Shown here piece by piece: positions 1 through 64,000 of a stretch of 64,000 bases of DNA (its first letter is position 1; each line of letters opens with the position of its first letter). Source of the stretch: Paracoccaceae bacterium (GTDB taxonomy: Bacteria > Pseudomonadota > Alphaproteobacteria > Rhodobacterales > Rhodobacteraceae); assembly GCA_028874915.1 (NCBI GenBank), contig JAPPHA010000110.1, forward strand, positions 1 through 64,000. The letters run 5' to 3'. Both the position numbers and the translations under genes were made by a program. Under the pieces are notes generated by a model. The model was given only the letters and a program-made list of their open reading frames with translations. It was not told where the DNA came from and did no database searches.

Positions 1-2
1 TG

Positions 3-125
3 GGCTGGCGGCTGAGCCCGGCGGACGACGGCGATTTCTCGTTCCGCATGGACGCATCGCGGCGCGACAGCGCCGGCGATGCGCCGGAGCACCGCATCGG
101 GTTCGGCGTCACCGCACACTGGTGA
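3..125 (+). CDS. C-terminal end of an outer-membrane beta-barrel (autotransporter-like) protein, 5' truncated
   Basis: Only the last 40 codons lie in the window; the gene begins before base 1. The tail has alternating hydrophobic and polar residues, a run of charged residues (ASRRDSAGDAPEHRI) and ends in a terminal aromatic residue (GFGVTAHW). This is the usual C-terminal signature of outer-membrane barrels recognised by the BAM machinery, and the charged run followed by a final strand is common at the end of alphaproteobacterial autotransporter-like proteins. The passenger or remaining domains cannot be seen, so the function of the whole protein is unknown. The frame is supported by strong G/C preference at third positions up to the TGA stop. 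Confidence 0.6.
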   Translation, partial: GWRLSPADDGDFSFRMDASRRDSAGDAPEHRIGFGVTAHW

Positions 126-677
126 GGGCGGGCGCGGCGCGGACCTCCGGCGCCGCGCCTTGGATCACGGACTGGCGCCGGTCCCCGGTCTCAAAGGTAC
201 GCGGAATGGGTGCGTGGTCGGTCGGTGCGGGCAGGGAGCGATGCAGCGCAGCGCGCTGAAACAGTGCTCAGGTGCATTCCGGGCACTTCCAGCGGGAAAC
301 TCTCGGCGAGAACACTCGCTGAGCCACCTGCGATGTTTCGGGCTGGTCCCTGATTGGGGACTGGCCCGATCACAATCAGATCCCGCCCCGGAAACCCGGG
401 TTCACGTGACGGGCTGCTGCCCGTGACCATGCACGTTCCTTGGCGTCAGAAAGCGTAGTCTTCACGTTATCCTCTTGCCCTTGCGTTCAAGGACCGGACG
501 CAACCGCGTTGTGGGCTGTCCTGAACACGACAACCCAAGCTGTCTCGGCGTGACGAAAGGCCATTGCCGTTCGCCGGACATTATCCAGATACCCGACGCG
601 CGAGATTGGACGTCCAATTTGAGTGAAGATTCTTTCCTCACGTTCTCGGCTGAACCGTCAGGGTACGGGAGTTCGGT
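126..677. other. Intergenic region, no gene recognised
   Basis: This 550-base stretch separates the barrel gene from the convergent FAH-family gene. Short open frames exist on both strands but none resembles a protein family or has a convincing ribosome-binding site. Its one clear structure is the long hairpin annotated separately. Confidence 0.5.
339..368. repeat. Long inverted repeat (12-bp RNA stem, 6-base loop)
   Basis: Two 12-base arms flank the loop TGATTG. Read as plus-strand RNA all twelve positions pair, two of them as G-U wobbles. There is no T-run on either side, so it is not a classical intrinsic terminator, but it lies between two convergent genes and could stop transcription or protect a 3' end. 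Confidence 0.4.
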
Positions 678-1364
678 TCAGACGACGCGGACCTCCAGAG
701 CGGCGAATCCTGTGACCTTGAGTTCCATGACGTCGCCCCTCTCGACCGCTGCCACCCCTGACGGCGTTCCCGACAAGATGACATCGCCGCCCGCAAGTTC
801 GAAATATTCCGACAGATAGGAGATCATTTCGGGGACCTTCCAGATCATCTGGCCAAGGTCGCCGTCCTGGCGAATCTTTCCGTTCACCGAAAGCGCGATC
901 CGACCGGAGACCGGGTGGCCGATTTTCGCAGCCGGATACACGGGTCCGACGGGCGCCGAACGTTCAAAGGCCTTGCCGATCTCCCACGGCCGACGGAGCG
1001 ACTTCTGTTCGCCCTGGAGGTCGCGGCGGGTCATGTCCAGTGCCAGGGCGTAGCCGTAGACATGATCGAGCGCACGGTCGACGGGAATGGTCACGCCTCC
1101 GGATTCCAGCATGACGGCAAGTTCCGCCTCGTGGTGGACGTCGGACGATCCGGACGGGTAGGGAAACACGCCGGAGGGATCGAGATTGTCGGGGTTCTTC
1201 TGGAAAAAGAACGGCGCATCCCGATTCGGGTCGCCTCCCATTTCCACAGTGTGCGCCGCGTAGTTGCGTCCGACGCAATAGACGCGACGCACCGGGAACC
1301 GGGCGTCAGTGCCGACGATGGGAAGCGAAACGACCGGCGGAGGCTCGATAGCCAGTCTGGGCAT
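678..1364 (-). CDS. Fumarylacetoacetate hydrolase (FAH) family protein
   Basis: A 228-residue cytosolic enzyme of the FAH superfamily, whose members cleave or hydrate beta-diketo and acylpyruvate substrates or decarboxylate oxaloacetate with a bound divalent metal. Visible family motifs are CVGRNYAAH near the start, the acidic metal site HHEAELAVML, the DMTRRDLQ and PWEIGKAFERSAPVGP blocks, and the C-terminal SGTPSGVAAVERGDVM. Length matches the short single-domain FAH proteins. The ATG chosen (MPRLAIEPPP) has GGAG about seven bases upstream; a longer in-frame extension lacks family similarity. It is transcribed away from the GntR regulator gene and shares its control region, so it is probably a target of that regulator. 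The exact substrate cannot be told; acylpyruvase-type activity is one option. Confidence 0.85.
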   Translation of the reverse strand: MPRLAIEPPPVVSLPIVGTDARFPVRRVYCVGRNYAAHTVEMGGDPNRDAPFFFQKNPDNLDPSGVFPYPSGSSDVHHEAELAVMLESGGVTIPVDRALDHVYGYALALDMTRRDLQGEQKSLRRPWEIGKAFERSAPVGPVYPAAKIGHPVSGRIALSVNGKIRQDGDLGQMIWKVPEMISYLSEYFELAGGDVILSGTPSGVAAVERGDVMELKVTGFAALEVRVV

Positions 1365-1477
1365 GGGTGTCTCCGTCGTGATTCCGGTCCGGAAAAGCGA
1401 GCCGGACCAATTTCCGATCATTCTCGACCGATCGGGCAAATCTTGCTCATCTTGAGCGACCGATTGCCAATTTTTGT

Positions 1478-1517
1478 CCAATTATGTATTGGTAACCAAA
1501 TTGCGCAAATTGATCAA
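1478..1517. promoter_or_regulatory. Cluster of palindromes between FAH and GntR genes, likely operator
   Basis: Three overlapping symmetric elements lie in the shared divergent control region: CCAAT-TATGT-ATTGG, TTGGTAACCAA, and the pair TTGCGCAA / TTGATCAA. FadR-type GntR proteins bind short dyads of the TGGT-N-ACCA kind, so TTGGTAACCAA at 1489-1499 is the best operator candidate. It starts about 45 bases upstream of the regulator's start codon. Confidence 0.5.
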
Positions 1518-1534
1518 CCAATCTGGAGCGACGG

Positions 1535-2212
1535 GTGCTGACACGGGTCGACACGACGGAACGGGAGGAGGCTCTCGCGGCACTCAGGTCCTTTATCGCG
1601 GCCGAACGGCTGAACCCGGGCGACCGGCTGCCTCCCGAGCGCGCATTGATGGTGAGCCTCGGCACGACCCGGACGAAATTGCGCCAGGCGCTGGACGTGC
1701 TGGAGCGGGAGGGCACGATCTGGCGACACGTTGGCAAGGGCACGTTTCTCGCCGCAGAGGGATTCAGCCGTCCGGTCGAACTTGCCCGCCAGGTTGCGCC
1801 CATTCAGATGATGCGTGCGCGGCTTGCCTTTGAACCGGTGCTCGCACGGGAAGCGGCCATTGGCGCATCGGACAACGCGATCGCGCGGATCCGGACGTGC
1901 CGGGACAACGCCCGGTCGGCGATCACCTGGGAGACCTATGAGGCTCACGACGACGTGTTCCACCGCACGATCGCCGAGACGACGGGAAACATCCTGCTCT
2001 TGTCGCTTTTCGACCGCCTCAACCAGGTGCGGAGGGCCGTGGCATGGAATACCGTCGTCCGTCGGCTCCCGGGGCCACCACCTGACCACCCGAGCTTCGC
2101 GGAACATGACCAGATCGTCACGGCGATCGAATTGCGGGATCCCGGCTTCGCCAGTGCCGCAATGCGTGATCATCTGCGGTCGGTCACAGGGCGCCTGTTC
2201 GGAGACATGTGA
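1535..2212 (+). CDS. GntR-family transcriptional regulator, FadR/FCD subfamily
   Basis: A 225-residue DNA-binding regulator. Residues 10-75 form the winged helix-turn-helix (ERLNPGDRLPPERALMVSLG, then TRTKLRQALDVLEREGTIWRHVGKGTF, typical of GntR proteins). The remaining helical part fits the FCD ligand domain, which often binds a metal and a carboxylate; the DDVFHRTIAETTGN block supplies typical Asp and His ligands. It is divergent from the FAH gene and lies directly upstream of, and in line with, the ABC importer genes, so it probably represses one or both in the absence of the imported substrate. The start has only a weak upstream purine run. Effector unknown. Confidence 0.88.
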   Translation: MLTRVDTTEREEALAALRSFIAAERLNPGDRLPPERALMVSLGTTRTKLRQALDVLEREGTIWRHVGKGTFLAAEGFSRPVELARQVAPIQMMRARLAFEPVLAREAAIGASDNAIARIRTCRDNARSAITWETYEAHDDVFHRTIAETTGNILLLSLFDRLNQVRRAVAWNTVVRRLPGPPPDHPSFAEHDQIVTAIELRDPGFASAAMRDHLRSVTGRLFGDM

Positions 2213-2293
2213 CACGGCGGCACATGCGATGAGTCCGTCGGGGCCGCAGCAAGGACGGCCCGCAGAACCTGTAAGGCAATGGGAGAAACAACC

Positions 2294-3265
2294 ATGATTG
2301 ACCACCTCAGAAATCTGGCCTTGGCGGCCACGCTGCCGATCGCCGTCGGACTGTCGGCATCGGCCGTCCACGCCGACAAGATCCGGATCGCACTTGCGGA
2401 AACACCGTCAGACGAACTCGCAGCGTTTTTTGTGGCGCTCGACCGGGCGAGGGCCAATGGCCTCGACTACGAATGGACCGCTTTCTCCGACGAGGAGTTG
2501 GCGATTCAGGCCGTCCTGAGTGGCCAGATGGACATCGGGTTCGGCACGCCCTACTCGGCCATGCAGCGCACCAAGGCGCCGGTCCGGATCATCTTCCAGC
2601 TTTCGAAGCTCAAGTTCTTTCCGGTGACCACGAAGAAATACAGTTCACTGGAAGACCTGGATGGTGAACCCATTCTGCTGCACTCGCGCGGCGGTGGGAC
2701 GGATGCGATTGCCAACGTCATCGAGGACAAGGTTGGCATCGAGTTCGGTGATCGGTCCTATGTCCCGGGTTCGGCGAACCGGGTCGTCGCACTCGTGGCC
2801 GGCCAGGCGGATGCGACAATTATCGATCTGTCGAACAAGAACAAGGTGATGCGCCAGCATGGAGACAAGTTCAACGTGCTTCCCATGTTCGAGGTCGACG
2901 CGTCGGACGAGGCGCTGTTCGCGAACCTCGACTGGATCAAGGCGAACGCGGACGATGTGCAGATCTTCGTCGACGCGCTTCTTGGCGTATGGCAGGATAT
3001 GAACGCGGATCCGACGGTCATCCGCCGTGAGACCGATCCCGACGGTCCGATCGGGCAGTTGCCAGCGGAGATCTTGGACAGCCTCGACACGTTCTACGCC
3101 GAAGCCGTGGAAGGAGGTCTCTATGATCCGAATGGTGGCGGTCGCAAGGCGGCGATGGCCGATCTGGAATGGTACAGCGACGCAGGTCAGCTTGAGGGCG
3201 ACCCATCGACGCTCAATATCGAGGACTTCTGGTATATGGCGCCGCTTGATGCCGCCATGAACTAG
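2294..3265 (+). CDS. ABC transporter periplasmic substrate-binding protein (NMT1/SsuA-like)
   Basis: A 323-residue periplasmic binding protein for an ABC importer. The first 27 residues are a cleavable signal peptide (hydrophobic core LALAATLPIAVGLSASAVHA). The mature part carries the hallmarks of the NMT1/THI5-like fold: QMDIGFGTPYSAMQR, the SLEDLDGEPILLHSRGGGTDA hinge block, and an aromatic-rich C-terminus (LNIEDFWYMAPLDAAMN). The second ATG of the frame was taken because GGGAGA lies just upstream of it. It begins a four-gene run with two permeases and an ATPase. The family imports sulfonates, nitrate, pyrimidine precursors and aromatic acids; the downstream amidase and amidohydrolase hint at a nitrogenous compound, but this is inference. 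Confidence 0.88.
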   Translation: MIDHLRNLALAATLPIAVGLSASAVHADKIRIALAETPSDELAAFFVALDRARANGLDYEWTAFSDEELAIQAVLSGQMDIGFGTPYSAMQRTKAPVRIIFQLSKLKFFPVTTKKYSSLEDLDGEPILLHSRGGGTDAIANVIEDKVGIEFGDRSYVPGSANRVVALVAGQADATIIDLSNKNKVMRQHGDKFNVLPMFEVDASDEALFANLDWIKANADDVQIFVDALLGVWQDMNADPTVIRRETDPDGPIGQLPAEILDSLDTFYAEAVEGGLYDPNGGGRKAAMADLEWYSDAGQLEGDPSTLNIEDFWYMAPLDAAMN

Positions 3266-3298
3266 GTCCTCCGACATTTGCCAGGAAGGGGCATGCCA

Positions 3299-4057
3299 AT
3301 GAGCCGGTCCCTGGTTCTGAAACTGCTTTCGGGGGTGATTGTCTTTGGCGCCTGGGAGGTCGCCGGACGCATCCCCGTAAGCTACGCGTTTCCGACCTTT
3401 TTCGAATCCATGGCTGCACTCGTCGACATGACGGTCAGCGGCTGGATCTTCGAAGCCTACGTTGAAACGCTTCGGCCGCTGATCATCGGGTTGCTGATAT
3501 CGGCTTTCATCGGAATCGCCCTGGGGCTCTGGGTTGGTCTCAGCAACTGGTTCGACTGGCTCGTTTCCCCCATCTTCATCGTGATGCAGGCGGCCCCGCT
3601 TGCGGCGCTCATCCCGCTTCTCGTGATGGTCTACGGAATCGGGCTCACGTCCAAGGTCTTCGTTGTCTGCATCATGGCCATGCCGGTTATCGTGCTGAAC
3701 ACGGCGGGAGCCGTGCGCAACGCGCCCACGAACCTCAAGGAGATGGGATACTCCTTCTTGGGAACCGAACAGGACATCATCCTGAAGGTCATTATCCCGT
3801 CCGCGTCCCCGATCATTTTTGCCGGCTTGCGCCTCGGTACGTCGGCAGGGTTCATCGGGGCGATCCTCTCGGAACTGAAGATCACGCCGACAGGAATCGG
3901 CGACATCATAACCTACAGTCGCTCGATCGCGGACTATCCGAGCATGTACGCTGCCATATTTTCGATCATGGTCCTCGCGGTCCTGTTCCTGAACTTTCTC
4001 GAACGGACCGAAAGATACTTCTTTGCAGGAAATGTCCGTGGATACGCATCCGATTGA
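3299..4057 (+). CDS. ABC transporter permease (SsuC/TauC-like)
   Basis: A membrane permease of about 252 residues with six predicted membrane segments, of the BPD_transp_1 type used by sulfonate, nitrate and taurine importers. The coupling-loop motif that docks onto the ATPase is visible in the middle (EMGYSFLGTEQDIILKVIIPSASP). Three start codons crowd together; the last ATG (MSRSLVLKLL) is preferred because the AGGAAGGGG ribosome-binding site then sits at a normal distance, while the upstream TTG overlaps it. The C-terminus overlaps the start of the ATPase gene. With the second permease downstream it probably forms a heterodimeric channel, less usual in this family, where one permease normally forms a homodimer. 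Confidence 0.87.
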   Translation: MSRSLVLKLLSGVIVFGAWEVAGRIPVSYAFPTFFESMAALVDMTVSGWIFEAYVETLRPLIIGLLISAFIGIALGLWVGLSNWFDWLVSPIFIVMQAAPLAALIPLLVMVYGIGLTSKVFVVCIMAMPVIVLNTAGAVRNAPTNLKEMGYSFLGTEQDIILKVIIPSASPIIFAGLRLGTSAGFIGAILSELKITPTGIGDIITYSRSIADYPSMYAAIFSIMVLAVLFLNFLERTERYFFAGNVRGYASD

Positions 4058-4841
4058 CATGACCCGTTCCGCCACGAACGCATCCGCCGCCGCCGCGGTT
4101 TCGGTTCGCGGCGTCTCCAAGAACTACGGTCAGGTCGAGGCGCTCCGGGACCTGTCGCTCGATTTCCCTCGAGGCCAGCTCACGTCCCTGCTTGGGCCAT
4201 CGGGATGTGGCAAGACCACGCTTCTCAAGATCATCGCGGGGCTCCTGCAGCCCACGGAGGGCGAAGTCGAGGTCAACGGCAAACCGGTAACCGGCCCCGG
4301 ACCCGACCGCGCCTTCGTGTTTCAGGACTTTGCGCTGCTGCCCTGGGCAACCGTGTTGCGCAACGTGGCCTTCGGGCTCGAACTCCGCGGTGTCAGGATC
4401 TCCGAACGCGAGGCGATTGCGGAGCAATACATCCGGAATGTCGGTCTTGCGGGATTCGAGAAGAGCTATCCCCATGAACTCTCTGGCGGAATGCGCCAAC
4501 GCGTCGGTCTTGCGCGCGCCCTCGCCGTCGACAGTGAAGTGCTCCTGATGGATGAGCCATTCTCGGCCGTCGACGAGCAGACGCGACGAAAGTTCCAGGA
4601 GGATCTGCTCGGACTCGTTGCGGGCGAGAACAAGACTTTTCTCTTCGTGACCCACTCCATCGAGGAAGCGGTCTATGTTTCCGACCAGATCGCCATTCTC
4701 CTGCCACGCCCGAGCCGCGTGTCCGAGGTGATCCGTCCGAGCGGGCTCAGGACGCGGAATGTCTCGGACATTCGCAGGGATCCTGAATACCTGGATATCG
4801 TGGACAGGATCTGGGCGTCACTTCGGTCGTACGTGGAGTAG
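4032..4841 (+). CDS. ABC transporter ATP-binding protein (SsuB/TauB-like)
   Basis: The ATPase of the importer, about 269 residues. Walker A is GPSGCGKTT near residue 60, the Q-loop is VFQDFALLPW, the ABC signature LSGGMRQR is near 150, and Walker B is LLMDEPFSAVD followed by the H-loop THSIEEA. The order and spacing match the nitrate/sulfonate importer ATPases. The start is uncertain: this ATG overlaps the permease gene by 26 bases, and another ATG at 4059, just after the permease stop, would also leave the whole ATPase domain. Tight packing indicates one transcript with the flanking permeases. Confidence 0.9.
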   Translation: MSVDTHPIDMTRSATNASAAAAVSVRGVSKNYGQVEALRDLSLDFPRGQLTSLLGPSGCGKTTLLKIIAGLLQPTEGEVEVNGKPVTGPGPDRAFVFQDFALLPWATVLRNVAFGLELRGVRISEREAIAEQYIRNVGLAGFEKSYPHELSGGMRQRVGLARALAVDSEVLLMDEPFSAVDEQTRRKFQEDLLGLVAGENKTFLFVTHSIEEAVYVSDQIAILLPRPSRVSEVIRPSGLRTRNVSDIRRDPEYLDIVDRIWASLRSYVE

Positions 4842-4844
4842 CGA

Positions 4845-5597
4845 ATGACGGCTTTCGGAATCCGGCTTCCCGGCATGTCGTCCCTGATTCTGTGGGGTCT
4901 GTTCTGGGAGATCATCGGAAGGAGTGGGTATACTTTCTTCCTTCCGCCGCTGTCCGAGGTTATCGCGACATTCTTTTCGATCGTCGACACTCCCGCATTC
5001 CAGAAGGCCCTGTCGGAAACGGCGCAGGCGTTTCTTGCCGGCGTCTTCTCCGCGGTTGTCATCGGAATTCCGACCGGGATCCTGATGGGCAAGAACCGTC
5101 TGGTCGACGAGCTGCTGTTGCCCTGGGTCAATATCTTTCTCAGCGCCCCCCTGACCGCCCTTGTCCCGGTCCTCATGGTCCTCTTTGGCTTCGGCATGAA
5201 GTCGATCATCATCACGACCGCATTGTTCGCGGTCTGGATCATCATTCTCAATGCACGCGCCGGCGTAATGCAGATCAACCGATCGCTGACGGACATGGCG
5301 AACAGTTTCGGCGCGACGCCCTGGGCCGCATTTTCCAAGATCTACTTCTGGGCCGCGCTTCCGGAGATTCTCGGAGGCGTTCGCATCGGCGTCATTCGGG
5401 CGGTCAAGGGCGTGATCATTGGCCAGCTCCTGATCTCGATTGTCGGATTCGGGGCTCTGTTCGAGCTCTACTCTGCAAACTTCCTGATGGGCCATTTCTG
5501 GGCGGTGTTGATCGTGCTCTTTGCGCTTGCCTTTGTCCTCTCCGAGGGACTCGCCGCGCTGGAACGCCGCGTCTCTTACTACGCGGCCCAACGATAG
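4845..5597 (+). CDS. ABC transporter permease (SsuC/TauC-like), second subunit
   Basis: A 250-residue membrane permease of the same family as the one upstream, with about six membrane helices and the ATPase-docking block DMANSFGATPWAAFSKIYFW. It starts three bases after the ATPase stop codon, with GGAG in the ATPase's last codons as ribosome-binding site. The two permeases are clearly different in sequence, so they are more likely partners in one heteromeric importer than a recent duplication. The transcript probably ends in the gap that follows. Confidence 0.87.
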   Translation: MTAFGIRLPGMSSLILWGLFWEIIGRSGYTFFLPPLSEVIATFFSIVDTPAFQKALSETAQAFLAGVFSAVVIGIPTGILMGKNRLVDELLLPWVNIFLSAPLTALVPVLMVLFGFGMKSIIITTALFAVWIIILNARAGVMQINRSLTDMANSFGATPWAAFSKIYFWAALPEILGGVRIGVIRAVKGVIIGQLLISIVGFGALFELYSANFLMGHFWAVLIVLFALAFVLSEGLAALERRVSYYAAQR

Positions 5598-6049
5598 CCC
5601 GACAGCGCCACTGGTTCATGCTGACCGGTCGCCGCGCCGTCTTTGTGGCGCCATATCGTTTGCGTCCTTTCAGGCCCAAAAGGTGGATCTTTCGGTCGAT
5701 CGGGGGGCGGAGGCCGCTGCCATTCCTGTTCGCCTTCACCAATCTGACGGCCGGGCCGCACGGGCGTACAGGGTAGCGGGAATTCAACGACGGGACTCCG
5801 ACTGGAATCCCCGGCCCCGAATGTCGATTGCCGTCGCGTGGACGGCATTCCGTTCGCCTGCATGGCGGGACGTTCGTTCGGGTGACAGTGCCGTTGTGAC
5901 CGCGGATTGGACGAAAACTCCGACGGTTGGACAATGTACTCGGCAATGGGGTTGCAAACGGGCGCGGAATTCGGGATTCCCGGGAATCGTCCGGAAATCG
6001 GCGGTCGGAATCGGTTGATTCGGGTCTGGCATTCAGGAGGGTACGCGTC
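5598..6049. other. Intergenic region with a 14-bp perfect palindrome
   Basis: No gene is recognised in these 450 bases. GATTCCCGGGAATC at 5975-5988 is a perfect 14-bp palindrome about 60 bases upstream of the amidase start, well placed for a regulator-binding site. The open frames on both strands have no family resemblance. Confidence 0.45.
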
Positions 6050-7501
6050 ATGAGTCGACCGGAGACGAACTTTTCAGGACCGGAACTCTGCGCGATCACG
6101 GCGCGGGAAGCGGTGCGGCGGCTCCGGGCGGGTGAAGTCACGCCGAACGAGCTCCTGGACGCAGCGCTCCGGCGCATGGATGAGGTCGAGCCGGCAATCA
6201 ATGCCACCGTCATCCGCTGCGGCGAACGGGCGCGGGCGGCCATCGGTGACCTGGACCGGCATGGGCGATCCGCTGCCGGCGAACCCGGTTGGCTGGCCGG
6301 CCTGGCGGTCGGCATCAAGGACCTGATCGATGTGGCCGGCCTTCCCACGACCTGCGGCAGCCCGGCGCTCGTGAACAATGTCCCGAAGGAGAGTGACGCG
6401 CTCGTCGAGCGGCTCGAGGCCCGGGGCGCGATCATCGCCGGCAAGATGAATACGCCGGAATTCGGGGCGGGCGGCAATACCTTCAATGCCGTCTTCGGCA
6501 TGACCCGCAACCCCTGGAACACGGCGATGAACGCCGGCGGTTCCTCCGGCGGGTCGGCCGCCGCGCTTGCCACCGGCGAAGTCTTTCTCGCCCACGGCTC
6601 CGATCTCGCAGGTTCGCTCCGGACCCCGGCGTCGTTCTGCGGGGTCGTCGGATTCCGCCCCTCGCCGGGACGCTGCGGTGGCGGCCCGGCCGACATGGCC
6701 TTCGCGCCCGAGGCCGTGGACGGGCCGATGGCGCGGGACATCCGTGACACGGCTCTCCTCCTCGACGCCATGTGCGGGTTCGACCCCCGGCACCCGATCA
6801 GCCTCGAGGCGCCTGCAACTCCGTTCCAGTCGGCCATCCGGAACGACCCGGGGCCGATCCGCATCGCCTATGCCGAGGACCAGAACGGTTTCGCGCCGGT
6901 CGAGGGCGATATCCGCGACGTGTTGGGATCGGCAATGAAAACGGTCGAGCGCGTCGGGGCCGGCGTCACGGTCGAAGCAGCGTGCCCCGAACTGCCGACA
7001 CTGAACGAGACCTATCTGACATTGAGGGGTGTCCATTACGGAGCGGTCGCCGATTACCTGCCGGCGGAAGCCAGGCGGCATTTCAAGCGGACGCTCCGCG
7101 AGAACGCCGAATTCGGCCGCAATCTCGAGGTCTCGGAAATTTTCCTGGCGTTCCGCAACAAGTCCCGACTCTACGAGATCATGCGGCGGTTCCTTGAACG
7201 CTATGACGTTCTGGCGTTGCCGGTGACCGGGATCGCGCCCGGGCCCGTCGAGATCGAATACCCGCCGGTGGTTGCCGGTGTCGAAATGGGTGACTACGTC
7301 GAGTGGTTGCGCTTCTCGTTCCTGGCGACGACCACCGGCCTGCCGTCCCTGTCGATGCCGGCAGGGTTCACGGCGGGAGGGCTGCCCGTCGGCATCCAGT
7401 TGATCGGCCCGCCTCGCGGCGAGGCCAGGCTGCTGCAGGTGGCTCTCGCCGTCGAGGAACGGCTCAACCTTCCTGTCGGCCCCATTGATCCGATCGTCTG
7501 A
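6050..7501 (+). CDS. Amidase signature (AS) family amidase
   Basis: A 483-residue cytosolic hydrolase of the amidase signature family, which hydrolyses amide bonds to acid and ammonia. The Ser-cis-Ser-Lys triad is visible: Lys in GIKDLIDVAG near residue 90, the glycine/serine loop GGSSGGSAAAL near 166, and the nucleophile region GSDLAGSLRTPASF near 189. In the last block GSDLAGS replaces the common GTDTGGS, which keeps the serine. The start was set at MSRPETNF because CAGGAGGG lies nine bases upstream; the frame is open further 5' but without similarity. It precedes the amidohydrolase and MlrC-like genes, so these may form a degradation series for an amide or lactam compound. Indole-acetamide or aryl-amide hydrolases belong to the same family; the substrate is open. 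Confidence 0.9.
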   Translation: MSRPETNFSGPELCAITAREAVRRLRAGEVTPNELLDAALRRMDEVEPAINATVIRCGERARAAIGDLDRHGRSAAGEPGWLAGLAVGIKDLIDVAGLPTTCGSPALVNNVPKESDALVERLEARGAIIAGKMNTPEFGAGGNTFNAVFGMTRNPWNTAMNAGGSSGGSAAALATGEVFLAHGSDLAGSLRTPASFCGVVGFRPSPGRCGGGPADMAFAPEAVDGPMARDIRDTALLLDAMCGFDPRHPISLEAPATPFQSAIRNDPGPIRIAYAEDQNGFAPVEGDIRDVLGSAMKTVERVGAGVTVEAACPELPTLNETYLTLRGVHYGAVADYLPAEARRHFKRTLRENAEFGRNLEVSEIFLAFRNKSRLYEIMRRFLERYDVLALPVTGIAPGPVEIEYPPVVAGVEMGDYVEWLRFSFLATTTGLPSLSMPAGFTAGGLPVGIQLIGPPRGEARLLQVALAVEERLNLPVGPIDPIV

Positions 7502-7639
7502 TCCCCATGAAAAGGGGGCGGATCGGTCTGACGATCCGTTGATCTGCGGCTCCTGCGGAGACTTCAGCCGAGCCCGGGCCAATCCCGCCGCCGAGTTCAC
7601 GGGTACGGTCGACCGCGGCGGTCGGTTCCTGATCCGCGA

Positions 7640-7850
7640 GCCGGCCCGCCCGTTACCGCAACAGTGATCCGGCCGCAGATCGGACCGGTGCCCCCAAGTC
7701 ATGGGTGATGAACAGCATCGTGAAGCGAAAGGTCCTGCAGGCCTTGTCGAGGAGATCGAGGACCTGAGTCGGGACAGAAAAATTCTACGCCGAGACTGCC
7801 TTGTCGGCGATCAGGATCACCGGTTCCATTGCGACGGTGCGGGCGATGCA
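7640..7850 (-). pseudogene. Remnant of an oligopeptide-type ABC transporter ATPase
   Basis: Reading the minus strand from about 7847 gives IARTVAMEPVILIADKAVSA, a stop codon, then NFSVPTQVLDLLDK and FTMLFITHDLGAPVR. This matches the Walker B to H-loop region of Dpp/Opp-type ATPases, which usually read ARALAMEPKLLIADEPVSALD then LTMLFITHDLGVVR. The catalytic DEP has become DKA, the conserved Leu of ALD is a TAG stop, and after THDLG a one-base frameshift leads into ICGRITVAVTGGPA, the decayed match to ICDRVAVMYAGRIVE. Walker A and the signature motif are missing. It is a dead fragment. No intact peptide transporter lies nearby. Confidence 0.78.
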
Positions 7851-8009
7851 ACGGGTTCATGGTCGAAATTGCCGGACCGAGTCGGGTGCCTGGAAACGGG
7901 CCCTTGACTTGACCGTCCGGCCGATCCCGGATGACAGGCAGGCGTGCCCCCCGGATCCGGAGTGCGCCCGGTCGTTTCCGGGAGAGATCGAAGCAAAGGA
8001 GAAACGTCC

Positions 8010-9629
8010 ATGATCACGGTCTTTTCCGCGACGAAGATCATCACCATGGACCACAACCTGCCGGAGGCCACGCATGTGGCCGTCCGCGACGGGCTGGTCC
8101 TGGCGGTGGGAGGACCGGACTGCGCAGCGGGCTGGGGGGAGAGCCGGCTCGATAACCGGTTTGCCGAGTGCGTACTGATGCCGGGGCTGATCGAGGCCCA
8201 TGCTCATGTCATGGCCGGAGGGATCTCGCGCTTCTGTTATGTCGGACACTATCCGCGGGCCGTTGCCGACGGTGGAGTCTCTCCGGCGGCGACCACCTAT
8301 GACGCCATCCTCGAGCGGCTCCGGATGGCGGCCGCGTCGATCACCCCTGATACTCCGGTGGTGGGCTGGGGGTTCGATCCTGCCTTCGTCGAGGGACCGC
8401 GATTGGACCGGCATGCCCTCGACCGGGTGTCGACGGCCCATCCGGTCGTGGTCCTGCATTCGAACCTTCATCTGCTGACCGCGAACACGCGTGCCCTGGA
8501 ACGCGCCGGAATGGAGCCCCTGGCGGCCATCGAGGGCGCCTGCCGAGCCCCGGACGGAACGCTCAGCGGCGAACTTCAGGAATTCAAGGCGATGCTGCCG
8601 GTGATGAAATTGGCCGGCATCGAATTCTCGGACATCTCCGACGAACGGGCCCTTCGCGACTATGCGCGGTTGGCCCGAACCTGTGGAGTGACCACCATCG
8701 CCGATCTCAACTCCGATCTCTTCAACGACGAGGTCGAGATGCTCCTCAGGGTGACTTCGGAATCTGCATTCCCGGTTCGCTATGCGCCGGTGATGGCGGC
8801 GACCGACGTCGAACCCGAAGAGGCCGCGGCAAGAGCGCTTGCGCTCCGGCCCCGGTCGACACCGAAGTTGCATCTCGGGAGCGCCAAACTGTTCACCGAC
8901 GGCGCCATCCAGGGCCGGACGGCCAAACTCAAGCCGCCGGGATATCTGACGGGACCGGACAATGGCATCTGGAACATGGACATGGAGGACTTCCGCCGGT
9001 CGGTCCATGTCCTTCACCGGTCGGGCGTGAAGATCCATGTCCATGCCAATGGCGACGAGGCGACTGAACAGTCGATCCTCGCCTTCGAGGCGGCGATGCT
9101 CGACAGTCCGAATCCCGATCTCCGGCACACGCTGGAGCATGCCCAGCTGGCCGGAATCGACCAGTTCAAGCGCATGCGGGCGCTCGGGCTCACGGTCAAT
9201 CTCTTTGCGAATCACATGCACTACTTCGGAGATATCCACTGGACCGCGTCCCTCGGACCCGACCGTGCCCGTCGGATGAACGCCTGCGCCGATGCCTGGC
9301 GGATCTTCGATGGTGACTTCGCCATCCATTCCGACGCCCCGGTCACGCCGCTGGCGCCGATGAAGACGGCCTGGTGCGCCGTGAACCGGTTGACGCGATC
9401 CGGCCGCCGGCTTGGCGACTCGCAACGCCTGACCGTGGCTCAAGCGCTTCGCTGCATCACGCTGGGGGCGGCTCACGTGCTGAAACTCGACGACCGGGTC
9501 GGGTCCATCCAGTGCGGCAAGCATGCGGATTTCTGCGTTCTCGGCGAGGATCCGTTGGCGGTCGATCCGTCCGACCTCGCGGATGTCCCGATCATCGCAA
9601 CTGTCCTTGCCGGAGAGGTGACGCCATGA
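8010..9629 (+). CDS. Amidohydrolase family protein (YtcJ-like)
   Basis: A 539-residue metal-dependent hydrolase of the amidohydrolase-3 (YtcJ-like) group, which cleaves cyclic or linear amides and imides with a TIM-barrel dinuclear metal site. Seen in order: the N-terminal beta-sandwich start (ITVFSATKIITMD), the metal motif GLIEAHAHV, KIHVHANGDEATEQ, HTLEHAQL, the final metal Asp in AIHSDAPVTPL, and the C-terminal VGSIQCGKHADFCVLGEDPL. The start has a strong AAAGGAGAA site seven bases upstream. Its stop overlaps the ATG of the next gene (ATGA), so the two are translationally coupled. Substrate not identifiable; a link to the upstream amidase is likely from position alone. Confidence 0.9.
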   Translation: MITVFSATKIITMDHNLPEATHVAVRDGLVLAVGGPDCAAGWGESRLDNRFAECVLMPGLIEAHAHVMAGGISRFCYVGHYPRAVADGGVSPAATTYDAILERLRMAAASITPDTPVVGWGFDPAFVEGPRLDRHALDRVSTAHPVVVLHSNLHLLTANTRALERAGMEPLAAIEGACRAPDGTLSGELQEFKAMLPVMKLAGIEFSDISDERALRDYARLARTCGVTTIADLNSDLFNDEVEMLLRVTSESAFPVRYAPVMAATDVEPEEAAARALALRPRSTPKLHLGSAKLFTDGAIQGRTAKLKPPGYLTGPDNGIWNMDMEDFRRSVHVLHRSGVKIHVHANGDEATEQSILAFEAAMLDSPNPDLRHTLEHAQLAGIDQFKRMRALGLTVNLFANHMHYFGDIHWTASLGPDRARRMNACADAWRIFDGDFAIHSDAPVTPLAPMKTAWCAVNRLTRSGRRLGDSQRLTVAQALRCITLGAAHVLKLDDRVGSIQCGKHADFCVLGEDPLAVDPSDLADVPIIATVLAGEVTP

Positions 9630-11071
9630 CCGTTGTCGCGGTGGCCGGGTTCCAGCATGAGACCAACACGTTTTCTCCGGTTCCGACCCGAATGGAGGAT
9701 TTCGAGCGACCGGGCAGCTGGCCCGGGCTGACTCGCGGCTCGGCCATCCCGGATCGGTTCCGGGGAACCAATATTCCGGTCGCAGGGTTTCTCGAGGCCT
9801 GCCCGCACCGGACCGTGCCGATTCTCTGGACGTCAGCCGAACCGGGCGGTTTTGTCGATGACGACGCGTTCGACACGATCGTGGGCGAAATCGTGGACGG
9901 GATCGCCGGATCCGGCGCCGACGCCGCCTATCTCGATCTTCATGGCGCCATGGTCACGCGGCGTCATGACGATGGCGAAGCCGAGGTCCTCCGGCGAATC
10001 CGGGAACGCGTGGGCGCCGACTTCCCCATAGCGGTGAGCCTTGACCTTCACGGAAACATGAGCCGGGCGTTCTTCGACCGGGCGACGGTGGTGACCGTCT
10101 ACCGGAGTTATCCCCATTTCGATATGGCGGAAACCGGAGCCCGGGCCGCCGCTCTTCTTGACCGGGCGCTGGAGCGACCGGTTGCCGGGAGTTTCCGCGC
10201 CATCGATTTCCTGATGCCGATCACCGCGCAGTCGACGCTTCACAGCCCGGCCCGGGAGATCTATGGGCAGCTTCCCGAATGCGGCGCCGTCTCCGCCGAC
10301 ATCTGCCTCGGTTTCCCGCCCGCGGACGTTCCCTGCTGCGGACCGACAGTTTTTGCCTATGCGGAGACCGCCAAACAGGCGGAGGCGGCTGCGGACCGGA
10401 TCGCGGGCGCCATTCTCGGGGCAGAGTCCGACTTCGCTCCCCGCCTCCTCGACGCCCGTGACGCCGTACGGAGGGCGCTCTCGGCCGACCGATTCCCGGT
10501 CGTCATTGCCGACCCGCAGGACAACCCCGGTGCCGGTGCCACCGGCGACACCACCGGGCTTCTGCGGGAACTGGTCGAGGCCGGTGCCGAAGGTGCCGCC
10601 CTGTCCATGCTGCACGACCCGGAGTCGGCCCGGGCGGCGCATGCCGCCGGCATCGGCGCCGAACTTTCCCTGGAACTCGGCGGGCACTACAGGGCATTCT
10701 CGGACCCGCTCGCGGCGACAGTGACGGTCGAGGCCCTCTCCGATGGCCGGTTTGCCTTCACCGGCCCGATGTACGGGGGATCTCGGGCCGATCTCGGACC
10801 GGTGGCAACACTGGCGATCGCCGGAACCGGCGTTTTGGTCATCGTCGGCAGCGTCAGGACGCAGAACGCCGACAAGGAAATGTTCCGCGTCGGTGGCATC
10901 GAACCGGCCGACTGCCGGATTCTCGGTATCAAGAGTTCGGTCCATTTCATGGCCGACTACCGGGACGTCGCAACTGAAATCCTGTTTGCCGAGTCCCCTG
11001 GCGCAAATCCTTGCCGTCTCGACCGGATCGGGTACCGGCGGTTGCGGCCGGGAATGCGGCTGCTGTCGTGA
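9626..11071 (+). CDS. M81 family metallopeptidase, MlrC (microcystinase C)-like
   Basis: A 481-residue zinc-dependent hydrolase of the MlrC family. Visible motifs are AGFQHETNTFSP at the N-terminus, YLDLHGAMVT and SLDLHGNMSRAF holding metal ligands, YPHFDMAETG, and NPGAGATGDTTGLLREL opening the C-terminal domain. MlrC cleaves linear microcystin peptides in sphingomonads, but most family members occur, as here, beside amidohydrolases and ABC importers in bacteria that never meet microcystin, so a small peptide or amide substrate is more likely. The start codon overlaps the amidohydrolase stop, which fixes the start and implies a shared transcript and probably successive steps. Confidence 0.9.
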   Translation: MTVVAVAGFQHETNTFSPVPTRMEDFERPGSWPGLTRGSAIPDRFRGTNIPVAGFLEACPHRTVPILWTSAEPGGFVDDDAFDTIVGEIVDGIAGSGADAAYLDLHGAMVTRRHDDGEAEVLRRIRERVGADFPIAVSLDLHGNMSRAFFDRATVVTVYRSYPHFDMAETGARAAALLDRALERPVAGSFRAIDFLMPITAQSTLHSPAREIYGQLPECGAVSADICLGFPPADVPCCGPTVFAYAETAKQAEAAADRIAGAILGAESDFAPRLLDARDAVRRALSADRFPVVIADPQDNPGAGATGDTTGLLRELVEAGAEGAALSMLHDPESARAAHAAGIGAELSLELGGHYRAFSDPLAATVTVEALSDGRFAFTGPMYGGSRADLGPVATLAIAGTGVLVIVGSVRTQNADKEMFRVGGIEPADCRILGIKSSVHFMADYRDVATEILFAESPGANPCRLDRIGYRRLRPGMRLLS

Positions 11072-11646
11072 CGACTCACTCCACCGCTCCCGCACAATGT
11101 CGAATCCACTGTGAGGCCTCGGCATTTGGTAATCATGCGAATTCCGATTCGCGCCACTGCCCAGCCGTGGGCGGAAAACCATTGAGGTCCGGAAAGGAGT
11201 GGGCAGCCGCCCGGTCTCGAGAGCTGTCAGATTGCGACCGCCTTCGATGTTCGTGGGATATTTCAGGATCCGGCAGACGTTACCCTTGTCTATCAGCACC
11301 GACTGCCATCCGTCGCGAAAACGGTCGAGGCATGGGATCAGCATTCGCGCGGCGTCGGGGCCGCTGTTGAGCCATACGCCGTTTCGTCCTTTCGTGATGT
11401 GTTCGAATCTCCGGGGGGCGTAGCGACTGTCCTGCCGGTAGACCGGCCTCTCATTCCGTTCGATGTCAGGGTCCAGGACTCATCGTCTCGGCCGGATTCA
11501 GACACGCGTGACGCCTGCGGTTTTGGCTGCCCATCGCATGGCGAGTGGACATTCGCTGCCGCTGGCGTGTCTCGGGAGGACGTCGGTCAAAGTCCGAAAT
11601 TCCGGGTTTTCGGTGTAGGGTCCTTCCTTCCCTGCCTGACAAATGT
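11072..11646. other. Intergenic region, no intact gene
   Basis: Nothing recognisable on either strand. A minus-strand frame around 11230-11400 stays open and looks coding-like (for example LIPCLDRFRDGWQSVLIDKG) but could not be assigned; it may be another gene remnant. Confidence 0.4.
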
Positions 11647-12322
11647 GTGGTCACCTTTGGCGCCCATCATTAGATCGGATGGCGGTTCTATCCGTCATGG
11701 CTTCAATCGTTTGAAGAAGCCTATGGTCCCACCATGTCACGCCTGCATGCCGACGACTTGCCCATCTGCATTCGGGATCCGGAAGACGGAGGCGTCGATT
11801 TCGTGATTGCCTACCACAGCGTCGTAGCGTCGAATGATTCGGACAATTCGAAACCTGGATGATGACCGCCCCTCTGTCGGGAGCACTCTGAAGATTGGAC
11901 ATGACGGCCTCATTCCGGTCTGCAAACCCCGGTCGGACGGGAAGCCCCTGTTCAGTTTCGACTCCAATTCGCTTGAAGTTCCGTTCCTGCGGTTTGGGGA
12001 AGGTGCGCCCATCTCCCGGCATCTTGAGCCGGTCCTCGAGTCGAATGCCCTCTATTCCCGCTTGCGAACGGTCTACGAGAACTCGATGGCCGGTGCCCTG
12101 CGAATTCGCGCCCGTGACGGTGCCGGTGTGGCCTGGCTGCCCTACAGCCTGGTCGTGCCGGATCTGGAATTCGGGTTGTTGATGAGGACCGGTGATCCGG
12201 CTTGGGAAGTGAAACTGGAGATTCGACTTCATCGGAACAAGGAACACACCAACCATTTGACACGTTCTATCTGGTCATTCCTTGCCGTCCGCGAATCCGT
12301 GCCGTTGACGGTCAGGACTTGA
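11647..12322 (+). pseudogene. Decayed LysR-family regulator (HypT/YjiE-like), effector domain only
   Basis: Two frames together give the effector-binding half of a LysR regulator. The first reads IGWRFYPSWLQSFEEAYGP, RLHADDLPICIRD and GVDFVIAYHS, like the start of the HypT (YjiE) effector domain, and is interrupted by a stop at 11671 just before it. A frameshift near 11830 moves the match to KIGHDGLIPVCKP, PFLRFGEGAPISRHLEPVL, TVYENSMAGALRIRARDGAGVAWLPYSLV and WEVKLEIRLHRNK, the C-terminal half. No helix-turn-helix is found upstream, so the DNA-binding domain is lost. The protein cannot be functional. Confidence 0.8.
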
Positions 12323-12424
12323 TGAGTGGAGTTGGGTTCGGTTCCTTGAGACGGGGAAACCGAAAGCACCCGGCGAGGCTTGAGCTGTCGGTCTTGGTTT
12401 TGCCGAGAATCGTGGCAACCGGAC

Positions 12425-12456
12425 ACGACACCTCGACCCTGCATGGGTCGGGTCGT
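12425..12456. repeat. Extended hairpin
   Basis: CGACCC-TGCAT-GGGTCG forms a perfect 6-bp stem, and an outer ACGAC/GTCGT stem extends it. There is no T-run after it. It lies in the 550-base gap between the LysR remnant and the nucleotidase gene, where nothing else is recognised. Function unknown. Confidence 0.35.
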
Positions 12457-12876
12457 GCAGTCGTGACAGGCAGGATGGCCCTGATGCAAGAAACTCGCCG
12501 CATGCGGCGTGACCGTGGCTGCGCTCGAGGCCTGAACCTGTTGCGGGCGGCGTCTTTCGGAGCGTTCGACCCCGAGATCGCTACAGGATTGGGACTGACG
12601 CATTGGGCTGGAATGCCGTCCGGATTCGGGTTTGCGCGACCGCCGTTCCCCGGCAGGAATCTGTCACCGATACTTCATGCGGTCGTCATCCCGGTTTCGC
12701 GTCGATCATGTTTTTCGGTCGGCCGAATCCTTGCCGGAAACGCGTCCGTGGAGTAGACCGTTCGACAAGGAAAGGCGGTCCGGTGCCCGTCCGGTGAAGG
12801 GATCCCGAGAGCCGCGCCAACCTGTTGCACGGGGCTGTGCCCGAAACATCGAACGGATAGGGGGAATGTTCGAACC

Positions 12877-14388
12877 ATGAAACCAAGTAGACTCTTCGCA
12901 CTGTTGGGCGGTGCCGCCGTAGCCGCAGCCGCCATCGCCGCTCCGGCGGTTGCGGCACCGGAAACGGTCACAATCATTCACTTCAACGATCTCGATCGCA
13001 TGGGCGAAAAGAGGGGCCGTGGTGGCGTCGCGCGCCTCGCCTCCGTGATCAATGCGGAACGGGCCAAAGGGGGTCATGTCCTCGTCACCTTTGGTGGCGA
13101 CACCATCTCGCCGTCGCTGATGTCGGGCCTGGACGAGGGAGCCCACATGATCGATCTCCTGAACGGGCTTGGCCTGACGGCCATGGTTCTCGGCAATCAC
13201 GAGTTCGACTTCGGGCCCGATGTCGCGATGCAACGCATCGCCGAGGCCGAATTCCCGATCCTCGGGGCCAACCACCGCTGCGCCGACGGTGAGATCGTCG
13301 ATGGCGCTGAACCCTCGATGATGGTCGACGTCGGCGATTTCAGCATCGGCATTCTCGGCCTGACCACCGTTGGGACCGAAGTAAAGTCGAGCCCCGGTGA
13401 CTGCCGGTTCCAGGATGCCGCCGAGACGGCGGCTTCGGTGGCGACCGGCTTGCGGGATGCCGGCGCCGACCTGGTTGTAGCGCTCGCGCATACCGATGTC
13501 GCGGAAGATGCCGAACTGCTGGCCGCCCGCAGCGTCGACGTCCTTCTCAGCGGCGACGATCATATGCTGCGGACCGAATACACGGGAAAGATTCTGTTCG
13601 CGGAATCCGGTGAACAGGCGGAATGGGTGACCCTCATCGACCTGAAGCTTGACGAAGTCGCGAAAGACGACTCGACCGAGTTCGTCTGGAGCGCGGAATA
13701 CCGCGTCGTCGATACCGTTGGCGTTGAGCCGGATGCGACCGTGGCGGCCGCGGTCCAGGCCTACGAAGACAAGTTGAGCGAAGAGCTGAACGTCGAACTG
13801 GGAACGACGACGACCGAACTGGACAGCCGGCGCGAAACCGTTCGCTCCCGGGAAGCGGCCATCGCCAACCTGTTTGCCGATGCGATTCGGGAAGCGACCG
13901 GCGCCGACATCAGCATGGTCAACGGTGGCGGCATTCGGGCCAACCGGATCTATGAACCCGGAACCGTGCTGACACGGCGCGACATCCAGAGTGAACTGCC
14001 CTTCGGGAACAAGACCGTCGTTCTGGAAGTCAGCGGCCAGGATATCATCGAGATGCTTGAGAACGGCCTCAGTCAGATCGAGAAGGGGGCCGGTCGGTTC
14101 CCTCACGTTTCGGGGATCAGCGTCACCTACGATCCCGGCGCTGAACCCGGCAGCCGGGTGGTTGCCGTGACCCGGAATGGCGAACCGATCGATCCGTCGG
14201 CGATGCTTAAGTTTGCGGTCAACGACTATGTTGCCGGGGGCGGGGACGGTTATGCGATGCTGAAGGACCGGAAACGGATCGTCGATGAGTACTCCGCCAT
14301 CCTGATGACCGTCCAGGTCTTCAACTACATCGCGTCGCGCGGTGAAATCGCGCCGATGCTCGAAGGGCGGCTGAAGCTCGTAAACTGA
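12877..14388 (+). CDS. Secreted 5'-nucleotidase / bifunctional metallophosphatase (UshA-like)
   Basis: A 503-residue periplasmic metallophosphoesterase. Residues 1-27 form a signal peptide. The N-terminal metallophosphatase domain shows IIHFNDLDR, FGGDTISPS, LGNHEFDFG, ALAHTDVAED and LSGDDHMLR; the C-terminal substrate domain shows NLFADAIREATGADISMVNGGGIRANR, RRDIQSELPFGNKTVVLEVSG and FAVNDYVAGGGDGY. Two usual metal-ligand positions differ from UshA: the HxH-type DxH reads DLD and the GGHxH site reads GDDH. The paired changes suggest a subgroup with altered metal use rather than inactivation. The family releases phosphate from nucleotides, sugar phosphates or cyclic nucleotides, or acts in thiosulfate oxidation (SoxB). 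It stands alone, with convergent genes downstream. The GGGGGAATG run upstream may serve as ribosome-binding site. Confidence 0.88.
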   Translation: MKPSRLFALLGGAAVAAAAIAAPAVAAPETVTIIHFNDLDRMGEKRGRGGVARLASVINAERAKGGHVLVTFGGDTISPSLMSGLDEGAHMIDLLNGLGLTAMVLGNHEFDFGPDVAMQRIAEAEFPILGANHRCADGEIVDGAEPSMMVDVGDFSIGILGLTTVGTEVKSSPGDCRFQDAAETAASVATGLRDAGADLVVALAHTDVAEDAELLAARSVDVLLSGDDHMLRTEYTGKILFAESGEQAEWVTLIDLKLDEVAKDDSTEFVWSAEYRVVDTVGVEPDATVAAAVQAYEDKLSEELNVELGTTTTELDSRRETVRSREAAIANLFADAIREATGADISMVNGGGIRANRIYEPGTVLTRRDIQSELPFGNKTVVLEVSGQDIIEMLENGLSQIEKGAGRFPHVSGISVTYDPGAEPGSRVVAVTRNGEPIDPSAMLKFAVNDYVAGGGDGYAMLKDRKRIVDEYSAILMTVQVFNYIASRGEIAPMLEGRLKLVN

Positions 14389-14461
14389 TTCGGATCAGCC
14401 GGTCGCCAATTCGGCGGCCGGCTTCTCCGAACCGGTCCCTTGCCAAGGCGTTCTGCCGCCG

Positions 14462-14797
14462 TCAGGGGGTGGGGTCCGTCGCCCAGCCTTCGACGGCCGG
14501 ATGATCCTGGTCCGTCCGGAATGCCTCGGTCAGCCCGCCGGGAGCCCCCCAACCGGTCACGTCGTCCTCGAAGAACTCGGCGTTGACGGCTATGAACGGC
14601 TTCGACGCCTCCGGCAGGTCGTCCTCGTAGAAAATGGCATCCACCGGGCAGACCGACACGCAGATCGCGCAGTTCACGCATTCGTCCGGATGGATGTAGA
14701 ACATCCGCCCGCCCTCGTAGATGCAGTCCACCGGGCAGACGGCTGTGCACTCACCGTCCTTCACGTCGATGCAGGTCTCGGCGATGACGTAGGCCAT
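14462..14797 (-). CDS. 7Fe/8Fe-type ferredoxin (FdxA-like)
   Basis: A 111-residue soluble electron carrier. Cysteines occur in two clusters, CIDVKDGECTAVCPVDC near the N-terminus and CVNCAICVSVCP near residues 38-50. The first lacks the CxxC pair, which indicates one 3Fe-4S and one 4Fe-4S cluster as in FdxA proteins. The C-terminal extension of about 50 residues is also typical of that family. The start is the ATG of MAYVIAETC; an upstream extension overlaps the enoyl-CoA hydratase gene. It is the last gene of the minus-strand operon, seven bases after the hydratase, and could supply or accept electrons for the FAD oxidoreductase encoded earlier in the operon. Confidence 0.88.
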   Translation of the reverse strand: MAYVIAETCIDVKDGECTAVCPVDCIYEGGRMFYIHPDECVNCAICVSVCPVDAIFYEDDLPEASKPFIAVNAEFFEDDVTGWGAPGGLTEAFRTDQDHPAVEGWATDPTP

Positions 14798-14804
14798 CGC
14801 CGGA

Positions 14805-15572
14805 TCAGCTCCCGGTCCAGACCGGAGCGCGTTTCTCGCGGAAGGCCCGTACGCCCTCCCGGCCATCCCGGCTCCCGAGGGCTGCCATCAGGGCCGGCAG
14901 TCGGGCGTTGCGGGCCTCGGGGACTGTCATCTCCGCCGTGTCGATCACCGTTCGCTTGATGGCTTTCAGGCTGAGCGGCGCACAGGCAAGGATGTCCGAG
15001 ACCCATGCGTCGACGGCATCATCCAGCGTGTCATCCGGCACCACCTGGTTGATCAGTCCGAATGTCAGGGCCTCGGCCGCGGAAATCCGGCGGCCGGTCA
15101 GCAGCATTCCCATGGCAAGCGCCCGAGGCAGCCGTCGGGGCAGCGTTACCCGCCCATCCACCGGCAGCCGGCCGACCCTGGGTTCCGGCAAGCCGAACGT
15201 GGCCGATTCGACCGCGACCACAAGGTCGCATCCGAGGACCATCTCGAATCCTCCGCCGAGTGCGAACCCGTTGACCCTGGCGATCATCGGGATCGACAGG
15301 CGGTCGCCCATGGCGATGCCTCCGAATCCGTGTCGGCCGGTTGCGACCAGGTAATCCTCTCCGTCCGGTCCCTTGGATTTCATGTCGGCGCCAGCGCAGA
15401 ACGCACGTCCGGTGCCGGTCAGGACCACGCAGCGGATGTCGGGGTTCCCGTCAATTCCGGCCCAGATCCGGTCGAGTTCGGCTTCCGAGGCTGGATCGAT
15501 GGCGTTCAGGCGGTCGGGGCGATTGAGCGTCACCCGCGCGACGCCGTCGGTGACATTGACATCGATGCTCAC
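14805..15572 (-). CDS. Enoyl-CoA hydratase/isomerase family protein (CaiD-like)
   Basis: A 255-residue crotonase-fold protein acting on CoA thioesters. Seen: TLNRPDRLNAID, the oxyanion-hole strand GRAFCAGADMKSKG, the second oxyanion block NGFALGGGFEMVLGCDLVVA, and PEPRVGRLPVDG in the region carrying the second catalytic acid. The C-terminal EKRAPVWTGS is typical of the group that includes carnitinyl-CoA dehydratase. The usual GIxPxxGG catalytic stretch is altered to GRLPVDG. It overlaps the end of the CoA-transferase gene by four bases (ATGA), the pairing seen in caiB-caiD of carnitine metabolism, so together they probably activate an acid as its CoA ester and then dehydrate, hydrate or isomerise it. 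Confidence 0.88.
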   Translation of the reverse strand: MSIDVNVTDGVARVTLNRPDRLNAIDPASEAELDRIWAGIDGNPDIRCVVLTGTGRAFCAGADMKSKGPDGEDYLVATGRHGFGGIAMGDRLSIPMIARVNGFALGGGFEMVLGCDLVVAVESATFGLPEPRVGRLPVDGRVTLPRRLPRALAMGMLLTGRRISAAEALTFGLINQVVPDDTLDDAVDAWVSDILACAPLSLKAIKRTVIDTAEMTVPEARNARLPALMAALGSRDGREGVRAFREKRAPVWTGS

Positions 15573-16777
15573 GGTGAATTCCCGTTCCCGGACCGGCGGA
15601 CTTCCGCCAGGACTTCGTCATTATGTTGACCGAGGTTTGGCGGCGGCTTGTGGACGGCGAAGGGCGCCGCCGACATGTCGATGGGTGAGGCTACAAGCCG
15701 CACGGGACCGCCCGCCGTCGAATCCAGGTCGACGATCATCCGGTTGAACGCTGTCTGTGGATCGTCGAGTGCGTCTTCCAGGGACTTGACGGGCGCACAG
15801 AGAATGTCGACGCCGTCGAGGCGTTCGAGCCAGTGCGCAGTGCTGTTGCCGGCAAAGCTCTCGCGGAAGATCACCTGGAGTTCGATTCGGTGCTGCGTCT
15901 GTTGTTCGAGATTCGCATATCGGGGATCGGCAGACAGGTCTTCGAGGTCGAGCGCCTGGCAGATGTCACGAAGCGGGTTTTCCTTGAAGGCGCCGACCAT
16001 GACGATGGCGCCGTCCGTGGTTTCAAAAACCCCCGAGAGAGGCATCGCCGCCCAGTTCAGCTCCTTGCCGCGCATCATCCACATGGCCGCTTCCTGCATC
16101 TGCATCGCCAGCATGGAGTTGTAGAGGGAGACGCAGATCTGCTGACCCACGCCGGTCGATTCGCGCTGTAGGAGCGCAAGCAGAATCCCCTGTACGAGAT
16201 GCATGCCGGCCGAATAGTCGGCGAGCGCCGTCGGATAGACCGATAGGGGCAGCTCGGGCCCGGCACGGCGATGCATGACGCCGCTCATCGCCTGGGCAAG
16301 GACATCCTGGCCGCCCTTCCGGACATAGGGGCCGCCGGTGCCAAAACCGGTGCCGACGGCATAGATGATGCGGGGGTTCAGGCGTCGGAGGGCCTCGTAA
16401 CCAAAGCCCATCCTGTCCATGACTCCGGGACGGAAATTGTTGACCACCACGTCCGCCGTTTCGGCCAGCTTGAGGACGATAGCCCGGTCATCGTCGGACT
16501 TCAGGTTCAGTGTGATGCTGCGCTTGTTGCGGTTCAGGCTGGCGAAGACCGGGTTGTTGCCCCCGTCGGGGTCGTCACCGATGCTCCAGCGGGACAGATC
16601 GCCGGTCCGTGCCCGCTCGATCTTGATCACGTCAGCTCCGTAGTCACCGAGCATTTGCGTGCAGCACGGCCCCATCATCACCTGTGTAAAGTCCAGTACC
16701 CGGATGCCGTCGAGCGGCAGCGGGGCCTGGCGGCACGTTCCGTGGCCGGAGTGCCCGTTTCCAGCCGGGTCCGACAT
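15569..16777 (-). CDS. CaiB/BaiF family (class III) CoA-transferase
   Basis: A 402-residue class III CoA-transferase, which moves CoA between carboxylic acids through aspartyl-CoA intermediates. The N-terminus is diagnostic: GIRVLDFTQVMMGPCCTQMLGDYGADVIKIE, then NRNKRSITLNLKSDD, VNNFRPGVMDRMGFGYEAL, and DYSAGMHLVQGI around the catalytic Asp region. The C-terminus ends with LGQHNDEVLAE as usual. It starts on the last base of the FAD oxidoreductase stop codon (TGATG) and overlaps the hydratase start, so the three are co-translated. Relatives use carnitine, formyl/oxalate, succinate or itaconate; which applies here is unknown. Confidence 0.92.
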   Translation of the reverse strand: MSDPAGNGHSGHGTCRQAPLPLDGIRVLDFTQVMMGPCCTQMLGDYGADVIKIERARTGDLSRWSIGDDPDGGNNPVFASLNRNKRSITLNLKSDDDRAIVLKLAETADVVVNNFRPGVMDRMGFGYEALRRLNPRIIYAVGTGFGTGGPYVRKGGQDVLAQAMSGVMHRRAGPELPLSVYPTALADYSAGMHLVQGILLALLQRESTGVGQQICVSLYNSMLAMQMQEAAMWMMRGKELNWAAMPLSGVFETTDGAIVMVGAFKENPLRDICQALDLEDLSADPRYANLEQQTQHRIELQVIFRESFAGNSTAHWLERLDGVDILCAPVKSLEDALDDPQTAFNRMIVDLDSTAGGPVRLVASPIDMSAAPFAVHKPPPNLGQHNDEVLAEVRRSGNGNSP

Positions 16778-18144
16778 CAGGCGGCCTCAGGAACCTGGGC
16801 GTTCCAGGCCGGCTCGTCGCCGGGGTCCGCCCCCTGGGCTCGCATCTGCTTCTGGATGGCACCCACGTCCACATCCCGGACCCGCAAGTTGCCATCGAGT
16901 GCCAGGGTGGCGGCGATGCCGACAGCCTCGCCCATGGCCATGCAGGGCGGAATCTCGCGGCTCAGTTTCTGCGCCTGTGGCGTCGCCGAATAGTGACGGC
17001 CGGCAACCAGCAGCTGTTCGATTCCCACCGGCAGCAGTGCGCGATAGGGGGTGTAGTAGTCACGGCCGCGGCAGACGCTGTCACGGAAATGGACCCTGTT
17101 CATCACGTCCGGCTTGGTGACAACATATTCGCCGTCGAGTAACCGGGTCTGCCGAACGCCGGTCTGCGGAGCGAAATCGACAAAATATGCCGACTCGAAG
17201 CCGGGGACATTGGCCCGTGCGAAGTCGAGGAGCGCCTGCATGCGGCGACGGCCCTCAAATTCGGCCGCCGTAAGGTCGGCAACCTTCAGCCCGTCGAACC
17301 CGGTCATGTGCGGGCAGTTGCACCAGACAACGCCGGGCAGTGGCGTCTTCAGCCACCAGTAGTCCCAGCAGCCCCGTATGATCCGCTTGGCCTGCCGTTC
17401 GAGTTCGAAAAACCGGTCCGGTTCGCCGAACTGAAAACGTTCGGCGGCGTCCGTGTCGACTCCGCCCATGCGCGAGACCGTGGTGACGATGAAGGCGCCC
17501 TCGACGAATCGGGCCCCGGCATCGGCCGCGACATCGAGATCGCCGGTGGCGTCGATCACGACGTCGCCCCGGATGGCCTGGGGACCTTCCTTGGTCAAGA
17601 CGATGACGCCGGCGGCACGACCGTCCTCGACGATGGCGGATTGGAACCAGCTGTGGAGGCGCAGATTGACGCCCGCCTCCTCGACCATGTCGAGCGAGGC
17701 CTGCTTGAACCCGTCCGGATCGAAAGCAGCGGCGAAGATGATGGGATGCGGCTTGGAATGGGTGTGGAAATCGAAGACGCCCCAGCGCGACCACTTTTTC
17801 CAGAGTTCCTGTGTGGCACGCACCGAGGGATCGCGGTCCGCTTCCGGCGGATAGACGCAGAGTCCCCTGGCGTGCATGCGGTCGATGATCTCCATCGCCA
17901 GGCCGCGCACGGAGATCTCGGTATCGTTGTGCATGTCGTCGAGCACCAGCACCATCCCGCCGGACGCCAGACCCCCGAGATAAGGGTATCGCTCTACCAG
18001 CGTGACCGAAGCGCCGTTTCGGGCGGCGGAGACGGCGGCCGCGAGACCGGCCGGGCCTCCACCCACGACCACGACATCGGAATGGGCGACAACCGGCGCA
18101 TCCTGGGCCGGGCGGGTGATGATTTCGGATAAGGGCGTAGTCAT
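16777..18144 (-). CDS. FAD-dependent oxidoreductase (FAD_oxidored family)
   Basis: A 455-residue flavoprotein. The dinucleotide-binding motif VVVVGGGPAGLAAAVSAARNG is at residues 24-44, followed by VTLVERYPYLGGLASGGMV. Later blocks are GDVVIDATGDLDVAADAGARFVEG and near the end LLPVGIEQLLVAGRHYSATPQAQ and GEAVGIAATLAL, typical of the family often labelled FAD-dependent oxidoreductase or thiazole-like. No redox cysteine motif is visible. It lies between the ABC importer genes and the CoA-transferase in one operon, so it probably oxidises the imported compound before CoA activation. The ferredoxin at the operon end could be its electron partner. Confidence 0.87.
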   Translation of the reverse strand: MTTPLSEIITRPAQDAPVVAHSDVVVVGGGPAGLAAAVSAARNGASVTLVERYPYLGGLASGGMVLVLDDMHNDTEISVRGLAMEIIDRMHARGLCVYPPEADRDPSVRATQELWKKWSRWGVFDFHTHSKPHPIIFAAAFDPDGFKQASLDMVEEAGVNLRLHSWFQSAIVEDGRAAGVIVLTKEGPQAIRGDVVIDATGDLDVAADAGARFVEGAFIVTTVSRMGGVDTDAAERFQFGEPDRFFELERQAKRIIRGCWDYWWLKTPLPGVVWCNCPHMTGFDGLKVADLTAAEFEGRRRMQALLDFARANVPGFESAYFVDFAPQTGVRQTRLLDGEYVVTKPDVMNRVHFRDSVCRGRDYYTPYRALLPVGIEQLLVAGRHYSATPQAQKLSREIPPCMAMGEAVGIAATLALDGNLRVRDVDVGAIQKQMRAQGADPGDEPAWNAQVPEAA

Positions 18145-18164
18145 GAGGAGGACTCCCGTTCAGG

Positions 18165-18974
18165 TCAGAAGACGGCGCTCGAGGACCACTTCACCACGCG
18201 GCGTTCGACGAACGACGTCAGGGTAAAGGCTGCGACCGCCAGGCCGGCACCGGTCACGACGGTGGCGTAGAGCAGGGGCGAGCGGAAATTGTACGTGGCC
18301 TCGATGATGAGTGCACCGAGACCGTAGTTGGACCCGATCCATTCGCCGACGATGGCGCCGATCACGCAGGTGGTGGAGGCGATCTTGAGCGCGGCGAAAA
18401 GGAAGGGCAGGGAACTCTGCAACCGGATTTTCCACAACACCTCCCAGTCGTTTGCAGAGAGCACCCGCATCAGTTCCAGCATTTGGGGATTCACGGCCTT
18501 CAACCCCCGGACCATGTTGACCAGTGTGGGGAAGAAACAGATCAGCGCAGCGATGACCACTTTCGGTGCGTAACCATTGCCGAGAATCAGGACCAGGATC
18601 GGCGCGATGGCGATGATCGGGATCGTGTTGATGAAGACGGCAATCGGATAGAAGGCGCGCTCCGCCAACTGGTTGTGCACGAACCAGATGGCCAGGAGGA
18701 CGGCGATCGAATTGCCCAGTGCGAAACCGGCCATGGCTTCCACCATGGTGGGCCAGAAATTGATCCAGATGAGGGCACCCTTGTCGATGAAGACCTGCAG
18801 GACCTGGAAGGGATTGGGGGCAATATAGGTCGGAATGCCGAAGCCGACGACGATCAGGTGCCAGAGCAACAGCAGGCCGACAGCGGCGGTGATCGCCGGC
18901 AGTCGCCGCCGCCAGACCGCCGCTCGCGAAGACCCGCGGGTTTCGGCGCCGGCAGATGGATCTGGGCTGTTCAT
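18165..18974 (-). CDS. ABC transporter permease (SsuC/TauC-like)
   Basis: A 269-residue membrane permease with a short soluble N-terminus and about six membrane helices. The ATPase-docking loop is [31 protein letters not shown]. The start MNSPDPSAG overlaps the ATPase stop as ATGA, which supports it over the longer open frame. With the ATPase and Tat-exported binding protein just upstream it forms one importer of the sulfonate/nitrate/pyrimidine-precursor type. The FAD oxidoreductase follows 20 bases later in the same operon. Confidence 0.88.
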
Positions 18975-19780
18975 GCGATCGTCTCCAGTTGGCGGCGAAG
19001 ATGGGCGGTGGTCTGAACGAACTCCAGCGTGTCTCGGATGGCGAGTTCCCGCGGTTCGGGAAATCCGACGTCGACATAGGCCCGGACTCGGCCGGGATGG
19101 GCCGACAGCACCAGGCATTTCTGGCCGAGAAATGCCGCCTCCGGAACCGAATGTGTGACGAACATGATGGTGGTGCCGGTTTCCTTCCAGATTCGGAGCA
19201 GTTCCTCATTCAGCTTGTCGCGGGTGATTTCGTCGAGTGCCCCGAAAGGTTCATCCATCAGGAGGACCCGCGGACGGCAGACCAGAGCCCGGGCAATCGA
19301 CACCCGCTGCCGCATGCCGCCGGAGAGTTCATGCGGAAGAGCGCCTTCGCGTCCGGAGAGACCCACAAGGGCGATCAGCGCCTCCGGCTCGGCATGCTGT
19401 TCGACACCGCCGCCGCTTCTTCCGACTTCGAGTGGCAGGCGGACATTGTCGATGACGCTCCGCCAGGGCAGAAGGGCCGCGTCCTGAAAGACGAAGGCGA
19501 AGTCGCGGGCCCGCCGCGCCTGCTCCGGCGTCCGGCCAAAGACGCTGATTCCACCGCCGCTGATGGCGACAAGATCCGCGATCGCCCGGAGCAGCGTCGA
19601 CTTGCCGCAGCCGGTCGGCCCCAACATGGTGACCAGACCGGCTTCCGGCACGTCGAAACTCACCGCATCGAGGGCGGTAACGCTGCTCGAATCGCTGTCG
19701 AAACGGACAACGAGGTCCCGGACCGAGATCGCAGTCGTGGATGCGGGTCTGCCGCCTTCCTCAGCCTGGACCGCCGTCAA
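18971..19780 (-). CDS. ABC transporter ATP-binding protein (SsuB/TauB-like)
   Basis: A 269-residue ATPase. Walker [13 protein letters not shown] is near residue 53, the Q-loop [11 protein letters not shown] near 98, the signature [17 protein letters not shown] near 148, and Walker [13 protein letters not shown] near 170, followed by the H-loop FVTHSVPEA. All catalytic residues are present. It starts ten bases after the binding-protein gene and overlaps the permease gene by four bases. The family serves high-affinity import of small organic anions. Confidence 0.9.
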
Positions 19781-19790
19781 GGCCGCGGCC

Positions 19791-20837
19791 CTATCCGATC
19801 TGCATTCTGAGCGCTGTCGTGGCGTCCAGAATCTCGGTGGTCATCACGTCATCGACCGTCGGAGTCTCGCCCTGGAACTGTTCCAGTTGGGAATAGATGT
19901 CGATCTGTGCCTGCCAGTTCTCGCGGTTCATCGCTGCCCAGCCGTTGGCGGCCGTGGTGCCGTCGAAAGAGAAGCCGAGGACCGGTCCGACGGCATCCAG
20001 TTCGCTGGCCCTGTCGAGATTCTGGTATTCGGCCACAAGATGATCAACCGCCGCTTCCGGATTCTCGCGGGCATATCCCCATCCCCGTGCGGATCCGGTG
20101 AGGAAGCGGGTCAATGCGTCTCCATGGTCTTCGAGCATGTCGTCGGTTGTGTAGTAGACGTTGGCATAGAGTTGGATGCCCGTGTCCCAGAGCATCAAGT
20201 CGACGCGATCGTCGCCGAGGATCTTGAGCGCGTTGGTGTTGGTCTGCCAGCCGGTGACGGCGGCCGCCTGGCCGGTCATCAGCTGGTTCATGTCGCTGCC
20301 CATCTTGACGATCTCGACCTGGTCTTCCGCGATCCCGTTCTTGGCCAGGAGCGCGCGCAGCAGGATCACCGCCGTCGGCTGCGTGGCTATGGTCTTTCCG
20401 ACCATGTCTGCCGCGGACTGAATCGGATTCCCGCTCAGGGAAAAGTAGGTGAACGGGTGTTTCTGGTAACCGGCGGCAAAGGCCTTGACCGGGATTCCGG
20501 CCGAGCGGGCCAGCATCAATGACGGGCTCGACGACAGCTGACCGACCTCGGCGCGTCCGGCGGCGACCGACGCGACACCGTCGACGCCAGGCCCGCCCGG
20601 CGTGACTTCGAGTTCGATGCCTTCCTCTTCGTAGAACCCCATGCGCTTGGCGACGACTTCTCCGAGAATGCCATTGCTGGCCAGCCAGCCGAGCTGCATG
20701 TTGATCTTGGCCGCATCAGCAGCGAGGGCCTCGACGGTGATCAGGGACGTCAAGGTTGTGGCGGAGCCAAGCGCCGCGCCGTATCCGAGAAATTGGCGGC
20801 GTGTGTGTGGCCGGGCCGGCTTTGATCGGTGTTCCAT
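19791..20837 (-). CDS. ABC transporter substrate-binding protein with Tat signal (NMT1/SsuA-like)
   Basis: A 348-residue periplasmic binding protein and first gene of the seven-gene operon. The N-terminus has a twin-arginine signal ([22 protein letters not shown]), so it is probably exported folded by Tat. The mature part shows [71 protein letters not shown] and [12 protein letters not shown], the classic NMT1/SsuA-like order. The ATG has a perfect AGGAGG site upstream; a longer frame is open but lies in the leader. Likely ligand: a small carboxylate or N-containing acid fed to the oxidoreductase, CoA-transferase and hydratase that follow. Confidence 0.9.
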
Positions 20838-21185
20838 GATTTTCCTCCTGTGTGTCCTTTTGTCTGGCAAACCGTCACGCGCCACCCGGCGGTGCCGGAA
20901 GGCAGCGAATTCAGCCTGACGGCCGAGCCGCGAGGTTCGCTACCTTCCGCCGCAGGCCGCCGGCGGACGGTAACGCATTCGCCACTGTGACGGAAGGATG
21001 GACTTGCCGGTTCCGGGACGGACCCGCGCGACATTGCGAGGCCGCCGAAATCAAACGGCCTACAACCGGTTCGTTGTTGGAATTCGTGTCACGGAGACTC
21101 CAGGGACACCTGTCGCGACCGGGCTGGATCTGGTCTTGAGGGCCGTCCGGGCGACAGGGGCTGACCGGGCTTTCACGGACAGGGG

Positions 21186-21947
21186 ATGCCTGATAGAGCA
21201 CCGTTTCGATCAGGAGGGGATCGGACATGGCGCGAAGTCGTCAACCCCCGCTGTGGGAGGACCCAGGCCAGGGGGGAAGTGTCCGATTCCGGCCGTGGTT
21301 TCCTCAGGTTCAGTGAACCCGGTCCGAATATGTGGATTTCAGTGTCAGGCCGGCCGAAATCGCGCACTTCGCTGATGCCGCATCCTGACCTCATCGAACA
21401 TGGTACGCGGATCCGGAATGGTATCGTCTCTCCCGGGTTTGGCGTTAGGACAGCGGACGGATTTGCCGCATCGATTGTCCGCATGGTCGAGCGCCGGGAA
21501 ACCGTCACGGTTGTCGACACGACAAAATCGACGCGGACGGCCGCCTTGCCTGACAGGATCGCGGAAAGGCCATGGCAGAACGAGTTGTACGGGAAGCTGT
21601 CTTGGTCGGTCCGGGCCTTCGCGGTTGGAAGGCCTGGTTTGTATGAAGGCAATCCGACCCGTCTCGGGACCTTGTCCACAGGAGAGCGGGCCCGAAATGC
21701 GGTGCCGGCCGGAGGACCGGATTCCCTCCTTGATGCCGCCTGCTCGACGGACAATCCGCAATGCAGGCTTGAACTCTGCGATCATCCTGCGGTGCTCGGG
21801 TTCCCCGCAGGGATTGTGGACGCGACGAGGACCCTGAAGGCGGATACGCGGGCCGAGATGGCCGATGCGGACATCAATGCGACAGACCGGAACGCCTTTC
21901 AATGGGAGGCGGGACAATTGCGGATGGGCCGGGGAAGCGGGCCGTGA
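21186..21947 (+). CDS. Unrecognised open reading frame ahead of the TRAP permease, possibly spurious
   Basis: A frame of 253 codons without stops fills most of the 1.1-kb gap between the divergent binding-protein and TRAP genes. No family was recognised. The part from about codon 85 on has moderately coding-like third positions, and its TGA stop overlaps the proposed GTG start of the TRAP gene. Against it: no clear ribosome-binding site, composition less biased than its neighbours, and competing frames on both strands. It may be a remnant or chance; nothing else was found in the gap. Confidence 0.22.
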   Translation: MPDRAPFRSGGDRTWREVVNPRCGRTQARGEVSDSGRGFLRFSEPGPNMWISVSGRPKSRTSLMPHPDLIEHGTRIRNGIVSPGFGVRTADGFAASIVRMVERRETVTVVDTTKSTRTAALPDRIAERPWQNELYGKLSWSVRAFAVGRPGLYEGNPTRLGTLSTGERARNAVPAGGPDSLLDAACSTDNPQCRLELCDHPAVLGFPAGIVDATRTLKADTRAEMADADINATDRNAFQWEAGQLRMGRGSGP

Positions 21948-24070
21948 GCGAATCCGCGATTCCCGACGTCGAGGTCCGGGACCGGCAGCCGAAATCGCCC
22001 GACCGGATGATCGCCGATGGTTTCGCGTTCCTGTTTGCCGTGATCATTCTGACCTATGCGGCCTCGGGTCCCCTGGGCGATCTTGTCCGCTGGCTGATTG
22101 AATCCACGACGGAGGGGTTTGCCGAAATGTCCCGGCGGGACCAGCGCCTCCTGCTCAAGAACCACTGGTTGGGGGCGGCCTTCCGGAGTTTCGAGCGCAA
22201 TGTCCTGTTGCCGACGGGGCTGATCCTCGGTCTGCCCATCCTTTTTTCCTTCGCCGTCGCCTACATGACGCTGCACAAGGCCCCGCAGCACCGCTGGCTG
22301 AACCGGACCCTGGCGGTGCTCTCGGCCGGGACAATCCTGCTCTGGGCCGTCAATCTGTTCGCTGTTGACGCCGGCGCCCTGCCAACTGCCCGGCCGATCG
22401 ATTTCCTCCTGTTCCCGGTCGCCACGGTGCTGACCCTTTACCTGACTTGGCGGCTGTTCGGCGGTTTCATCGTCGGCTTCTGCCTGTTCTGGATTGTCTA
22501 CTTCTTCGTGCGTGGCTGGCTTCCGGACTGGACGGGCATCCTGGCCGGATCCGATTCGACATTGTCCCAGTCCATGCGATCGATGGTGCTCAACTTCTGG
22601 GCCCAAACCGGGGGCATGTTTGGCCAGCCTCTTCAGGTGGTTTCCGGAAACGTTCTCGTCTTCATCGTGTTCGGCGCCGTGCTCATGGCGTCGGGCGCCG
22701 GGGATCTTCTGATGAAGATCGCAAACCGCGTCGCCGGCGGACTGACCGGCGGCGCTGCCCATGCCGCCGTCGCGAGTTCAGCCCTCTTCGGAACCCTTTC
22801 GGGGGCGGCCATATCGAATGTCGTGTCGACAGGCGTGATGACGATTCCCGTCATCAAGCGCTCCGGCTTCAGGCCGGCGTTTGCCGGCGCGGTCGAGGCA
22901 TCCGCATCGACCGGCGGTCAGGTCGTACCGCCCGTGATGGGGGTCGTGGCCTTCTTTGTTGCAGGCCAGATCGGGCTGGAATACCGCTACATCGTCATCG
23001 CGGCGATCGTTCCGGCCGTCTTCTACTACCTGGGGACATTCCTGACTGTTTATTTCGAGGCCCGGCGCCAGGGCGTGGGCCCGCTTCCGTCCGGAAGCCG
23101 CCCCCGACTCACCAGGGGCGAACTCTGGCAGTGCCTGGTTTTCGTCATTCCGCTCGGAACGCTGTCCTACTTCCTGTTTGTCCAGCCGTCCGTGCTCAAG
23201 GCCGGGTTCTACGGATTCGTCGTGGCCCTGGTGAGCGCGCTGGTCTTGTTCCCTGGATTCCGGTCAAGATCAAAGGTCTATGACGCCTTCGTGGCAGCCG
23301 GGCGCATGTCGGCGTCCATCATCGTCGTCGTGGCTGCAATTGGACTCATTGTGGGTCTGATCCAGGTTTCCGGATTCTCCGGCCGGCTGTCCCTGCTCCT
23401 TACGCAACTGGCTGGTGGACCGCTTTTCACGACGCTGATCGTCGTCGCGCTCGGCTCGATTGTCCTCGGAATGGGCCTGCCGCCCGGGGCCACGTATTTC
23501 ATTATCGTCATTGCCTTGTCATCGGGGATCGATGCCGTTGGAATCGCACCTCTGACACTGCATTTGTTCGTTGTGTTCTTCGCCGTGATCTCGACCGTGA
23601 CGCCACCCGTGGCGTTGGCTGCTTTCGCTGCTGCGCCGATTGCCGGCGCCAATCCGATGCGGACCGGACTCGAGGCGGCGCGGCTCTCGCTTGCCGGGTT
23701 CATCATCCCATTCGTCTTCGTTTATCATCCGGCGGTCATCTACAAGCTTCAGGTCCTGTTCGAGTGGTCCGGGGCCGGCTTGCCGACGTCAAGGGCGATG
23801 ATCGACATCTCGACGGTCACCTGGTTCGATCTCGGCTGGATCATTCTTGCATTCGCCCTGTCCATGTGGCTCCTGGCCTCCGCCCTGACCGGGTTCGAAC
23901 GGAACCGGCTTCGTACCAGCGAGCGCGTGCTGCGTGTCCTGTCCGGTCTGGCGATCCTGGTGCCGTATTGGATCGTCGCGCTTCCGGCATTTGTGGTGGG
24001 TGCGGCCCTCGTCGTCGGGCATCGTTATCTCAAGGGAGATCCCTCACCGGTCGACACGCCGTCGACCTGA
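21944..24070 (+). CDS. TRAP transporter permease, fused small and large membrane subunits (TAXI type)
   Basis: A membrane protein of about 708 residues combining the 4-helix and 12-helix subunits of a tripartite ATP-independent periplasmic transporter, the form used with TAXI-type binding proteins. After a polar N-terminus come many hydrophobic segments. The large-subunit signature is clear: GAAISNVVSTGVMTIPVIKRSGF, EASASTGGQVVPPVMGVVAFF and LGMGLPPGATYFIIVIALS, then the second pseudo-repeat ISTVTPPVALAAFAAAPIAGANP. The GTG start (VSESAIPDVEV) is preferred because GGGGAAG precedes it; an ATG 42 bases upstream lacks a site. Uptake is driven by ion gradients, with the binding protein encoded next downstream. 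Substrates of TAXI systems include organic acids and amino acids. Confidence 0.92.
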   Translation: MSESAIPDVEVRDRQPKSPDRMIADGFAFLFAVIILTYAASGPLGDLVRWLIESTTEGFAEMSRRDQRLLLKNHWLGAAFRSFERNVLLPTGLILGLPILFSFAVAYMTLHKAPQHRWLNRTLAVLSAGTILLWAVNLFAVDAGALPTARPIDFLLFPVATVLTLYLTWRLFGGFIVGFCLFWIVYFFVRGWLPDWTGILAGSDSTLSQSMRSMVLNFWAQTGGMFGQPLQVVSGNVLVFIVFGAVLMASGAGDLLMKIANRVAGGLTGGAAHAAVASSALFGTLSGAAISNVVSTGVMTIPVIKRSGFRPAFAGAVEASASTGGQVVPPVMGVVAFFVAGQIGLEYRYIVIAAIVPAVFYYLGTFLTVYFEARRQGVGPLPSGSRPRLTRGELWQCLVFVIPLGTLSYFLFVQPSVLKAGFYGFVVALVSALVLFPGFRSRSKVYDAFVAAGRMSASIIVVVAAIGLIVGLIQVSGFSGRLSLLLTQLAGGPLFTTLIVVALGSIVLGMGLPPGATYFIIVIALSSGIDAVGIAPLTLHLFVVFFAVISTVTPPVALAAFAAAPIAGANPMRTGLEAARLSLAGFIIPFVFVYHPAVIYKLQVLFEWSGAGLPTSRAMIDISTVTWFDLGWIILAFALSMWLLASALTGFERNRLRTSERVLRVLSGLAILVPYWIVALPAFVVGAALVVGHRYLKGDPSPVDTPST

Positions 24071-24108
24071 CGTTAATCCCCGCAACTCAGGAATTCATGG
24101 AGGAAACA

Positions 24109-25086
24109 ATGAAGAGAGAAGTCCTGTCCATTGCTGCGGCTTTCGTCCTCGCCGGATCGGCGGCCGCCCAGGACGTGACCCTGAGAATGGCCACGATTGC
24201 ACCGAGTCTCGGTCAGGCCATAACCATGGCGACACTCGCAAATGTGGTGACCGACAATCTTGACGGAATCGCGATCGAAGTCTCGGGGGGCGGTGCTGCC
24301 ACGCTTCACATGATGGAGGTTGGCCGTGGCAATCTTGACCTGTCGATGACATCTCCGGTCGTCTACAACCTGATGGCCGCCGGCAAGGCCATGTACGCCA
24401 AGGAACCGGACGCGCCGGAACTCGCGAAGAATCTCCGACTGCTGATGTGGTTCCCGTATGGCCAGTACCACTTTGCGGTCCGTGCCGGGTCCGACATCAT
24501 GGTGCTGGACGACATCGAAGGCGCGTCCGTCTTCCTCGGTCCACAGGGCGGCGGCGCCTACAACGGTGCCCGCGGTTATATCGAGGCGTCCACCGGGTTG
24601 GTGGTCGGTGAGGACTACGAAGCCATCAAGGCCAACTGGCAGACCGGTTACCAGGCGTTTCTCGACGGAAAGGTCGACGTCTACGTGAATGGATGTATCG
24701 ATCCCTGCGGACAGTTCATCCAGTTTACGGAAACGGAGGAGCTTCGCTTTATCGGCCCCGAGGACGACTCCGGCGAAGTCGTCGACAAATGGCTGGGCAA
24801 GTTCCGCTACCGCGACATGATCCAGCCGGGCCAGTATGAAGGCCAGACGAACACCGAGCCCGTCAAGGCCTGGAACACCGCTGTCGGAATTGCGGTCCGT
24901 ACCGATCTTGACGAGGACATCGTTTACCAGGTGACCAAGGCGTTCTGGGACAATCTCGACCAGATCACGTCCGACGCGCCCTGGGCCAGGGCTCTCGATG
25001 TTGAATATGCGGCAGCGAAACGGGGACAGATGGAACTGCACCCGGGTGCAGCGCGTTACTATAAGGAAGCCGGAATTCTCAAGTAA
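24109..25086 (+). CDS. TAXI family TRAP transporter solute-binding protein
   Basis: A 325-residue periplasmic binding protein. Residues 1-21 form a signal peptide (LSIAAAFVLAGSAAAQ). Mature motifs are EVSGGGAATLHMMEVGRGNLDLSMTSP, the ligand-loop VFLGPQGGGAYNGARGY and KANWQTGYQAFLDGKVDVYVNG, all typical of the TAXI (NMT1_3) family, and the protein ends in HPGAARYYKEAGI, also usual. GGAGGA lies five bases before the chosen ATG. The gene follows the fused TRAP permease by 38 bases and pairs with it. A CIDPC motif adds two cysteines near residue 200, possibly a disulfide. Confidence 0.93.
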   Translation: MKREVLSIAAAFVLAGSAAAQDVTLRMATIAPSLGQAITMATLANVVTDNLDGIAIEVSGGGAATLHMMEVGRGNLDLSMTSPVVYNLMAAGKAMYAKEPDAPELAKNLRLLMWFPYGQYHFAVRAGSDIMVLDDIEGASVFLGPQGGGAYNGARGYIEASTGLVVGEDYEAIKANWQTGYQAFLDGKVDVYVNGCIDPCGQFIQFTETEELRFIGPEDDSGEVVDKWLGKFRYRDMIQPGQYEGQTNTEPVKAWNTAVGIAVRTDLDEDIVYQVTKAFWDNLDQITSDAPWARALDVEYAAAKRGQMELHPGAARYYKEAGILK

Positions 25087-25153
25087 GGTTTCAGACTCGC
25101 CTTGGAAGGCCATCCGCTCCGACGGTGGCTTCCCGGTGCCTTGTGAATCAAAC

Positions 25154-25167
25154 GCCCGTCAACGGGC
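25154..25167 (-). terminator. Possible terminator hairpin between convergent genes
   Basis: GCCCG-TCAA-CGGGC forms a 5-bp stem with a four-base loop between the convergent TAXI and purH genes. Read on the minus strand it is followed by GTTTGATT, a weak T-rich tail. It is short and about 100 bases past the purH stop, so confidence is low. Confidence 0.35.
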
Positions 25168-25271
25168 AATGAATGCGGATTGCCGACGTCGGAAACGATC
25201 GCGGAGGCCGCCGTTGGACAGTCTGCCAGTGTGTGTGGGCATGCGGTACGGTGCTTGCTTGCCAGGACCGG

Positions 25272-26870
25272 TCAATGGCGAAACTGGCGAATTCCGGTGA
25301 AGGCCATGGCGATCCCCGCCGAGTCGGCGGCGCGGATGATGTCATTGTCGCGAATGGAACCGCCAGGCTGAACCAGAGCCGTCACGCCCGCACGGGCCAT
25401 TTCCTCGATGGAGTCTGCGAAGGGCAGAAACGCATCGGAAGCGGCTGTCACACCCGGATTCGACCCGCCAGGAAACGTGGGTTCAGCGACATTGTCCGCC
25501 TTCCACGCGGCAATTCTGGTGCTGTCGACCCGACTCACCTGGCCGGCGCCAATGCCGACCGTGGAACATCCCCGACAGAAAACGATGGCGTTGGACGTGG
25601 CGTGTTTCACAACTTTCCATGCGAACAGCATGGTTCGCGTCTCGTCCTCGGACGGCTTGCGTCTGGTGACGATTGTGAGATCGCCGGCGTCCAGTGGTCT
25701 GCCCCCGTTGTCAGAGCCCTGACGGAGGAACCCGCCGGCGACCTGTCGGACGTGCAGCGTCTCCCGGACGTCGGTGGGCACGGCGTTGACCTCCAGCAGA
25801 CGCAGGTTCGGTTTTCCGGAGAGGCAGCCGCGGGCTTCTGGCTCGACCGTAGGCGCGACAACGACTTCCGTGAATATCCCGGTGATTTCCCGGGCGGCGT
25901 CGCCAGTGAGTTCGGCATTGAAAACAACGATACCGCCAAAGGCGGACGTTCGGTCACAGGCCAGGGCGCGCCGATAGGCATCTTGTGTTGTCGGACCGCA
26001 GGCAACCCCGCAGGGATTGCCATGCTTAATGATGGCGCAGGTGGGGCCGTCTGTCTCCGGCCGGAATTCCCCGATGAGTGCCAACCCGGCGTCGAGATCA
26101 AGAATGTTGTTGTAAGAGAGGGGTTTGCCCTGGATCAGGTGGATCGTTCCGGACCCGGGCAGTCCGGACAGGTCTCTGTAGAACGCGGCTCTCTGATGAG
26201 GGTTCTCGCCGTAGCGGAGCAACCGTTCGAACTCGCCGGCGATCAGCAGGCGCCGTGGTTCCGTGACGCCCGCCTCTTTCGCGATCCAGTTCGCGATCGA
26301 TGTGTCGTAGGCGGCTGTTCGCGATAGGGCAATTCCCGCGAGGTCCGTCCGAAATTCGAGGCTCGTGCCGCCGCCTGTAGACTCCAATTGATCAAGGAGC
26401 CGCGGGTAGTCCTCGCGATCCGTCACCACGCACACAAAGCGATGATTCTTGGCAGCCGAACGGATCATGGCCGGGCCCCCGATGTCGATGGTCTCGACAC
26501 ACTGGTCCCGGTCGCCGCCGGCAGCGACAACGGATTCGAAAGGATAGAGGTCGATCAACAGGAGATCGATCGGGGGGATCCCGTGTTCGTCCAGGGTCCT
26601 CCGGTGTTCGGAATCGTCGCGCCGCGCCAGGAGTCCGCCATGGACCCGGGGATGCAGGGTCTTGATCCGCCCGCCGAGGATTTCCGGGAATCCGGTCAGG
26701 TCGGAGATTTCCCGGACCGGGGTGCCGGCGGCATGGATCGTGGCGGCAGTTCCGCCCGTCGACAGTATCTCGATGCCCCGGCGGGACAGGGAGTTGGCGA
26801 GCTCGACAATCCCGGTCTTGTCGGAAACGGAAATCAGGGCCCGGCGGACGGGAATGATGTCACTGGGCAT
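25272..26870 (-). CDS. purH: Bifunctional AICAR transformylase / IMP cyclohydrolase
   Basis: PurH performs the last two steps of de novo purine synthesis in the cytosol: formylation of AICAR with 10-formyl-THF and ring closure to IMP. The 532-residue length is normal. The N-terminal cyclohydrolase part shows ALISVSDKTGIVELA, ILSTGGTAATI, GFPEILGGRIKTLHPRVHGGLLARR and ETIDIGGPAMIRSAAKNH. The C-terminal transformylase part shows YGENPHQRAAFYRD, KHGNPCGVACG with the catalytic Lys-His pair, and FLPFADSIEEMARAGVTALVQPGGSIRDND. It follows the heparinase-like gene on the same strand, part of a conserved alphaproteobacterial run with rsmB. No ribosome-binding oddity. Confidence 0.97.
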   Translation of the reverse strand: MPSDIIPVRRALISVSDKTGIVELANSLSRRGIEILSTGGTAATIHAAGTPVREISDLTGFPEILGGRIKTLHPRVHGGLLARRDDSEHRRTLDEHGIPPIDLLLIDLYPFESVVAAGGDRDQCVETIDIGGPAMIRSAAKNHRFVCVVTDREDYPRLLDQLESTGGGTSLEFRTDLAGIALSRTAAYDTSIANWIAKEAGVTEPRRLLIAGEFERLLRYGENPHQRAAFYRDLSGLPGSGTIHLIQGKPLSYNNILDLDAGLALIGEFRPETDGPTCAIIKHGNPCGVACGPTTQDAYRRALACDRTSAFGGIVVFNAELTGDAAREITGIFTEVVVAPTVEPEARGCLSGKPNLRLLEVNAVPTDVRETLHVRQVAGGFLRQGSDNGGRPLDAGDLTIVTRRKPSEDETRTMLFAWKVVKHATSNAIVFCRGCSTVGIGAGQVSRVDSTRIAAWKADNVAEPTFPGGSNPGVTAASDAFLPFADSIEEMARAGVTALVQPGGSIRDNDIIRAADSAGIAMAFTGIRQFRH

Positions 26871-26989
26871 TCGACAGGGGCTCCGCTTGTTCGCAGGTCT
26901 CGCCCAACGGGACGGGTTGGATGGTTCGAACCGACCGGGTCCTGGAATATCCGATGGACCGACGTCGCGGCGGAGCGCGACGGTCGTGA

Positions 26990-28675
26990 TCAGACCAACA
27001 TACGGTGGCGGTTGGTTTGAATCAACGACCAGCGGATGACGCTCTCGTATTCCAGGATCCGGGACGACAACAGGATTCGGGTGGTTTCGACCGGCGTCCC
27101 GTCTTCGGCGTCGATGATTGTCGCCGGTCTGAGGGACAGCGTGCCGCCACTCTGGTGGAATTCCCAGACACCGCCCGCCACGGTCAGGCGGATCACCTCC
27201 CGGTCGCTGTCGAGTTCTGCCGCGACCGATGGGTCAAGGCAGAAACCGACCTGAAAGCCGTGTCCGGTGGCCGACCGGCGGCCGGTTCGTCGTCGCCGGC
27301 CCTTGCCGTCACCGATGGTATCCGAACTGAGTCGATCCTCGCCCTGAAGTGTGAGACCGTTGTCGAGGAGTTCCAGGCGCCGGGTATGGACGAGCCCGAA
27401 GACGGAGGAATAGCCGTCATGGCTCGCCACGAATGCCCGCGAAAAATGTCCGCGACCGGTATCCGTCGTGATCCATGTCGGCGGATCCGGCCGGATGGGC
27501 ATGGCGTCCCCGGCGGCGGTGCCGGTCCCACCGACGATCCAGAGCGTATTGTGCGCGGCAGGCGAACGAGCCTCCTCGTTCCTCCGGCCATCCGACGTGG
27601 TGTCGGGACCTGCATTGATCAGAATGGGAGACCGGGCGGATGAAAACTCGAAGGCGAGCGTCGATGCGTAGGCCGCGCCGGAAGGGCGAACCGTTGGCCA
27701 GGGACCGCAGTCGATCACCAGGACGGAGACCCCGCTCGCCATTCGGGCGAATCCCATGACGGATTCCGTCCCTGTCGAGTCCGGCGGACCGAGGGCGGCG
27801 ATCGTATGGTCGATGAGTGCGGTTGGACCGGCGTTTCCGCCGTGGAAACGCGGAAGCGTGCCGTCTCCCAGGCGCAGTCCGCGAAGAGTTTTCGCCGCGT
27901 TCGTCATCGAGTCCCCGAAGAGCGGATCCGGATCGACGCCTGCGACGCGCAACGCCTCGGCCGACCAGGAGAGGAGAACCAGGACCTTGGCCAGCCGTTC
28001 GGGATTCCGTTCCGCCATTCCACCGTGAGCATCGATATTGCGATCCACCCAATCGGCGATCAGACGGGCCGTTCGAATCGCCACCGACGGGCGCAGCCCG
28101 TTCGCGGCGATTCCATGGGCCAGACCGGTCAAGGCCTCCAGTTTCGGGAGACCGGACGGTGCGGTTTCCGCTCGCCAGGTCAGAAAGCGGATCTGCCGGG
28201 TCAATGATGTTTCCAGCCGGGTGCGGGACTCTGTGTCGAGCCGGGTTCCGAGAAAGGCGTGGTGGTTCAGCCATCGCACCACTCTCCGGCCGGTCAGGGT
28301 GGCCGTCCAGCCCGGTCCCCCGTCCCCGAACCGGTCGATCCACTCGAACGTCCAGTGCTCGGCCAGCGTCCGGGATGCCGGAGACCCTTCGGCCGCGAGG
28401 TCGTCGAGCCAGTCGAAGCCGTGCAAGGACTCCACGGCTCGGGCCGATCGTGGTTCCAGCGCCCAAACCGGGTTTTCCCCAAGATCCATAACGTCGCCGT
28501 CCAGTCGAATTCGGCCATTGATCAGTTCCGTCCCGCGATGCGGGGATCCGACCGGCTTGGCGGCAGGACGGAAACGGTCCGCCGAAATCGGCGGATATCG
28601 GCGGGACTTCCGGACGGCGCGGCGGTCACCAAGGCTTCGCCAATAGTTTTCCAGGAATTCGGTGAGCGATGTCAT
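26990..28675 (-). CDS. Heparinase II/III family protein
   Basis: A protein of about 561 residues resembling heparinase II/III-type polysaccharide lyases. It has the helical N-terminal part (NPVWALEPRSARAVESLHGFDWLDDL, WTFEWIDRFGDGG, RRVVRWLNHHAFLG) and the C-terminal beta-sandwich (GAAYASTLAFEFSSARSPILINAGPDT, SPAAHNTLWI, HDGYSSVFGLVHTRRLELL). The AHNTL histidine is the usual conserved catalytic-site marker. No signal peptide is visible. Genes of this family sit between rsmB and purH in many alphaproteobacteria; the role there is not established, with cell-envelope glycan processing an inference. The ATG MTSLTEFLEN was chosen; an upstream TTG adds 17 residues, and neither has a strong ribosome-binding site. 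Confidence 0.85.
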   Translation of the reverse strand: MTSLTEFLENYWRSLGDRRAVRKSRRYPPISADRFRPAAKPVGSPHRGTELINGRIRLDGDVMDLGENPVWALEPRSARAVESLHGFDWLDDLAAEGSPASRTLAEHWTFEWIDRFGDGGPGWTATLTGRRVVRWLNHHAFLGTRLDTESRTRLETSLTRQIRFLTWRAETAPSGLPKLEALTGLAHGIAANGLRPSVAIRTARLIADWVDRNIDAHGGMAERNPERLAKVLVLLSWSAEALRVAGVDPDPLFGDSMTNAAKTLRGLRLGDGTLPRFHGGNAGPTALIDHTIAALGPPDSTGTESVMGFARMASGVSVLVIDCGPWPTVRPSGAAYASTLAFEFSSARSPILINAGPDTTSDGRRNEEARSPAAHNTLWIVGGTGTAAGDAMPIRPDPPTWITTDTGRGHFSRAFVASHDGYSSVFGLVHTRRLELLDNGLTLQGEDRLSSDTIGDGKGRRRRTGRRSATGHGFQVGFCLDPSVAAELDSDREVIRLTVAGGVWEFHQSGGTLSLRPATIIDAEDGTPVETTRILLSSRILEYESVIRWSLIQTNRHRMLV

Positions 28676-28816
28676 TTTGTGCGGCGATCCAGAGAATTCG
28701 ACATGACGACAATAGGCTGATGCCAACCCATTGTCATTCCGCCTGCCCGGTCCAGAGGACCTGGTGGACGGTACGGCTTGAAGCCGGTCCGTTGGCGCCA
28801 GGCCTCAAGGGAAGAC

Positions 28817-30136
28817 TCAGGAATGTCGGCGGCACCGGGCGATAAAGAAACCATCGACGCCACCCCGATCCTGCCAGTGATCCGGCCGGATTCGCAGGAT
28901 TCCGCAGGCCGGGGACCAGGTCTCGGGGATTCCGTCGATTCCAGGGTCGGGAGCCTCGAGAACCCAGTTCGAGTGCCTCGAAAGAAACGCTGCGAGCTGG
29001 TCCTCGCCCTCGGCGGCGATCAGGGAGCAGGTGGCGAACAGGAGGAGGCCGCCCGGGCGGACCCACGCGGCTGCGCGATCAAGTAGGCGGTCCTGCAGGT
29101 CGATGAGGTCGCGTATTCCCGTTGGCGAAAGGTCGTGTATGAACGGGATCTCCGGGTGACGGCGAATTGTCCCGGTCGCTGTACAGGGCGCATCCAGAAG
29201 AACAGCGTCAAAGGGTGTATTGGGTTCCCAGGTCAGGGCATCGGCGATGATCGTTTCCGACTCCAGTCCGGTGCGCCGGAGGTTGGCGCGCAGTCGGCGC
29301 ATTCGCGTCCTTGACCGGTCAAGTGCGGTCACAACTGCCCCTGCGGCTGCGAGTTGCATGGACTTGCCGCCCGGGGCGGCACAGAGATCAAGGACCCGCG
29401 ATCCGTGGACGGGTCCCAACCAGTGGACCGGGACAGCTGCGGCCGCGTTCTGGACCCACCAGTCGCCGTCGTCGTACCCCGGAAGCGCCGTAATCTGGCC
29501 CGGAAAAAAGAGCCGAAGGCTCCCTGTCGGAAGGATGGCCGCCCCAAGTTGCTGCGACCAGTCCCGGATGCGGCCAGGGTCGCGAAGCGTCAGATCGATC
29601 GGCGGCCGCTTCGCATGAGTGGCCTCGATGGCCGTCACGACCGAATTGCCGAACCGGTCCTGCAGTTCAGCCCGGAGCGATCCGGGAAGCGCGTTCGGAA
29701 GGAGCGTCGAGGCATCCGTAGAGTCCGGGTCCTGCGCGGCTCGTCGTTCCCGTTCGTCCGCGAGTTTCCGTCCGATCGCGTTTACCAGTTTCCGAAGCCC
29801 ACCGGACCGGTTGACGTCCCGGGCGAGTCCCACACCGCTGTGGACTGCGGCATGGGCGGGTGTCCCGTCGATCAGCAGTTCAGCGGCCATCATTTTCAGG
29901 ATCAACGCGATCTCGAGCGGGGGGTCGCGGTCAAGATGTGCGGAAACGGCCGCCGTCAGGGCGTTGTGATGGCGCAACACCGAGTCGGCGAGACGTTGCG
30001 CCCGGGCCGTCTGCCGCGAGTTCAGGTGTCGAAAGATCGGCGCCCAATCTGCCGGCAGCCTGTTCCGGTTCCGAAATACCGTAAGCAGTGCCTGGAGTGC
30101 CGCCCGGCGTTCGGGTTCTCCTGACCGGGCTTTCAT
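28817..30136 (-). CDS. rsmB: RsmB/NOP family 16S rRNA (cytosine-C5) methyltransferase
   Basis: A methyltransferase of about 439 residues that modifies a cytosine in 16S rRNA using S-adenosylmethionine. The N-terminal NusB-like RNA-binding domain spans about residues 10-140 (LADSVLRHHNALTAAV, GTPAHAAVHSGVGLAR). The SAM-binding block is VLDLCAAPGGKSMQLAA, and the two catalytic cysteines are in LDAPCTATGTIRRHP and LFATCSLIAAEGEDQ. The ending GVDGFFIARCRRH is typical of the family. An alternative GTG start lies six codons upstream; neither has a strong site. It heads the rsmB-heparinase-purH run. Confidence 0.93.
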   Translation of the reverse strand: MKARSGEPERRAALQALLTVFRNRNRLPADWAPIFRHLNSRQTARAQRLADSVLRHHNALTAAVSAHLDRDPPLEIALILKMMAAELLIDGTPAHAAVHSGVGLARDVNRSGGLRKLVNAIGRKLADERERRAAQDPDSTDASTLLPNALPGSLRAELQDRFGNSVVTAIEATHAKRPPIDLTLRDPGRIRDWSQQLGAAILPTGSLRLFFPGQITALPGYDDGDWWVQNAAAAVPVHWLGPVHGSRVLDLCAAPGGKSMQLAAAGAVVTALDRSRTRMRRLRANLRRTGLESETIIADALTWEPNTPFDAVLLDAPCTATGTIRRHPEIPFIHDLSPTGIRDLIDLQDRLLDRAAAWVRPGGLLLFATCSLIAAEGEDQLAAFLSRHSNWVLEAPDPGIDGIPETWSPACGILRIRPDHWQDRGGVDGFFIARCRRHS

Positions 30137-30289
30137 GTCAGCGATCCGGACCACGTGTGTCGGTGGATCGCATCCGGGGGGCGGCCATCAACTTACGTGA
30201 AGGCCCTTGGACTCCTTCGCGCGCGAATTCCGAGGTATCACCAATGAACGATGAAAGCATTCCACCCATCACTTTCACGGTTGGATCAA

Positions 30290-31190
30290 ACAATCCTCTC
30301 GTCCGGCGGGAAACAAACCTGGTTTTCTTTGGTTCGGTTTTTCCATGCTGCGAGGTCCGGAAATAGAACCTTGGCGCCTTTTATTGGCGACAAAATTCTG
30401 GACGATTCGACACCCGGTGTCCGGATGTACTCTTCCAGGTCCTGGAGGACCGGCCATACGGAAGAGATTGCCTGGGAGACAGGCATTCCCGTTGTGACTG
30501 CGATTGGGGCACCCATTCAGGACCGCGCTGCCAATCGACCTGCAACCGATGTGCAACATGAAGAGGATGTCGGAATCGTAACCGCCGAACCGATACTCCC
30601 CGAGTGCTGCAGCCTTACCGGCGTTTTCCAGAAAATCCGGTCAATCTCCATAGTTCAGGAGTGCTTCCTGGATAGCAGTACCTTCGAGGCCAAGGAACGA
30701 CTCATGAGCTTCGACGCGTTTTCCGAACGAACCAATACTGCCAGCAAGGCCGAACCCCACTCCCAGGAAGGCGCGCACCGCGCAAGGACTTACCGTAGCA
30801 ACTCTTCCGCGAGCACGTTTATGGCTTCTACGACTTTTCTGGGAGAACCCTTTCCATTGGTTTGCTGGTCGATGCAACCACGGTGCCGCCAATGTCGATG
30901 GGTGCCGCCCGGGTCCTGAGGGTGAAACGATAAAAGCCCGCCGGACAGAACTTTTGCCGCTGGATCCCGAGAAGCCTTTTCGGCTGGCCACGGGCGCCGT
31001 CTTTATGGGCATTTTCGGAAAGCAGGCCAAGTTCCTTCGACCGGGCAACAAGCCGTGTTTCGCTGGCCGGTGTCATGTCCGTGGTTGTGGCGAGATCAAC
31101 CCTGCCTATTCGTTCAAACACAGGCTCGACCGATTCTGCCACCTGCCTGATGCCGGGGAACCGGCTTGTGCTCCCGCCAATCGACAAACG
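30290..31190 (-). pseudogene. Decayed ROK-family transcriptional repressor
   Basis: Four minus-strand fragments in order reconstruct a NagC/XylR-type ROK protein. First, the winged-helix region VFERIGRVDLATTTDMTPAS, ETRLVARSKELGLLSE and GARGQPKRLLGI, running to PIDIGGTVVAST. After two stops and a frameshift comes LGVGFGLAGSIGSFGKRVEAHESFLGLEG, the ROK phosphate-binding region. After another shift come ENAGKAAALGEYRFGGYDSDILFMLHIG and HNGNA, the sugar-domain core whose intact form is ENDANAAALGE and GAxGNAGE. Last, VLQDLEEYIRTPGVE resembles the C-terminal part. The catalytic ENDAN motif and the HxGNAGE zinc motif are mutated. It cannot be functional. It fills most of the long gap upstream of rsmB. 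Confidence 0.84.
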
Positions 31191-31195
31191 CGCTC

Positions 31196-31490
31196 CGGGT
31201 CGAACACCGCATGGATTTCGATCGTTTTCTGGTGTCGCGGGCGTGTTTGCTGACAAACCACGCATTCCTCCGGGCTTGCGAGGCTTGCAGCATTCCGGCC
31301 GTCCCGATCGACGCGTTCGACGGGGTGTTCTCAGACCCGCAGGCACAGTTCCGGGACATGCTGAACTGGCCGGACGGCATTTCGTCGATCCTGCTCCCGG
31401 TTCTGGTTTTCGTCTTGAACCCGGGCCTCACGCAGGCCTCATCGGGGCTCGGCGAACGCAACGGCGAACTGGTAGGGTGCAGACATGTAA
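31196..31490 (+). pseudogene. Remnant of a CaiB/BaiF CoA-transferase C-terminus
   Basis: The frame reads LRACEACSIPAVPIDAFDGVFSDPQAQFRDML and later LGERNGELVGC. Intact CaiB-type enzymes end with ACEAAGIPAGPINxxxxVFxDPQVxARxM and then LGEHTDEVL, with the substrate loop between. Here the loop is garbled (SSILLPVLVFVLNPG), probably by a frameshift, and the first 250 residues of the enzyme are absent. It borders the ROK remnant, so the whole stretch is degenerate. Confidence 0.62.
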
Positions 31491-31634
31491 TCTGAGCACC
31501 GGTTTCCTGGCGAATTTCGGTAGGTCGGGAATGACCTCATTACCTCTGGCCGCACCGGCAGGTTCCATTGAAATCCCCGTGTATCGCCGTTATGTCGGAG
31601 CCGTATCGGTTCTGTCCCGCCGCTGGAGGCGACC

Positions 31635-32402
31635 ATGTTTGACGCGCGCACGGCGACACGTGCCGCGACCGTTTTCACGGCGCTGTGGCTTGCCACACCG
31701 GCTCCTGCCCAGATCGACCCGGTCGAGATCATTGACAAGGTGGACCGGCTGCTCCGTGGAGAGTCCAGCCGTGCGTTGGCGACGATGGAGGTCGTTACCG
31801 GCAACTGGGAGAGGACACTGACCATGGAGGCCTGGTCGCTGGGGACGGATTATTTCCTCGTGCGCCTCCTCCGGCCAAAGAAGGAAGCCGGCACCGCGAC
31901 GCTGAAGTCCGAAAACAACATCTGGAATTACCTTCCGAAGGTTGACCGTACGATAAAGATTCCCGCCTCGATGATGGGTGGCTCCTGGATGGGGTCCCAC
32001 TTCACCAACGACGACCTGGTGAAGCAGAGCCGCCTTGCGGAGGACTATGACATCGACTTGTCGTTCGACGGCCGAGACGCATCCGATGTCCGTGTCTGGG
32101 ACTTCAAGTTGACCCCGAAACCCGATGCGGCTGTCGTCTGGGGGCACGTCGAATACCGGGTGCGTCAGAACGACCTGATGCCGGTTTGGGCGAAGTTTTA
32201 TGATGAGGCGGGTTCGCTCGCACGATCCATGGAATTCGGGGGATTCCGGGAATTCGACGGCAGGCTCCTGCCGAGCGTCATTCACATGCGTCCTGCCGAC
32301 GAACCGGACGAACACACGACGATCCGCTACGAGGAACTGGACTTCGACATCGACATCACCGAACGGTTCTTTTCGCTTCGCAACCTCAAGAAACACCGCT
32401 GA
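31635..32402 (+). CDS. Outer-membrane lipoprotein-sorting protein (LolA-like)
   Basis: A 255-residue periplasmic protein of the LolA-like family (outer membrane lipoprotein-sorting proteins, PF17131 type). A signal peptide occupies about residues 1-25 (ATVFTALWLATPAPAQ). The mature chain shows EIIDKVDRLLRGESSRALATMEV, the aromatic LRPKKEAGTATLKSENNIWNYLPKVDRTIKIPASMMGGSWMGSHFTNDDLVKQS block and IRYEELDFDIDITERFFSLRNLKK, all characteristic. Such proteins probably carry lipids or lipoproteins between membranes. It begins a five-gene operon with two MacB/LolC-like permeases, a LolD-like ATPase and a beta-barrel, so it is likely the periplasmic carrier of that envelope export route. Confidence 0.88.
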   Translation: MFDARTATRAATVFTALWLATPAPAQIDPVEIIDKVDRLLRGESSRALATMEVVTGNWERTLTMEAWSLGTDYFLVRLLRPKKEAGTATLKSENNIWNYLPKVDRTIKIPASMMGGSWMGSHFTNDDLVKQSRLAEDYDIDLSFDGRDASDVRVWDFKLTPKPDAAVVWGHVEYRVRQNDLMPVWAKFYDEAGSLARSMEFGGFREFDGRLLPSVIHMRPADEPDEHTTIRYEELDFDIDITERFFSLRNLKKHR

Positions 32403-32411
32403 CGCGGGGCC

Positions 32412-33674
32412 GTGGCTGCAACAACCTCATGGATCCGGGTCGGATGGCGGAACATTGGCCGCAATCCGAGGCGTACGGCCCTGACGTCAGGTGGCCTCGC
32501 GGTCGGATACTTCGCCGTCGTGTTCATGACGGGATGGACTGGCGGCATCAACGAGGAGCTGATCGAGAACGCGACATCTCTCGTCGGCGGCCAGATCGAG
32601 ATCCACGACGGCGAATACCTGCCGGACAGAAGCCTGTACGATACCATCGGCGGGCGCGACGGCGTGGATGTTGACGCGTTGCTCGCGGCAGTGGATTCCG
32701 ATCCGGGTGTTGCGGCATCGGCCCCCCGTGTCTTCGCGGGCGGTCTCGTGAGTTCCGGCGAATCGACATCCGCCGTCGTGCTCCTCGGTGTCGACGTGGC
32801 GCGCGAGACCCGCGTCAGCCGGTTCCTGAAGCGGCTCAAGGACGGTCGCACGCCAGTTCAGGGAGCATCTGAATTCGTGCTTGGCGCGGAAACCGCGCGT
32901 CAGTTGGCGGTTGAAACCGGTGACGAGGTCGTGCTCGTCGCCCCGGGAGCGGATGGCTCCCTGGCAAACGGTCTCTATACGTTGGCGGGCGTGTTCGAGA
33001 CCGGACTCACGGAACTCGACAACGGACTTGCCGTGATGCCAATCACGGATCTCCAGGAATTCATCGTGCTTCCCGAGAACCGCATCCACGAAATCGCGGT
33101 CGCCGCATTGAAACCGGCGGAGGCCGACGCGACTGCAACGCGGCTGGAGGCGATGCTGGTGGAGTTCGCAACCGGGATCGACGCCGCTCCCTGGACCGAA
33201 CTCCACCCCGCGGTCGTGGACTACGTGGGCCTTTCCGAGAGCGTTCACTGGATCATACTCGCGATCGTCTTCACAATCGCCGTATTCGGCGTAGCGAATA
33301 CCATGCTTCTGGCGACATTCGAGAGACGCAGGGAATTCGCCGTCATGCTGGCGCTCGGAGCGCCGCCACTTGCGATTGCCGGTGCCGTGGTCACCGAGGC
33401 CCTGGCGATCGGAGTCGTCAGCCTCGCCGCCGGCGCCCTCTTCACCTATCCCCTCATGATCTGGTGGCACATCGCGCCGCCCGATCTCAGCTGGCTCTAC
33501 GGCAGCACGACGCTGGCGGGAGTCCTGATCACCCCGAGCCTTCGCATCGCATACGACGTGTCCACCTGGTTTTCGGCGACGGCGGTCCTCCTCCTGACGA
33601 CCGTACTGGCCGCCCTCTACCCGGCCCTCCGTGCGGCGATGATTTCTCCTGCCGACACACTGTCCGGTCTCTGA
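32412..33674 (+). CDS. ABC transporter permease, FtsX/MacB/LolC-like
   Basis: A 420-residue inner-membrane protein with the MacB/LolC plan. One helix near the N-terminus (TALTSGGLAVGYFAVVFMTGW) is followed by a periplasmic domain of about 230 residues and then three helices of the FtsX domain (WIILAIVFTIAVFGVANTMLLATFERRREFAVMLALGAPPLAI, and LLLTTVLAALYPALRAAMISPADTL). The FERRREFAVMLALGA stretch is the ATPase-contacting motif of the family. It starts with GTG ten bases after the LolA-like gene. It pairs with the second permease three bases downstream, as LolC and LolE do. Confidence 0.9.
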   Translation: MAATTSWIRVGWRNIGRNPRRTALTSGGLAVGYFAVVFMTGWTGGINEELIENATSLVGGQIEIHDGEYLPDRSLYDTIGGRDGVDVDALLAAVDSDPGVAASAPRVFAGGLVSSGESTSAVVLLGVDVARETRVSRFLKRLKDGRTPVQGASEFVLGAETARQLAVETGDEVVLVAPGADGSLANGLYTLAGVFETGLTELDNGLAVMPITDLQEFIVLPENRIHEIAVAALKPAEADATATRLEAMLVEFATGIDAAPWTELHPAVVDYVGLSESVHWIILAIVFTIAVFGVANTMLLATFERRREFAVMLALGAPPLAIAGAVVTEALAIGVVSLAAGALFTYPLMIWWHIAPPDLSWLYGSTTLAGVLITPSLRIAYDVSTWFSATAVLLLTTVLAALYPALRAAMISPADTLSGL

Positions 33675-33676
33675 AC

Positions 33677-34978
33677 GTGGCCGGACGATCAACCCTTTAC
33701 CTCCGTGAACCCGCTTGGCGGGTATCCGCAAAGCTGGCCCTTCGCAGCCTCCGTCTGAACGTCCGGCGGACGATCCTCACTGCCGCTGCGATGATACTTG
33801 GCGGGGGTCTGTTGATCTTCGGCTTCAGCCTGACAGACGGAGGGCAGGAAATGTGGATTCGCGAGGCCGCGCGCATGGGAACCGGGCACATTGTCGTCGA
33901 ACGCCCGGAGTTCCGGACCGCGCCCCGGATCGAGAACCGTCTCCCGCGGGAGGTCCACGATGTCGTGACACGGGCGCTTGCGGCGCCGGCAGTGGCGTCA
34001 CGCGTGATGGCCGCCTCTGCCCGGCTAAGTGTCAGTGGGCTTGCAAGCTCGACCGCCGGAGCGCGCCCGGTCAGGATCACGGCGGTCGTCCCGGAAGCCG
34101 AGGCCGGGCTCTCGACACTGGATACAAAAGTGGTCTCGGGCAGATACCTCGGACCGGACGACGACGCACGCGCCGTCATCGGCGAACGTCTTGCCGCGAG
34201 CCTCCGCCTTGAGCCCGGCTCGAAGTTCGTGGTGCAATCCGAAGACGCGACCGGCGAGATTGCCTCGCAACTCCTGCGTGTCGCCGGCATCTTCCGGAGC
34301 GGCGTCTCCGAAGTCGACCAGACAACGGTGCAGGTTCCGCTCCGGACCGCCGATTCCTGGCTCGGGGCTGGTAACGGCGTCACCAACGTCAACGTGGTTC
34401 TCCTGCACAGTTCGATGGTCCCTGAGACCGTGGATGCGCTCGAAGAGGCACTTGCGGCCAACATTCTCGAAGGGGATGTCGCCGTTCTCGACTGGAAAAT
34501 GGCGAACCCGGCACTCGCGTCGGCGATCGCGCTCGATGACTTCAGCGGGTCGATCGTGCGGGTGTTGCTGTTTGCGATCATTGCATTCGGCATCATGAAC
34601 ACGGTTCTGATGTCGGTCCTGCACAGGCACCGGGAATTCGGCATCCTCCAGGCGATCGGAATGTCGCCGGGCCAGACCGGCGTCATCGTCCTCATCGAAG
34701 GCATGGTGCTGACCTTCCTGAGCGGTTTCATCGGGGTGGGACTTGGCTCGTTCCTTACCTGGTACTTTTTCGGCGACGGACTCGATTTCTCCGGAGCCAT
34801 GGACGAAATGACCTTTTCCGGCATTCTGCTGGAGCCGATCATCGTTCCGGAGTTCCGTCTCGGCCGCTACCTGCAGGCGCTCGGATTCATTCTCGTGGTC
34901 GGGACCATCTCATCCATCTACCCCGCCGTCCGGGCGGCGAATATCGACGTTACCGAAGTCCTGAAATTCGATCGATGA
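33677..34978 (+). CDS. ABC transporter permease, FtsX/MacB/LolE-like
   Basis: A 433-residue partner permease with the same topology: an N-terminal helix (TILTAAAMILGGGLLIFGFSL), a large periplasmic domain, then three helices (IVRVLLFAIIAFGIMNTVLMSVLHRHREFGILQAIGMSPGQ, GMVLTFLSGFIGVGLGSFLTWYFF and ALGFILVVGTISSIYPAVRAANIDVTEVLKF). HRHREFGILQAIGMSP is the conserved ATPase-coupling block. The GTG start lies two bases past the previous stop, consistent with coupled translation; a much longer open frame upstream is only overlap. It differs clearly from the first permease, so the transporter is probably a heterodimer. Confidence 0.9.
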   Translation: MAGRSTLYLREPAWRVSAKLALRSLRLNVRRTILTAAAMILGGGLLIFGFSLTDGGQEMWIREAARMGTGHIVVERPEFRTAPRIENRLPREVHDVVTRALAAPAVASRVMAASARLSVSGLASSTAGARPVRITAVVPEAEAGLSTLDTKVVSGRYLGPDDDARAVIGERLAASLRLEPGSKFVVQSEDATGEIASQLLRVAGIFRSGVSEVDQTTVQVPLRTADSWLGAGNGVTNVNVVLLHSSMVPETVDALEEALAANILEGDVAVLDWKMANPALASAIALDDFSGSIVRVLLFAIIAFGIMNTVLMSVLHRHREFGILQAIGMSPGQTGVIVLIEGMVLTFLSGFIGVGLGSFLTWYFFGDGLDFSGAMDEMTFSGILLEPIIVPEFRLGRYLQALGFILVVGTISSIYPAVRAANIDVTEVLKFDR

Positions 34979-35697
34979 CAGCCAAGCCCGAAAATGAAGG
35001 ACACATGAACGCGACGGCGATCCGGACGGAACGCGTCCGCAAGACGTACCGGCAGGCGTCGGAAGAGGTCCATGCTGTCAGGGACGTGAGCATTACCGTC
35101 GAGGCGGGCGAGTTTACCGCTCTTGCCGGCCCATCCGGGTCCGGCAAGACCACGCTCCTCAATCTGGTCGGTGGTCTCACCCGTCCTACGGAGGGCCGCG
35201 TCTGGGTCGCCGGGACGGAGATCAGCCGCGTGGGGCAGCGGAAACTGGCGAAGTTCCGTTTGCAACGCATCGGATTCGTGTTCCAGGCCTACAACCTGCT
35301 TCCGGTGCTCACCGCGTTCGAAAACGCGGAGTTCCCGATGTTGCTCCAGGGAGTGGCGGCGGATGAACGCAGGGACCGCGTGACGGAACTCTTCGAACGC
35401 ACCGGGCTGGCGGGCCTCGAAGACAGACGACCGGGCAAACTCTCGGGTGGCCAGCAGCAGCGCGTCGCAGTCGTGCGCGCAGTCGCCGGCAGCCCCGCGT
35501 TCGTGCTCGCCGACGAACCGACAGCGAATCTCGACTCGGCGGCAAGTGATTCGCTGCTCGATCTCATGGGCGAATTGAACCGTGACCTCGGCGTGACCTT
35601 CGTGTTCGCAACGCACGATGCCAAGGTGATGGACCGCTCGCGCCGACTGGTGAGAATGGTGGACGGCGCAATTGCTTCGGACGAGACCCGTCCGTGA
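34975..35697 (+). CDS. ABC transporter ATP-binding protein, LolD/MacB-like
   Basis: A 240-residue ATPase of the LolD/MacB class. Walker A GPSGSGKTTLLNLVGGL, Q-loop FVFQAYNLLPVLTAFEN, signature KLSGGQQQRVAVVRAV and Walker B FVLADEPTANLD are all intact, with THDAKVMDRSRR after them. YNLLPVLTAFENAEFPM is typical of LolD-type enzymes that serve FtsX-like permeases. The ATG overlaps the stop of the second permease (ATGA). An alternative ATG at 35005 with AAGGA just upstream would remove ten residues. Confidence 0.91.
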   Translation: MTAKPENEGHMNATAIRTERVRKTYRQASEEVHAVRDVSITVEAGEFTALAGPSGSGKTTLLNLVGGLTRPTEGRVWVAGTEISRVGQRKLAKFRLQRIGFVFQAYNLLPVLTAFENAEFPMLLQGVAADERRDRVTELFERTGLAGLEDRRPGKLSGGQQQRVAVVRAVAGSPAFVLADEPTANLDSAASDSLLDLMGELNRDLGVTFVFATHDAKVMDRSRRLVRMVDGAIASDETRP

Positions 35698-36851
35698 CGG
35701 CGGTTCTCCGGTTCCTCGCCATAACGTCCATGGTGGCCGGCCTGGTCCAGGGATGTCCGGCGATGGCTGTCGCCGATATCGCCGGGCATGTCCGGTCGAC
35801 ATTGCTCGCGAAAAGGAGCGATGCCGGTGCGGCCGAATTCGACTTGCTGAACGGGTTCCGTCTCACGCTCGACGAGGACTATGGTCCCGCGCGATTTACG
35901 GTGAGCTACGAACTCGTGGTCAGCGTCGGGGATCAACCGACACCTGTCGACACCGACTGGCTGGATCTCGAAGGCACCGTCGCGCGGGGCGGTGATGTCG
36001 AGAGCCACCACCGGCTTGACCGGCTTGAATTCGCCTTCAGCGCCGGCGACAACATCGACGTGAACATCGGCCGTCAGGCGGTGTCCTGGGGAACCACGCT
36101 CTTCCTGACGCCGGCAGACCCCTTTGTTCCGTTTTCGCCGTCGGACACGCTCCGCGACTACCGCCGAGGGATCGACGCTTTCCGGCTCCGTGCCTACCCC
36201 GACGCGCTGAGCGAAATTGACCTCGTCGTGCGCCCGAGCCGTCTCCGGGACCGAACGGAACTGACGGTGCTCGCCCGTGCGTTGACGACCGCGGGAGACT
36301 GGGAAGTCTCTGGCTGGGCCGGCTGGCTCTACGGTGACGAGGCGGCCGCCGTCGGTGCGGCCGGCGGGATCGCGGACTGGGCCGTGCGTTTCGAGGCAGC
36401 AGTCCGGGGCGGGGAGGGGAGGACCATCGGACGCGGCGCCCTCGGTCTTTCGCGGACGTTTTCTGTCGGGGAGCGCGACCTCGGTTTCGTCATCGAATAC
36501 CAGTACGACGGCTTCGGCGCGGCAAGGCGCCAGGGCTACGAGGATCTCCTACAATCCGATCCATTCATGCGAGGCGAGTTGCAGGTGCTCGGACGGGACC
36601 AGGCCGTCGTGCAGGCGGTGTACCAGGTTCACCCGCTCTGGGAACTCACGGGGCGGGCACTCTGGAACCTGAACTCTGGGAGCGTGATCCTTGGGCCGGG
36701 TTTCTCCCATTCCCTCAGTGACGCGGCGGCGCTTTCTGGGAGCGTCTTCGCCGAGTTTGGTGGGACAATCCCCGAAGAGGGCTTCCCCGAAGAGGCGGAA
36801 TCCCGGGCTCCGCCCGTGAACGCATACCTGTACCTGACCTGGTATTTCTGA
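35694..36851 (+). CDS. Probable outer-membrane beta-barrel protein
   Basis: A 385-residue protein with an N-terminal signal (FLAITSMVAGLVQGCPAMAVADI) and a chain of alternating amphipathic strands ending in an aromatic residue (NAYLYLTWYF), the mark of an outer-membrane barrel. The middle has DNIDVNIGRQAVSWGTTLFLTPADPFVPFSPSDTLRDYRRGIDAFRLRAY, resembling barrel proteins labelled alginate-export or DUF1302-like in this context. The GTG start overlaps the ATPase stop (GTGA). It is the last gene of the operon and the probable outer-membrane end of the LolA-like and ABC system. The substrate is not evident. Confidence 0.72.
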   Translation: MTAVLRFLAITSMVAGLVQGCPAMAVADIAGHVRSTLLAKRSDAGAAEFDLLNGFRLTLDEDYGPARFTVSYELVVSVGDQPTPVDTDWLDLEGTVARGGDVESHHRLDRLEFAFSAGDNIDVNIGRQAVSWGTTLFLTPADPFVPFSPSDTLRDYRRGIDAFRLRAYPDALSEIDLVVRPSRLRDRTELTVLARALTTAGDWEVSGWAGWLYGDEAAAVGAAGGIADWAVRFEAAVRGGEGRTIGRGALGLSRTFSVGERDLGFVIEYQYDGFGAARRQGYEDLLQSDPFMRGELQVLGRDQAVVQAVYQVHPLWELTGRALWNLNSGSVILGPGFSHSLSDAAALSGSVFAEFGGTIPEEGFPEEAESRAPPVNAYLYLTWYF

Positions 36852-37112
36852 TCGCGCGGGTGCCGTTTCCTTGCTCCTCGCAGTGGCAGCACTGTTCACG
36901 CAACAACTGCCGGCAACCCGCCCGCGGGATTGTTCGCCGTTCCGGGCCTGTTATCGTGACGGTCCTTCGCCAATCGACCGGTGGGGTCATTCTCCGGTTG
37001 TCCGGGCGGTGACAGGTGGCCACCAGCATCAAGCAGGCCTGGATGCTTCTGCGGTTCCGGGCGGGTTGAATTGGCGGTATCGACTTGCCGGCCGATGCAG
37101 ATAGGAAGAGAG

Positions 37113-37640
37113 ATGTGCGACCTGGACATCGACCGGTTGTTTTTCGTTGAGACCTTCGGCCGGGATGCCGACTACCCGGGCGACTATCCGTTACTTCACT
37201 ACCTGGACAGGAAAACGGGTGAAGTCATCTGGATCTTCGAGAATGATGACGACGCGTTGGACATTGCCGGAATACCGATCGAGGAAAACCGCAGTGACCG
37301 TGAACGCGCCGCGGCTGACCCGGAGCGGTTCCTGGAAATCCCGGGCCTCGACCACGGTGAACACCATCGCATTATCAGGCAATTCCTGGGATCGGACTGG
37401 ACCGACGATGACGCGCTCTGGCGACGGGCGAACGAGGCCTATACGGGTTCGATTGGGCGATGGAAACGCAGGATCGCTGACAAAGACGTCGTCCATGCCT
37501 TCTACGATTTCCAGGACGCGCGGATCGCGGAACTCGCGGAGGAGTTCCTGCGCGAAACCGGCATCACTCCGAACTGGACAAGATCGCGAACGCAGCGCGT
37601 GCCCGTCGCAGGTGGCACGGGTCCCGGATTCGGTCGCTGA
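37113..37640 (+). CDS. UPF0158 family protein
   Basis: A 175-residue acidic soluble protein of the UPF0158 family. Family-like stretches are HYLDRKTGEVIWIFENDDDAL, the FLEIPGLDHGEHHRIIRQFL block and GSIGRWKRRIADKDVVHAFYDFQDARIAELAEEFL. The ATG (MCDLDIDRLFF) was picked because GGAAGAGA lies just upstream; the longer frame reaches into sequence with no similarity. No function is established for the family. It stands alone, with degenerate gaps before and after. Confidence 0.75.
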   Translation: MCDLDIDRLFFVETFGRDADYPGDYPLLHYLDRKTGEVIWIFENDDDALDIAGIPIEENRSDRERAAADPERFLEIPGLDHGEHHRIIRQFLGSDWTDDDALWRRANEAYTGSIGRWKRRIADKDVVHAFYDFQDARIAELAEEFLRETGITPNWTRSRTQRVPVAGGTGPGFGR

Positions 37641-38780
37641 TCCCGGGTTGCTCTGGATGGTCGAAAAAGACTGCGTGACCCTTCCTCCTTGGCCTCGAGT
37701 GTCCACAGCAAGGCAATGAACCTGGCCAGACCGTTGATCCCGTCGCGTGCAAATGCGCTCCGCCCGTTCCGGTCCGAAGCAGCTTCGGCCATACCGTGAT
37801 GAACGCCAGTTCCTGCTGCTACGGCCAGTCGGCAAGAAGCCTACGGTAGTCCTTGCCCGGCCTCACCGACAGAACGAGACCCGCTCGGTGCAACGTGGTC
37901 CGACCGGTTCCCCGAGCGGCCCTGCCGAAGACCGCTGCAGCATCGATGATCACGACGGACTGGTCCATCCTGAACGAGAGATTCTGAAACGCATTATTCA
38001 TGCCAACGATTTCGGCTCCGCCGGCAGCGACTGCACGCCCGCCGATGAGCCGGTCCGTCGCCACTCACGCCAGTGCGAAGGCCGTGTGGTGCGAGGATTC
38101 GTGTCAGATATCATCAGCAGTGTGGTTCTCGGGCACAAACTATACGGGTCCGCGGGGCGAACCCCGGCGACATTTTGTCAGCACGTACGGCCGCAATCCC
38201 AAGGTTCCGAGTCTCGCGACGGTCCTGATGAACGCAGGGGTCATTCCGGTCCCGCCGGGGCCGGCCCTTGCGACACATATGGCCGGTTGAACTGTGCACC
38301 GACGATTTCGCAGCGCCCGCGGTTCAGCCGGCGGCCTCCCGTAGCCGCACGGAGCCGGGACATCCGGACGAGGACGTCCGTAAGCAGGTCCGGACGTGCT
38401 GACTGTCGGGACCACAAGAGTGGAAGCTTTATTCGGGAACGGTCATCCGGATTGGCCGGACCACCGGCCCGTTACGGTCAAAACGACCGCCAGCGATGAA
38501 ACGGAAGGCGTTCGCGGGAGTCAGGGACGACCGGATCGGCGCGTTACCGGATGCCTGGACCCGTTGGTTGACCCGGCAATCGCACAAACTACCGCGTTAT
38601 GGACCGGGGTGTTTACGCCTGAGCAGGCCATGCCGGAACGAGGCAAGAGTAGGCGGAACTCGGGTTGTGATGGTTTGGACGCGACTGTTCAGTCGAAGAG
38701 AGGCGCGTTCGGCGGCGTGGAATCCAAAAAATGCGTTCGCAGCATTCCCTGTGTGGAAATGCGGAATTGCGGTTAGTTGT
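37641..38780. other. Long gap without a recognised gene
   Basis: More than 1.1 kb upstream of the XRE-ImmA gene holds several medium-length open frames on both strands, but none matches a family. One plus-strand stretch near 38180-38290 (TVLMNAGVIPVPPGPALATHMAG) faintly recalls the aconitase-family glycine/cysteine loop without its cysteines. The composition is like the degenerate gaps elsewhere, so decayed genes are likely but cannot be named. Confidence 0.4.
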
Positions 38781-38786
38781 GGTGTA

Positions 38787-38838
38787 TTGCTTTTGATTGA
38801 TAAAACGCAAATATATCTTGCAAACGAGAAATTGCAAG
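38787..38838 (+). promoter_or_regulatory. Predicted promoter and operator of the XRE-ImmA/PIN genes
   Basis: In an AT-rich patch, TTGCTT (38787-38792) and AATATA (38810-38815) are spaced by 17 bases like -35 and -10 boxes. Immediately downstream is a perfect inverted repeat, CTTGCAA-8 bases-TTGCAAG (38817-38838), covering the expected transcription start. Its position fits autorepression by the XRE domain of the first gene. Confidence 0.55.
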
Positions 38839-38860
38839 AAAAACGGATGCGGAGGTTGGG

Positions 38861-39967
38861 TTGACGAACCGGCTTATTGGAAAACGGTTGAAGGCGCTAC
38901 GCGAGGAACGGGGGCTTACCCAGGAGGAACTGGCGAAGGTATTCGGTTTCAATGATCGGCAGACCGTGTCGGCCATCGAGACCGGCAACAGGCAGGTGAC
39001 GGCCGAGGAGCTGGTGCTCGCGGTTGAGAGGCTGGATTCATCGCTGGAATATTTTACCGATCCCTTCCTGCTTGCCGGTGAAGGTCGGTTTTCCTGGAGG
39101 CGGACCCATATCGGCCCGGATCAGCTTGAAGCCTACGAGCGTAAGGCCGGTCGTTGGGTGGCCGCGTTCCGGACCCTGGCGCCGCAGGTCGGGCGCGAGG
39201 CACCGCTCATGCGCCGCAAGCTCAATCTCTTCCCGAGGTCCCGCCAGGAGGATGCCATGCGAGCCGGCGAGCGCTTCGTCGAGGAGTGCGATCTTGGCGA
39301 TACGCCGGCCACAACGCTGGCGGATGTCATGGAAAGGCAGCTGGGAATCCTTGTCCTCATGGTCGACGCGGACCAGGGAATCTCCGGCGCGGCGTGCCGA
39401 CTGCCAGAACTGGACGCCGTCCTGATTGCGCGTCGGGAGGTTGCCGGCAGGCGTAACTTCGATCTCGCCCACGAGCTGTTTCATATCCTGACCTGGGACG
39501 CGATGCCTCCCGAACGTTTCGAGGATGCGCTGGAAAAAGGTGGCAACCGGGTTGAGCAGCTCGCGAACTGTTTTGCGGCGGCGGTGTTAATGCCGGCCTG
39601 CGTCCTGGAGCGGTACGGAGATTGGCAGGGACATTCGCAGAGTGCGTTGATTGCGCGGTTGAATGGCGTGGCGGACGAACTGCATGTAACGGCCTCGGCG
39701 CTGAAATGGCGGTTGGTGGCGCTTGGATTCATCAGCACGGCGACGGCGCGTGCGATTCCCGATGCGGCACTGCGTCACAATGGACGCGACGACACACGGG
39801 ACGTTCTCCCGGCAGCGTTTTCGGAATCGTTCATGGAGGTTGTTGGGCTTGCCATCGGGAGCGGCCTCGTCTCGGTGCGGCGTGCCGCGGCGCTACTCGA
39901 TACGACTGTCGACGAACTTTCGGGCCTGTTCAGGGTGCATGGTGTTGCTTGTCCGGTTGACCTCTGA
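38861..39967 (+). CDS. XRE-family regulator fused to an ImmA/IrrE-type metallopeptidase
   Basis: A 368-residue two-domain protein. Residues 5-60 are an XRE helix-turn-helix (RLKALREERGLTQEELAKVF, NDRQTVSAIETGNRQVTAEEL). The C-terminal part is a COG2856/ImmA-like zinc protease with HELFH at 204-208 and a downstream Glu in NRVEQLANCFAAAVLMP as the third ligand. Such proteins combine repression with cleavage of a repressor or partner, as in ICEBs1 ImmA or deinococcal IrrE. Start: TTG with GGAGG six bases upstream; no ATG is available in frame nearby. It lies six bases before the PIN-domain gene. It could be an antitoxin-like controller or a stress-response switch. Confidence 0.88.
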   Translation: MTNRLIGKRLKALREERGLTQEELAKVFGFNDRQTVSAIETGNRQVTAEELVLAVERLDSSLEYFTDPFLLAGEGRFSWRRTHIGPDQLEAYERKAGRWVAAFRTLAPQVGREAPLMRRKLNLFPRSRQEDAMRAGERFVEECDLGDTPATTLADVMERQLGILVLMVDADQGISGAACRLPELDAVLIARREVAGRRNFDLAHELFHILTWDAMPPERFEDALEKGGNRVEQLANCFAAAVLMPACVLERYGDWQGHSQSALIARLNGVADELHVTASALKWRLVALGFISTATARAIPDAALRHNGRDDTRDVLPAAFSESFMEVVGLAIGSGLVSVRRAAALLDTTVDELSGLFRVHGVACPVDL

Positions 39968-39973
39968 TTCGTC

Positions 39974-40489
39974 ATGCCCAGACATCGCGGTACCGTGCTC
40001 GTGGACACCAATGTCATCCTGGAGGCTTACCGGTCAGGATCGTGGTTAGCGCTGGCAGGCGGCTACGACGTGGAGACCGTCGAGGCTTGCGTGACCGAAA
40101 CCCAGACCGGATTCCAGCGTCGCCGGCCCGAGCGGCAGATCGACGTAGCTGGGTTGCGGGAGAGCTTGGCGGCAGTGCATGGCGTCGCCCGTCTCGACCG
40201 CGCGCGCTTGGCGGTTCGGGCCGGCGGCATCTTTCTGGACGAGGGCGAAGCGGCGCTTTGGGCGCACGCATTGGGCAGGCATGACGACTGGGTTCTCTGC
40301 GGGCCGGACAAGGCCAGTCTTCGTTGCGGGGTGACCCTGGGTTTTCGCCAAAGACTCGTGTCGCTGGAAGGTCTGCTAGAAGATGTCGGACTCCGGGCTC
40401 CAATCGATCTTCGCGAGGCGTATGGCAAGCATTGGCACGAGAGAACGGTCGGAGAGCTGTTGCTTGCGGAAAAAAACGGGACTGATTGA
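39974..40489 (+). CDS. PIN-domain protein, probable ribonuclease toxin partner
   Basis: A 171-residue protein beginning with the PIN motif GTVLVDTNVILEAY, which carries the first metal-binding Asp. Further acidic residues typical of PIN nucleases follow: TVEACVTETQTGFQRR with the conserved Glu, FLDEGEAALWAHALGR with the EA motif, and DDWVLCGPDKASL with later Asp residues. The order fits a DUF4411-like or VapC-like PIN fold. It follows the XRE-ImmA gene by six bases and is surely in the same transcript. By analogy with toxin-antitoxin pairs it probably cuts RNA and is held in check by its neighbour. No VapB-type small antitoxin is present. Confidence 0.78.
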   Translation: MPRHRGTVLVDTNVILEAYRSGSWLALAGGYDVETVEACVTETQTGFQRRRPERQIDVAGLRESLAAVHGVARLDRARLAVRAGGIFLDEGEAALWAHALGRHDDWVLCGPDKASLRCGVTLGFRQRLVSLEGLLEDVGLRAPIDLREAYGKHWHERTVGELLLAEKNGTD

Positions 40490-41029
40490 CGAACGGGGAG
40501 CAACGGTCTGCCGCTTTCGGTAAGCAGATTGACGAGGAATGCGCCGCCTCAACTACGTGTCCTGTCATCCGCTCACCTGCCGAGCCACCTGACGCGCAAA
40601 AGTCATTACCCAAAACCGAAAGAGCGACCCGGAACGATGATCGAGACTCACAGAATTGTTCGCATCTTCATGGCATCTCCAAGTGGTCTTGAGGGGAGCG
40701 AAGAACTGTCGGGAAGGTCGTTGCGGAAAAACCGGTGCAACAGCAGTAACCGGCTACTGCAATTCAAGGCCATGGGTTGGAAGTATACAGGAGGACGGAA
40801 TCGTCGAACTCGGGACATCAAGAACCGGGATCTTGAATTGTTTCATCCTTCACCATTGGATTGACGGCCCTGCCGTCGGTGTCTTCGCAAATTTCGGCTC
40901 CGGCACCAACCGTCAGCGTTTCGGACTTGACGTGTCGTTGAACCGCATCCGGTGGCCGGCCTTGTTACCGAGTCCGGAGTTGGCGTAGGTCACTTGTCGG
41001 GAAACGAACCGACAAGGGTGGCAGTCTGG
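40490..41029. other. Intergenic region, nothing recognised
   Basis: These 540 bases after the PIN gene hold only short frames. A plus-strand frame near 40780-40985 is open for about 60 codons but matches no family. No terminator hairpin with a T-run was seen. Confidence 0.4.
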
Positions 41030-41239
41030 ATGAATCACGGCGTCGAACCCGAGACGGACAGTGCGCGGCAAAAGGCGAAGCGACTTCAGGATGCCGCACG
41101 CCGTGCGATGGCCGAGGCCGAGAGACGGCGGCAGGCGTCAGGTTCGGGGGCCCGCCCGGTGGAGCAGGGCGGTCGCGACGGTCCGGAGCCGACGCGCTTC
41201 GGTGACTGGGAGAAAAACGGAATCATTTCCGATTTCTGA
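41030..41239 (+). CDS. DUF1674 / SDHAF4-like succinate dehydrogenase assembly protein
   Basis: A 69-residue protein whose C-terminus GPEPTRFGDWEKNGIISDF is the diagnostic DUF1674 motif, found in mitochondrial SDHAF4 and its alphaproteobacterial homologues. SDHAF4 helps load the flavinated catalytic subunit into succinate dehydrogenase. The N-terminal half is charged and alanine-rich (AKRLQDAARRAMAEAERRR), likely a flexible helix. The ATG MNHGVEPETD was chosen; the frame is open further upstream but without similarity, and the ribosome-binding site is weak. sdh genes are not in the window. Function is inferred from the family. Confidence 0.82.
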   Translation: MNHGVEPETDSARQKAKRLQDAARRAMAEAERRRQASGSGARPVEQGGRDGPEPTRFGDWEKNGIISDF

Positions 41240-41377
41240 CTTGGGGGCCACGGTCGTGCCCGATCCCGGGTGCGCTCGCCAGACCGGGTTCATGTCGGGC
41301 TTGTCCCGATGTTCCGTCGTCGCCGAAACGGGTGGAACATGTCCGGAGTGTCGGCGAACCGGGGCCGGACAGCTGCT

Positions 41378-42274
41378 TCAAATCGGTCGGGGTTGCAGGC
41401 CGCGAAGGCCGGAGAGGGCATTCCCGGCAATCGCGGCCATCAGGACGGCGCCGCCGGCCCAGGTCTGGAATGCCGCCGTCTCGCCAAGAAACAGCCACAC
41501 CCAGATGGGTCCGAGCAGCACTTCTGTCATGGCGAGCAGCGCCAGTTCCGCCGCGGGAACCGCCCGGCTGCCAATGATGTAGATCGACAGTCCGCATGCC
41601 AGCAGGACGGCCCCCATCAGGAGGCAGATGACGATGTCGCGTGGGGCAATAAACAGCGTTTGATCCAGAATCTGGCACATCATGAAGGATACTGGCAACG
41701 ACATCAGTCCAGCGAGGAGGACGGCGGCCGCCATGTCGGCGGACCGCCCTCTCCGGAGCGACAGGGTGAATACGGCGAATCCGATGGCCGAAATGACGGC
41801 CGCCAGATTGCCGAGAATCGCGCCTTGGGCAATGCCGTCCTCGACCATGATCACGACGCCCGCGAAACCGACGGCGGTGGCGATCCACGTCCGGCGGCCG
41901 ACGCGTTCTCCGAGCACGGGCCAGGCGAGGATGGCCGTGAAGAATGGCGCAGTCGCGAACAGGAAGACCGCATTTGCGACGGTCGTCTCCTGGATCGAAT
42001 ACACGGCGCCGGCGAATGCCGCGACCAACCCGGCCCCTCCAACCACGGCGGGTCTGCCGGCCCGGCGAATCTCGGCCAGCGGGCGGCCTCCTGACCGGAC
42101 CGAAATGAAAAGGAACAGTACGGGGACCAGGCCGGCCGATCGATAGAACAGGATCTGCCAGGTGGCGGCGTCGTTGACCAGCCGGATGGCGAGTGCGGAC
42201 AGGGACCAGAATACGCCGGCAACCAGCACGATCAGGATGCCGTCCCGGTAGCTGACCTCGAACCGGCCCGTCAT
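41378..42274 (-). CDS. EamA/DMT family transporter
   Basis: A 298-residue inner-membrane protein of the drug/metabolite transporter superfamily. It has ten hydrophobic segments arranged as two EamA repeats. Examples are GILIVLVAGVFWSLSALAIRLV, the AAFAGAVYSIQETTVANAVFLFATAPFFTAILAWPVLGERVGRRTWIA block ending the first repeat, and LALLAMTEVLLGPIWVWLFLGETAAFQTWAGGAVLMAAI ending the second; PVLGER and FLGET are the repeat signatures. The ATG MTGRFEVSYRDG gives the usual length; an earlier ATG 14 codons upstream is possible. Likely exports or imports a small metabolite or amino acid; no neighbour indicates which. Confidence 0.87.
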   Translation of the reverse strand: MTGRFEVSYRDGILIVLVAGVFWSLSALAIRLVNDAATWQILFYRSAGLVPVLFLFISVRSGGRPLAEIRRAGRPAVVGGAGLVAAFAGAVYSIQETTVANAVFLFATAPFFTAILAWPVLGERVGRRTWIATAVGFAGVVIMVEDGIAQGAILGNLAAVISAIGFAVFTLSLRRGRSADMAAAVLLAGLMSLPVSFMMCQILDQTLFIAPRDIVICLLMGAVLLACGLSIYIIGSRAVPAAELALLAMTEVLLGPIWVWLFLGETAAFQTWAGGAVLMAAIAGNALSGLRGLQPRPI

Positions 42275-42522
42275 TGCCGGTCCCGCGCCGTTCGCCGCAA
42301 CCCGGCCTTCCGGCATGTGACAGTGCCGGTCAAGAGCTGGGCAACGGTTCCGGTTTGTGCCGGGCGGCACAAGCCCATCGGCGATCTCCTGTCCATCCAT
42401 AGACCTCCGCAGGCTTCCCGGCCGCCTGGCCGGAGTGACGACATCGGAAGCAGGATTTCGCGGAAGTCAAGACCGGGGCCGAGGTACGCCGTCGACAGGC
42501 CTGGCGAGAATCCAGACTGCGG

Positions 42523-43080
42523 TCATTCGCCGAACGGTCCAGCCTGCGCTTGCGATCCGGCGGGCCAGCTCGTCAGCGGCCGGGCGTACCCGACATAGAG
42601 CGGGTGTCTCGGGTGGCCCGCGGCCGTGAGTCCCAGGTGGCACAACTGGACGGGGCGCGTGCGCATCAACCGTTCGACTTCGGGACCCCGGTCGAGAAGA
42701 TTGCCGTGATTGCCCCAGGCACAAACGGCCCGGTCTTCGGGAGTCCGGCAGGCCCAGTCGCATCCGGCGGCGATCGCGGCGTCGTTTCCGGGGCCGACAG
42801 GGTCGGTTTGCCGGGCCAGCGCACGAGGGTCGGTGCTTCGCCAGGCGAAGATGTTGCAGACGCGGAAGGCACCGAAGCCGAGCCGCCGCGCCCGCCGTTC
42901 GCATCGCTCGACGGTCGGATCATTGGCGATTTCGGTTGCTGTCGATGGGTTGAGCATGACGAACAGGGCTCGGGGCGCATTCGGACTCCAGACGCGGGTC
43001 AAACTGTAGCGGTAATGAAGGCATTCGGAATACTCGGCATCCGAGGAGACGCCATCCCTCTCATGCGTTCGGGTGATCAT
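42523..43080 (-). CDS. DUF1643 domain-containing protein
   Basis: A 185-residue protein with the DUF1643 pattern: RYSLTRVWSPNAPRALFVMLNPSTATEIANDPTVERCERRARRLGFGAFRVCNIFAWRSTDPRAL at residues 24-88, then VCAWGNHGNLL and LCHLGLTAAGHPRHPLYV. NPSTA and AWG are the family hallmarks. The function is unknown. Its ATG overlaps the end of truB (ATGA), so it is co-transcribed with rbfA and truB. Confidence 0.88.
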   Translation of the reverse strand: MITRTHERDGVSSDAEYSECLHYRYSLTRVWSPNAPRALFVMLNPSTATEIANDPTVERCERRARRLGFGAFRVCNIFAWRSTDPRALARQTDPVGPGNDAAIAAGCDWACRTPEDRAVCAWGNHGNLLDRGPEVERLMRTRPVQLCHLGLTAAGHPRHPLYVGYARPLTSWPAGSQAQAGPFGE

Positions 43081-43985
43081 CCTGACGTCGGAGCAAGGAC
43101 GCGTCGGGGATGGAACCGGCCATCGCGGATGATCCCCGTCGCCACGGCTTCACCATTGAAGGAGGCCCAGGCCACCGTGCCGGAAACGGCGGTTGCATCG
43201 GGCTCCTGGACTTCGACCGGAACGCCATTCCTGAGACGTGCGACCGCGTCGGGAAGGCAGTTCACCTGCGGAAGGCCAACCAGCGCGGCTTCCGGTCCCC
43301 GGAGCCACGCAGTCCGTCGCTGATCGTCGACCGTTTCCAGGGTGTCCAGTGAGACGGCGTCCGTAAGGGAAAACGGATCGGATCGGGTCCGGCGGATGTC
43401 GGTGGCATGGCCAAGACAGCCCAACGTCTCACCGAGGTCCCGCGCCAGGGACCGGACATAGGTTCCCTTGCCGCAAACCATTTCAAACTCGGCACGGTCG
43501 GGGTCCGGCCGCGCCAACAGAGTGAGGCGGTGGATCCGAACCGGCCGATTCGCAAGGCCGGGCGCACTTCCCGACCGTGTCAGGTCGTGGGCGCGCCGGC
43601 CGCCAACGCGAATTGCCGAGACGTTGGGCGGCCTTTGCAGGATGGTCCCTTGGAAACCGTCCAGGGCCGCGTCCAGTTCGACGGTCTCCGGCCGGGTGGT
43701 CGACGTGGCAAGAACCGAGCCTTCCGCGTCATCGGTGTCCGTGGCCTGCCCCATAATCAGGGTGAAGCGATAGGCCTTCGTGCCGTCCATGACATGGGGG
43801 ATGGTTTTAGTGGCCTCGCCGAGAGCGATCGCAAGAAGCCCGGTTGCGGCCGGGTCGAGTGTCCCGGCGTGTCCGGCCTTCCGGGCCCGGTAGAGCTTCC
43901 GGATTCGCCCGACGGCCTGTGCCGAAGTCAGTCCGGAAGGCTTGTCGAGGACCAGCCAACCGTTCACGGGATGGGATTGGCGCAT
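43077..43985 (-). CDS. truB: tRNA pseudouridine-55 synthase TruB
   Basis: TruB converts uridine 55 in the T-loop of tRNAs to pseudouridine. The 302-residue length fits. Motifs in order: NGWLVLDKPSGLTSAQAVGRIRKLYRARKAGHAGTLDPAATGLLAIALG with the catalytic Asp in GTLDP, then KAYRFTLIMGQATDTDDAEG, QRPPNVSAIRVGGRRAHDLTRSG and CGKGTYVRSLARDLGETLGCLGHATDIRRTRSDPF. The start could also be an ATG three codons earlier; both lie near GGGAAGAA. It follows rbfA by about 30 bases. The usual next genes, rpsO and pnp, are instead about 8 kb away on the other strand. Confidence 0.96.
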   Translation of the reverse strand: MRQSHPVNGWLVLDKPSGLTSAQAVGRIRKLYRARKAGHAGTLDPAATGLLAIALGEATKTIPHVMDGTKAYRFTLIMGQATDTDDAEGSVLATSTTRPETVELDAALDGFQGTILQRPPNVSAIRVGGRRAHDLTRSGSAPGLANRPVRIHRLTLLARPDPDRAEFEMVCGKGTYVRSLARDLGETLGCLGHATDIRRTRSDPFSLTDAVSLDTLETVDDQRRTAWLRGPEAALVGLPQVNCLPDAVARLRNGVPVEVQEPDATAVSGTVAWASFNGEAVATGIIRDGRFHPRRVLAPTSG

Positions 43986-44016
43986 GGACACCATTTCTTC
44001 CCGAGCCCCGGAGGGA

Positions 44017-44427
44017 TCAGGCCCGGATGTCGCGGCGGACGGTTTCCTGTTCGAATAGGCGGCGGGTCGCGTCACTGCAGTCGAAGGAGGTGTCGGGAAC
44101 GAACGTCAGTCTGGGTGAGTACTTCAGTGTGACGTTGCGATTCACGGCTCGCCGCAGTTCGGACCGGTTCCGGTTCAGCGCGTCGACCACTTCGTCGACA
44201 TTTTGTCCACCGAGCGGCAGGACGTAGACCCGGGCCTGACGAAGGTCTGCCGACAATCGGACTTCGCTTACCGTGACCGACGCCCCGGAGAGTTCAGGAT
44301 CGTAGACAGTTTCCCGCATCAGAACGTCGGCCAACGCCCGGCGAACCAGTTCCCCCACACGGAGTTGCCGCTGACTGGGCCCGGCCGGTCGTTGGGACCG
44401 TTCGGGGCGGGTGGCGTGTCTTGGCAT
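44017..44427 (-). CDS. rbfA: 30S ribosome-binding factor RbfA
   Basis: RbfA binds 30S subunits during late 16S rRNA maturation and helps cold adaptation. The 136-residue protein shows QLRVGELVRRALADVLMRE, DPELSGASVTVSEVRLSADLRQARVYVLPLGG and LNRNRSELRRAVNRNVTLKYSPRLTFVPDTSFDCSDATRRLFE, the full family pattern. The N-terminus before about residue 22 is basic and variable, as usual. The start MPRHATRPERSQ has GGGAAGGGAAA upstream; the longer frame lacks similarity. Upstream there is no infB or nusA, so the ancestral cluster is broken at this point. Confidence 0.94.
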   Translation of the reverse strand: MPRHATRPERSQRPAGPSQRQLRVGELVRRALADVLMRETVYDPELSGASVTVSEVRLSADLRQARVYVLPLGGQNVDEVVDALNRNRSELRRAVNRNVTLKYSPRLTFVPDTSFDCSDATRRLFEQETVRRDIRA

Positions 44428-45199
44428 GCGTTTCCCTTCCCTCAATTCGATTCCGTTCCGAAAATGCCGTCCGGCAAGGTCCGCCCTTGCCGCAGCATCC
44501 GGAACGATGCGAAGTGGATTCCGGATTCCGGGTTCTTGCAGGTGTGTCTCCGAGCCTCCTTCATGCACCGCATCCCGTCACCGGAGGTTGTAGGGTCCGC
44601 CGCCGGGAGCCGCAACCGGACGATCAATTCATGGAGACGCCGGCGGCCTGCCCATCAACGGAATGCACGTTGAATGCGCCGCCTGACTGTCCGACTTCCC
44701 GGGCCACCTCGGGGTCATGCCAACTCGAAACGGGTCGACCGGCGCCGAGGCCAAGGTTTCGGGCGGACGCGAACAGGATGCCGAGCGGCCGAACAGTGGG
44801 ATTCGGGGCGTGGTTTGGCGAGACCTCCGGATCAGTTCCTGATGTGACGGATTCGTCCGACATCTCGGGAGGACAAAGATCGGAGCAACAGGCATCGCGT
44901 GTCCACAACTCGGAACGATGCGGTCGGAAAATGCAGGGCCCGGGAGTCCGAACGACGGCGCTGCGCCAAGTACGGGCCGGGTAGAGATGCCGGAATCGTC
45001 GAAATGGACGTTCTCGAAACCGATGACATGTGAGCGTCGGGAGGTTCGAGTTCTTGTCTTTTCACGATTCCCTTGTGTGATCCCGGAAAGAGGTCCGGGC
45101 GCGGCACCGTTGGCCTCCGAAGGCCTGTACCTGCGCTGGCTCGATGCTCATCTTTCCTGAAACTCCGGCCGCCGCGTTCCGGGATGGCGGCCCCCCGGA
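44428..45199. other. Gap between rbfA and the catabolic island
   Basis: No intact gene. A minus-strand stretch around 44627-44800 is coding-like (SSWHDPEVAREVGQSGGAFNVH) and may be a gene fragment, but it was not identified. The gap marks the left junction where the expected gene order around rbfA is interrupted. Confidence 0.4.
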
Positions 45200-45514
45200 T
45201 CAGCGTTCGACCTGAACGAACACGCGACCGTCCTTCACCTTTACGTCATAGGTCCTGAGGTCAACGCTGACGGGCGCTGAAAGCGCTTTGCCCGTGCAGA
45301 TATCAAAGCGCCCGCCATGCAGGGGACACTCGATCACGCAATCCGTCACGAGGCCATATTCAAGGCTCTCCTCTTCATGGGTGCACGCCAGATCGGTCGC
45401 AAAGAACCCCTTGTTGGTATTGTAGATGGCATAGGCATGTCCGCCATGTTCCCATGCGATCAGGTCTTCCTCCTCGATGTCGTCCGTTCCACAGGCGTCG
45501 ATCCATTGGGTCAT
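45200..45514 (-). CDS. Rieske-type 2Fe-2S ferredoxin (MocE-like)
   Basis: A 104-residue soluble Rieske ferredoxin. The cluster ligands are C44-T-H46 and C63-P-L-H66 (LACTHEEES, ECPLHGGRFDICTG), and the chain ends with LRTYDVKVKDGRVFVQVE, typical of MocE and related small Rieske proteins that feed electrons to oxygenases. AAGGAGAAAG lies upstream of the ATG. It is separated by about 280 non-coding bases from the M24 gene but is on the same strand as the island, whose membrane diiron oxygenase is its most likely partner: in rhizopine catabolism MocE serves the desaturase-like MocD. No ferredoxin reductase is present nearby. Confidence 0.9.
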   Translation of the reverse strand: MTQWIDACGTDDIEEEDLIAWEHGGHAYAIYNTNKGFFATDLACTHEEESLEYGLVTDCVIECPLHGGRFDICTGKALSAPVSVDLRTYDVKVKDGRVFVQVER

Positions 45515-45793
45515 CTGTTGGCTCTTTCTCCTTGACGATGGGCTCTCGCGACAAGTGCAATGGAATTTATGTCGATGCGTGGCCCAGGTCGGGTCGGCGT
45601 ACAGCGAAATGGCGTTGCCTCAAAGCGATTTCTTCGCTCCTCGTTTCGCTTGGGACAATGAACGGCCCGATCGTTGGCCCGTCCGACCGAGTCCTGTTCG
45701 AGACAGGAGCCCCGGGATTTCATGCATTTGAGGCGCGGGTTTTCGGCCTGCTGTCCCGGAGCGCCGATGTGCAAGTTTGGTCAACGACCGGCC

Positions 45794-47095
45794 TCAGAAT
45801 TCCCGCACGAGCAGGCTGTCCTCAAACGGGTAGCGGCTGAGGACGATGGGGCCGCTCCCGGTCACGAGAACCTGGTCCTCGATCTTGACACCCTCGACCC
45901 CGCCGATCTCACCGATATAGCTTTCAACGCAAATCACCATGCCCGGTTCCAGTTCGCCATCATAAAACTCGGGATGGTCGGGAGAATGCAGGATCACCGG
46001 CCATTCGTCCGCCATGCCGATGCCGTGCATCATGCAGGGGTAAAGCTGATCACCGAAACCCGCCGGCGGGATGTAGCGGGAACGGGCGATGTCGGAAAAG
46101 GCCGCGCCAGCCTTCACCAGCTGGGTGTTCGCCGTTACCTCCTTGTGGGCAATCGAGTAGAGTTTCTTCTGGTAATCCGACGGCTTCCCCGGACCGCAGC
46201 GATAGGCGCGGGAAATGTCGCCGCCATAGCTGAACGGGCCGACCATGCCGCAGTCGAACACCACCAGGTCGCCCGCGCGGATCATCCGGCTGGACGCCTC
46301 CTGCTGCCAGGGATTGGTTCGCTCGCCCGAGGCCAGCAACCGATAGTCCAACCACTCGCCGCCGCCTTCAATCAGGGCCGACCACATATGTGCCCAGAGT
46401 TCCTGTTCCATCACTCCATTGCGCAAGGCGTCACGCATCCGGGTCATGCCGTCCTCGGCCACGGCGATGGTCAGGTTCATGGCGAGGATTTCCTCGGGGC
46501 TCTTGATCTTGCGCGCCATGGCCAGGACCGGGGCCACATCCGCCACGTCGTGCCCCTTTTCGACCAGCGCCTTTTCGGCATGGAATCCGGCGCGTTCGAT
46601 GGCGATCCGCTTCCGTCCTTGCCCACAATGGACGCGGATCAGGTCGTCAATCTGCTCTGCCCAGCGGAATGCCCATTCCTGATTCCGAGAGCCCGCGAAC
46701 ATGTACGAGAGCGGCAGGATGTCGGTACGGGTTTCGTCGATCGTTTCCAGCTGACTGCCGGTCTCGCGCCCCGGGGAACTGTCGAAATAGATCACCGGCC
46801 CCTCGGTGGGGACGAAGAGATAGCCGGCCTGGATATGCATCTGGAACAGCGTGCAGTTGCGGACGCCGGTGGCGTAGCGGATCGACAGCGGCTCGATCAG
46901 GATGATCGCGTCGAAACCCTGCTTGACGATCTGTTCGCGCAGCCGATTCTGCCGGTAGCGCCGCAATCGGGGCACGTCGATCACGCCCTCGGTATCCACA
47001 GCCTGCATCGGCGGCGTGATCCAGGCCGCCTGTTCCAGCGTCAGTGGCTGCGGTTTGGCCGCGAAGGCGCGGCTGTAGTCCGTTGCGTCGTTCAT
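45794..47095 (-). CDS. M24 family metallopeptidase-fold enzyme related to DMSP lyase DddP
   Basis: A 433-residue enzyme with the creatinase-like N-terminal domain and a pita-bread C-terminal domain. It closely follows DddP: GGEWLDYRLLASGERTNPWQQE, FDCGMVGPFSYGGDISRAY, YPCMMHGIGMADEWPVI, LEPGMVICVESYIGEIGG and KIEDQVLVTG. DddP's catalytic Tyr and Asp have counterparts at Y352 and D363. Metal ligands D281, D293, H357, E391 and E406 are present, but the extra Asp of DddP's FDTD motif is Gly283, as in ordinary M24 enzymes. So a lyase or C-N hydrolase is possible, and DMSP cleavage is not assured. Its ATG overlaps the stop of the PanB-like gene (ATGA), so the two are coupled. An ATG six codons upstream is less likely. 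Confidence 0.87.
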   Translation of the reverse strand: MNDATDYSRAFAAKPQPLTLEQAAWITPPMQAVDTEGVIDVPRLRRYRQNRLREQIVKQGFDAIILIEPLSIRYATGVRNCTLFQMHIQAGYLFVPTEGPVIYFDSSPGRETGSQLETIDETRTDILPLSYMFAGSRNQEWAFRWAEQIDDLIRVHCGQGRKRIAIERAGFHAEKALVEKGHDVADVAPVLAMARKIKSPEEILAMNLTIAVAEDGMTRMRDALRNGVMEQELWAHMWSALIEGGGEWLDYRLLASGERTNPWQQEASSRMIRAGDLVVFDCGMVGPFSYGGDISRAYRCGPGKPSDYQKKLYSIAHKEVTANTQLVKAGAAFSDIARSRYIPPAGFGDQLYPCMMHGIGMADEWPVILHSPDHPEFYDGELEPGMVICVESYIGEIGGVEGVKIEDQVLVTGSGPIVLSRYPFEDSLLVREF

Positions 47096-47940
47096 TGGTG
47101 GGTTCGGTTCCATGTGTCGAGAGCCTCGAGGAACTTTTCTTTCTCGCCCGGATGCATGCCGATGTTGGTCTCGGCATAGGGGAAATTGCCAGCCGCCACC
47201 TCGCGGTGGAACCGGCCGAGCGCGGCAACACGTTCTTCATGAATCTGCTTGTGAAGCCGGCCGACGTCGCCGAAGGCATGGGCATGCCTGGGCGGCTTTT
47301 CCTCCTCGCTTGCTTCGCCGCAGACGTCGGCGACGAAGGAAAAGATCGCGTCGCCCGCCATGCCGGAGCCCAGTGAAAATGTGACGATGGTCGTTTTGTC
47401 GTTGACCGCCTCGAGAACCTCTTCGGCGATGCACTCCACTTCGACGGCGAAAACACCAGCATCCTCCATGCGTTTCAGTGTTTTCCAGACCTTGATCGCC
47501 TCGTTGGCACTTCGGCCCCAGCCGCGCAGGCCCCCGCAGTAGTGGCTGAAGGTGGGGATCAGACCGACATGGCTTTGCACCGGGATGCCATCTCGCGCCA
47601 TCCGCTCCATGACCTCATAGGAACGGAGCGTGTAGTACATGTCTGCGCCCTTGCGCATGGCCTCATAGGCGTGGGCGACGATTTCGTCATCGGAGCCGAA
47701 TTGCGCCCAGGCGGAGCCGACGCCGGTGAAATGGGTTGGCGCGATCTGACGCACATCCTCGATCTGATCGGCGCCAACCACGAAAAGGTCGATCTTGGCT
47801 TCAACGCAGGCGCGCAGCTCGTCGTTGTTGGCCGGATTGGCCATCGAAAGTTTGCGTCCCGACCCCTTGAGGGCACGCAGATCGGCGATCGTGTAATTCC
47901 GTCGGGCCGGACTGCGGCTGAAGTCGTAGATTCGCTTCAT
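47092..47940 (-). CDS. PanB-like (ketopantoate hydroxymethyltransferase superfamily) protein of unknown reaction
   Basis: A 282-residue TIM-barrel protein recalling PanB: YTIADLRALKGSGRKLSM at the start, GIPVQSHVGLIPTFSHYCGGLRGWGRSANEA and MEDAGVFAVEVECIAEEVLEAV in the middle, and TFSLGSGMAGDAIF near the end. These match PanB's IPVMGHIGLTPQ, GAFAIVLECVP and GIGAGxxCDGQ blocks. The magnesium ligands of PanB in its VADMPF and VKLEGG strands are not recognisable here (FTGVGSAWA and MYYTLRS instead), so true pantothenate synthesis is unlikely. It starts two bases after the desaturase-like gene and overlaps the M24 gene. A retro-aldol or lyase role in the island's pathway is inference. Confidence 0.78.
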   Translation of the reverse strand: MKRIYDFSRSPARRNYTIADLRALKGSGRKLSMANPANNDELRACVEAKIDLFVVGADQIEDVRQIAPTHFTGVGSAWAQFGSDDEIVAHAYEAMRKGADMYYTLRSYEVMERMARDGIPVQSHVGLIPTFSHYCGGLRGWGRSANEAIKVWKTLKRMEDAGVFAVEVECIAEEVLEAVNDKTTIVTFSLGSGMAGDAIFSFVADVCGEASEEEKPPRHAHAFGDVGRLHKQIHEERVAALGRFHREVAAGNFPYAETNIGMHPGEKEKFLEALDTWNRTHQ

Positions 47941-47941
47941 G

Positions 47942-48970
47942 TCACATCGTCCTGTGTGCGATCCGCCCCACCGGGCCGCCGGCGGTGACCATATGCGGCG
48001 CCTGGCGGATGCTGGGAGCTTCTGTGGACAGGCCCAGGGTGCGGCGCAGCGTTACGACGAAGACTTCCCAGTTCGTTTGGAGAAATCCGGGGTCGGGTGC
48101 TGGAACCTGCGCCTCGACCGCACGGGCAAGGTCTGGCAGGGCGTGGAAAGGCACCTGGGGGTAAAGGTGGTGCTCCACATGGTTGTTCATGTTCATGTAG
48201 AGGAAATTGGCCAGCCAGTTGCCCCGGAAGGAGCGCGTGCTCTCGAGGATCGACGGCGAGTTTTCCTGCAACTCGACGTGCTGGGTCAGCGTGAACAGGA
48301 GCATCACCGGTGCGCCCAGGATACGTGGGATGACAAGGAACCAGACCGGCCACCAAATCCCCGCAAAGGGCGCCAAGGCAATCAGGGCGTAGATGGCCAG
48401 CATTAATCGCGCGTTTCGGGTCATCTTGGGGAATTCCCCTTTGTGCGTCACCATCCGCATCGTGTCGGTGTAGTGCTTTGCCGCCAGGTGCACGAACACC
48501 TGGATGTGGAAGCGCAAAAGCCCGAAGCCGGTAATTTCGGTCAGCCAGCCCCCGAATCCTATTGGCGTGTCGAAGGGCATTTGGCTGTCCTTGCCCACAT
48601 GCCACGTATGGGTGTGGTGGTTGGTGTGCGTGTAGCGCCGATGGAGCGGCTCTTCCATGTACAGAAGTGACGTGACCCAAAGGATCGTCTCGTTCAGCCA
48701 CCGGCTGCGGAAGGCGGTTCCGTGTGCAGTTTCATGACTGAAAGCGTATGACGGCACCGTCAGGAACACGCCATGGACGAACATGGCGGGCCAGGCCCAA
48801 AGGGTGCCAAGGCTGATCCAGACCAGCGTGCCGGTCAGGACGAGCGACAGCACCCATTTCGCCAGATAGATCAGCCCCGGCCGATCCGAACGGGCAGCGA
48901 TCTGCTTGAGGGCTCGCTTGTCGAGTTGAACGCCGGACGAGGCGGCGTTCGTCGGAACGTAATCGCGCAT
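47942..48970 (-). CDS. Fatty-acid-desaturase family membrane diiron oxygenase (MocD-like)
   Basis: A 342-residue inner-membrane non-heme diiron protein. Three histidine boxes are intact: SHETAHG, RRYTHTNHHTHTW and NNHVEHHLYP, with an additional LTQHVE. About four membrane segments are visible, for example WVLSLVLTGTLVWISLGTLWAWPAMFVHGVFL. The family contains lipid desaturases and also hydroxylases or demethylases such as rhizopine MocD and alkane-type enzymes. With the Rieske ferredoxin of the same cluster and no lipid genes nearby, oxidation or demethylation of a small compound is favoured. GAGGAA lies upstream of the ATG; the gene starts nine bases after the aldolase gene. Confidence 0.9.
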   Translation of the reverse strand: MRDYVPTNAASSGVQLDKRALKQIAARSDRPGLIYLAKWVLSLVLTGTLVWISLGTLWAWPAMFVHGVFLTVPSYAFSHETAHGTAFRSRWLNETILWVTSLLYMEEPLHRRYTHTNHHTHTWHVGKDSQMPFDTPIGFGGWLTEITGFGLLRFHIQVFVHLAAKHYTDTMRMVTHKGEFPKMTRNARLMLAIYALIALAPFAGIWWPVWFLVIPRILGAPVMLLFTLTQHVELQENSPSILESTRSFRGNWLANFLYMNMNNHVEHHLYPQVPFHALPDLARAVEAQVPAPDPGFLQTNWEVFVVTLRRTLGLSTEAPSIRQAPHMVTAGGPVGRIAHRTM

Positions 48971-48979
48971 TGGCGTTCC

Positions 48980-49735
48980 TCAGCCTGCATAGTCCGATCC
49001 TTCGTCATCGAGGATCGCTTTCAGTTCGGCCAGGTGCCGTTCGGCTTGATCGGGATAATTTTCAAGTTCCTGCGCGGTCTTTTCCGCGATCTCGTGGCTG
49101 AGAACCCGAAGCGGCCTGCCGGTCTGCAGGGCACGGACATAGGTCTCGGCCGCGCGTTCGAAGTAGTAGAGCCGGTTGAACGTGTCGGCGACACCACTGC
49201 CGATTACAAGAACCCCGTGGTTTCCCATGATCATCACCTTGATCTTCGGATCCGACAACATCCTGGCGCATCGAATGCCTTCTTTTTCGAAAGCAAGACC
49301 GCCAAAGCCTTCGTCCACAACGGTTCGGCCATAGAAGGTCGCGGTGTTCTGATCGATCGGCGGCATGGTGCTGTCTTCCAGGCACGCGAGCACCGTGGCG
49401 TGGATCGAATGCACATGCATCACGCAACGCGCGTGAGGCACGAGCCGGTGGATCGATCCGTGCAGGCCCCAGGCGGTGGGATCGGGGGCGCCGGGTTGGT
49501 TCATCGTTGCAGGATCGTCCGCATCGAGAAGTAACAGGTCCGACGCCTTGATCCGGTCGAAATGACGCTGGTTGGGGTTCATCAGAAACCGCTTTCCGTC
49601 GTCACTGACCGATACGCTGAAATGGTTCGCCACCGCCTCGTGCATGTTCAGCCGCGCGGTCCAGCGGAAGGCCGCCGCAAGGTCCGTGCGCTGGGCCCAA
49701 TGGGTGAGGTTTTCGAAATGTGCAATCTGGTTCAT
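48980..49735 (-). CDS. Class II aldolase/adducin family protein
   Basis: A 251-residue cytosolic zinc enzyme. The metal site is seen as HVHSIH at 107-112, with LHGSIHRLVPHARCVMHVH before it and IMGNHGVLVIGSGVADTFNRLYYFERAAETYVRAL after it, the conserved C-terminal helix of the family. The family includes L-fuculose-phosphate aldolase and decarboxylases acting on hydroxy-keto acids. The ATG MNQIAHFENL has GGAGG five bases upstream; a longer frame crosses into the control region. It is the first gene of the minus-strand island operon, divergent from the LysR regulator, and probably cleaves a hydroxylated intermediate made by the diiron oxygenase. The substrate is unknown. Confidence 0.9.
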   Translation of the reverse strand: MNQIAHFENLTHWAQRTDLAAAFRWTARLNMHEAVANHFSVSVSDDGKRFLMNPNQRHFDRIKASDLLLLDADDPATMNQPGAPDPTAWGLHGSIHRLVPHARCVMHVHSIHATVLACLEDSTMPPIDQNTATFYGRTVVDEGFGGLAFEKEGIRCARMLSDPKIKVMIMGNHGVLVIGSGVADTFNRLYYFERAAETYVRALQTGRPLRVLSHEIAEKTAQELENYPDQAERHLAELKAILDDEGSDYAG

Positions 49736-49804
49736 CGATGCCTCCGCTGTTCGACGATTCCATCTTTCAGGCGAAATTGAAGCTGACAAACAATGATTTT
49801 TCGG

Positions 49805-49837
49805 TTAATGCATTAGAAAAATTAATACATGATTAAT
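49805..49837. promoter_or_regulatory. AT-rich palindromes between aldolase and LysR genes, probable LysR operator
   Basis: TTAATGCATTAG and ATTAAT-ACATG-ATTAAT lie in the divergent control region. The second is a perfect 17-base dyad immediately upstream of the regulator start. LysR proteins bind such interrupted dyads, so this is the expected site for controlling both directions. Confidence 0.55.
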
Positions 49838-49845
49838 GGGCCAAG

Positions 49846-50736
49846 ATGACGACCTCCGGCCTCCCCCCTCTCACTTGGCTGCGTGCCTTCGAGGCCACGG
49901 CGCGCCACCTGAGCTTCACCCGCGCAGCGGTCGAACTGAACCTGACCCAGTCCGCCGTTTCCCAGCATGTCCGCAGCCTCGAGTCTTTCCTTGGCCGCGA
50001 CCTCTTTGTTCGCAAGCCCCGCGCTCTGGAGTTGACCGAAGACGGTGCGAATTACGTGCCCAGCCTGCGAGAGGCCTTTGACCTGATCACCAGTGGCACC
50101 CGGGCCTTTACCGGCGGTGACCGGGGCCGCAACATGACCCTTCAGTGCAATATGGCCTTTTCCGTGTTTTGGCTCGCGCCGCGCCTTCGCCGGCTCTACG
50201 CTGCGTATCCCTGGCTCGTTCTCAACATCGTGACTCCGATCTGGGATCCCGAGCGCCACGCTGCGAACGCGACCGTCGAAATTCGATTTGGTCGAAGTGA
50301 GGAAATGTCAGCGGCAATGATCCGTCTTGCCAGTGAGCGGTTTTTCCCCGTTTGCGCACCTGATTGCTGCAACGGAGACATCGATCTGCAGTCGGCCACG
50401 CTGTTCGATTGCGCCGGTGTCACCGGAACCTGGGGGAACTGGTTCAAGACACAAGGCAAAAGGTTCGTTCGGGACGGCGAAATCAACCTGACTTCGACGT
50501 TCGTGATTGCGATCACCGCGGCACTGAATGGCGCAGGCATTACGATGGCCCACGACTCGCTCGTCTCGGACCTGCTTGAAAAAGGCGACCTTGTCCGCCC
50601 TTTCCGGCACACGGCACCGTTGAGCGAGGGGTACTTTCTTCTCCCGCCCTCCCCTCATGCCCGGACCCCGGCGTCCGATGCGTTTCTGGACTGGATTGAG
50701 AAAGAGACGTCCAACCTGTCGCCCCGTCGAGGTTGA
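49846..50736 (+). CDS. LysR-family transcriptional regulator (GcvA-like)
   Basis: A 296-residue regulator. The winged helix occupies residues 5-65 (LTWLRAFEATARHLSFTRAAVELNLTQSAVSQHVRSLESFLGRDLFVRKPR), of the GcvA-like type. The effector domain follows, with LQCNMAFSVFWLAPRLRRLYAAYP and LNGAGITMAHDSLVSDLLEKGDLVRPF. It is divergent from the five-gene catabolic run and therefore most likely its activator, responding to the substrate or an intermediate. The region downstream to dapB is non-coding. Confidence 0.92.
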   Translation: MTTSGLPPLTWLRAFEATARHLSFTRAAVELNLTQSAVSQHVRSLESFLGRDLFVRKPRALELTEDGANYVPSLREAFDLITSGTRAFTGGDRGRNMTLQCNMAFSVFWLAPRLRRLYAAYPWLVLNIVTPIWDPERHAANATVEIRFGRSEEMSAAMIRLASERFFPVCAPDCCNGDIDLQSATLFDCAGVTGTWGNWFKTQGKRFVRDGEINLTSTFVIAITAALNGAGITMAHDSLVSDLLEKGDLVRPFRHTAPLSEGYFLLPPSPHARTPASDAFLDWIEKETSNLSPRRG

Positions 50737-51013
50737 GCGACGCCAGCCGGCCGGCAAGGCAGCGACTTCGTCGGCCGTTCGGAAATCCGGACTTGCCCGA
50801 GCCCGGCCCTCGCCTCGGCGGTGAACGCCCGCGCCGGATGCAGCGGAGATCGGTCCGCGGCCTTTGTCAATGCTGGACACGTATTGCCGGCAGGTTGCGC
50901 GGCACGGGCTCGGATCGCCGGGAGTCCGGTGGGTGCGCGATCGGACCCTTGGCCCGACGGGCTGGCAATGTGTAGCCTGAGATCATCGATTCGACAGCGA
51001 GGGGAGAGAACCG

Positions 51014-51856
51014 ATGGACGGGGAGACGGAACGGACCGCAGTCACCATCGTTGGCGTCGCGGGCCGCATGGGGCAGATTCTCTGCGACGCCGTTCTTGGC
51101 GAAGACCGGATGGCCCTGGTCGGGGCAACCGAGCAAGACGGCCACCCCTGGGTCGGTCGAGATCTCGGCCCCTGTCTCGGAAAGCCGGACATGGGTGTCA
51201 CCGTCGATTGTGACCCTCTCGATGCCTTTGCCCGGTCACAGGCAATCATCGATTTCACGGCGCCGGCGGCGACCGTCGCCCATGCCGAACTCGCCGCCCA
51301 GGCCCGGGCTGTCCATGTCATCGGAACCACCGGCTTTTCCGCCGGAGACTGTGCTCGAATCGCCGCCGCCGCCGCCCATACCCCGATCATCCGGGCAGGC
51401 AACATGAGCCTCGGTGTCAACCTCCTGTCGCTGATCACCCGGCAGGTCGCGGCGGCACTCGACGAGGACTTCGACATCGAGGTGGTCGAAGCCCATCATC
51501 GCCACAAGCGGGATGCGCCGTCGGGGACGGCGCTGATGCTTGGCGAGGCGGCGGCTGCCGGACGCGGGCGGTCGCTTCCGGAGCTGGAGGTTCGCACGCG
51601 GGACGGGATCACCGGGCCCCGACGGCGCGGGACCATCGGGTTCAGCGCCATCCGCGGAGGCGATGTGGTCGGCGAACACGATGTGATCTTTGCTGCCGAC
51701 GGTGAGAGGATCGTGATTCGCCACCTGGCGACCGACCGTCGGATCTTTTCCCGGGGCGCCATCAGGGCGGCCCTTTGGGGACAGGGGCGGGACTCCGGCG
51801 AATACGACATGGCCGATGTCCTCGGATTGGGACAGACACGCAAAGATCTCCCCTGA
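51014..51856 (+). CDS. dapB: 4-hydroxy-tetrahydrodipicolinate reductase
   Basis: DapB reduces the cyclic product of DapA to tetrahydrodipicolinate with NAD(P)H, in lysine and peptidoglycan-precursor synthesis. The 280-residue chain shows the nucleotide motif [35 protein letters not shown], and the catalytic block [19 protein letters not shown] with the conserved His pair and Lys. It ends with [14 protein letters not shown]. The ATG follows GAGGGGAGAG. rpsO and pnp follow on the same strand, but with a gap of 240 bases. Its presence between the island and rpsO-pnp helps to define the right edge of the interruption. Confidence 0.96.
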
Positions 51857-51861
51857 CATCC

Positions 51862-51878
51862 GCGCGGCTGTCACGCGC
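51862..51878 (+). terminator. Weak hairpin after dapB
   Basis: GCGCG-GCTGTCA-CGCGC forms a 5-bp GC stem immediately after the dapB stop, followed by TCTTCG rather than a true T-run. It could act as a weak terminator or a 3'-end protector. Confidence 0.3.
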
Positions 51879-52097
51879 TCTTCGCCCTGGCCGTCCCGGT
51901 GGTCCCGGCGGACTTCCGGTTCTCGCATACGACCCCGATTTCCGTTTTCGCTTTCCTATGGCTGCCAAGGCGACTATAGGCGCTGCCAGATTGGGCGGTC
52001 CCGATGCGGGTTTGGCCGATCATTCGCTCCACGGGCCTTGCTGGACGACATCCCGGCTTGCGCCATGACATCCCGATTGAGACGGAAGGAGACCCCG

Positions 52098-52367
52098 ATG
52101 TCGATTGCACCGCAGGAAAAACAGCGGCTCATCAATGAATTCGCCACGGGCAAGGGCGACACCGGTTCGCCGGAAGTCCAGGTGGCGATACTTACAACCC
52201 GGATCTCGGCGCTGACCGAACATTTCAAGACCCACAAGAAGGACAATCACTCGCGCCGCGGCCTTCTCAGGCTGGTGGCGAAGAGGAGGAAGCTCCTGGA
52301 CTATGTGAAACGTCAGAACGAAGACCGGTACCGGACGCTCATTGGGAGGTTGGGAATCCGCCGTTGA
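52098..52367 (+). CDS. rpsO: 30S ribosomal protein S15
   Basis: S15 is a primary 16S rRNA-binding protein of the small-subunit platform. The 89 residues match the family exactly: [63 protein letters not shown], with the GDTGSPEVQ and DHHSRRGL-like signatures. The ATG has GAAGGAGA upstream. pnp follows 311 bases later; the two genes are adjacent in most proteobacteria. Confidence 0.97.
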
Positions 52368-52558
52368 ACCCTGCCCGTCGGTCACTGGATCTCCGGTTGC
52401 CGGCGTGGGTCATTGCCACAGTGAGGTCGGATCCGGGTACGAACGCGATCCCGGGTCATGAGTTCGCTGCCGCCCGCCGGTCCCCCAGGGCGTGCGGAAC
52501 CACGAAGCGACGAATGGAACCAATGGGGGAATCCGCTGCGAACAGAATTTGAAGGCCA

Positions 52559-52648
52559 GGGGTCCATCCGCCCGCGAGGCGGTGCCCCCTGAAAACCGGA
52601 TGCCTGCGCACCGGAAAGGCGCGTGGTGCCGCCAACGGGCGGAACACC
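52559..52648 (+). promoter_or_regulatory. Two stem-loops in the pnp leader
   Basis: GGGG-TCCAT-CCGCC-CGCGA-GGCGG-TG-CCCC (52559-52588) and GGTG-CCGCC-AACG-GGCGG-AA-CACC (52625-52648) both form strong two-part stems just upstream of pnp. Both share the CCGCC/GGCGG core. In enterobacteria the pnp leader is a double-stranded RNase III target used for autoregulation; this pair is in the right place for such a role, although sequence homology is not claimed. Confidence 0.45.
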
Positions 52649-52678
52649 GCGGGACACGAACAGGAAACGGAAACACAG

Positions 52679-54880
<2,202 letters not shown>

Positions 54881-55174
54881 TGCGACGCGGGTGGAACCGA
54901 CAGGTGCGGCCTCCCAAGGCGGCAACAGAGGGATATTCCGTCGGACGTTCCATCACCCGGTCGGCGAGTGTTTCGACAGTAAGGCGCCGAGTCGTTGATT
55001 CGAAGTGCCATGGCGCCTCTCCGGGGACAGCCGGGTTCTGAAGCCGGGACAATAGCCCGGCCGGCCCTTGCGGAATCGCGGGCGCCGGTCGTCTCACCAG
55101 GACCGTGAGCCCCGGCCGCCGCCGGCTCTGCCCGCCGAGGGCTTCGATACCTGTCGGGGCCCGGCGAGCGCTGG

Positions 55175-55930
55175 TCAGGCCGCGATCCCACGCCGGATCA
55201 GGTTGAGCCCGAGGAGCAGGAACATGATCAGGACAGCGGTTCGAAACCTGCCGGAATCGAGTCGGGCGCGCACCCTTTCACCGGCGGCGAAACCGATGAC
55301 AGCCGGAATGACGAGGAGCGTGGAAAGGACTGCGACGTCGCTCGTAACATGGCCGGCCTGCCAGTAGCTGGCCATCAGAGGAATACTTCCGGCGGCCAGG
55401 AGTGCGCCGGTCACGCGGACGAATTCCTCTTTCGATACCCTGCGCGCGAGCAGGAATATCACCATGGGTGGTCCCCAGATGGCGGTCACCCCACCCATCA
55501 GCCCGGCGGCGGCGCCGGCGGTCAGTTGCCCGGCACGTTCGAATCGGTCCGGCAACGGCGGAATCGTCAGGGACAGGCTGGCAATCGAGAAGATGATGAC
55601 GGCGCTCCCCAGAAGGAGGACCAGGGCCTCGGATGGGAGGCCCTGGGCGAAATTGGCTGTCAGGTAGATGACGACAGCGAGACTTGCGGCGAACGGGATA
55701 TAGCGCCGCCAGGTGGCGATCATCCGTCCGGCCCTGAGCGATTGCCAAAGGTTGGACAGGAGGATCGGAATCAGAGTCAGGGAAATTGCAAGCCTCGGGT
55801 CGAGATACTGGCTCATCATCGAAATCGTAATCGTCGGAAGACCGATTCCGACAATCCCCTTGACCGCGCCGGCCATCAGGAAGACGAACACCGTCAGGGC
55901 CAGGATCTCGGGAACCAGGACTTCGGCCAT
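55175..55930 (-). CDS. TauE/SafE (TSUP) family membrane permease
   Basis: A 251-residue inner-membrane protein with about eight hydrophobic segments in two repeats. The first repeat carries FLMAGAVKGIVGIGLPTITISMM, and the second TAGAAAGLMGGVTAIWGPPMVIFLLARR; the glycine-rich KGxxGxGxPxI and GGxxGxxGPP signatures define the TSUP family. Such permeases export or import sulfite, sulfoacetate or other organosulfur or carboxylate anions. The ATG MAEVLVPEI was chosen; a GTG two codons before is possible. It follows smc on the same strand by 45 bases, so they may be transcribed together, but there is no functional link. Confidence 0.88.
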   Translation of the reverse strand: MAEVLVPEILALTVFVFLMAGAVKGIVGIGLPTITISMMSQYLDPRLAISLTLIPILLSNLWQSLRAGRMIATWRRYIPFAASLAVVIYLTANFAQGLPSEALVLLLGSAVIIFSIASLSLTIPPLPDRFERAGQLTAGAAAGLMGGVTAIWGPPMVIFLLARRVSKEEFVRVTGALLAAGSIPLMASYWQAGHVTSDVAVLSTLLVIPAVIGFAAGERVRARLDSGRFRTAVLIMFLLLGLNLIRRGIAA

Positions 55931-55975
55931 CGTCACGAGCCGTCCGGGATTGTGCCGGGATCCGGCTGGACGGCT

Positions 55976-58900
55976 TCAAGAGGCGGCAAGATCTTCTGCG
56001 CGTCGCAGGTCGACGGAAACCAACTGACTCACACCCTGTTCCGCCATGGTAACGCCGAACAGGCGGTCCATGCGGGCCATCGTAATGGCGTGGTGGGTGA
56101 TGATCACGAAGCGCGTGTCCGTTCGCCGGTTCATTTCATCCAGGAGTTTGCAAAAACGGGTGACATTGGCGTCGTCGAGCGGCGCATCAACCTCGTCGAG
56201 GACGCAAATCGGTGACGGATTGACCAGGAATACGGCAAAAACAAGCGCGATTGCCGTCAGAGTCTGTTCACCACCGGAGAGGAGCGAAAGCGTCGACAGC
56301 TTTTTTCCGGGCGGCTGGCAGAAGACATCCAGTTCGGCGCCGAGCGGATCCTCGCCTTCCACCATCTCGAGCCGTGCCTGGCCCCCGCCAAACAGTTTCT
56401 CGAACAAGACGCCGAAGTTGCTGTTGACCTCGGCGAAGGCGCGGCGAAGCCGGTCGCGGCCATCGCGATTGAGACTTGTGATGGCGGACCGAAGCTTGGC
56501 GACAGCACCTTCCAGGTCGTCCCGTTCGCCGGCAAGGGAATCCCGTTCACCTGCCAGCCTCAGGGCATCTTCTTCTGCTCTGAGGTTGACCGCACCCAGA
56601 GCATCGCGCTGACGTCGGAAGCGGATGATGTCCGCTTCCAGGCTGGAGACCTCGGGCAGGGAATCGTCCGCTGCGGCGAGGTCGATCGTGAGTTCGGCGG
56701 CAAGATCGGCAGGCTCGGTTCCGGCGTCGTCACGGATCCGGGCGGCAACGGCCTCAACCTGTTCAGCCGCAGCCTCCACGACGGCTTCGGCGCGCGCCAG
56801 GTCTGCGCGAGCATCGGCCGCAAGCCGTTCCTCCGTCCGCTCCCGGTCTTCGGCTTTCCGAGTCGCCGTCTCGGCAAGGGCCTGGGCATCGGCGGTCGCC
56901 GATTGCCGGGTCTCGGCCTCGCGGATCCGTTCGGCAAGCTGCTCCCGCCGGCTGGCGATTGTTTCCGGACGGGTCTTCGCCTCGGCGAACCGGTTCTCGG
57001 CATCTTGCCGACGGTTTCGCAGATCCTCGATGCGCCGGTCCGCCGCCCTCTGTCGCCGAAGCCACCCGTCTCGTTCCCTGGCGACTTCGTCGATCCGCTG
57101 GCGACGTGTCTCGGCCTCGCGGGTGAGCGCTTCATGCCGCGACCGACGGGAGATCATGTCCTGTCGCGCCAACGAAACCTGTTCCCGGGCCGCGTCGACG
57201 TCCGCCTGTTTCGCGTCAGGATCGCCCGACTCCCGGAGCGCAGCGTCGGCTTCCGTGAGGTCGGATTCGGCGGCGGCGAGTTCTTCCCCAAGCCGTTCTT
57301 CGGCCAGCGCCAGCGCTTCCAGCTTTCCGGCCAGCATGGCCCTGTCCGCCTCGGCGTTCGCCAAACTGCGTGATGCCTCGATCATTTCGAGATCGGCATC
57401 CTTTCGCCGGTTTCGCGCCGCCGCCTCTTCGGTGCCCGCGGCCGACAGTGTCTCATTGGCCGCCGCCAGCACCCCCGCTGCGTCGTTCATCCGGACCTTG
57501 GCTTCGGCAAGCGAGTTCCGGAGGTCGTCGAGGCGGTTGATCTGGCGGAAATGTTCCGCCGACCGGGACGGCGCATCATGGGCCGATGTACGGTACCCGT
57601 CCCATCGCCACATGTCGCCTCCGGGGCTGACCAGTCGCTGTCCGGGGCGGAGAACGCGCTGCAACCGGTCTCCCGTGTCGGTATCGACCAGCCCGACCTG
57701 GCGAATGCGCCGGGTCAGGACAGGCGGGGCCTCCACATGGGACTCGAGCGTTCGGGCTCCGGCGGGCAGGGGTTCCGGATCGGGATCATCGGGCAGGCTC
57801 ACCCAACCGGACAGCGGTCCGGTTTCACGCCCAGAATCGGGGTCGGCCATGGGACGCGACAACTCGTCACCGAACGCGGCGCCGAGCGCGGCCTCATGCC
57901 CGGGGTCTACGCGAACGCTGTCGATGATCTGACCATCCTCGCCTTTCGATGACTCGAGGACGCGTTCGAGTGCGGCGACCTCCGCGGTGAGTGCGGAGAC
58001 GGCGCCGTCGAATTCCGAATGCGCGATCCAGGCATCGCTCGCGGCCGCCTGGGCATCGGCCCGCCGGACCGAAGCCTCTGCCAAATGCGACTCGGAATCG
58101 GCAACCGACTCTCGCGCCGCCGTGTCACGGATGCGAGCTGTTGCGATCGTCCCGTCGGATTCGTCGAGTTTGGACCGGAGTTCCACCAAGCGATCCCCGG
58201 TCTCCGCAACCCGGTCGGCTCGCCGTTCGAAGACGGTTCGCGCTTCCGCATGACGGCGATCCGCAGAATGGCGCCTGGCGATGATTTCGGCCAATTCTCC
58301 GGCAAGGGATTCATGGGCCGATTCCAGCGATTGGAGCCTCTCGGCAGCAGTCCGAACTGCCGTTCGGGCGGTCTCTTCCCGTTCCGGATGATCGGCGATC
58401 GCCACTTCCAGGGCTTCGCGTTCCTTGTCGAGCCGGTCCAGGCTGGTCTTTGCATCGCTTCCGAGCGCGGTCTCCCGATCAAGATCCTGGCCCAACTGGC
58501 GAATCTGGTTCTCAAGACTGCGGATGGACTGACGGGCGCGTTCCTCCTCATCGGCGAGGCCGGCGTAATCGAGGCGGAACCGGTCGAGGACGGCCGTGGC
58601 GCCCGCGCTCTCGGAGAGGGCAGATTTCAGGCGTTCCTGCGCGGCCTCCCGTTCCTTCGCGGCCGCCAGGGCCCGGGCCTGGGCGTCGGCCACGGACGCG
58701 GTTGCTGCGGCTATCGCGGTTTGGGCGGCCAGATGCGCGTTGTCGGCGTCCCGCCAGCGCCGAAGAAGCAACAGCCCCTCCGACCGGCGGAGCCGGGCAC
58801 CGATCTCCCGGTAGCGGGCCGCCTGACGGGCCTGACGGTCAAGGGACGCGAGCTGTCCCTCGAGCTGGGCGATGATTTCGGCGACCTTCTCCAGATTGGC

Positions 58901-59464
58901 CTCGGCACCGCCCAGTTTCAGTTCGGCTTCATGCCGCCGCTGATGCAGACCGGCGATCCCGGCAGCCTCCTCGAGGAGTTGGCGTCGCGATGCCGGTCGG
59001 GCATTGACAAGGTCCGCGATCTGCCCCTGGCGCACAAGCGCCGGAGAATGGGCGCCCGTGGACGCGTCAGCGAAAAGCCGGCGGACATCGCGGGCGCGGA
59101 TTTCCTTTCCGTTGGCGCGAAAGGCCGACCCAATGTCGCGCGTGATTCGCCGCGCGACGTCAACGGAACGGACCCCGTCGAAGCCATCGAGCGACAACCC
59201 GGCCGCCGCCTGGATCGAGAGCACGACTTCGGCAAAGTTCCGGGCCGGCCGGCTGTTGGTCCCATTGAAGATCACGTCTTCCATTCCGCCGCCGCGCATC
59301 GATGTTGGCCGGGTCTCGCCCATGACCCAGCGCAGGGCTTCAAGGAGATTCGACTTTCCGCAGCCGTTTGGACCGACGAGCCCGGTCAGGCCGTCGGCGA
59401 TGATCAGTTCGGTGGGATCGACGAAGCTCTTGAACCCGTTGAGACGGAGTTTGCTGAACTGCAA
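55976..59464 (-). CDS. smc: Chromosome segregation protein SMC
   Basis: SMC is the ATPase arm of the condensin-like complex that organises and segregates chromosomes with ScpA and ScpB. The 1162-residue protein shows Walker A GLVGPNGCGKSNLLEALRWVMGE near residue 30, long coiled coils rich in Ala, Glu and Arg, a hinge near the middle (DPGHEAALGAAFGDEL, RVLRPGQRLVSPGGDMWRWDG), a second coiled coil, then the signature LSLLSGGEQTLTAIALVFA and Walker B SPICVLDEVDAPLDDANVTRF. The start is a TTG giving MQFSKLRLNGFKSFVD, the family's normal N-terminus; the frame is open far upstream but without similarity. ScpA/B are not in the window. Confidence 0.96.
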   Translation of the reverse strand: MQFSKLRLNGFKSFVDPTELIIADGLTGLVGPNGCGKSNLLEALRWVMGETRPTSMRGGGMEDVIFNGTNSRPARNFAEVVLSIQAAAGLSLDGFDGVRSVDVARRITRDIGSAFRANGKEIRARDVRRLFADASTGAHSPALVRQGQIADLVNARPASRRQLLEEAAGIAGLHQRRHEAELKLGGAEANLEKVAEIIAQLEGQLASLDRQARQAARYREIGARLRRSEGLLLLRRWRDADNAHLAAQTAIAAATASVADAQARALAAAKEREAAQERLKSALSESAGATAVLDRFRLDYAGLADEEERARQSIRSLENQIRQLGQDLDRETALGSDAKTSLDRLDKEREALEVAIADHPEREETARTAVRTAAERLQSLESAHESLAGELAEIIARRHSADRRHAEARTVFERRADRVAETGDRLVELRSKLDESDGTIATARIRDTAARESVADSESHLAEASVRRADAQAAASDAWIAHSEFDGAVSALTAEVAALERVLESSKGEDGQIIDSVRVDPGHEAALGAAFGDELSRPMADPDSGRETGPLSGWVSLPDDPDPEPLPAGARTLESHVEAPPVLTRRIRQVGLVDTDTGDRLQRVLRPGQRLVSPGGDMWRWDGYRTSAHDAPSRSAEHFRQINRLDDLRNSLAEAKVRMNDAAGVLAAANETLSAAGTEEAAARNRRKDADLEMIEASRSLANAEADRAMLAGKLEALALAEERLGEELAAAESDLTEADAALRESGDPDAKQADVDAAREQVSLARQDMISRRSRHEALTREAETRRQRIDEVARERDGWLRRQRAADRRIEDLRNRRQDAENRFAEAKTRPETIASRREQLAERIREAETRQSATADAQALAETATRKAEDRERTEERLAADARADLARAEAVVEAAAEQVEAVAARIRDDAGTEPADLAAELTIDLAAADDSLPEVSSLEADIIRFRRQRDALGAVNLRAEEDALRLAGERDSLAGERDDLEGAVAKLRSAITSLNRDGRDRLRRAFAEVNSNFGVLFEKLFGGGQARLEMVEGEDPLGAELDVFCQPPGKKLSTLSLLSGGEQTLTAIALVFAVFLVNPSPICVLDEVDAPLDDANVTRFCKLLDEMNRRTDTRFVIITHHAITMARMDRLFGVTMAEQGVSQLVSVDLRRAEDLAAS

Positions 59465-59684
59465 GGAATGGCTCGTTGTGACGGCTCGTGGCCCGGTTTC
59501 GGTCCTCGCGGGGAATTGGCGGTCAAATCCGGGGAAAGTCAACCGGGATGAACTGGAAGGTTGGCATACGGGCACCGTCCCGGGACCCATCGGGACGGGA
59601 TGCATCCAAAGTTGCCGGCAGACCTTGCAGGAGGCAGAGAGGCGGGCAAATTCGCTTGACCCTTGCGGAACTCGGGTCCACAAG

Positions 59685-59895
59685 AACCGGGCAAGGTTCC
59701 CCGCGAGAATGCCAAGCATTCGGGGATGAAACGGGAATGCGGTAGGGGTTGACCGAAATCCGAGGAACCCCCGGCCGCAGCCGCCCCCGCGACTGTTGCG
59801 GTGAGTGCCCGTCCGTAACCACTGGCGACAGCCGGGAAGGGGGACGACGCGCGAAGACCCGCGAGCCAGGAGACCGGCCCTGCGCCAGTGCTGCG
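59685..59895 (+). promoter_or_regulatory. Cobalamin (B12) riboswitch
   Basis: The conserved core is clear on the plus strand: GGAATGCGGT then CCGAAATCC, GCCGCCCCCGCGACTGT, GTGAGTGCC, CCACTGG, CCGGGAAGG and, most diagnostic, CGAAGACCCGCGAGCCAGGAGACCGGCC. These are the invariant parts of the cobalamin aptamer. It lies 140 bases before hupE. Right after the aptamer a perfect CAGTGC-TGCG-GCACTG hairpin (59886-59901) could be the expression platform; no T-run follows, so control of translation is more likely than termination. Exact ends are approximate. Confidence 0.93.
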
Positions 59896-60032
59896 GCACT
59901 GACCAACGACAACGGACGGGGTGTTCCGTGATGGTGAAGGCACTGCCGCCGGCCGACGTTTCGGCGGTGGTCATTCCCTTGCCGGCGGTTCCTCCCGACG
60001 CCTGAACTGACGACGCCCCTGGAGGAGACGCC
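59896..60032 (+). other. Leader between riboswitch and hupE, with a possible small ORF
   Basis: A GTG-started frame of 29 codons (59921-60010, VFRDGEGTAAGRRF...) and an overlapping ATG-started frame of 24 codons (59931-60005) lie here. Both are unassigned. One might be a leader peptide, or the stretch may only be riboswitch output sequence. Confidence 0.25.
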
Positions 60033-60695
60033 ATGAACAAGCTGTTCGCCGAATTGCCGGTCATTGCTGCCGCGACGTTTTTTGTGGCCGGCCCGGCCTT
60101 CGCACACCATCCGCTGGCCGGTGCGCCCATGGAGACATTCGTCCATGGGGTTCTGTCGGGTATCGGTCATCCGGTGATCGGGTTCGACCATCTGTTTTTT
60201 GTTGCTTTGGTGGGTCTCGCGGCAGCATTGGCCGGCAGGTTGGTCCTGCTGCCTGTGGGCTACATTGCCGCCATGCTGGCGGGAACGCTGCTCAGCACGG
60301 CCGGCCTGGCGCTGCCGATGGTCGAGGCGGCCATCGCGTTGTCTTTGCTCGCCCTCGGTGGCGTTCTGGTTCGCGGCCGCGGGCTCGAAACCATTCCGGC
60401 GTTGCTGGTGTTCGTCGGTTTCGGCCTGTTCCATGGATCCGCCTTCGGGGCCAGCGTGGCCGGCCAGGAATCGGCGCTCGGGGCGCCGGTCCTCATCGGT
60501 TATCTGCTTGGCCTCGGCGGGATCCAGTATCTGATCAGCCTCGGTTGCGGTTGGGGTGCCGGAAAGGCGTGGGACCTGCGCCATCCGGATCGGTCGGAAC
60601 CCCGGATTGCCGGGGCCGCCGTCGCCGGTGTCGGCCTGTTCCTGGTCCTCGAGATTGCGGAGGTTGCAACGTTTGCGGCACTTGGCGTGGGCTGA
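60033..60695 (+). CDS. hupE: HupE/UreJ family metal permease, probable cobalt importer
   Basis: A 220-residue membrane protein of the HupE/UreJ family, which imports Ni2+ or Co2+. A signal-like N-terminus (IAAATFFVAGPAFA) precedes AHHPLAGAPMETFVHGVLSGIGHPVIGFDHLFFVALVGLAAAL, carrying the conserved His and Asp residues (HP...G.DH.FF) of the metal path, then FVGFGLFHGSAFG and five or six further helices. TGGAGGAGA precedes the ATG. Being first behind a cobalamin riboswitch, followed by cobW and cobN, indicates cobalt as substrate: low B12 would switch it on. Confidence 0.9.
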   Translation: MNKLFAELPVIAAATFFVAGPAFAHHPLAGAPMETFVHGVLSGIGHPVIGFDHLFFVALVGLAAALAGRLVLLPVGYIAAMLAGTLLSTAGLALPMVEAAIALSLLALGGVLVRGRGLETIPALLVFVGFGLFHGSAFGASVAGQESALGAPVLIGYLLGLGGIQYLISLGCGWGAGKAWDLRHPDRSEPRIAGAAVAGVGLFLVLEIAEVATFAALGVG

Positions 60696-60791
60696 GGCCA
60701 TTACGGAAAGTTGGCCATCCGATACGCGGAATCGCGCCGAGACAGACGCAGGCCCGGCTGGTTCCGGTCGGTGGATTCGGGAGATTCGCAG

Positions 60792-61874
60792 ATGACGGCA
60801 CGGATTCCCGTGACGATCCTGACGGGCTTTCTCGGTTCGGGAAAGACGACTCTGGTCCGCCACATTCTGGCCCATGCCGAAGGCCGGCGGATTGCACTCG
60901 TCATCAACGAATTCGGCGACCTCGGGGTGGATGCGGATCTCATCGACGGCTGCTACGATGCCGCCTGCGACGCCGGGGACATAGTCGAGCTTACCAACGG
61001 CTGCATCTGCTGCACGGTTTCGGAGGATTTCGTCCCGGCCATGGAGTCGATCCTCGCCCGGACGCCGCCGCCCGATCACATTGTCGTCGAGACCTCGGGG
61101 CTCGCACTGCCTCAACCCCTGATTCGGGCGTTTACCTGGCCCGGGCTGAAGACTCGGTTGACGGTCGACGGGGTCGTCGTGCTGGTCGATGGCAGAGCAG
61201 TCGCCGATGGCCGTTTTGCCCACGACCCCGGGGCAGTCGACCGGCAACGGCGTGCCGACGAGAGTCTCGATCATGAATCCCCCCTCCTCGAATTGTTCGA
61301 GGACCAGATGGTCTCGGCGGACATCATCGTCCTGAACAAGACCGACCTTCTCGAACCGCCGACGGTGGCTGCGCTTGCCAGGCAAATGGAACGGGATTCG
61401 AGAAACGGCACTCGGGTGGTGACGGCAAGCCGGGCCAGATTGCCCGTGGAGATCGTGCTCGGGCTCCGGGCAGAGGCGGAGTCGGACACCGAATCCCGGC
61501 ATGAACGGCACCACGAACATCATGACGATGACGGAGACGGAACGGCAACTCATGGCGAAGAGGATCATGGGGAATTCGACAGTTTTGTCGTCGAGTTGGG
61601 TGCCGTCGATGCGCCGAATGTTCTTGTCGACCGGATCGCCGGTGCGGTTTCGAGGCATCCCATTCTACGGGTGAAAGGATTTGCTGCCGTCACGGGGCGG
61701 CCGATGCGGCTCGCGGTCCAGGCGGCGGGACCGAGGGTTGACCACTACTTTGACCGCCCGTTCCTGCCCGATGAGGCACGGATCTCGCGACTGGTCGTCA
61801 TCGGAATGGGCGGGCTTGATCGGACGGCCATCGAAGCCGAATTGACGGGATCCTCTTCCGTCGCGTCATGCTGA
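60792..61874 (+). CDS. cobW: CobW-type GTPase metallochaperone
   Basis: A 360-residue COG0523 GTPase that delivers cobalt for cobalamin synthesis. P-loop VTILTGFLGSGKTTLVRHILAH, the metal-binding CxCC motif in LTNGCICCTVSEDF, VVETSGLALPQPLIRAF, DIIVLNKTDLLE with NKxD, and a histidine/aspartate-rich loop (RHERHHEHHDDDGD, then HGEEDHGE) near residues 238-262 for metal binding are all seen, and the C-terminal CobW_C domain. A weak GGGAG precedes the chosen ATG. It is in the riboswitch-controlled run and overlaps the GNAT gene by seven bases. Confidence 0.94.
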   Translation: MTARIPVTILTGFLGSGKTTLVRHILAHAEGRRIALVINEFGDLGVDADLIDGCYDAACDAGDIVELTNGCICCTVSEDFVPAMESILARTPPPDHIVVETSGLALPQPLIRAFTWPGLKTRLTVDGVVVLVDGRAVADGRFAHDPGAVDRQRRADESLDHESPLLELFEDQMVSADIIVLNKTDLLEPPTVAALARQMERDSRNGTRVVTASRARLPVEIVLGLRAEAESDTESRHERHHEHHDDDGDGTATHGEEDHGEFDSFVVELGAVDAPNVLVDRIAGAVSRHPILRVKGFAAVTGRPMRLAVQAAGPRVDHYFDRPFLPDEARISRLVVIGMGGLDRTAIEAELTGSSSVASC

Positions 61875-62344
61875 CCATCGCTGCGGAGTCGACCCTGACC
61901 GCCGAGGCCAGGGACCTGATTGCCGGGAGCGAGGCGGTGCTGCGATCCGTCTACCCGCCGGAGGCCTGTTTTTCATTCAGTCCGGAAGAACTGATGAAAG
62001 CCGGTTCCACGTTTCTCGTCGCCCGTATGGCGGAAGCGGGTGACGCGAGATCGGCCGGAACGGCTGTCGGCTGCGCGGCCCTGGTCAGTTGTGACGGCTA
62101 CGGCGAGATCAAGCGGCTTTTCGTCGAGCCGGCATGGCGCGGCCACGGAATCGGCCGGGCCCTCATGGCGCGCATTGAGTCAGAGGCAGCAGGGCAGGGC
62201 CTGCCGATGGTCCGGCTGGAGACCGGCGCCCGGCTCGCCGCCGCCGTCCGACTCTACGAGACCCTGGGTTACCAGGAGTGCGGGCGGTTCGGCGATTACA
62301 CGGGCCATCCGTCCAGCCTGTTCATGGAGAAACGCCTCGCGTGA
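61868..62344 (+). CDS. GNAT family N-acetyltransferase
   Basis: A 158-residue acetyl-CoA-dependent transferase. The acetyl-CoA motif A region is EIKRLFVEPAWRGHGIGRALMARIESEAAG (the RGHGIG loop binds the pyrophosphate), followed by LPMVRLETGARLAAAVRLYETLGYQECGRFGDY and the usual C-terminal SLFMEKRL. Start overlaps the end of cobW, and its stop abuts the cobN ATG (TGATG), so it is translationally linked to cobalt genes. The substrate is unknown; members next to cob genes are common, but a role in B12 synthesis is not established. Confidence 0.88.
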   Translation: MLTIAAESTLTAEARDLIAGSEAVLRSVYPPEACFSFSPEELMKAGSTFLVARMAEAGDARSAGTAVGCAALVSCDGYGEIKRLFVEPAWRGHGIGRALMARIESEAAGQGLPMVRLETGARLAAAVRLYETLGYQECGRFGDYTGHPSSLFMEKRLA

Positions 62345-64000
62345 TGCATCTGCTGCAGGCCAGGCCGGGACGGATCGACGACGATCGTGAGGCCGTTGAT
62401 CTTGGCCAGACGCCGGCTGACCTGCTGTTCCTGTCGGCGGCCGATACCGAACTTGCTGCCCTTGCCGCAGCAAGGGACGAACTCGGGGCCGCTGCCGGCA
62501 GCCTTCGCCTCGCCAGTCTCGCCCATCTCCGGCACCCGTTTTCCATCGACCGGCACATTTCGGATTGCGCACTGGGATGCCGGCTGGTGATCGCCCGCAT
62601 TCTCGGTGGTCGCGACTACTGGCCCTACGGAGCCGAGCAATACGCCGCACGGCTCGGCGAGGCGGGCATCCCCTTCGCCGCCCTGCCCGGCGACGACAAG
62701 CCGGATGACGGTCTTCGGCGGATCTCGACGATCGGTGATGACGATTGGGAAAACCTCTGGGCCTACCTGGTAGAGGGCGGGTCCGAGAATACCCGCAACT
62801 TCCTGCTTTATGCCCGCTCGCTGCTGGCAAACGGCGAACGGCCGCCACTGGCCCGGCCGTTACTCCGGGCCGGAGTCTACTGGCCGGGTTCCGGCGTTAC
62901 CGATCTCGACCGACTCCGGGCGAACTGGATCGACGGGGCGCCTGTCGTGCCCCTGATCTTTTACCGGGCTCTCGTGCAGGGTGCCGGGCTGCATCCGATC
63001 AACCGCCTGGTCCGGGCCCTCGTCCGGCGACGCCTCAATCCGTTGCCGCTATTCGTGGTCTCCCTTCGGGACGAGGTTTCGGCCGCAACGCTCGACAGCG
63101 TCTTCCGGCGAGCCCCGCCGTCGGTGATCCTGAACGGCACTGCGTTTGCGGCCGGAAGTCCCGACCCGGAGGCTGCGGCCGGGATGACCAACCCTCTGAT
63201 CCGGGAATCGGCCGCCATGGCGCCGGTGCTCCAGCTGGTTTTCTGCGGTGCCTCCGAAGAGGCCTGGCGAGAATCCGCGGCGGGCCTGGGTCCCCGGGAC
63301 ATCGCCATGCATGTCGCCTTGCCGGAGGTCGATGGACGGGTTTTGACCCGCGCCGTGTCCTTCAAGGACGAAGCCTACTTCGACACGGCGACCGAGTGTC
63401 CGATTGCCACGTACCGGGCGCGGGGCGACCGCGTTGCCTTCGTTGCCGAACTGGCGGAGGCCTGGACTCGCCTCCGTCGGATAGCGGCAGCGGACCGGCG
63501 GATCGGCATTGTCGTTGCCAACTATCCGAATCGGGATGGACGGATCGCCAATGGCGTTGGCCTTGATACCCCGGCGTCGGCCGATCACGTGATCCGGCTC
63601 CTGAAGGCAGAGGGGTACCGGGTCGACGAGGAGCCCCGGAGCGGTAGCGCCCTGATGGAATGCCTGCTGGCCGGTCCCACCAATGCCGCGGAATCGGAGG
63701 AGTCCCGACCCGGAGGCGTCCATTTGCCGCTCGCGGCATATCTCAAGCGCTACGCGGATCTGCCCTGGGAGGTGCGCGACCGCATTGAATCCCGTTGGGG
63801 ACAGCCGGACGAAGACCCGTCCTTCGTCCAGGGCGGCTTTCGCCTGCCGATTCACCTGTTCGGAAACCTCGCGGTGGGAATTCAGCCCGCACGGGGCTAC
63901 AACATCGACCCGAAGGAAACCTACCACTCGCCCGACCTGCCGCCCCCGCACAATTACCTGGCCTTCTATTTTTGGCTCCGGCAGGTCTTCGACTGTCACG
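62344..64000 (+). CDS. cobN: Cobaltochelatase subunit CobN (3' end outside the window)
   Basis: CobN is the large subunit of the ATP-dependent aerobic cobaltochelatase that inserts cobalt into hydrogenobyrinic acid a,c-diamide together with CobS and CobT. The first 552 codons are present of a protein usually about 1200-1400 residues long. Family blocks are SLAHLRHPFSIDRHISDCALGCRLVIARILGGRDYW, FAALPGDDKPDD, RAGVYWPGSG, PLFVVSLRD, IGIVVANYPNRDGRIANGVGLDTP and HLFGNLAVGIQPARGYNIDPKETYHSPDLPPPHNYLAFYFWLR, where the aerobic H-chelatase signature ends the window. No interruption is seen. It belongs to the riboswitch-controlled transcript. cobS and cobT are not visible. Confidence 0.95.
   Translation, partial: MHLLQARPGRIDDDREAVDLGQTPADLLFLSAADTELAALAAARDELGAAAGSLRLASLAHLRHPFSIDRHISDCALGCRLVIARILGGRDYWPYGAEQYAARLGEAGIPFAALPGDDKPDDGLRRISTIGDDDWENLWAYLVEGGSENTRNFLLYARSLLANGERPPLARPLLRAGVYWPGSGVTDLDRLRANWIDGAPVVPLIFYRALVQGAGLHPINRLVRALVRRRLNPLPLFVVSLRDEVSAATLDSVFRRAPPSVILNGTAFAAGSPDPEAAAGMTNPLIRESAAMAPVLQLVFCGASEEAWRESAAGLGPRDIAMHVALPEVDGRVLTRAVSFKDEAYFDTATECPIATYRARGDRVAFVAELAEAWTRLRRIAAADRRIGIVVANYPNRDGRIANGVGLDTPASADHVIRLLKAEGYRVDEEPRSGSALMECLLAGPTNAAESEESRPGGVHLPLAAYLKRYADLPWEVRDRIESRWGQPDEDPSFVQGGFRLPIHLFGNLAVGIQPARGYNIDPKETYHSPDLPPPHNYLAFYFWLRQVFDCH

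Follow-up and report, generated by a model that had tools for sequence, protein, structure and literature searches.

Membership of an operon is routinely used for the assignment of function, and the locus described here raises the question of how far such reasoning can be carried. Within the window (the whole stretch of 64,000 nucleotides analysed) a gene for a GNAT acetyltransferase lies between cobW and cobN, behind a cobalamin riboswitch, and overlaps both of these neighbours. The gene recurs in scores of genera, yet in relatives that lack those neighbours it occupies the same position on the chromosome, a case that cautions against labelling it a B12 gene. Our preferred reading, which we hold to be likely though well short of certain, is that of a cobalt operon under a B12 riboswitch containing an old resident of the place beside smc, with a role that is not limited to the insertion of cobalt.

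Layout and components of the operon

The features follow one another on the forward strand in the order riboswitch, hupE, cobW, GNAT gene and cobN, with cobO/btuR coming next, outside the window. The hupE gene (60033..60695) encodes a HupE/UreJ-family permease, presumably for cobalt uptake, which matches PF04955 at 102.2 bits (E 3e-29; gathering score 23) and whose HPVIGFDH fits the HPXXGXDH motif given for HupE/UreJ proteins in part of a published account (PMC7689651). After a gap of 96 bases comes cobW (60792..61874), coding for a cobalt metallochaperone GTPase; ATG 60792 was taken as its start, the longest open reading frame opening at TTG 60711. The product scores 462.3 bits against TIGR02475 (equivalog cut-off 332.1) and carries GFLGSGKT at position 12 (GxxGxGKT), CICC at 71 (CxCC) and NKTD at 182 (NKxD). 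Sections of a CobW study name the CxCC and GTPase motifs together with an extra cysteine pair, Cys56/Cys61 (PMC7895991), and Cys54 and Cys59 here form an extra pair with the same spacing. The overlaps are exact: 7 bases between cobW and the GNAT gene (61868..62344), and 1 base between the latter and cobN, which occupies 62344..64000 in the window and continues to contig base 66051. Its product, the cobaltochelatase large subunit (PF02514, E 5.8e-98), has 1235 amino acids at full length on the contig and scores 1573.2 bits against TIGR02257 (equivalog cut-off 822.05). Coordinates and family matches agree with the four genes and the two overlaps of the original prediction.

Elsewhere in the genome the CobS and CobT genes adjoin each other, and there is a ring-synthesis cluster comprising CobH, CobL, CobI, a CbiG-CobJ frame and CobM. 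Given the presence of cobS, cobT and corrin-ring genes, the operon is a module of a known kind, serving cobalt supply and late cobalt insertion in B12 synthesis. That B12 riboswitches regulate cobalt transporters, a HupE among them, is described in portions of two papers (PMC7689651, PMC2667541), and the cobalt transport/cobalamin operons of the HupE, CbtAB and CbiM types likewise combine riboswitch, cobalt transporter, cobW and cobN. The present operon differs from these in having a YsnE-type GNAT between cobW and cobN. With the late insertion system of Rhodobacter capsulatus, CobW-CobNST, as presented in part of its description (PMC7895991), it shares the CobW motifs, extra cysteine pair included, and CobN, CobS and CobT; in comparison with that system, CobN is here of a one-chain, 1235-residue type. 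Many Rhodobacteraceae have a divergent CobN that is matched in two pieces. Other accessory genes, situated between cobN and cobO, vary among loci.

The riboswitch and its leader

The cobalamin riboswitch aptamer (59677..59896, forward strand) matches RF00174 at 97.8 bits (E 3.5e-23), well above the gathering score of 31.5, with model positions 1-189, that is all 189, covered. The aptamer is therefore full, as had been claimed from the letters of the DNA, and it constitutes the sole RF00174 match in the whole 5.0-Mb assembly. Riboswitches were also present in 11 of 11 related operon loci scanned. With CobW and CobN both above curated cut-offs, the earlier view of a B12 riboswitch ahead of a cobalt uptake and insertion operon is well supported.

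Downstream of the aptamer, a possible hairpin (59990..60027, forward strand) is seen in the predicted fold, where TTCCTCC pairs with GGAGGA, the ribosome-binding stretch of hupE; it may act as the expression platform. The fold of the leader is no more stable than those of shuffled sequences (z -0.51), so that a stable platform was rejected, as was a transcription terminator 3' of the aptamer, where no terminator-like site was found. By way of the riboswitch, B12 would be expected to repress the operon. Under low B12 the operon would be switched on; HupE would import Co(II), CobW with GTP would pass it on, CobN together with CobS and CobT would insert cobalt into the ring, and CobO would adenosylate.

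Cobalt or nickel

Members of the HupE/UreJ family are able to carry nickel according to parts of two sources (PMC7689651, PMC2667541), and HupE might for that reason be a nickel rather than a cobalt carrier here. We regard this as very improbable, given the B12 riboswitch upstream, cobW and cobN downstream, and the identity of the proteins that take the same place in relatives. The slot between riboswitch and cobW holds HupE in some loci (e.g. L112, L119, L125 and L127), CbtB-CbtA in L104 (CbtA also in L106) and a CbiM protein in L105 and L124. Since unrelated cobalt transporters are exchanged in one slot, the assignment of this HupE as a cobalt permease, earlier made on the strength of the riboswitch, is well supported by context, and cobalt would be the metal that it transports. 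The locus accordingly presents an exchangeable cobalt-transporter slot (HupE, CbtBA, CbiM) behind a single riboswitch.

The acetyltransferase

The GNAT gene (61868..62344, forward strand) encodes 158 amino acids matching PF00583 (E 1.3e-15). Its closest solved relatives by sequence are 3lod (E 3.5e-19) and YsnE, 1yx0 (E 9.8e-12), and the predicted model (pLDDT 94.2) is closest in fold to 3lod as well, with a Z-score of 21.7 and a deviation of 1.5 Å over 142 residues. The acetyl-CoA motif of GNAT proteins is R/Q-x-x-G-x-G/A, represented here by RGHGIG at 91-96, of which R91, G92 and G94 are invariant in 15/15 operon copies. Both fold and motif place the protein in the GNAT superfamily, and it would be an active enzyme. 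A named acetyltransferase family from NCBIfam was sought and rejected: 14 families were matched (RimI, ArsN2, PRK03624 and others), all far below their curated cut-offs, the best at 40.1 against 124. 3LOD itself is a putative acyl-CoA N-acyltransferase from Klebsiella; the PDB titles of 3LOD and YsnE (1YX0) name no substrate, and no link of either to B12 or smc surfaced. The most likely substrate of the present protein is a small amine or a protein, and its role would reach beyond cobalt insertion.

Because the gene overlaps both neighbours and no clear ribosome site precedes it, it is probably translated with the operon here. The open-access literature searched held no record of a GNAT between cobW and cobN; a paper in which cobW, cobN, an acetyltransferase and a riboswitch occur together was set aside, its enzyme being an unrelated homoserine O-acetyltransferase.

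Recurrence of the GNAT gene before cobN

CobW was above cut-off in 54 of 101 relatives (the window counted among the neighbourhoods compared, i.e. 53 plus the window). A one-chain CobN like that of the window, defined here by at least 61% identity or by a split match with the larger piece at that level, was present in 18 of these 54 neighbourhoods, and in 15 of the 18 the GNAT lay between cobW and cobN. None of 35 operons with a different type of CobN contained it, and one further neighbourhood had no CobN in view.

A larger draw of 394 Rhodobacteraceae genomes yielded 119 with a one-chain CobN (at least 54% identity), counted from best CobN matches after removal of second pieces from an already counted CobN, a broken copy on contig C78 and divergent CobN matches (E 5e-137 and weaker). 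The GNAT gene is directly upstream of cobN in 95 of the 119, at least 84 coming from the GNAT model matches listed and 11 from inspection of the remaining genomes; it is absent in 21, and 3 (G374, G200 and G347) were not assessable. A scan of genome contigs gave 80 GNAT loci, 42 of them with cobW and/or cobN alongside, and these linked loci are spread over Thalassovita, Amylibacter, Marinosulfonomonas, Loktanella, Roseovarius, Rubellimicrobium, Yoonia and other Rhodobacteraceae or relatives. A chance neighbour peculiar to this genome is refuted by such recurrence. The gene, described at the outset as the unexplained member of the operon, proves to recur in operons of this type in Rhodobacteraceae (95 of 119 genomes).

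The place beside smc

The divergent neighbour of the operon is smc (55979..59461, reverse strand), encoding a chromosome segregation protein (TIGR02168, 772 bits; cut-off 567), and this served as the anchor of a synteny comparison. Among 28 Rhodobacteraceae loci with a standalone GNAT, that is one without cobW or cobN, smc adjoins the gene divergently in 27, the exception, with no smc in view, being L129 only. The distance between the smc and GNAT starts is 147-347 bases in 26 of the 27 loci. In L185, which has hupE between smc and the GNAT but lacks cobW, cobN and riboswitch, it is 832. Many operon loci have the same divergent smc, farther away since riboswitch, transporter and cobW intervene. 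Several operon and standalone loci also share, downstream, a small lipoprotein-like gene and a TsoY-family gene (e.g. L143 versus L141).

A riboswitch ahead of the standalone genes was rejected, none being found in 23 loci scanned (0/11 and 0/12; L160 and L128 are one place counted twice). Relics of cobW or cobN beside them were likewise absent at E 0.1 in 27 loci, the only associated gene being the hupE of L185; the wide-flank set of standalone genes excluded G048 and G053. Outside Rhodobacteraceae, no GNAT lay within about 1.5 kb of smc at any of 22 smc loci.

Among operons, 21 of 26 bearing the GNAT are beside smc against 6 of 14 without it (Fisher p 0.03, kinship not corrected), so that presence of the gene goes with smc adjacency only modestly. 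Left out of this comparison were G267, G268, G247 and G018 (flank or cobW missing) and G250, G015 and G060 (CobN under 60%). Since 5 of the 26 operons with the GNAT are located elsewhere than next to smc, the gene also travels with the operon.

The overlaps in the window, and the variability of other accessory genes between cobN and cobO, would suit a neutral passenger, kept only as its deletion would upset translation from cobW to cobN. Such a passenger would hardly be expected to show no variation at CoA-motif and certain other residues across all 15 operon copies compared, to persist by itself in loci free of any operon constraint, or to lie at anything from 3 bases to more than 1 kb from cobN across genomes; we think it highly unlikely. 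On the preferred reading, the gene product would be an acetyl-CoA N-acyltransferase of YsnE/3LOD type, long resident in the slot beside smc in Rhodobacteraceae. In many genera the gene has cobalt genes to either side; in others these are absent and it persists alone.

A possible B12-synthesis role

Among the matches listed, 64 genomes have the GNAT and no one-chain CobN. CobN above cut-off, matched in pieces and so of the divergent kind, is found in 37 of these; the other 27 have no CobN above the curated cut-off, 10 of them showing weaker matches only, which are probably magnesium chelatase. CobT proved uninformative as a marker of B12 synthesis, being present in 61 of the 64, and CobN was used instead. 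The 27 genomes may use another cobalt chelatase.

These figures bear on the possibility that the protein is a dedicated B12-pathway factor, acetylating CobW, CobN or a pathway metabolite, and that its conserved place reflects this role. The position is held in 95 of 119 genomes, the genes overlap, the GNAT is retained in the 5 operons that do not adjoin smc, and CobT is still there in 61 of the 64 genomes with standalone copies, all of which fit such a factor. A gene dedicated to B12 synthesis should never be found without cobalt-insertion genes; this one is absent from 21 of the 119 genomes and from all 35 operons with other CobN types, stands without cobW and cobN in 28 Rhodobacteraceae loci, and is found in 27 of 64 genomes without CobN above cut-off. 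We therefore judge a dedicated factor unlikely. The suggestion in the original prediction that the place of the gene might imply a part in B12 synthesis is, as far as tested, not supported, with 27 of 28 standalone copies beside smc and 27 of the 64 genomes lacking CobN. The GNAT is a conserved but dispensable member of the operon with an independent life, and probably not a dedicated B12 factor.

A broader proposal would make it an enzyme of B12 economy, switched on under B12 shortage and acetylating CobW, CobN or an amine of the corrinoid pathway so as to tune cobalt delivery, while standalone copies beside smc would serve B12 use where the vitamin is made or obtained otherwise; we rate this as rather improbable. 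The existence of operon and standalone copies makes the real role of the protein testable by comparison.

Loss or gain of the flanking genes

The operon and standalone arrangements could be related by loss or by gain of cobalt genes. With cobW before the GNAT and cobN after it, gain would need two matched insertions or the transfer of a whole block; loss is thus simpler, and the flanking genes have probably been lost rather than gained. L185, with its hupE, looks like an intermediate or remnant of such loss. Insertion of cobalt genes around a resident smc-GNAT pair, perhaps repeatedly or as a recombined block, is a possible though less favoured course, suggested by the commonness in Rhodobacteraceae of the pair without cobalt genes and by frequent change on the GNAT tree, where 15 label changes are needed against a shuffled mean of 36.9; the constant order of cobW and cobN about the GNAT, and the apparent remnant in L185, speak against it. 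Since GNAT is found within about 1.5 kb at 0 of 22 smc loci outside Rhodobacteraceae, these do not polarise the direction.

The tree, a quick one based on 148 columns, left 49 of its 107 inner branches open and contained 110 GNAT copies, 57 of them with a label for linkage to cobW or cobN. The window copy falls in a supported set of 45. A second set comprises 43 copies, and two loci, L167 and L170, each carry one copy of both sets side by side.

Additional genes within the operon

In some relatives the operon carries, downstream of cobN, distant GNAT genes that are other than the YsnE/3LOD-type acetyltransferase gene lying between cobW and cobN. These were seen at five loci (L174, L208, L172, L190 and L212), two of them matching PF00583 (L174:10395-10835 and L208:10525-11034), so the operon has acquired GNATs at more than one position. 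At the usual GNAT slot, one relative (locus L121 of genome G036) has a 169-residue ORF (L121:5243-5752) that appears GNAT-like by eye. This ORF found no match in Pfam and is perhaps a decayed copy of the GNAT gene.

GNATs are not the only genes found downstream of cobN. A GFA-family gene is recurrent there (L104, L113, L125, L148, L152, L157, L164 and L166), positioned upstream of cobO wherever the latter is in view, and in L157 its PF04828 assignment was confirmed. A small phosphatase-like gene follows cobN in L151, L157, L164, L166 and L170; the L157 example gave no naming match among Pfam or NCBIfam models.

Other B12 loci in the same genome

An incomplete second CobN-like stretch is present on contig C78 of the window's own genome (L005:6587-7882), sharing 55-61% identity with the window CobN across residues 174 to ~594. 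Its coding sequence is interrupted, the match being split between frames, and its flanks contain no further B12 gene from the searched set. Contig C105 of this genome harbours a B12 ring-synthesis cluster (L224:3118-8909) comprising a CbiG-CobJ frame, CobH, CobL, CobI and CobM, together with an ORF that resembles a CbiX/CfbA-type chelatase but scores below the cut-off. The cluster thus mixes features of both B12 routes, and the same genome has CobNST.

Features of the operon and its surroundings

The interval between the aptamer and hupE contains a 24-codon ORF (59931-60005, forward strand), which spans a candidate stretch for pairing with the hupE ribosome site. Further downstream, CobW bears a His/Asp/Glu-rich loop (61509-61565, forward strand) in which residues 240-247 read HHEHHDDD; this loop may act as a store for metal.

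In G092, a genome from another family, smc again lies close to the operon, but the arrangement differs: on contig C11 (L083, L306) it follows cobW-cobN-cobO at a distance of a few kilobases and is encoded on the other strand.
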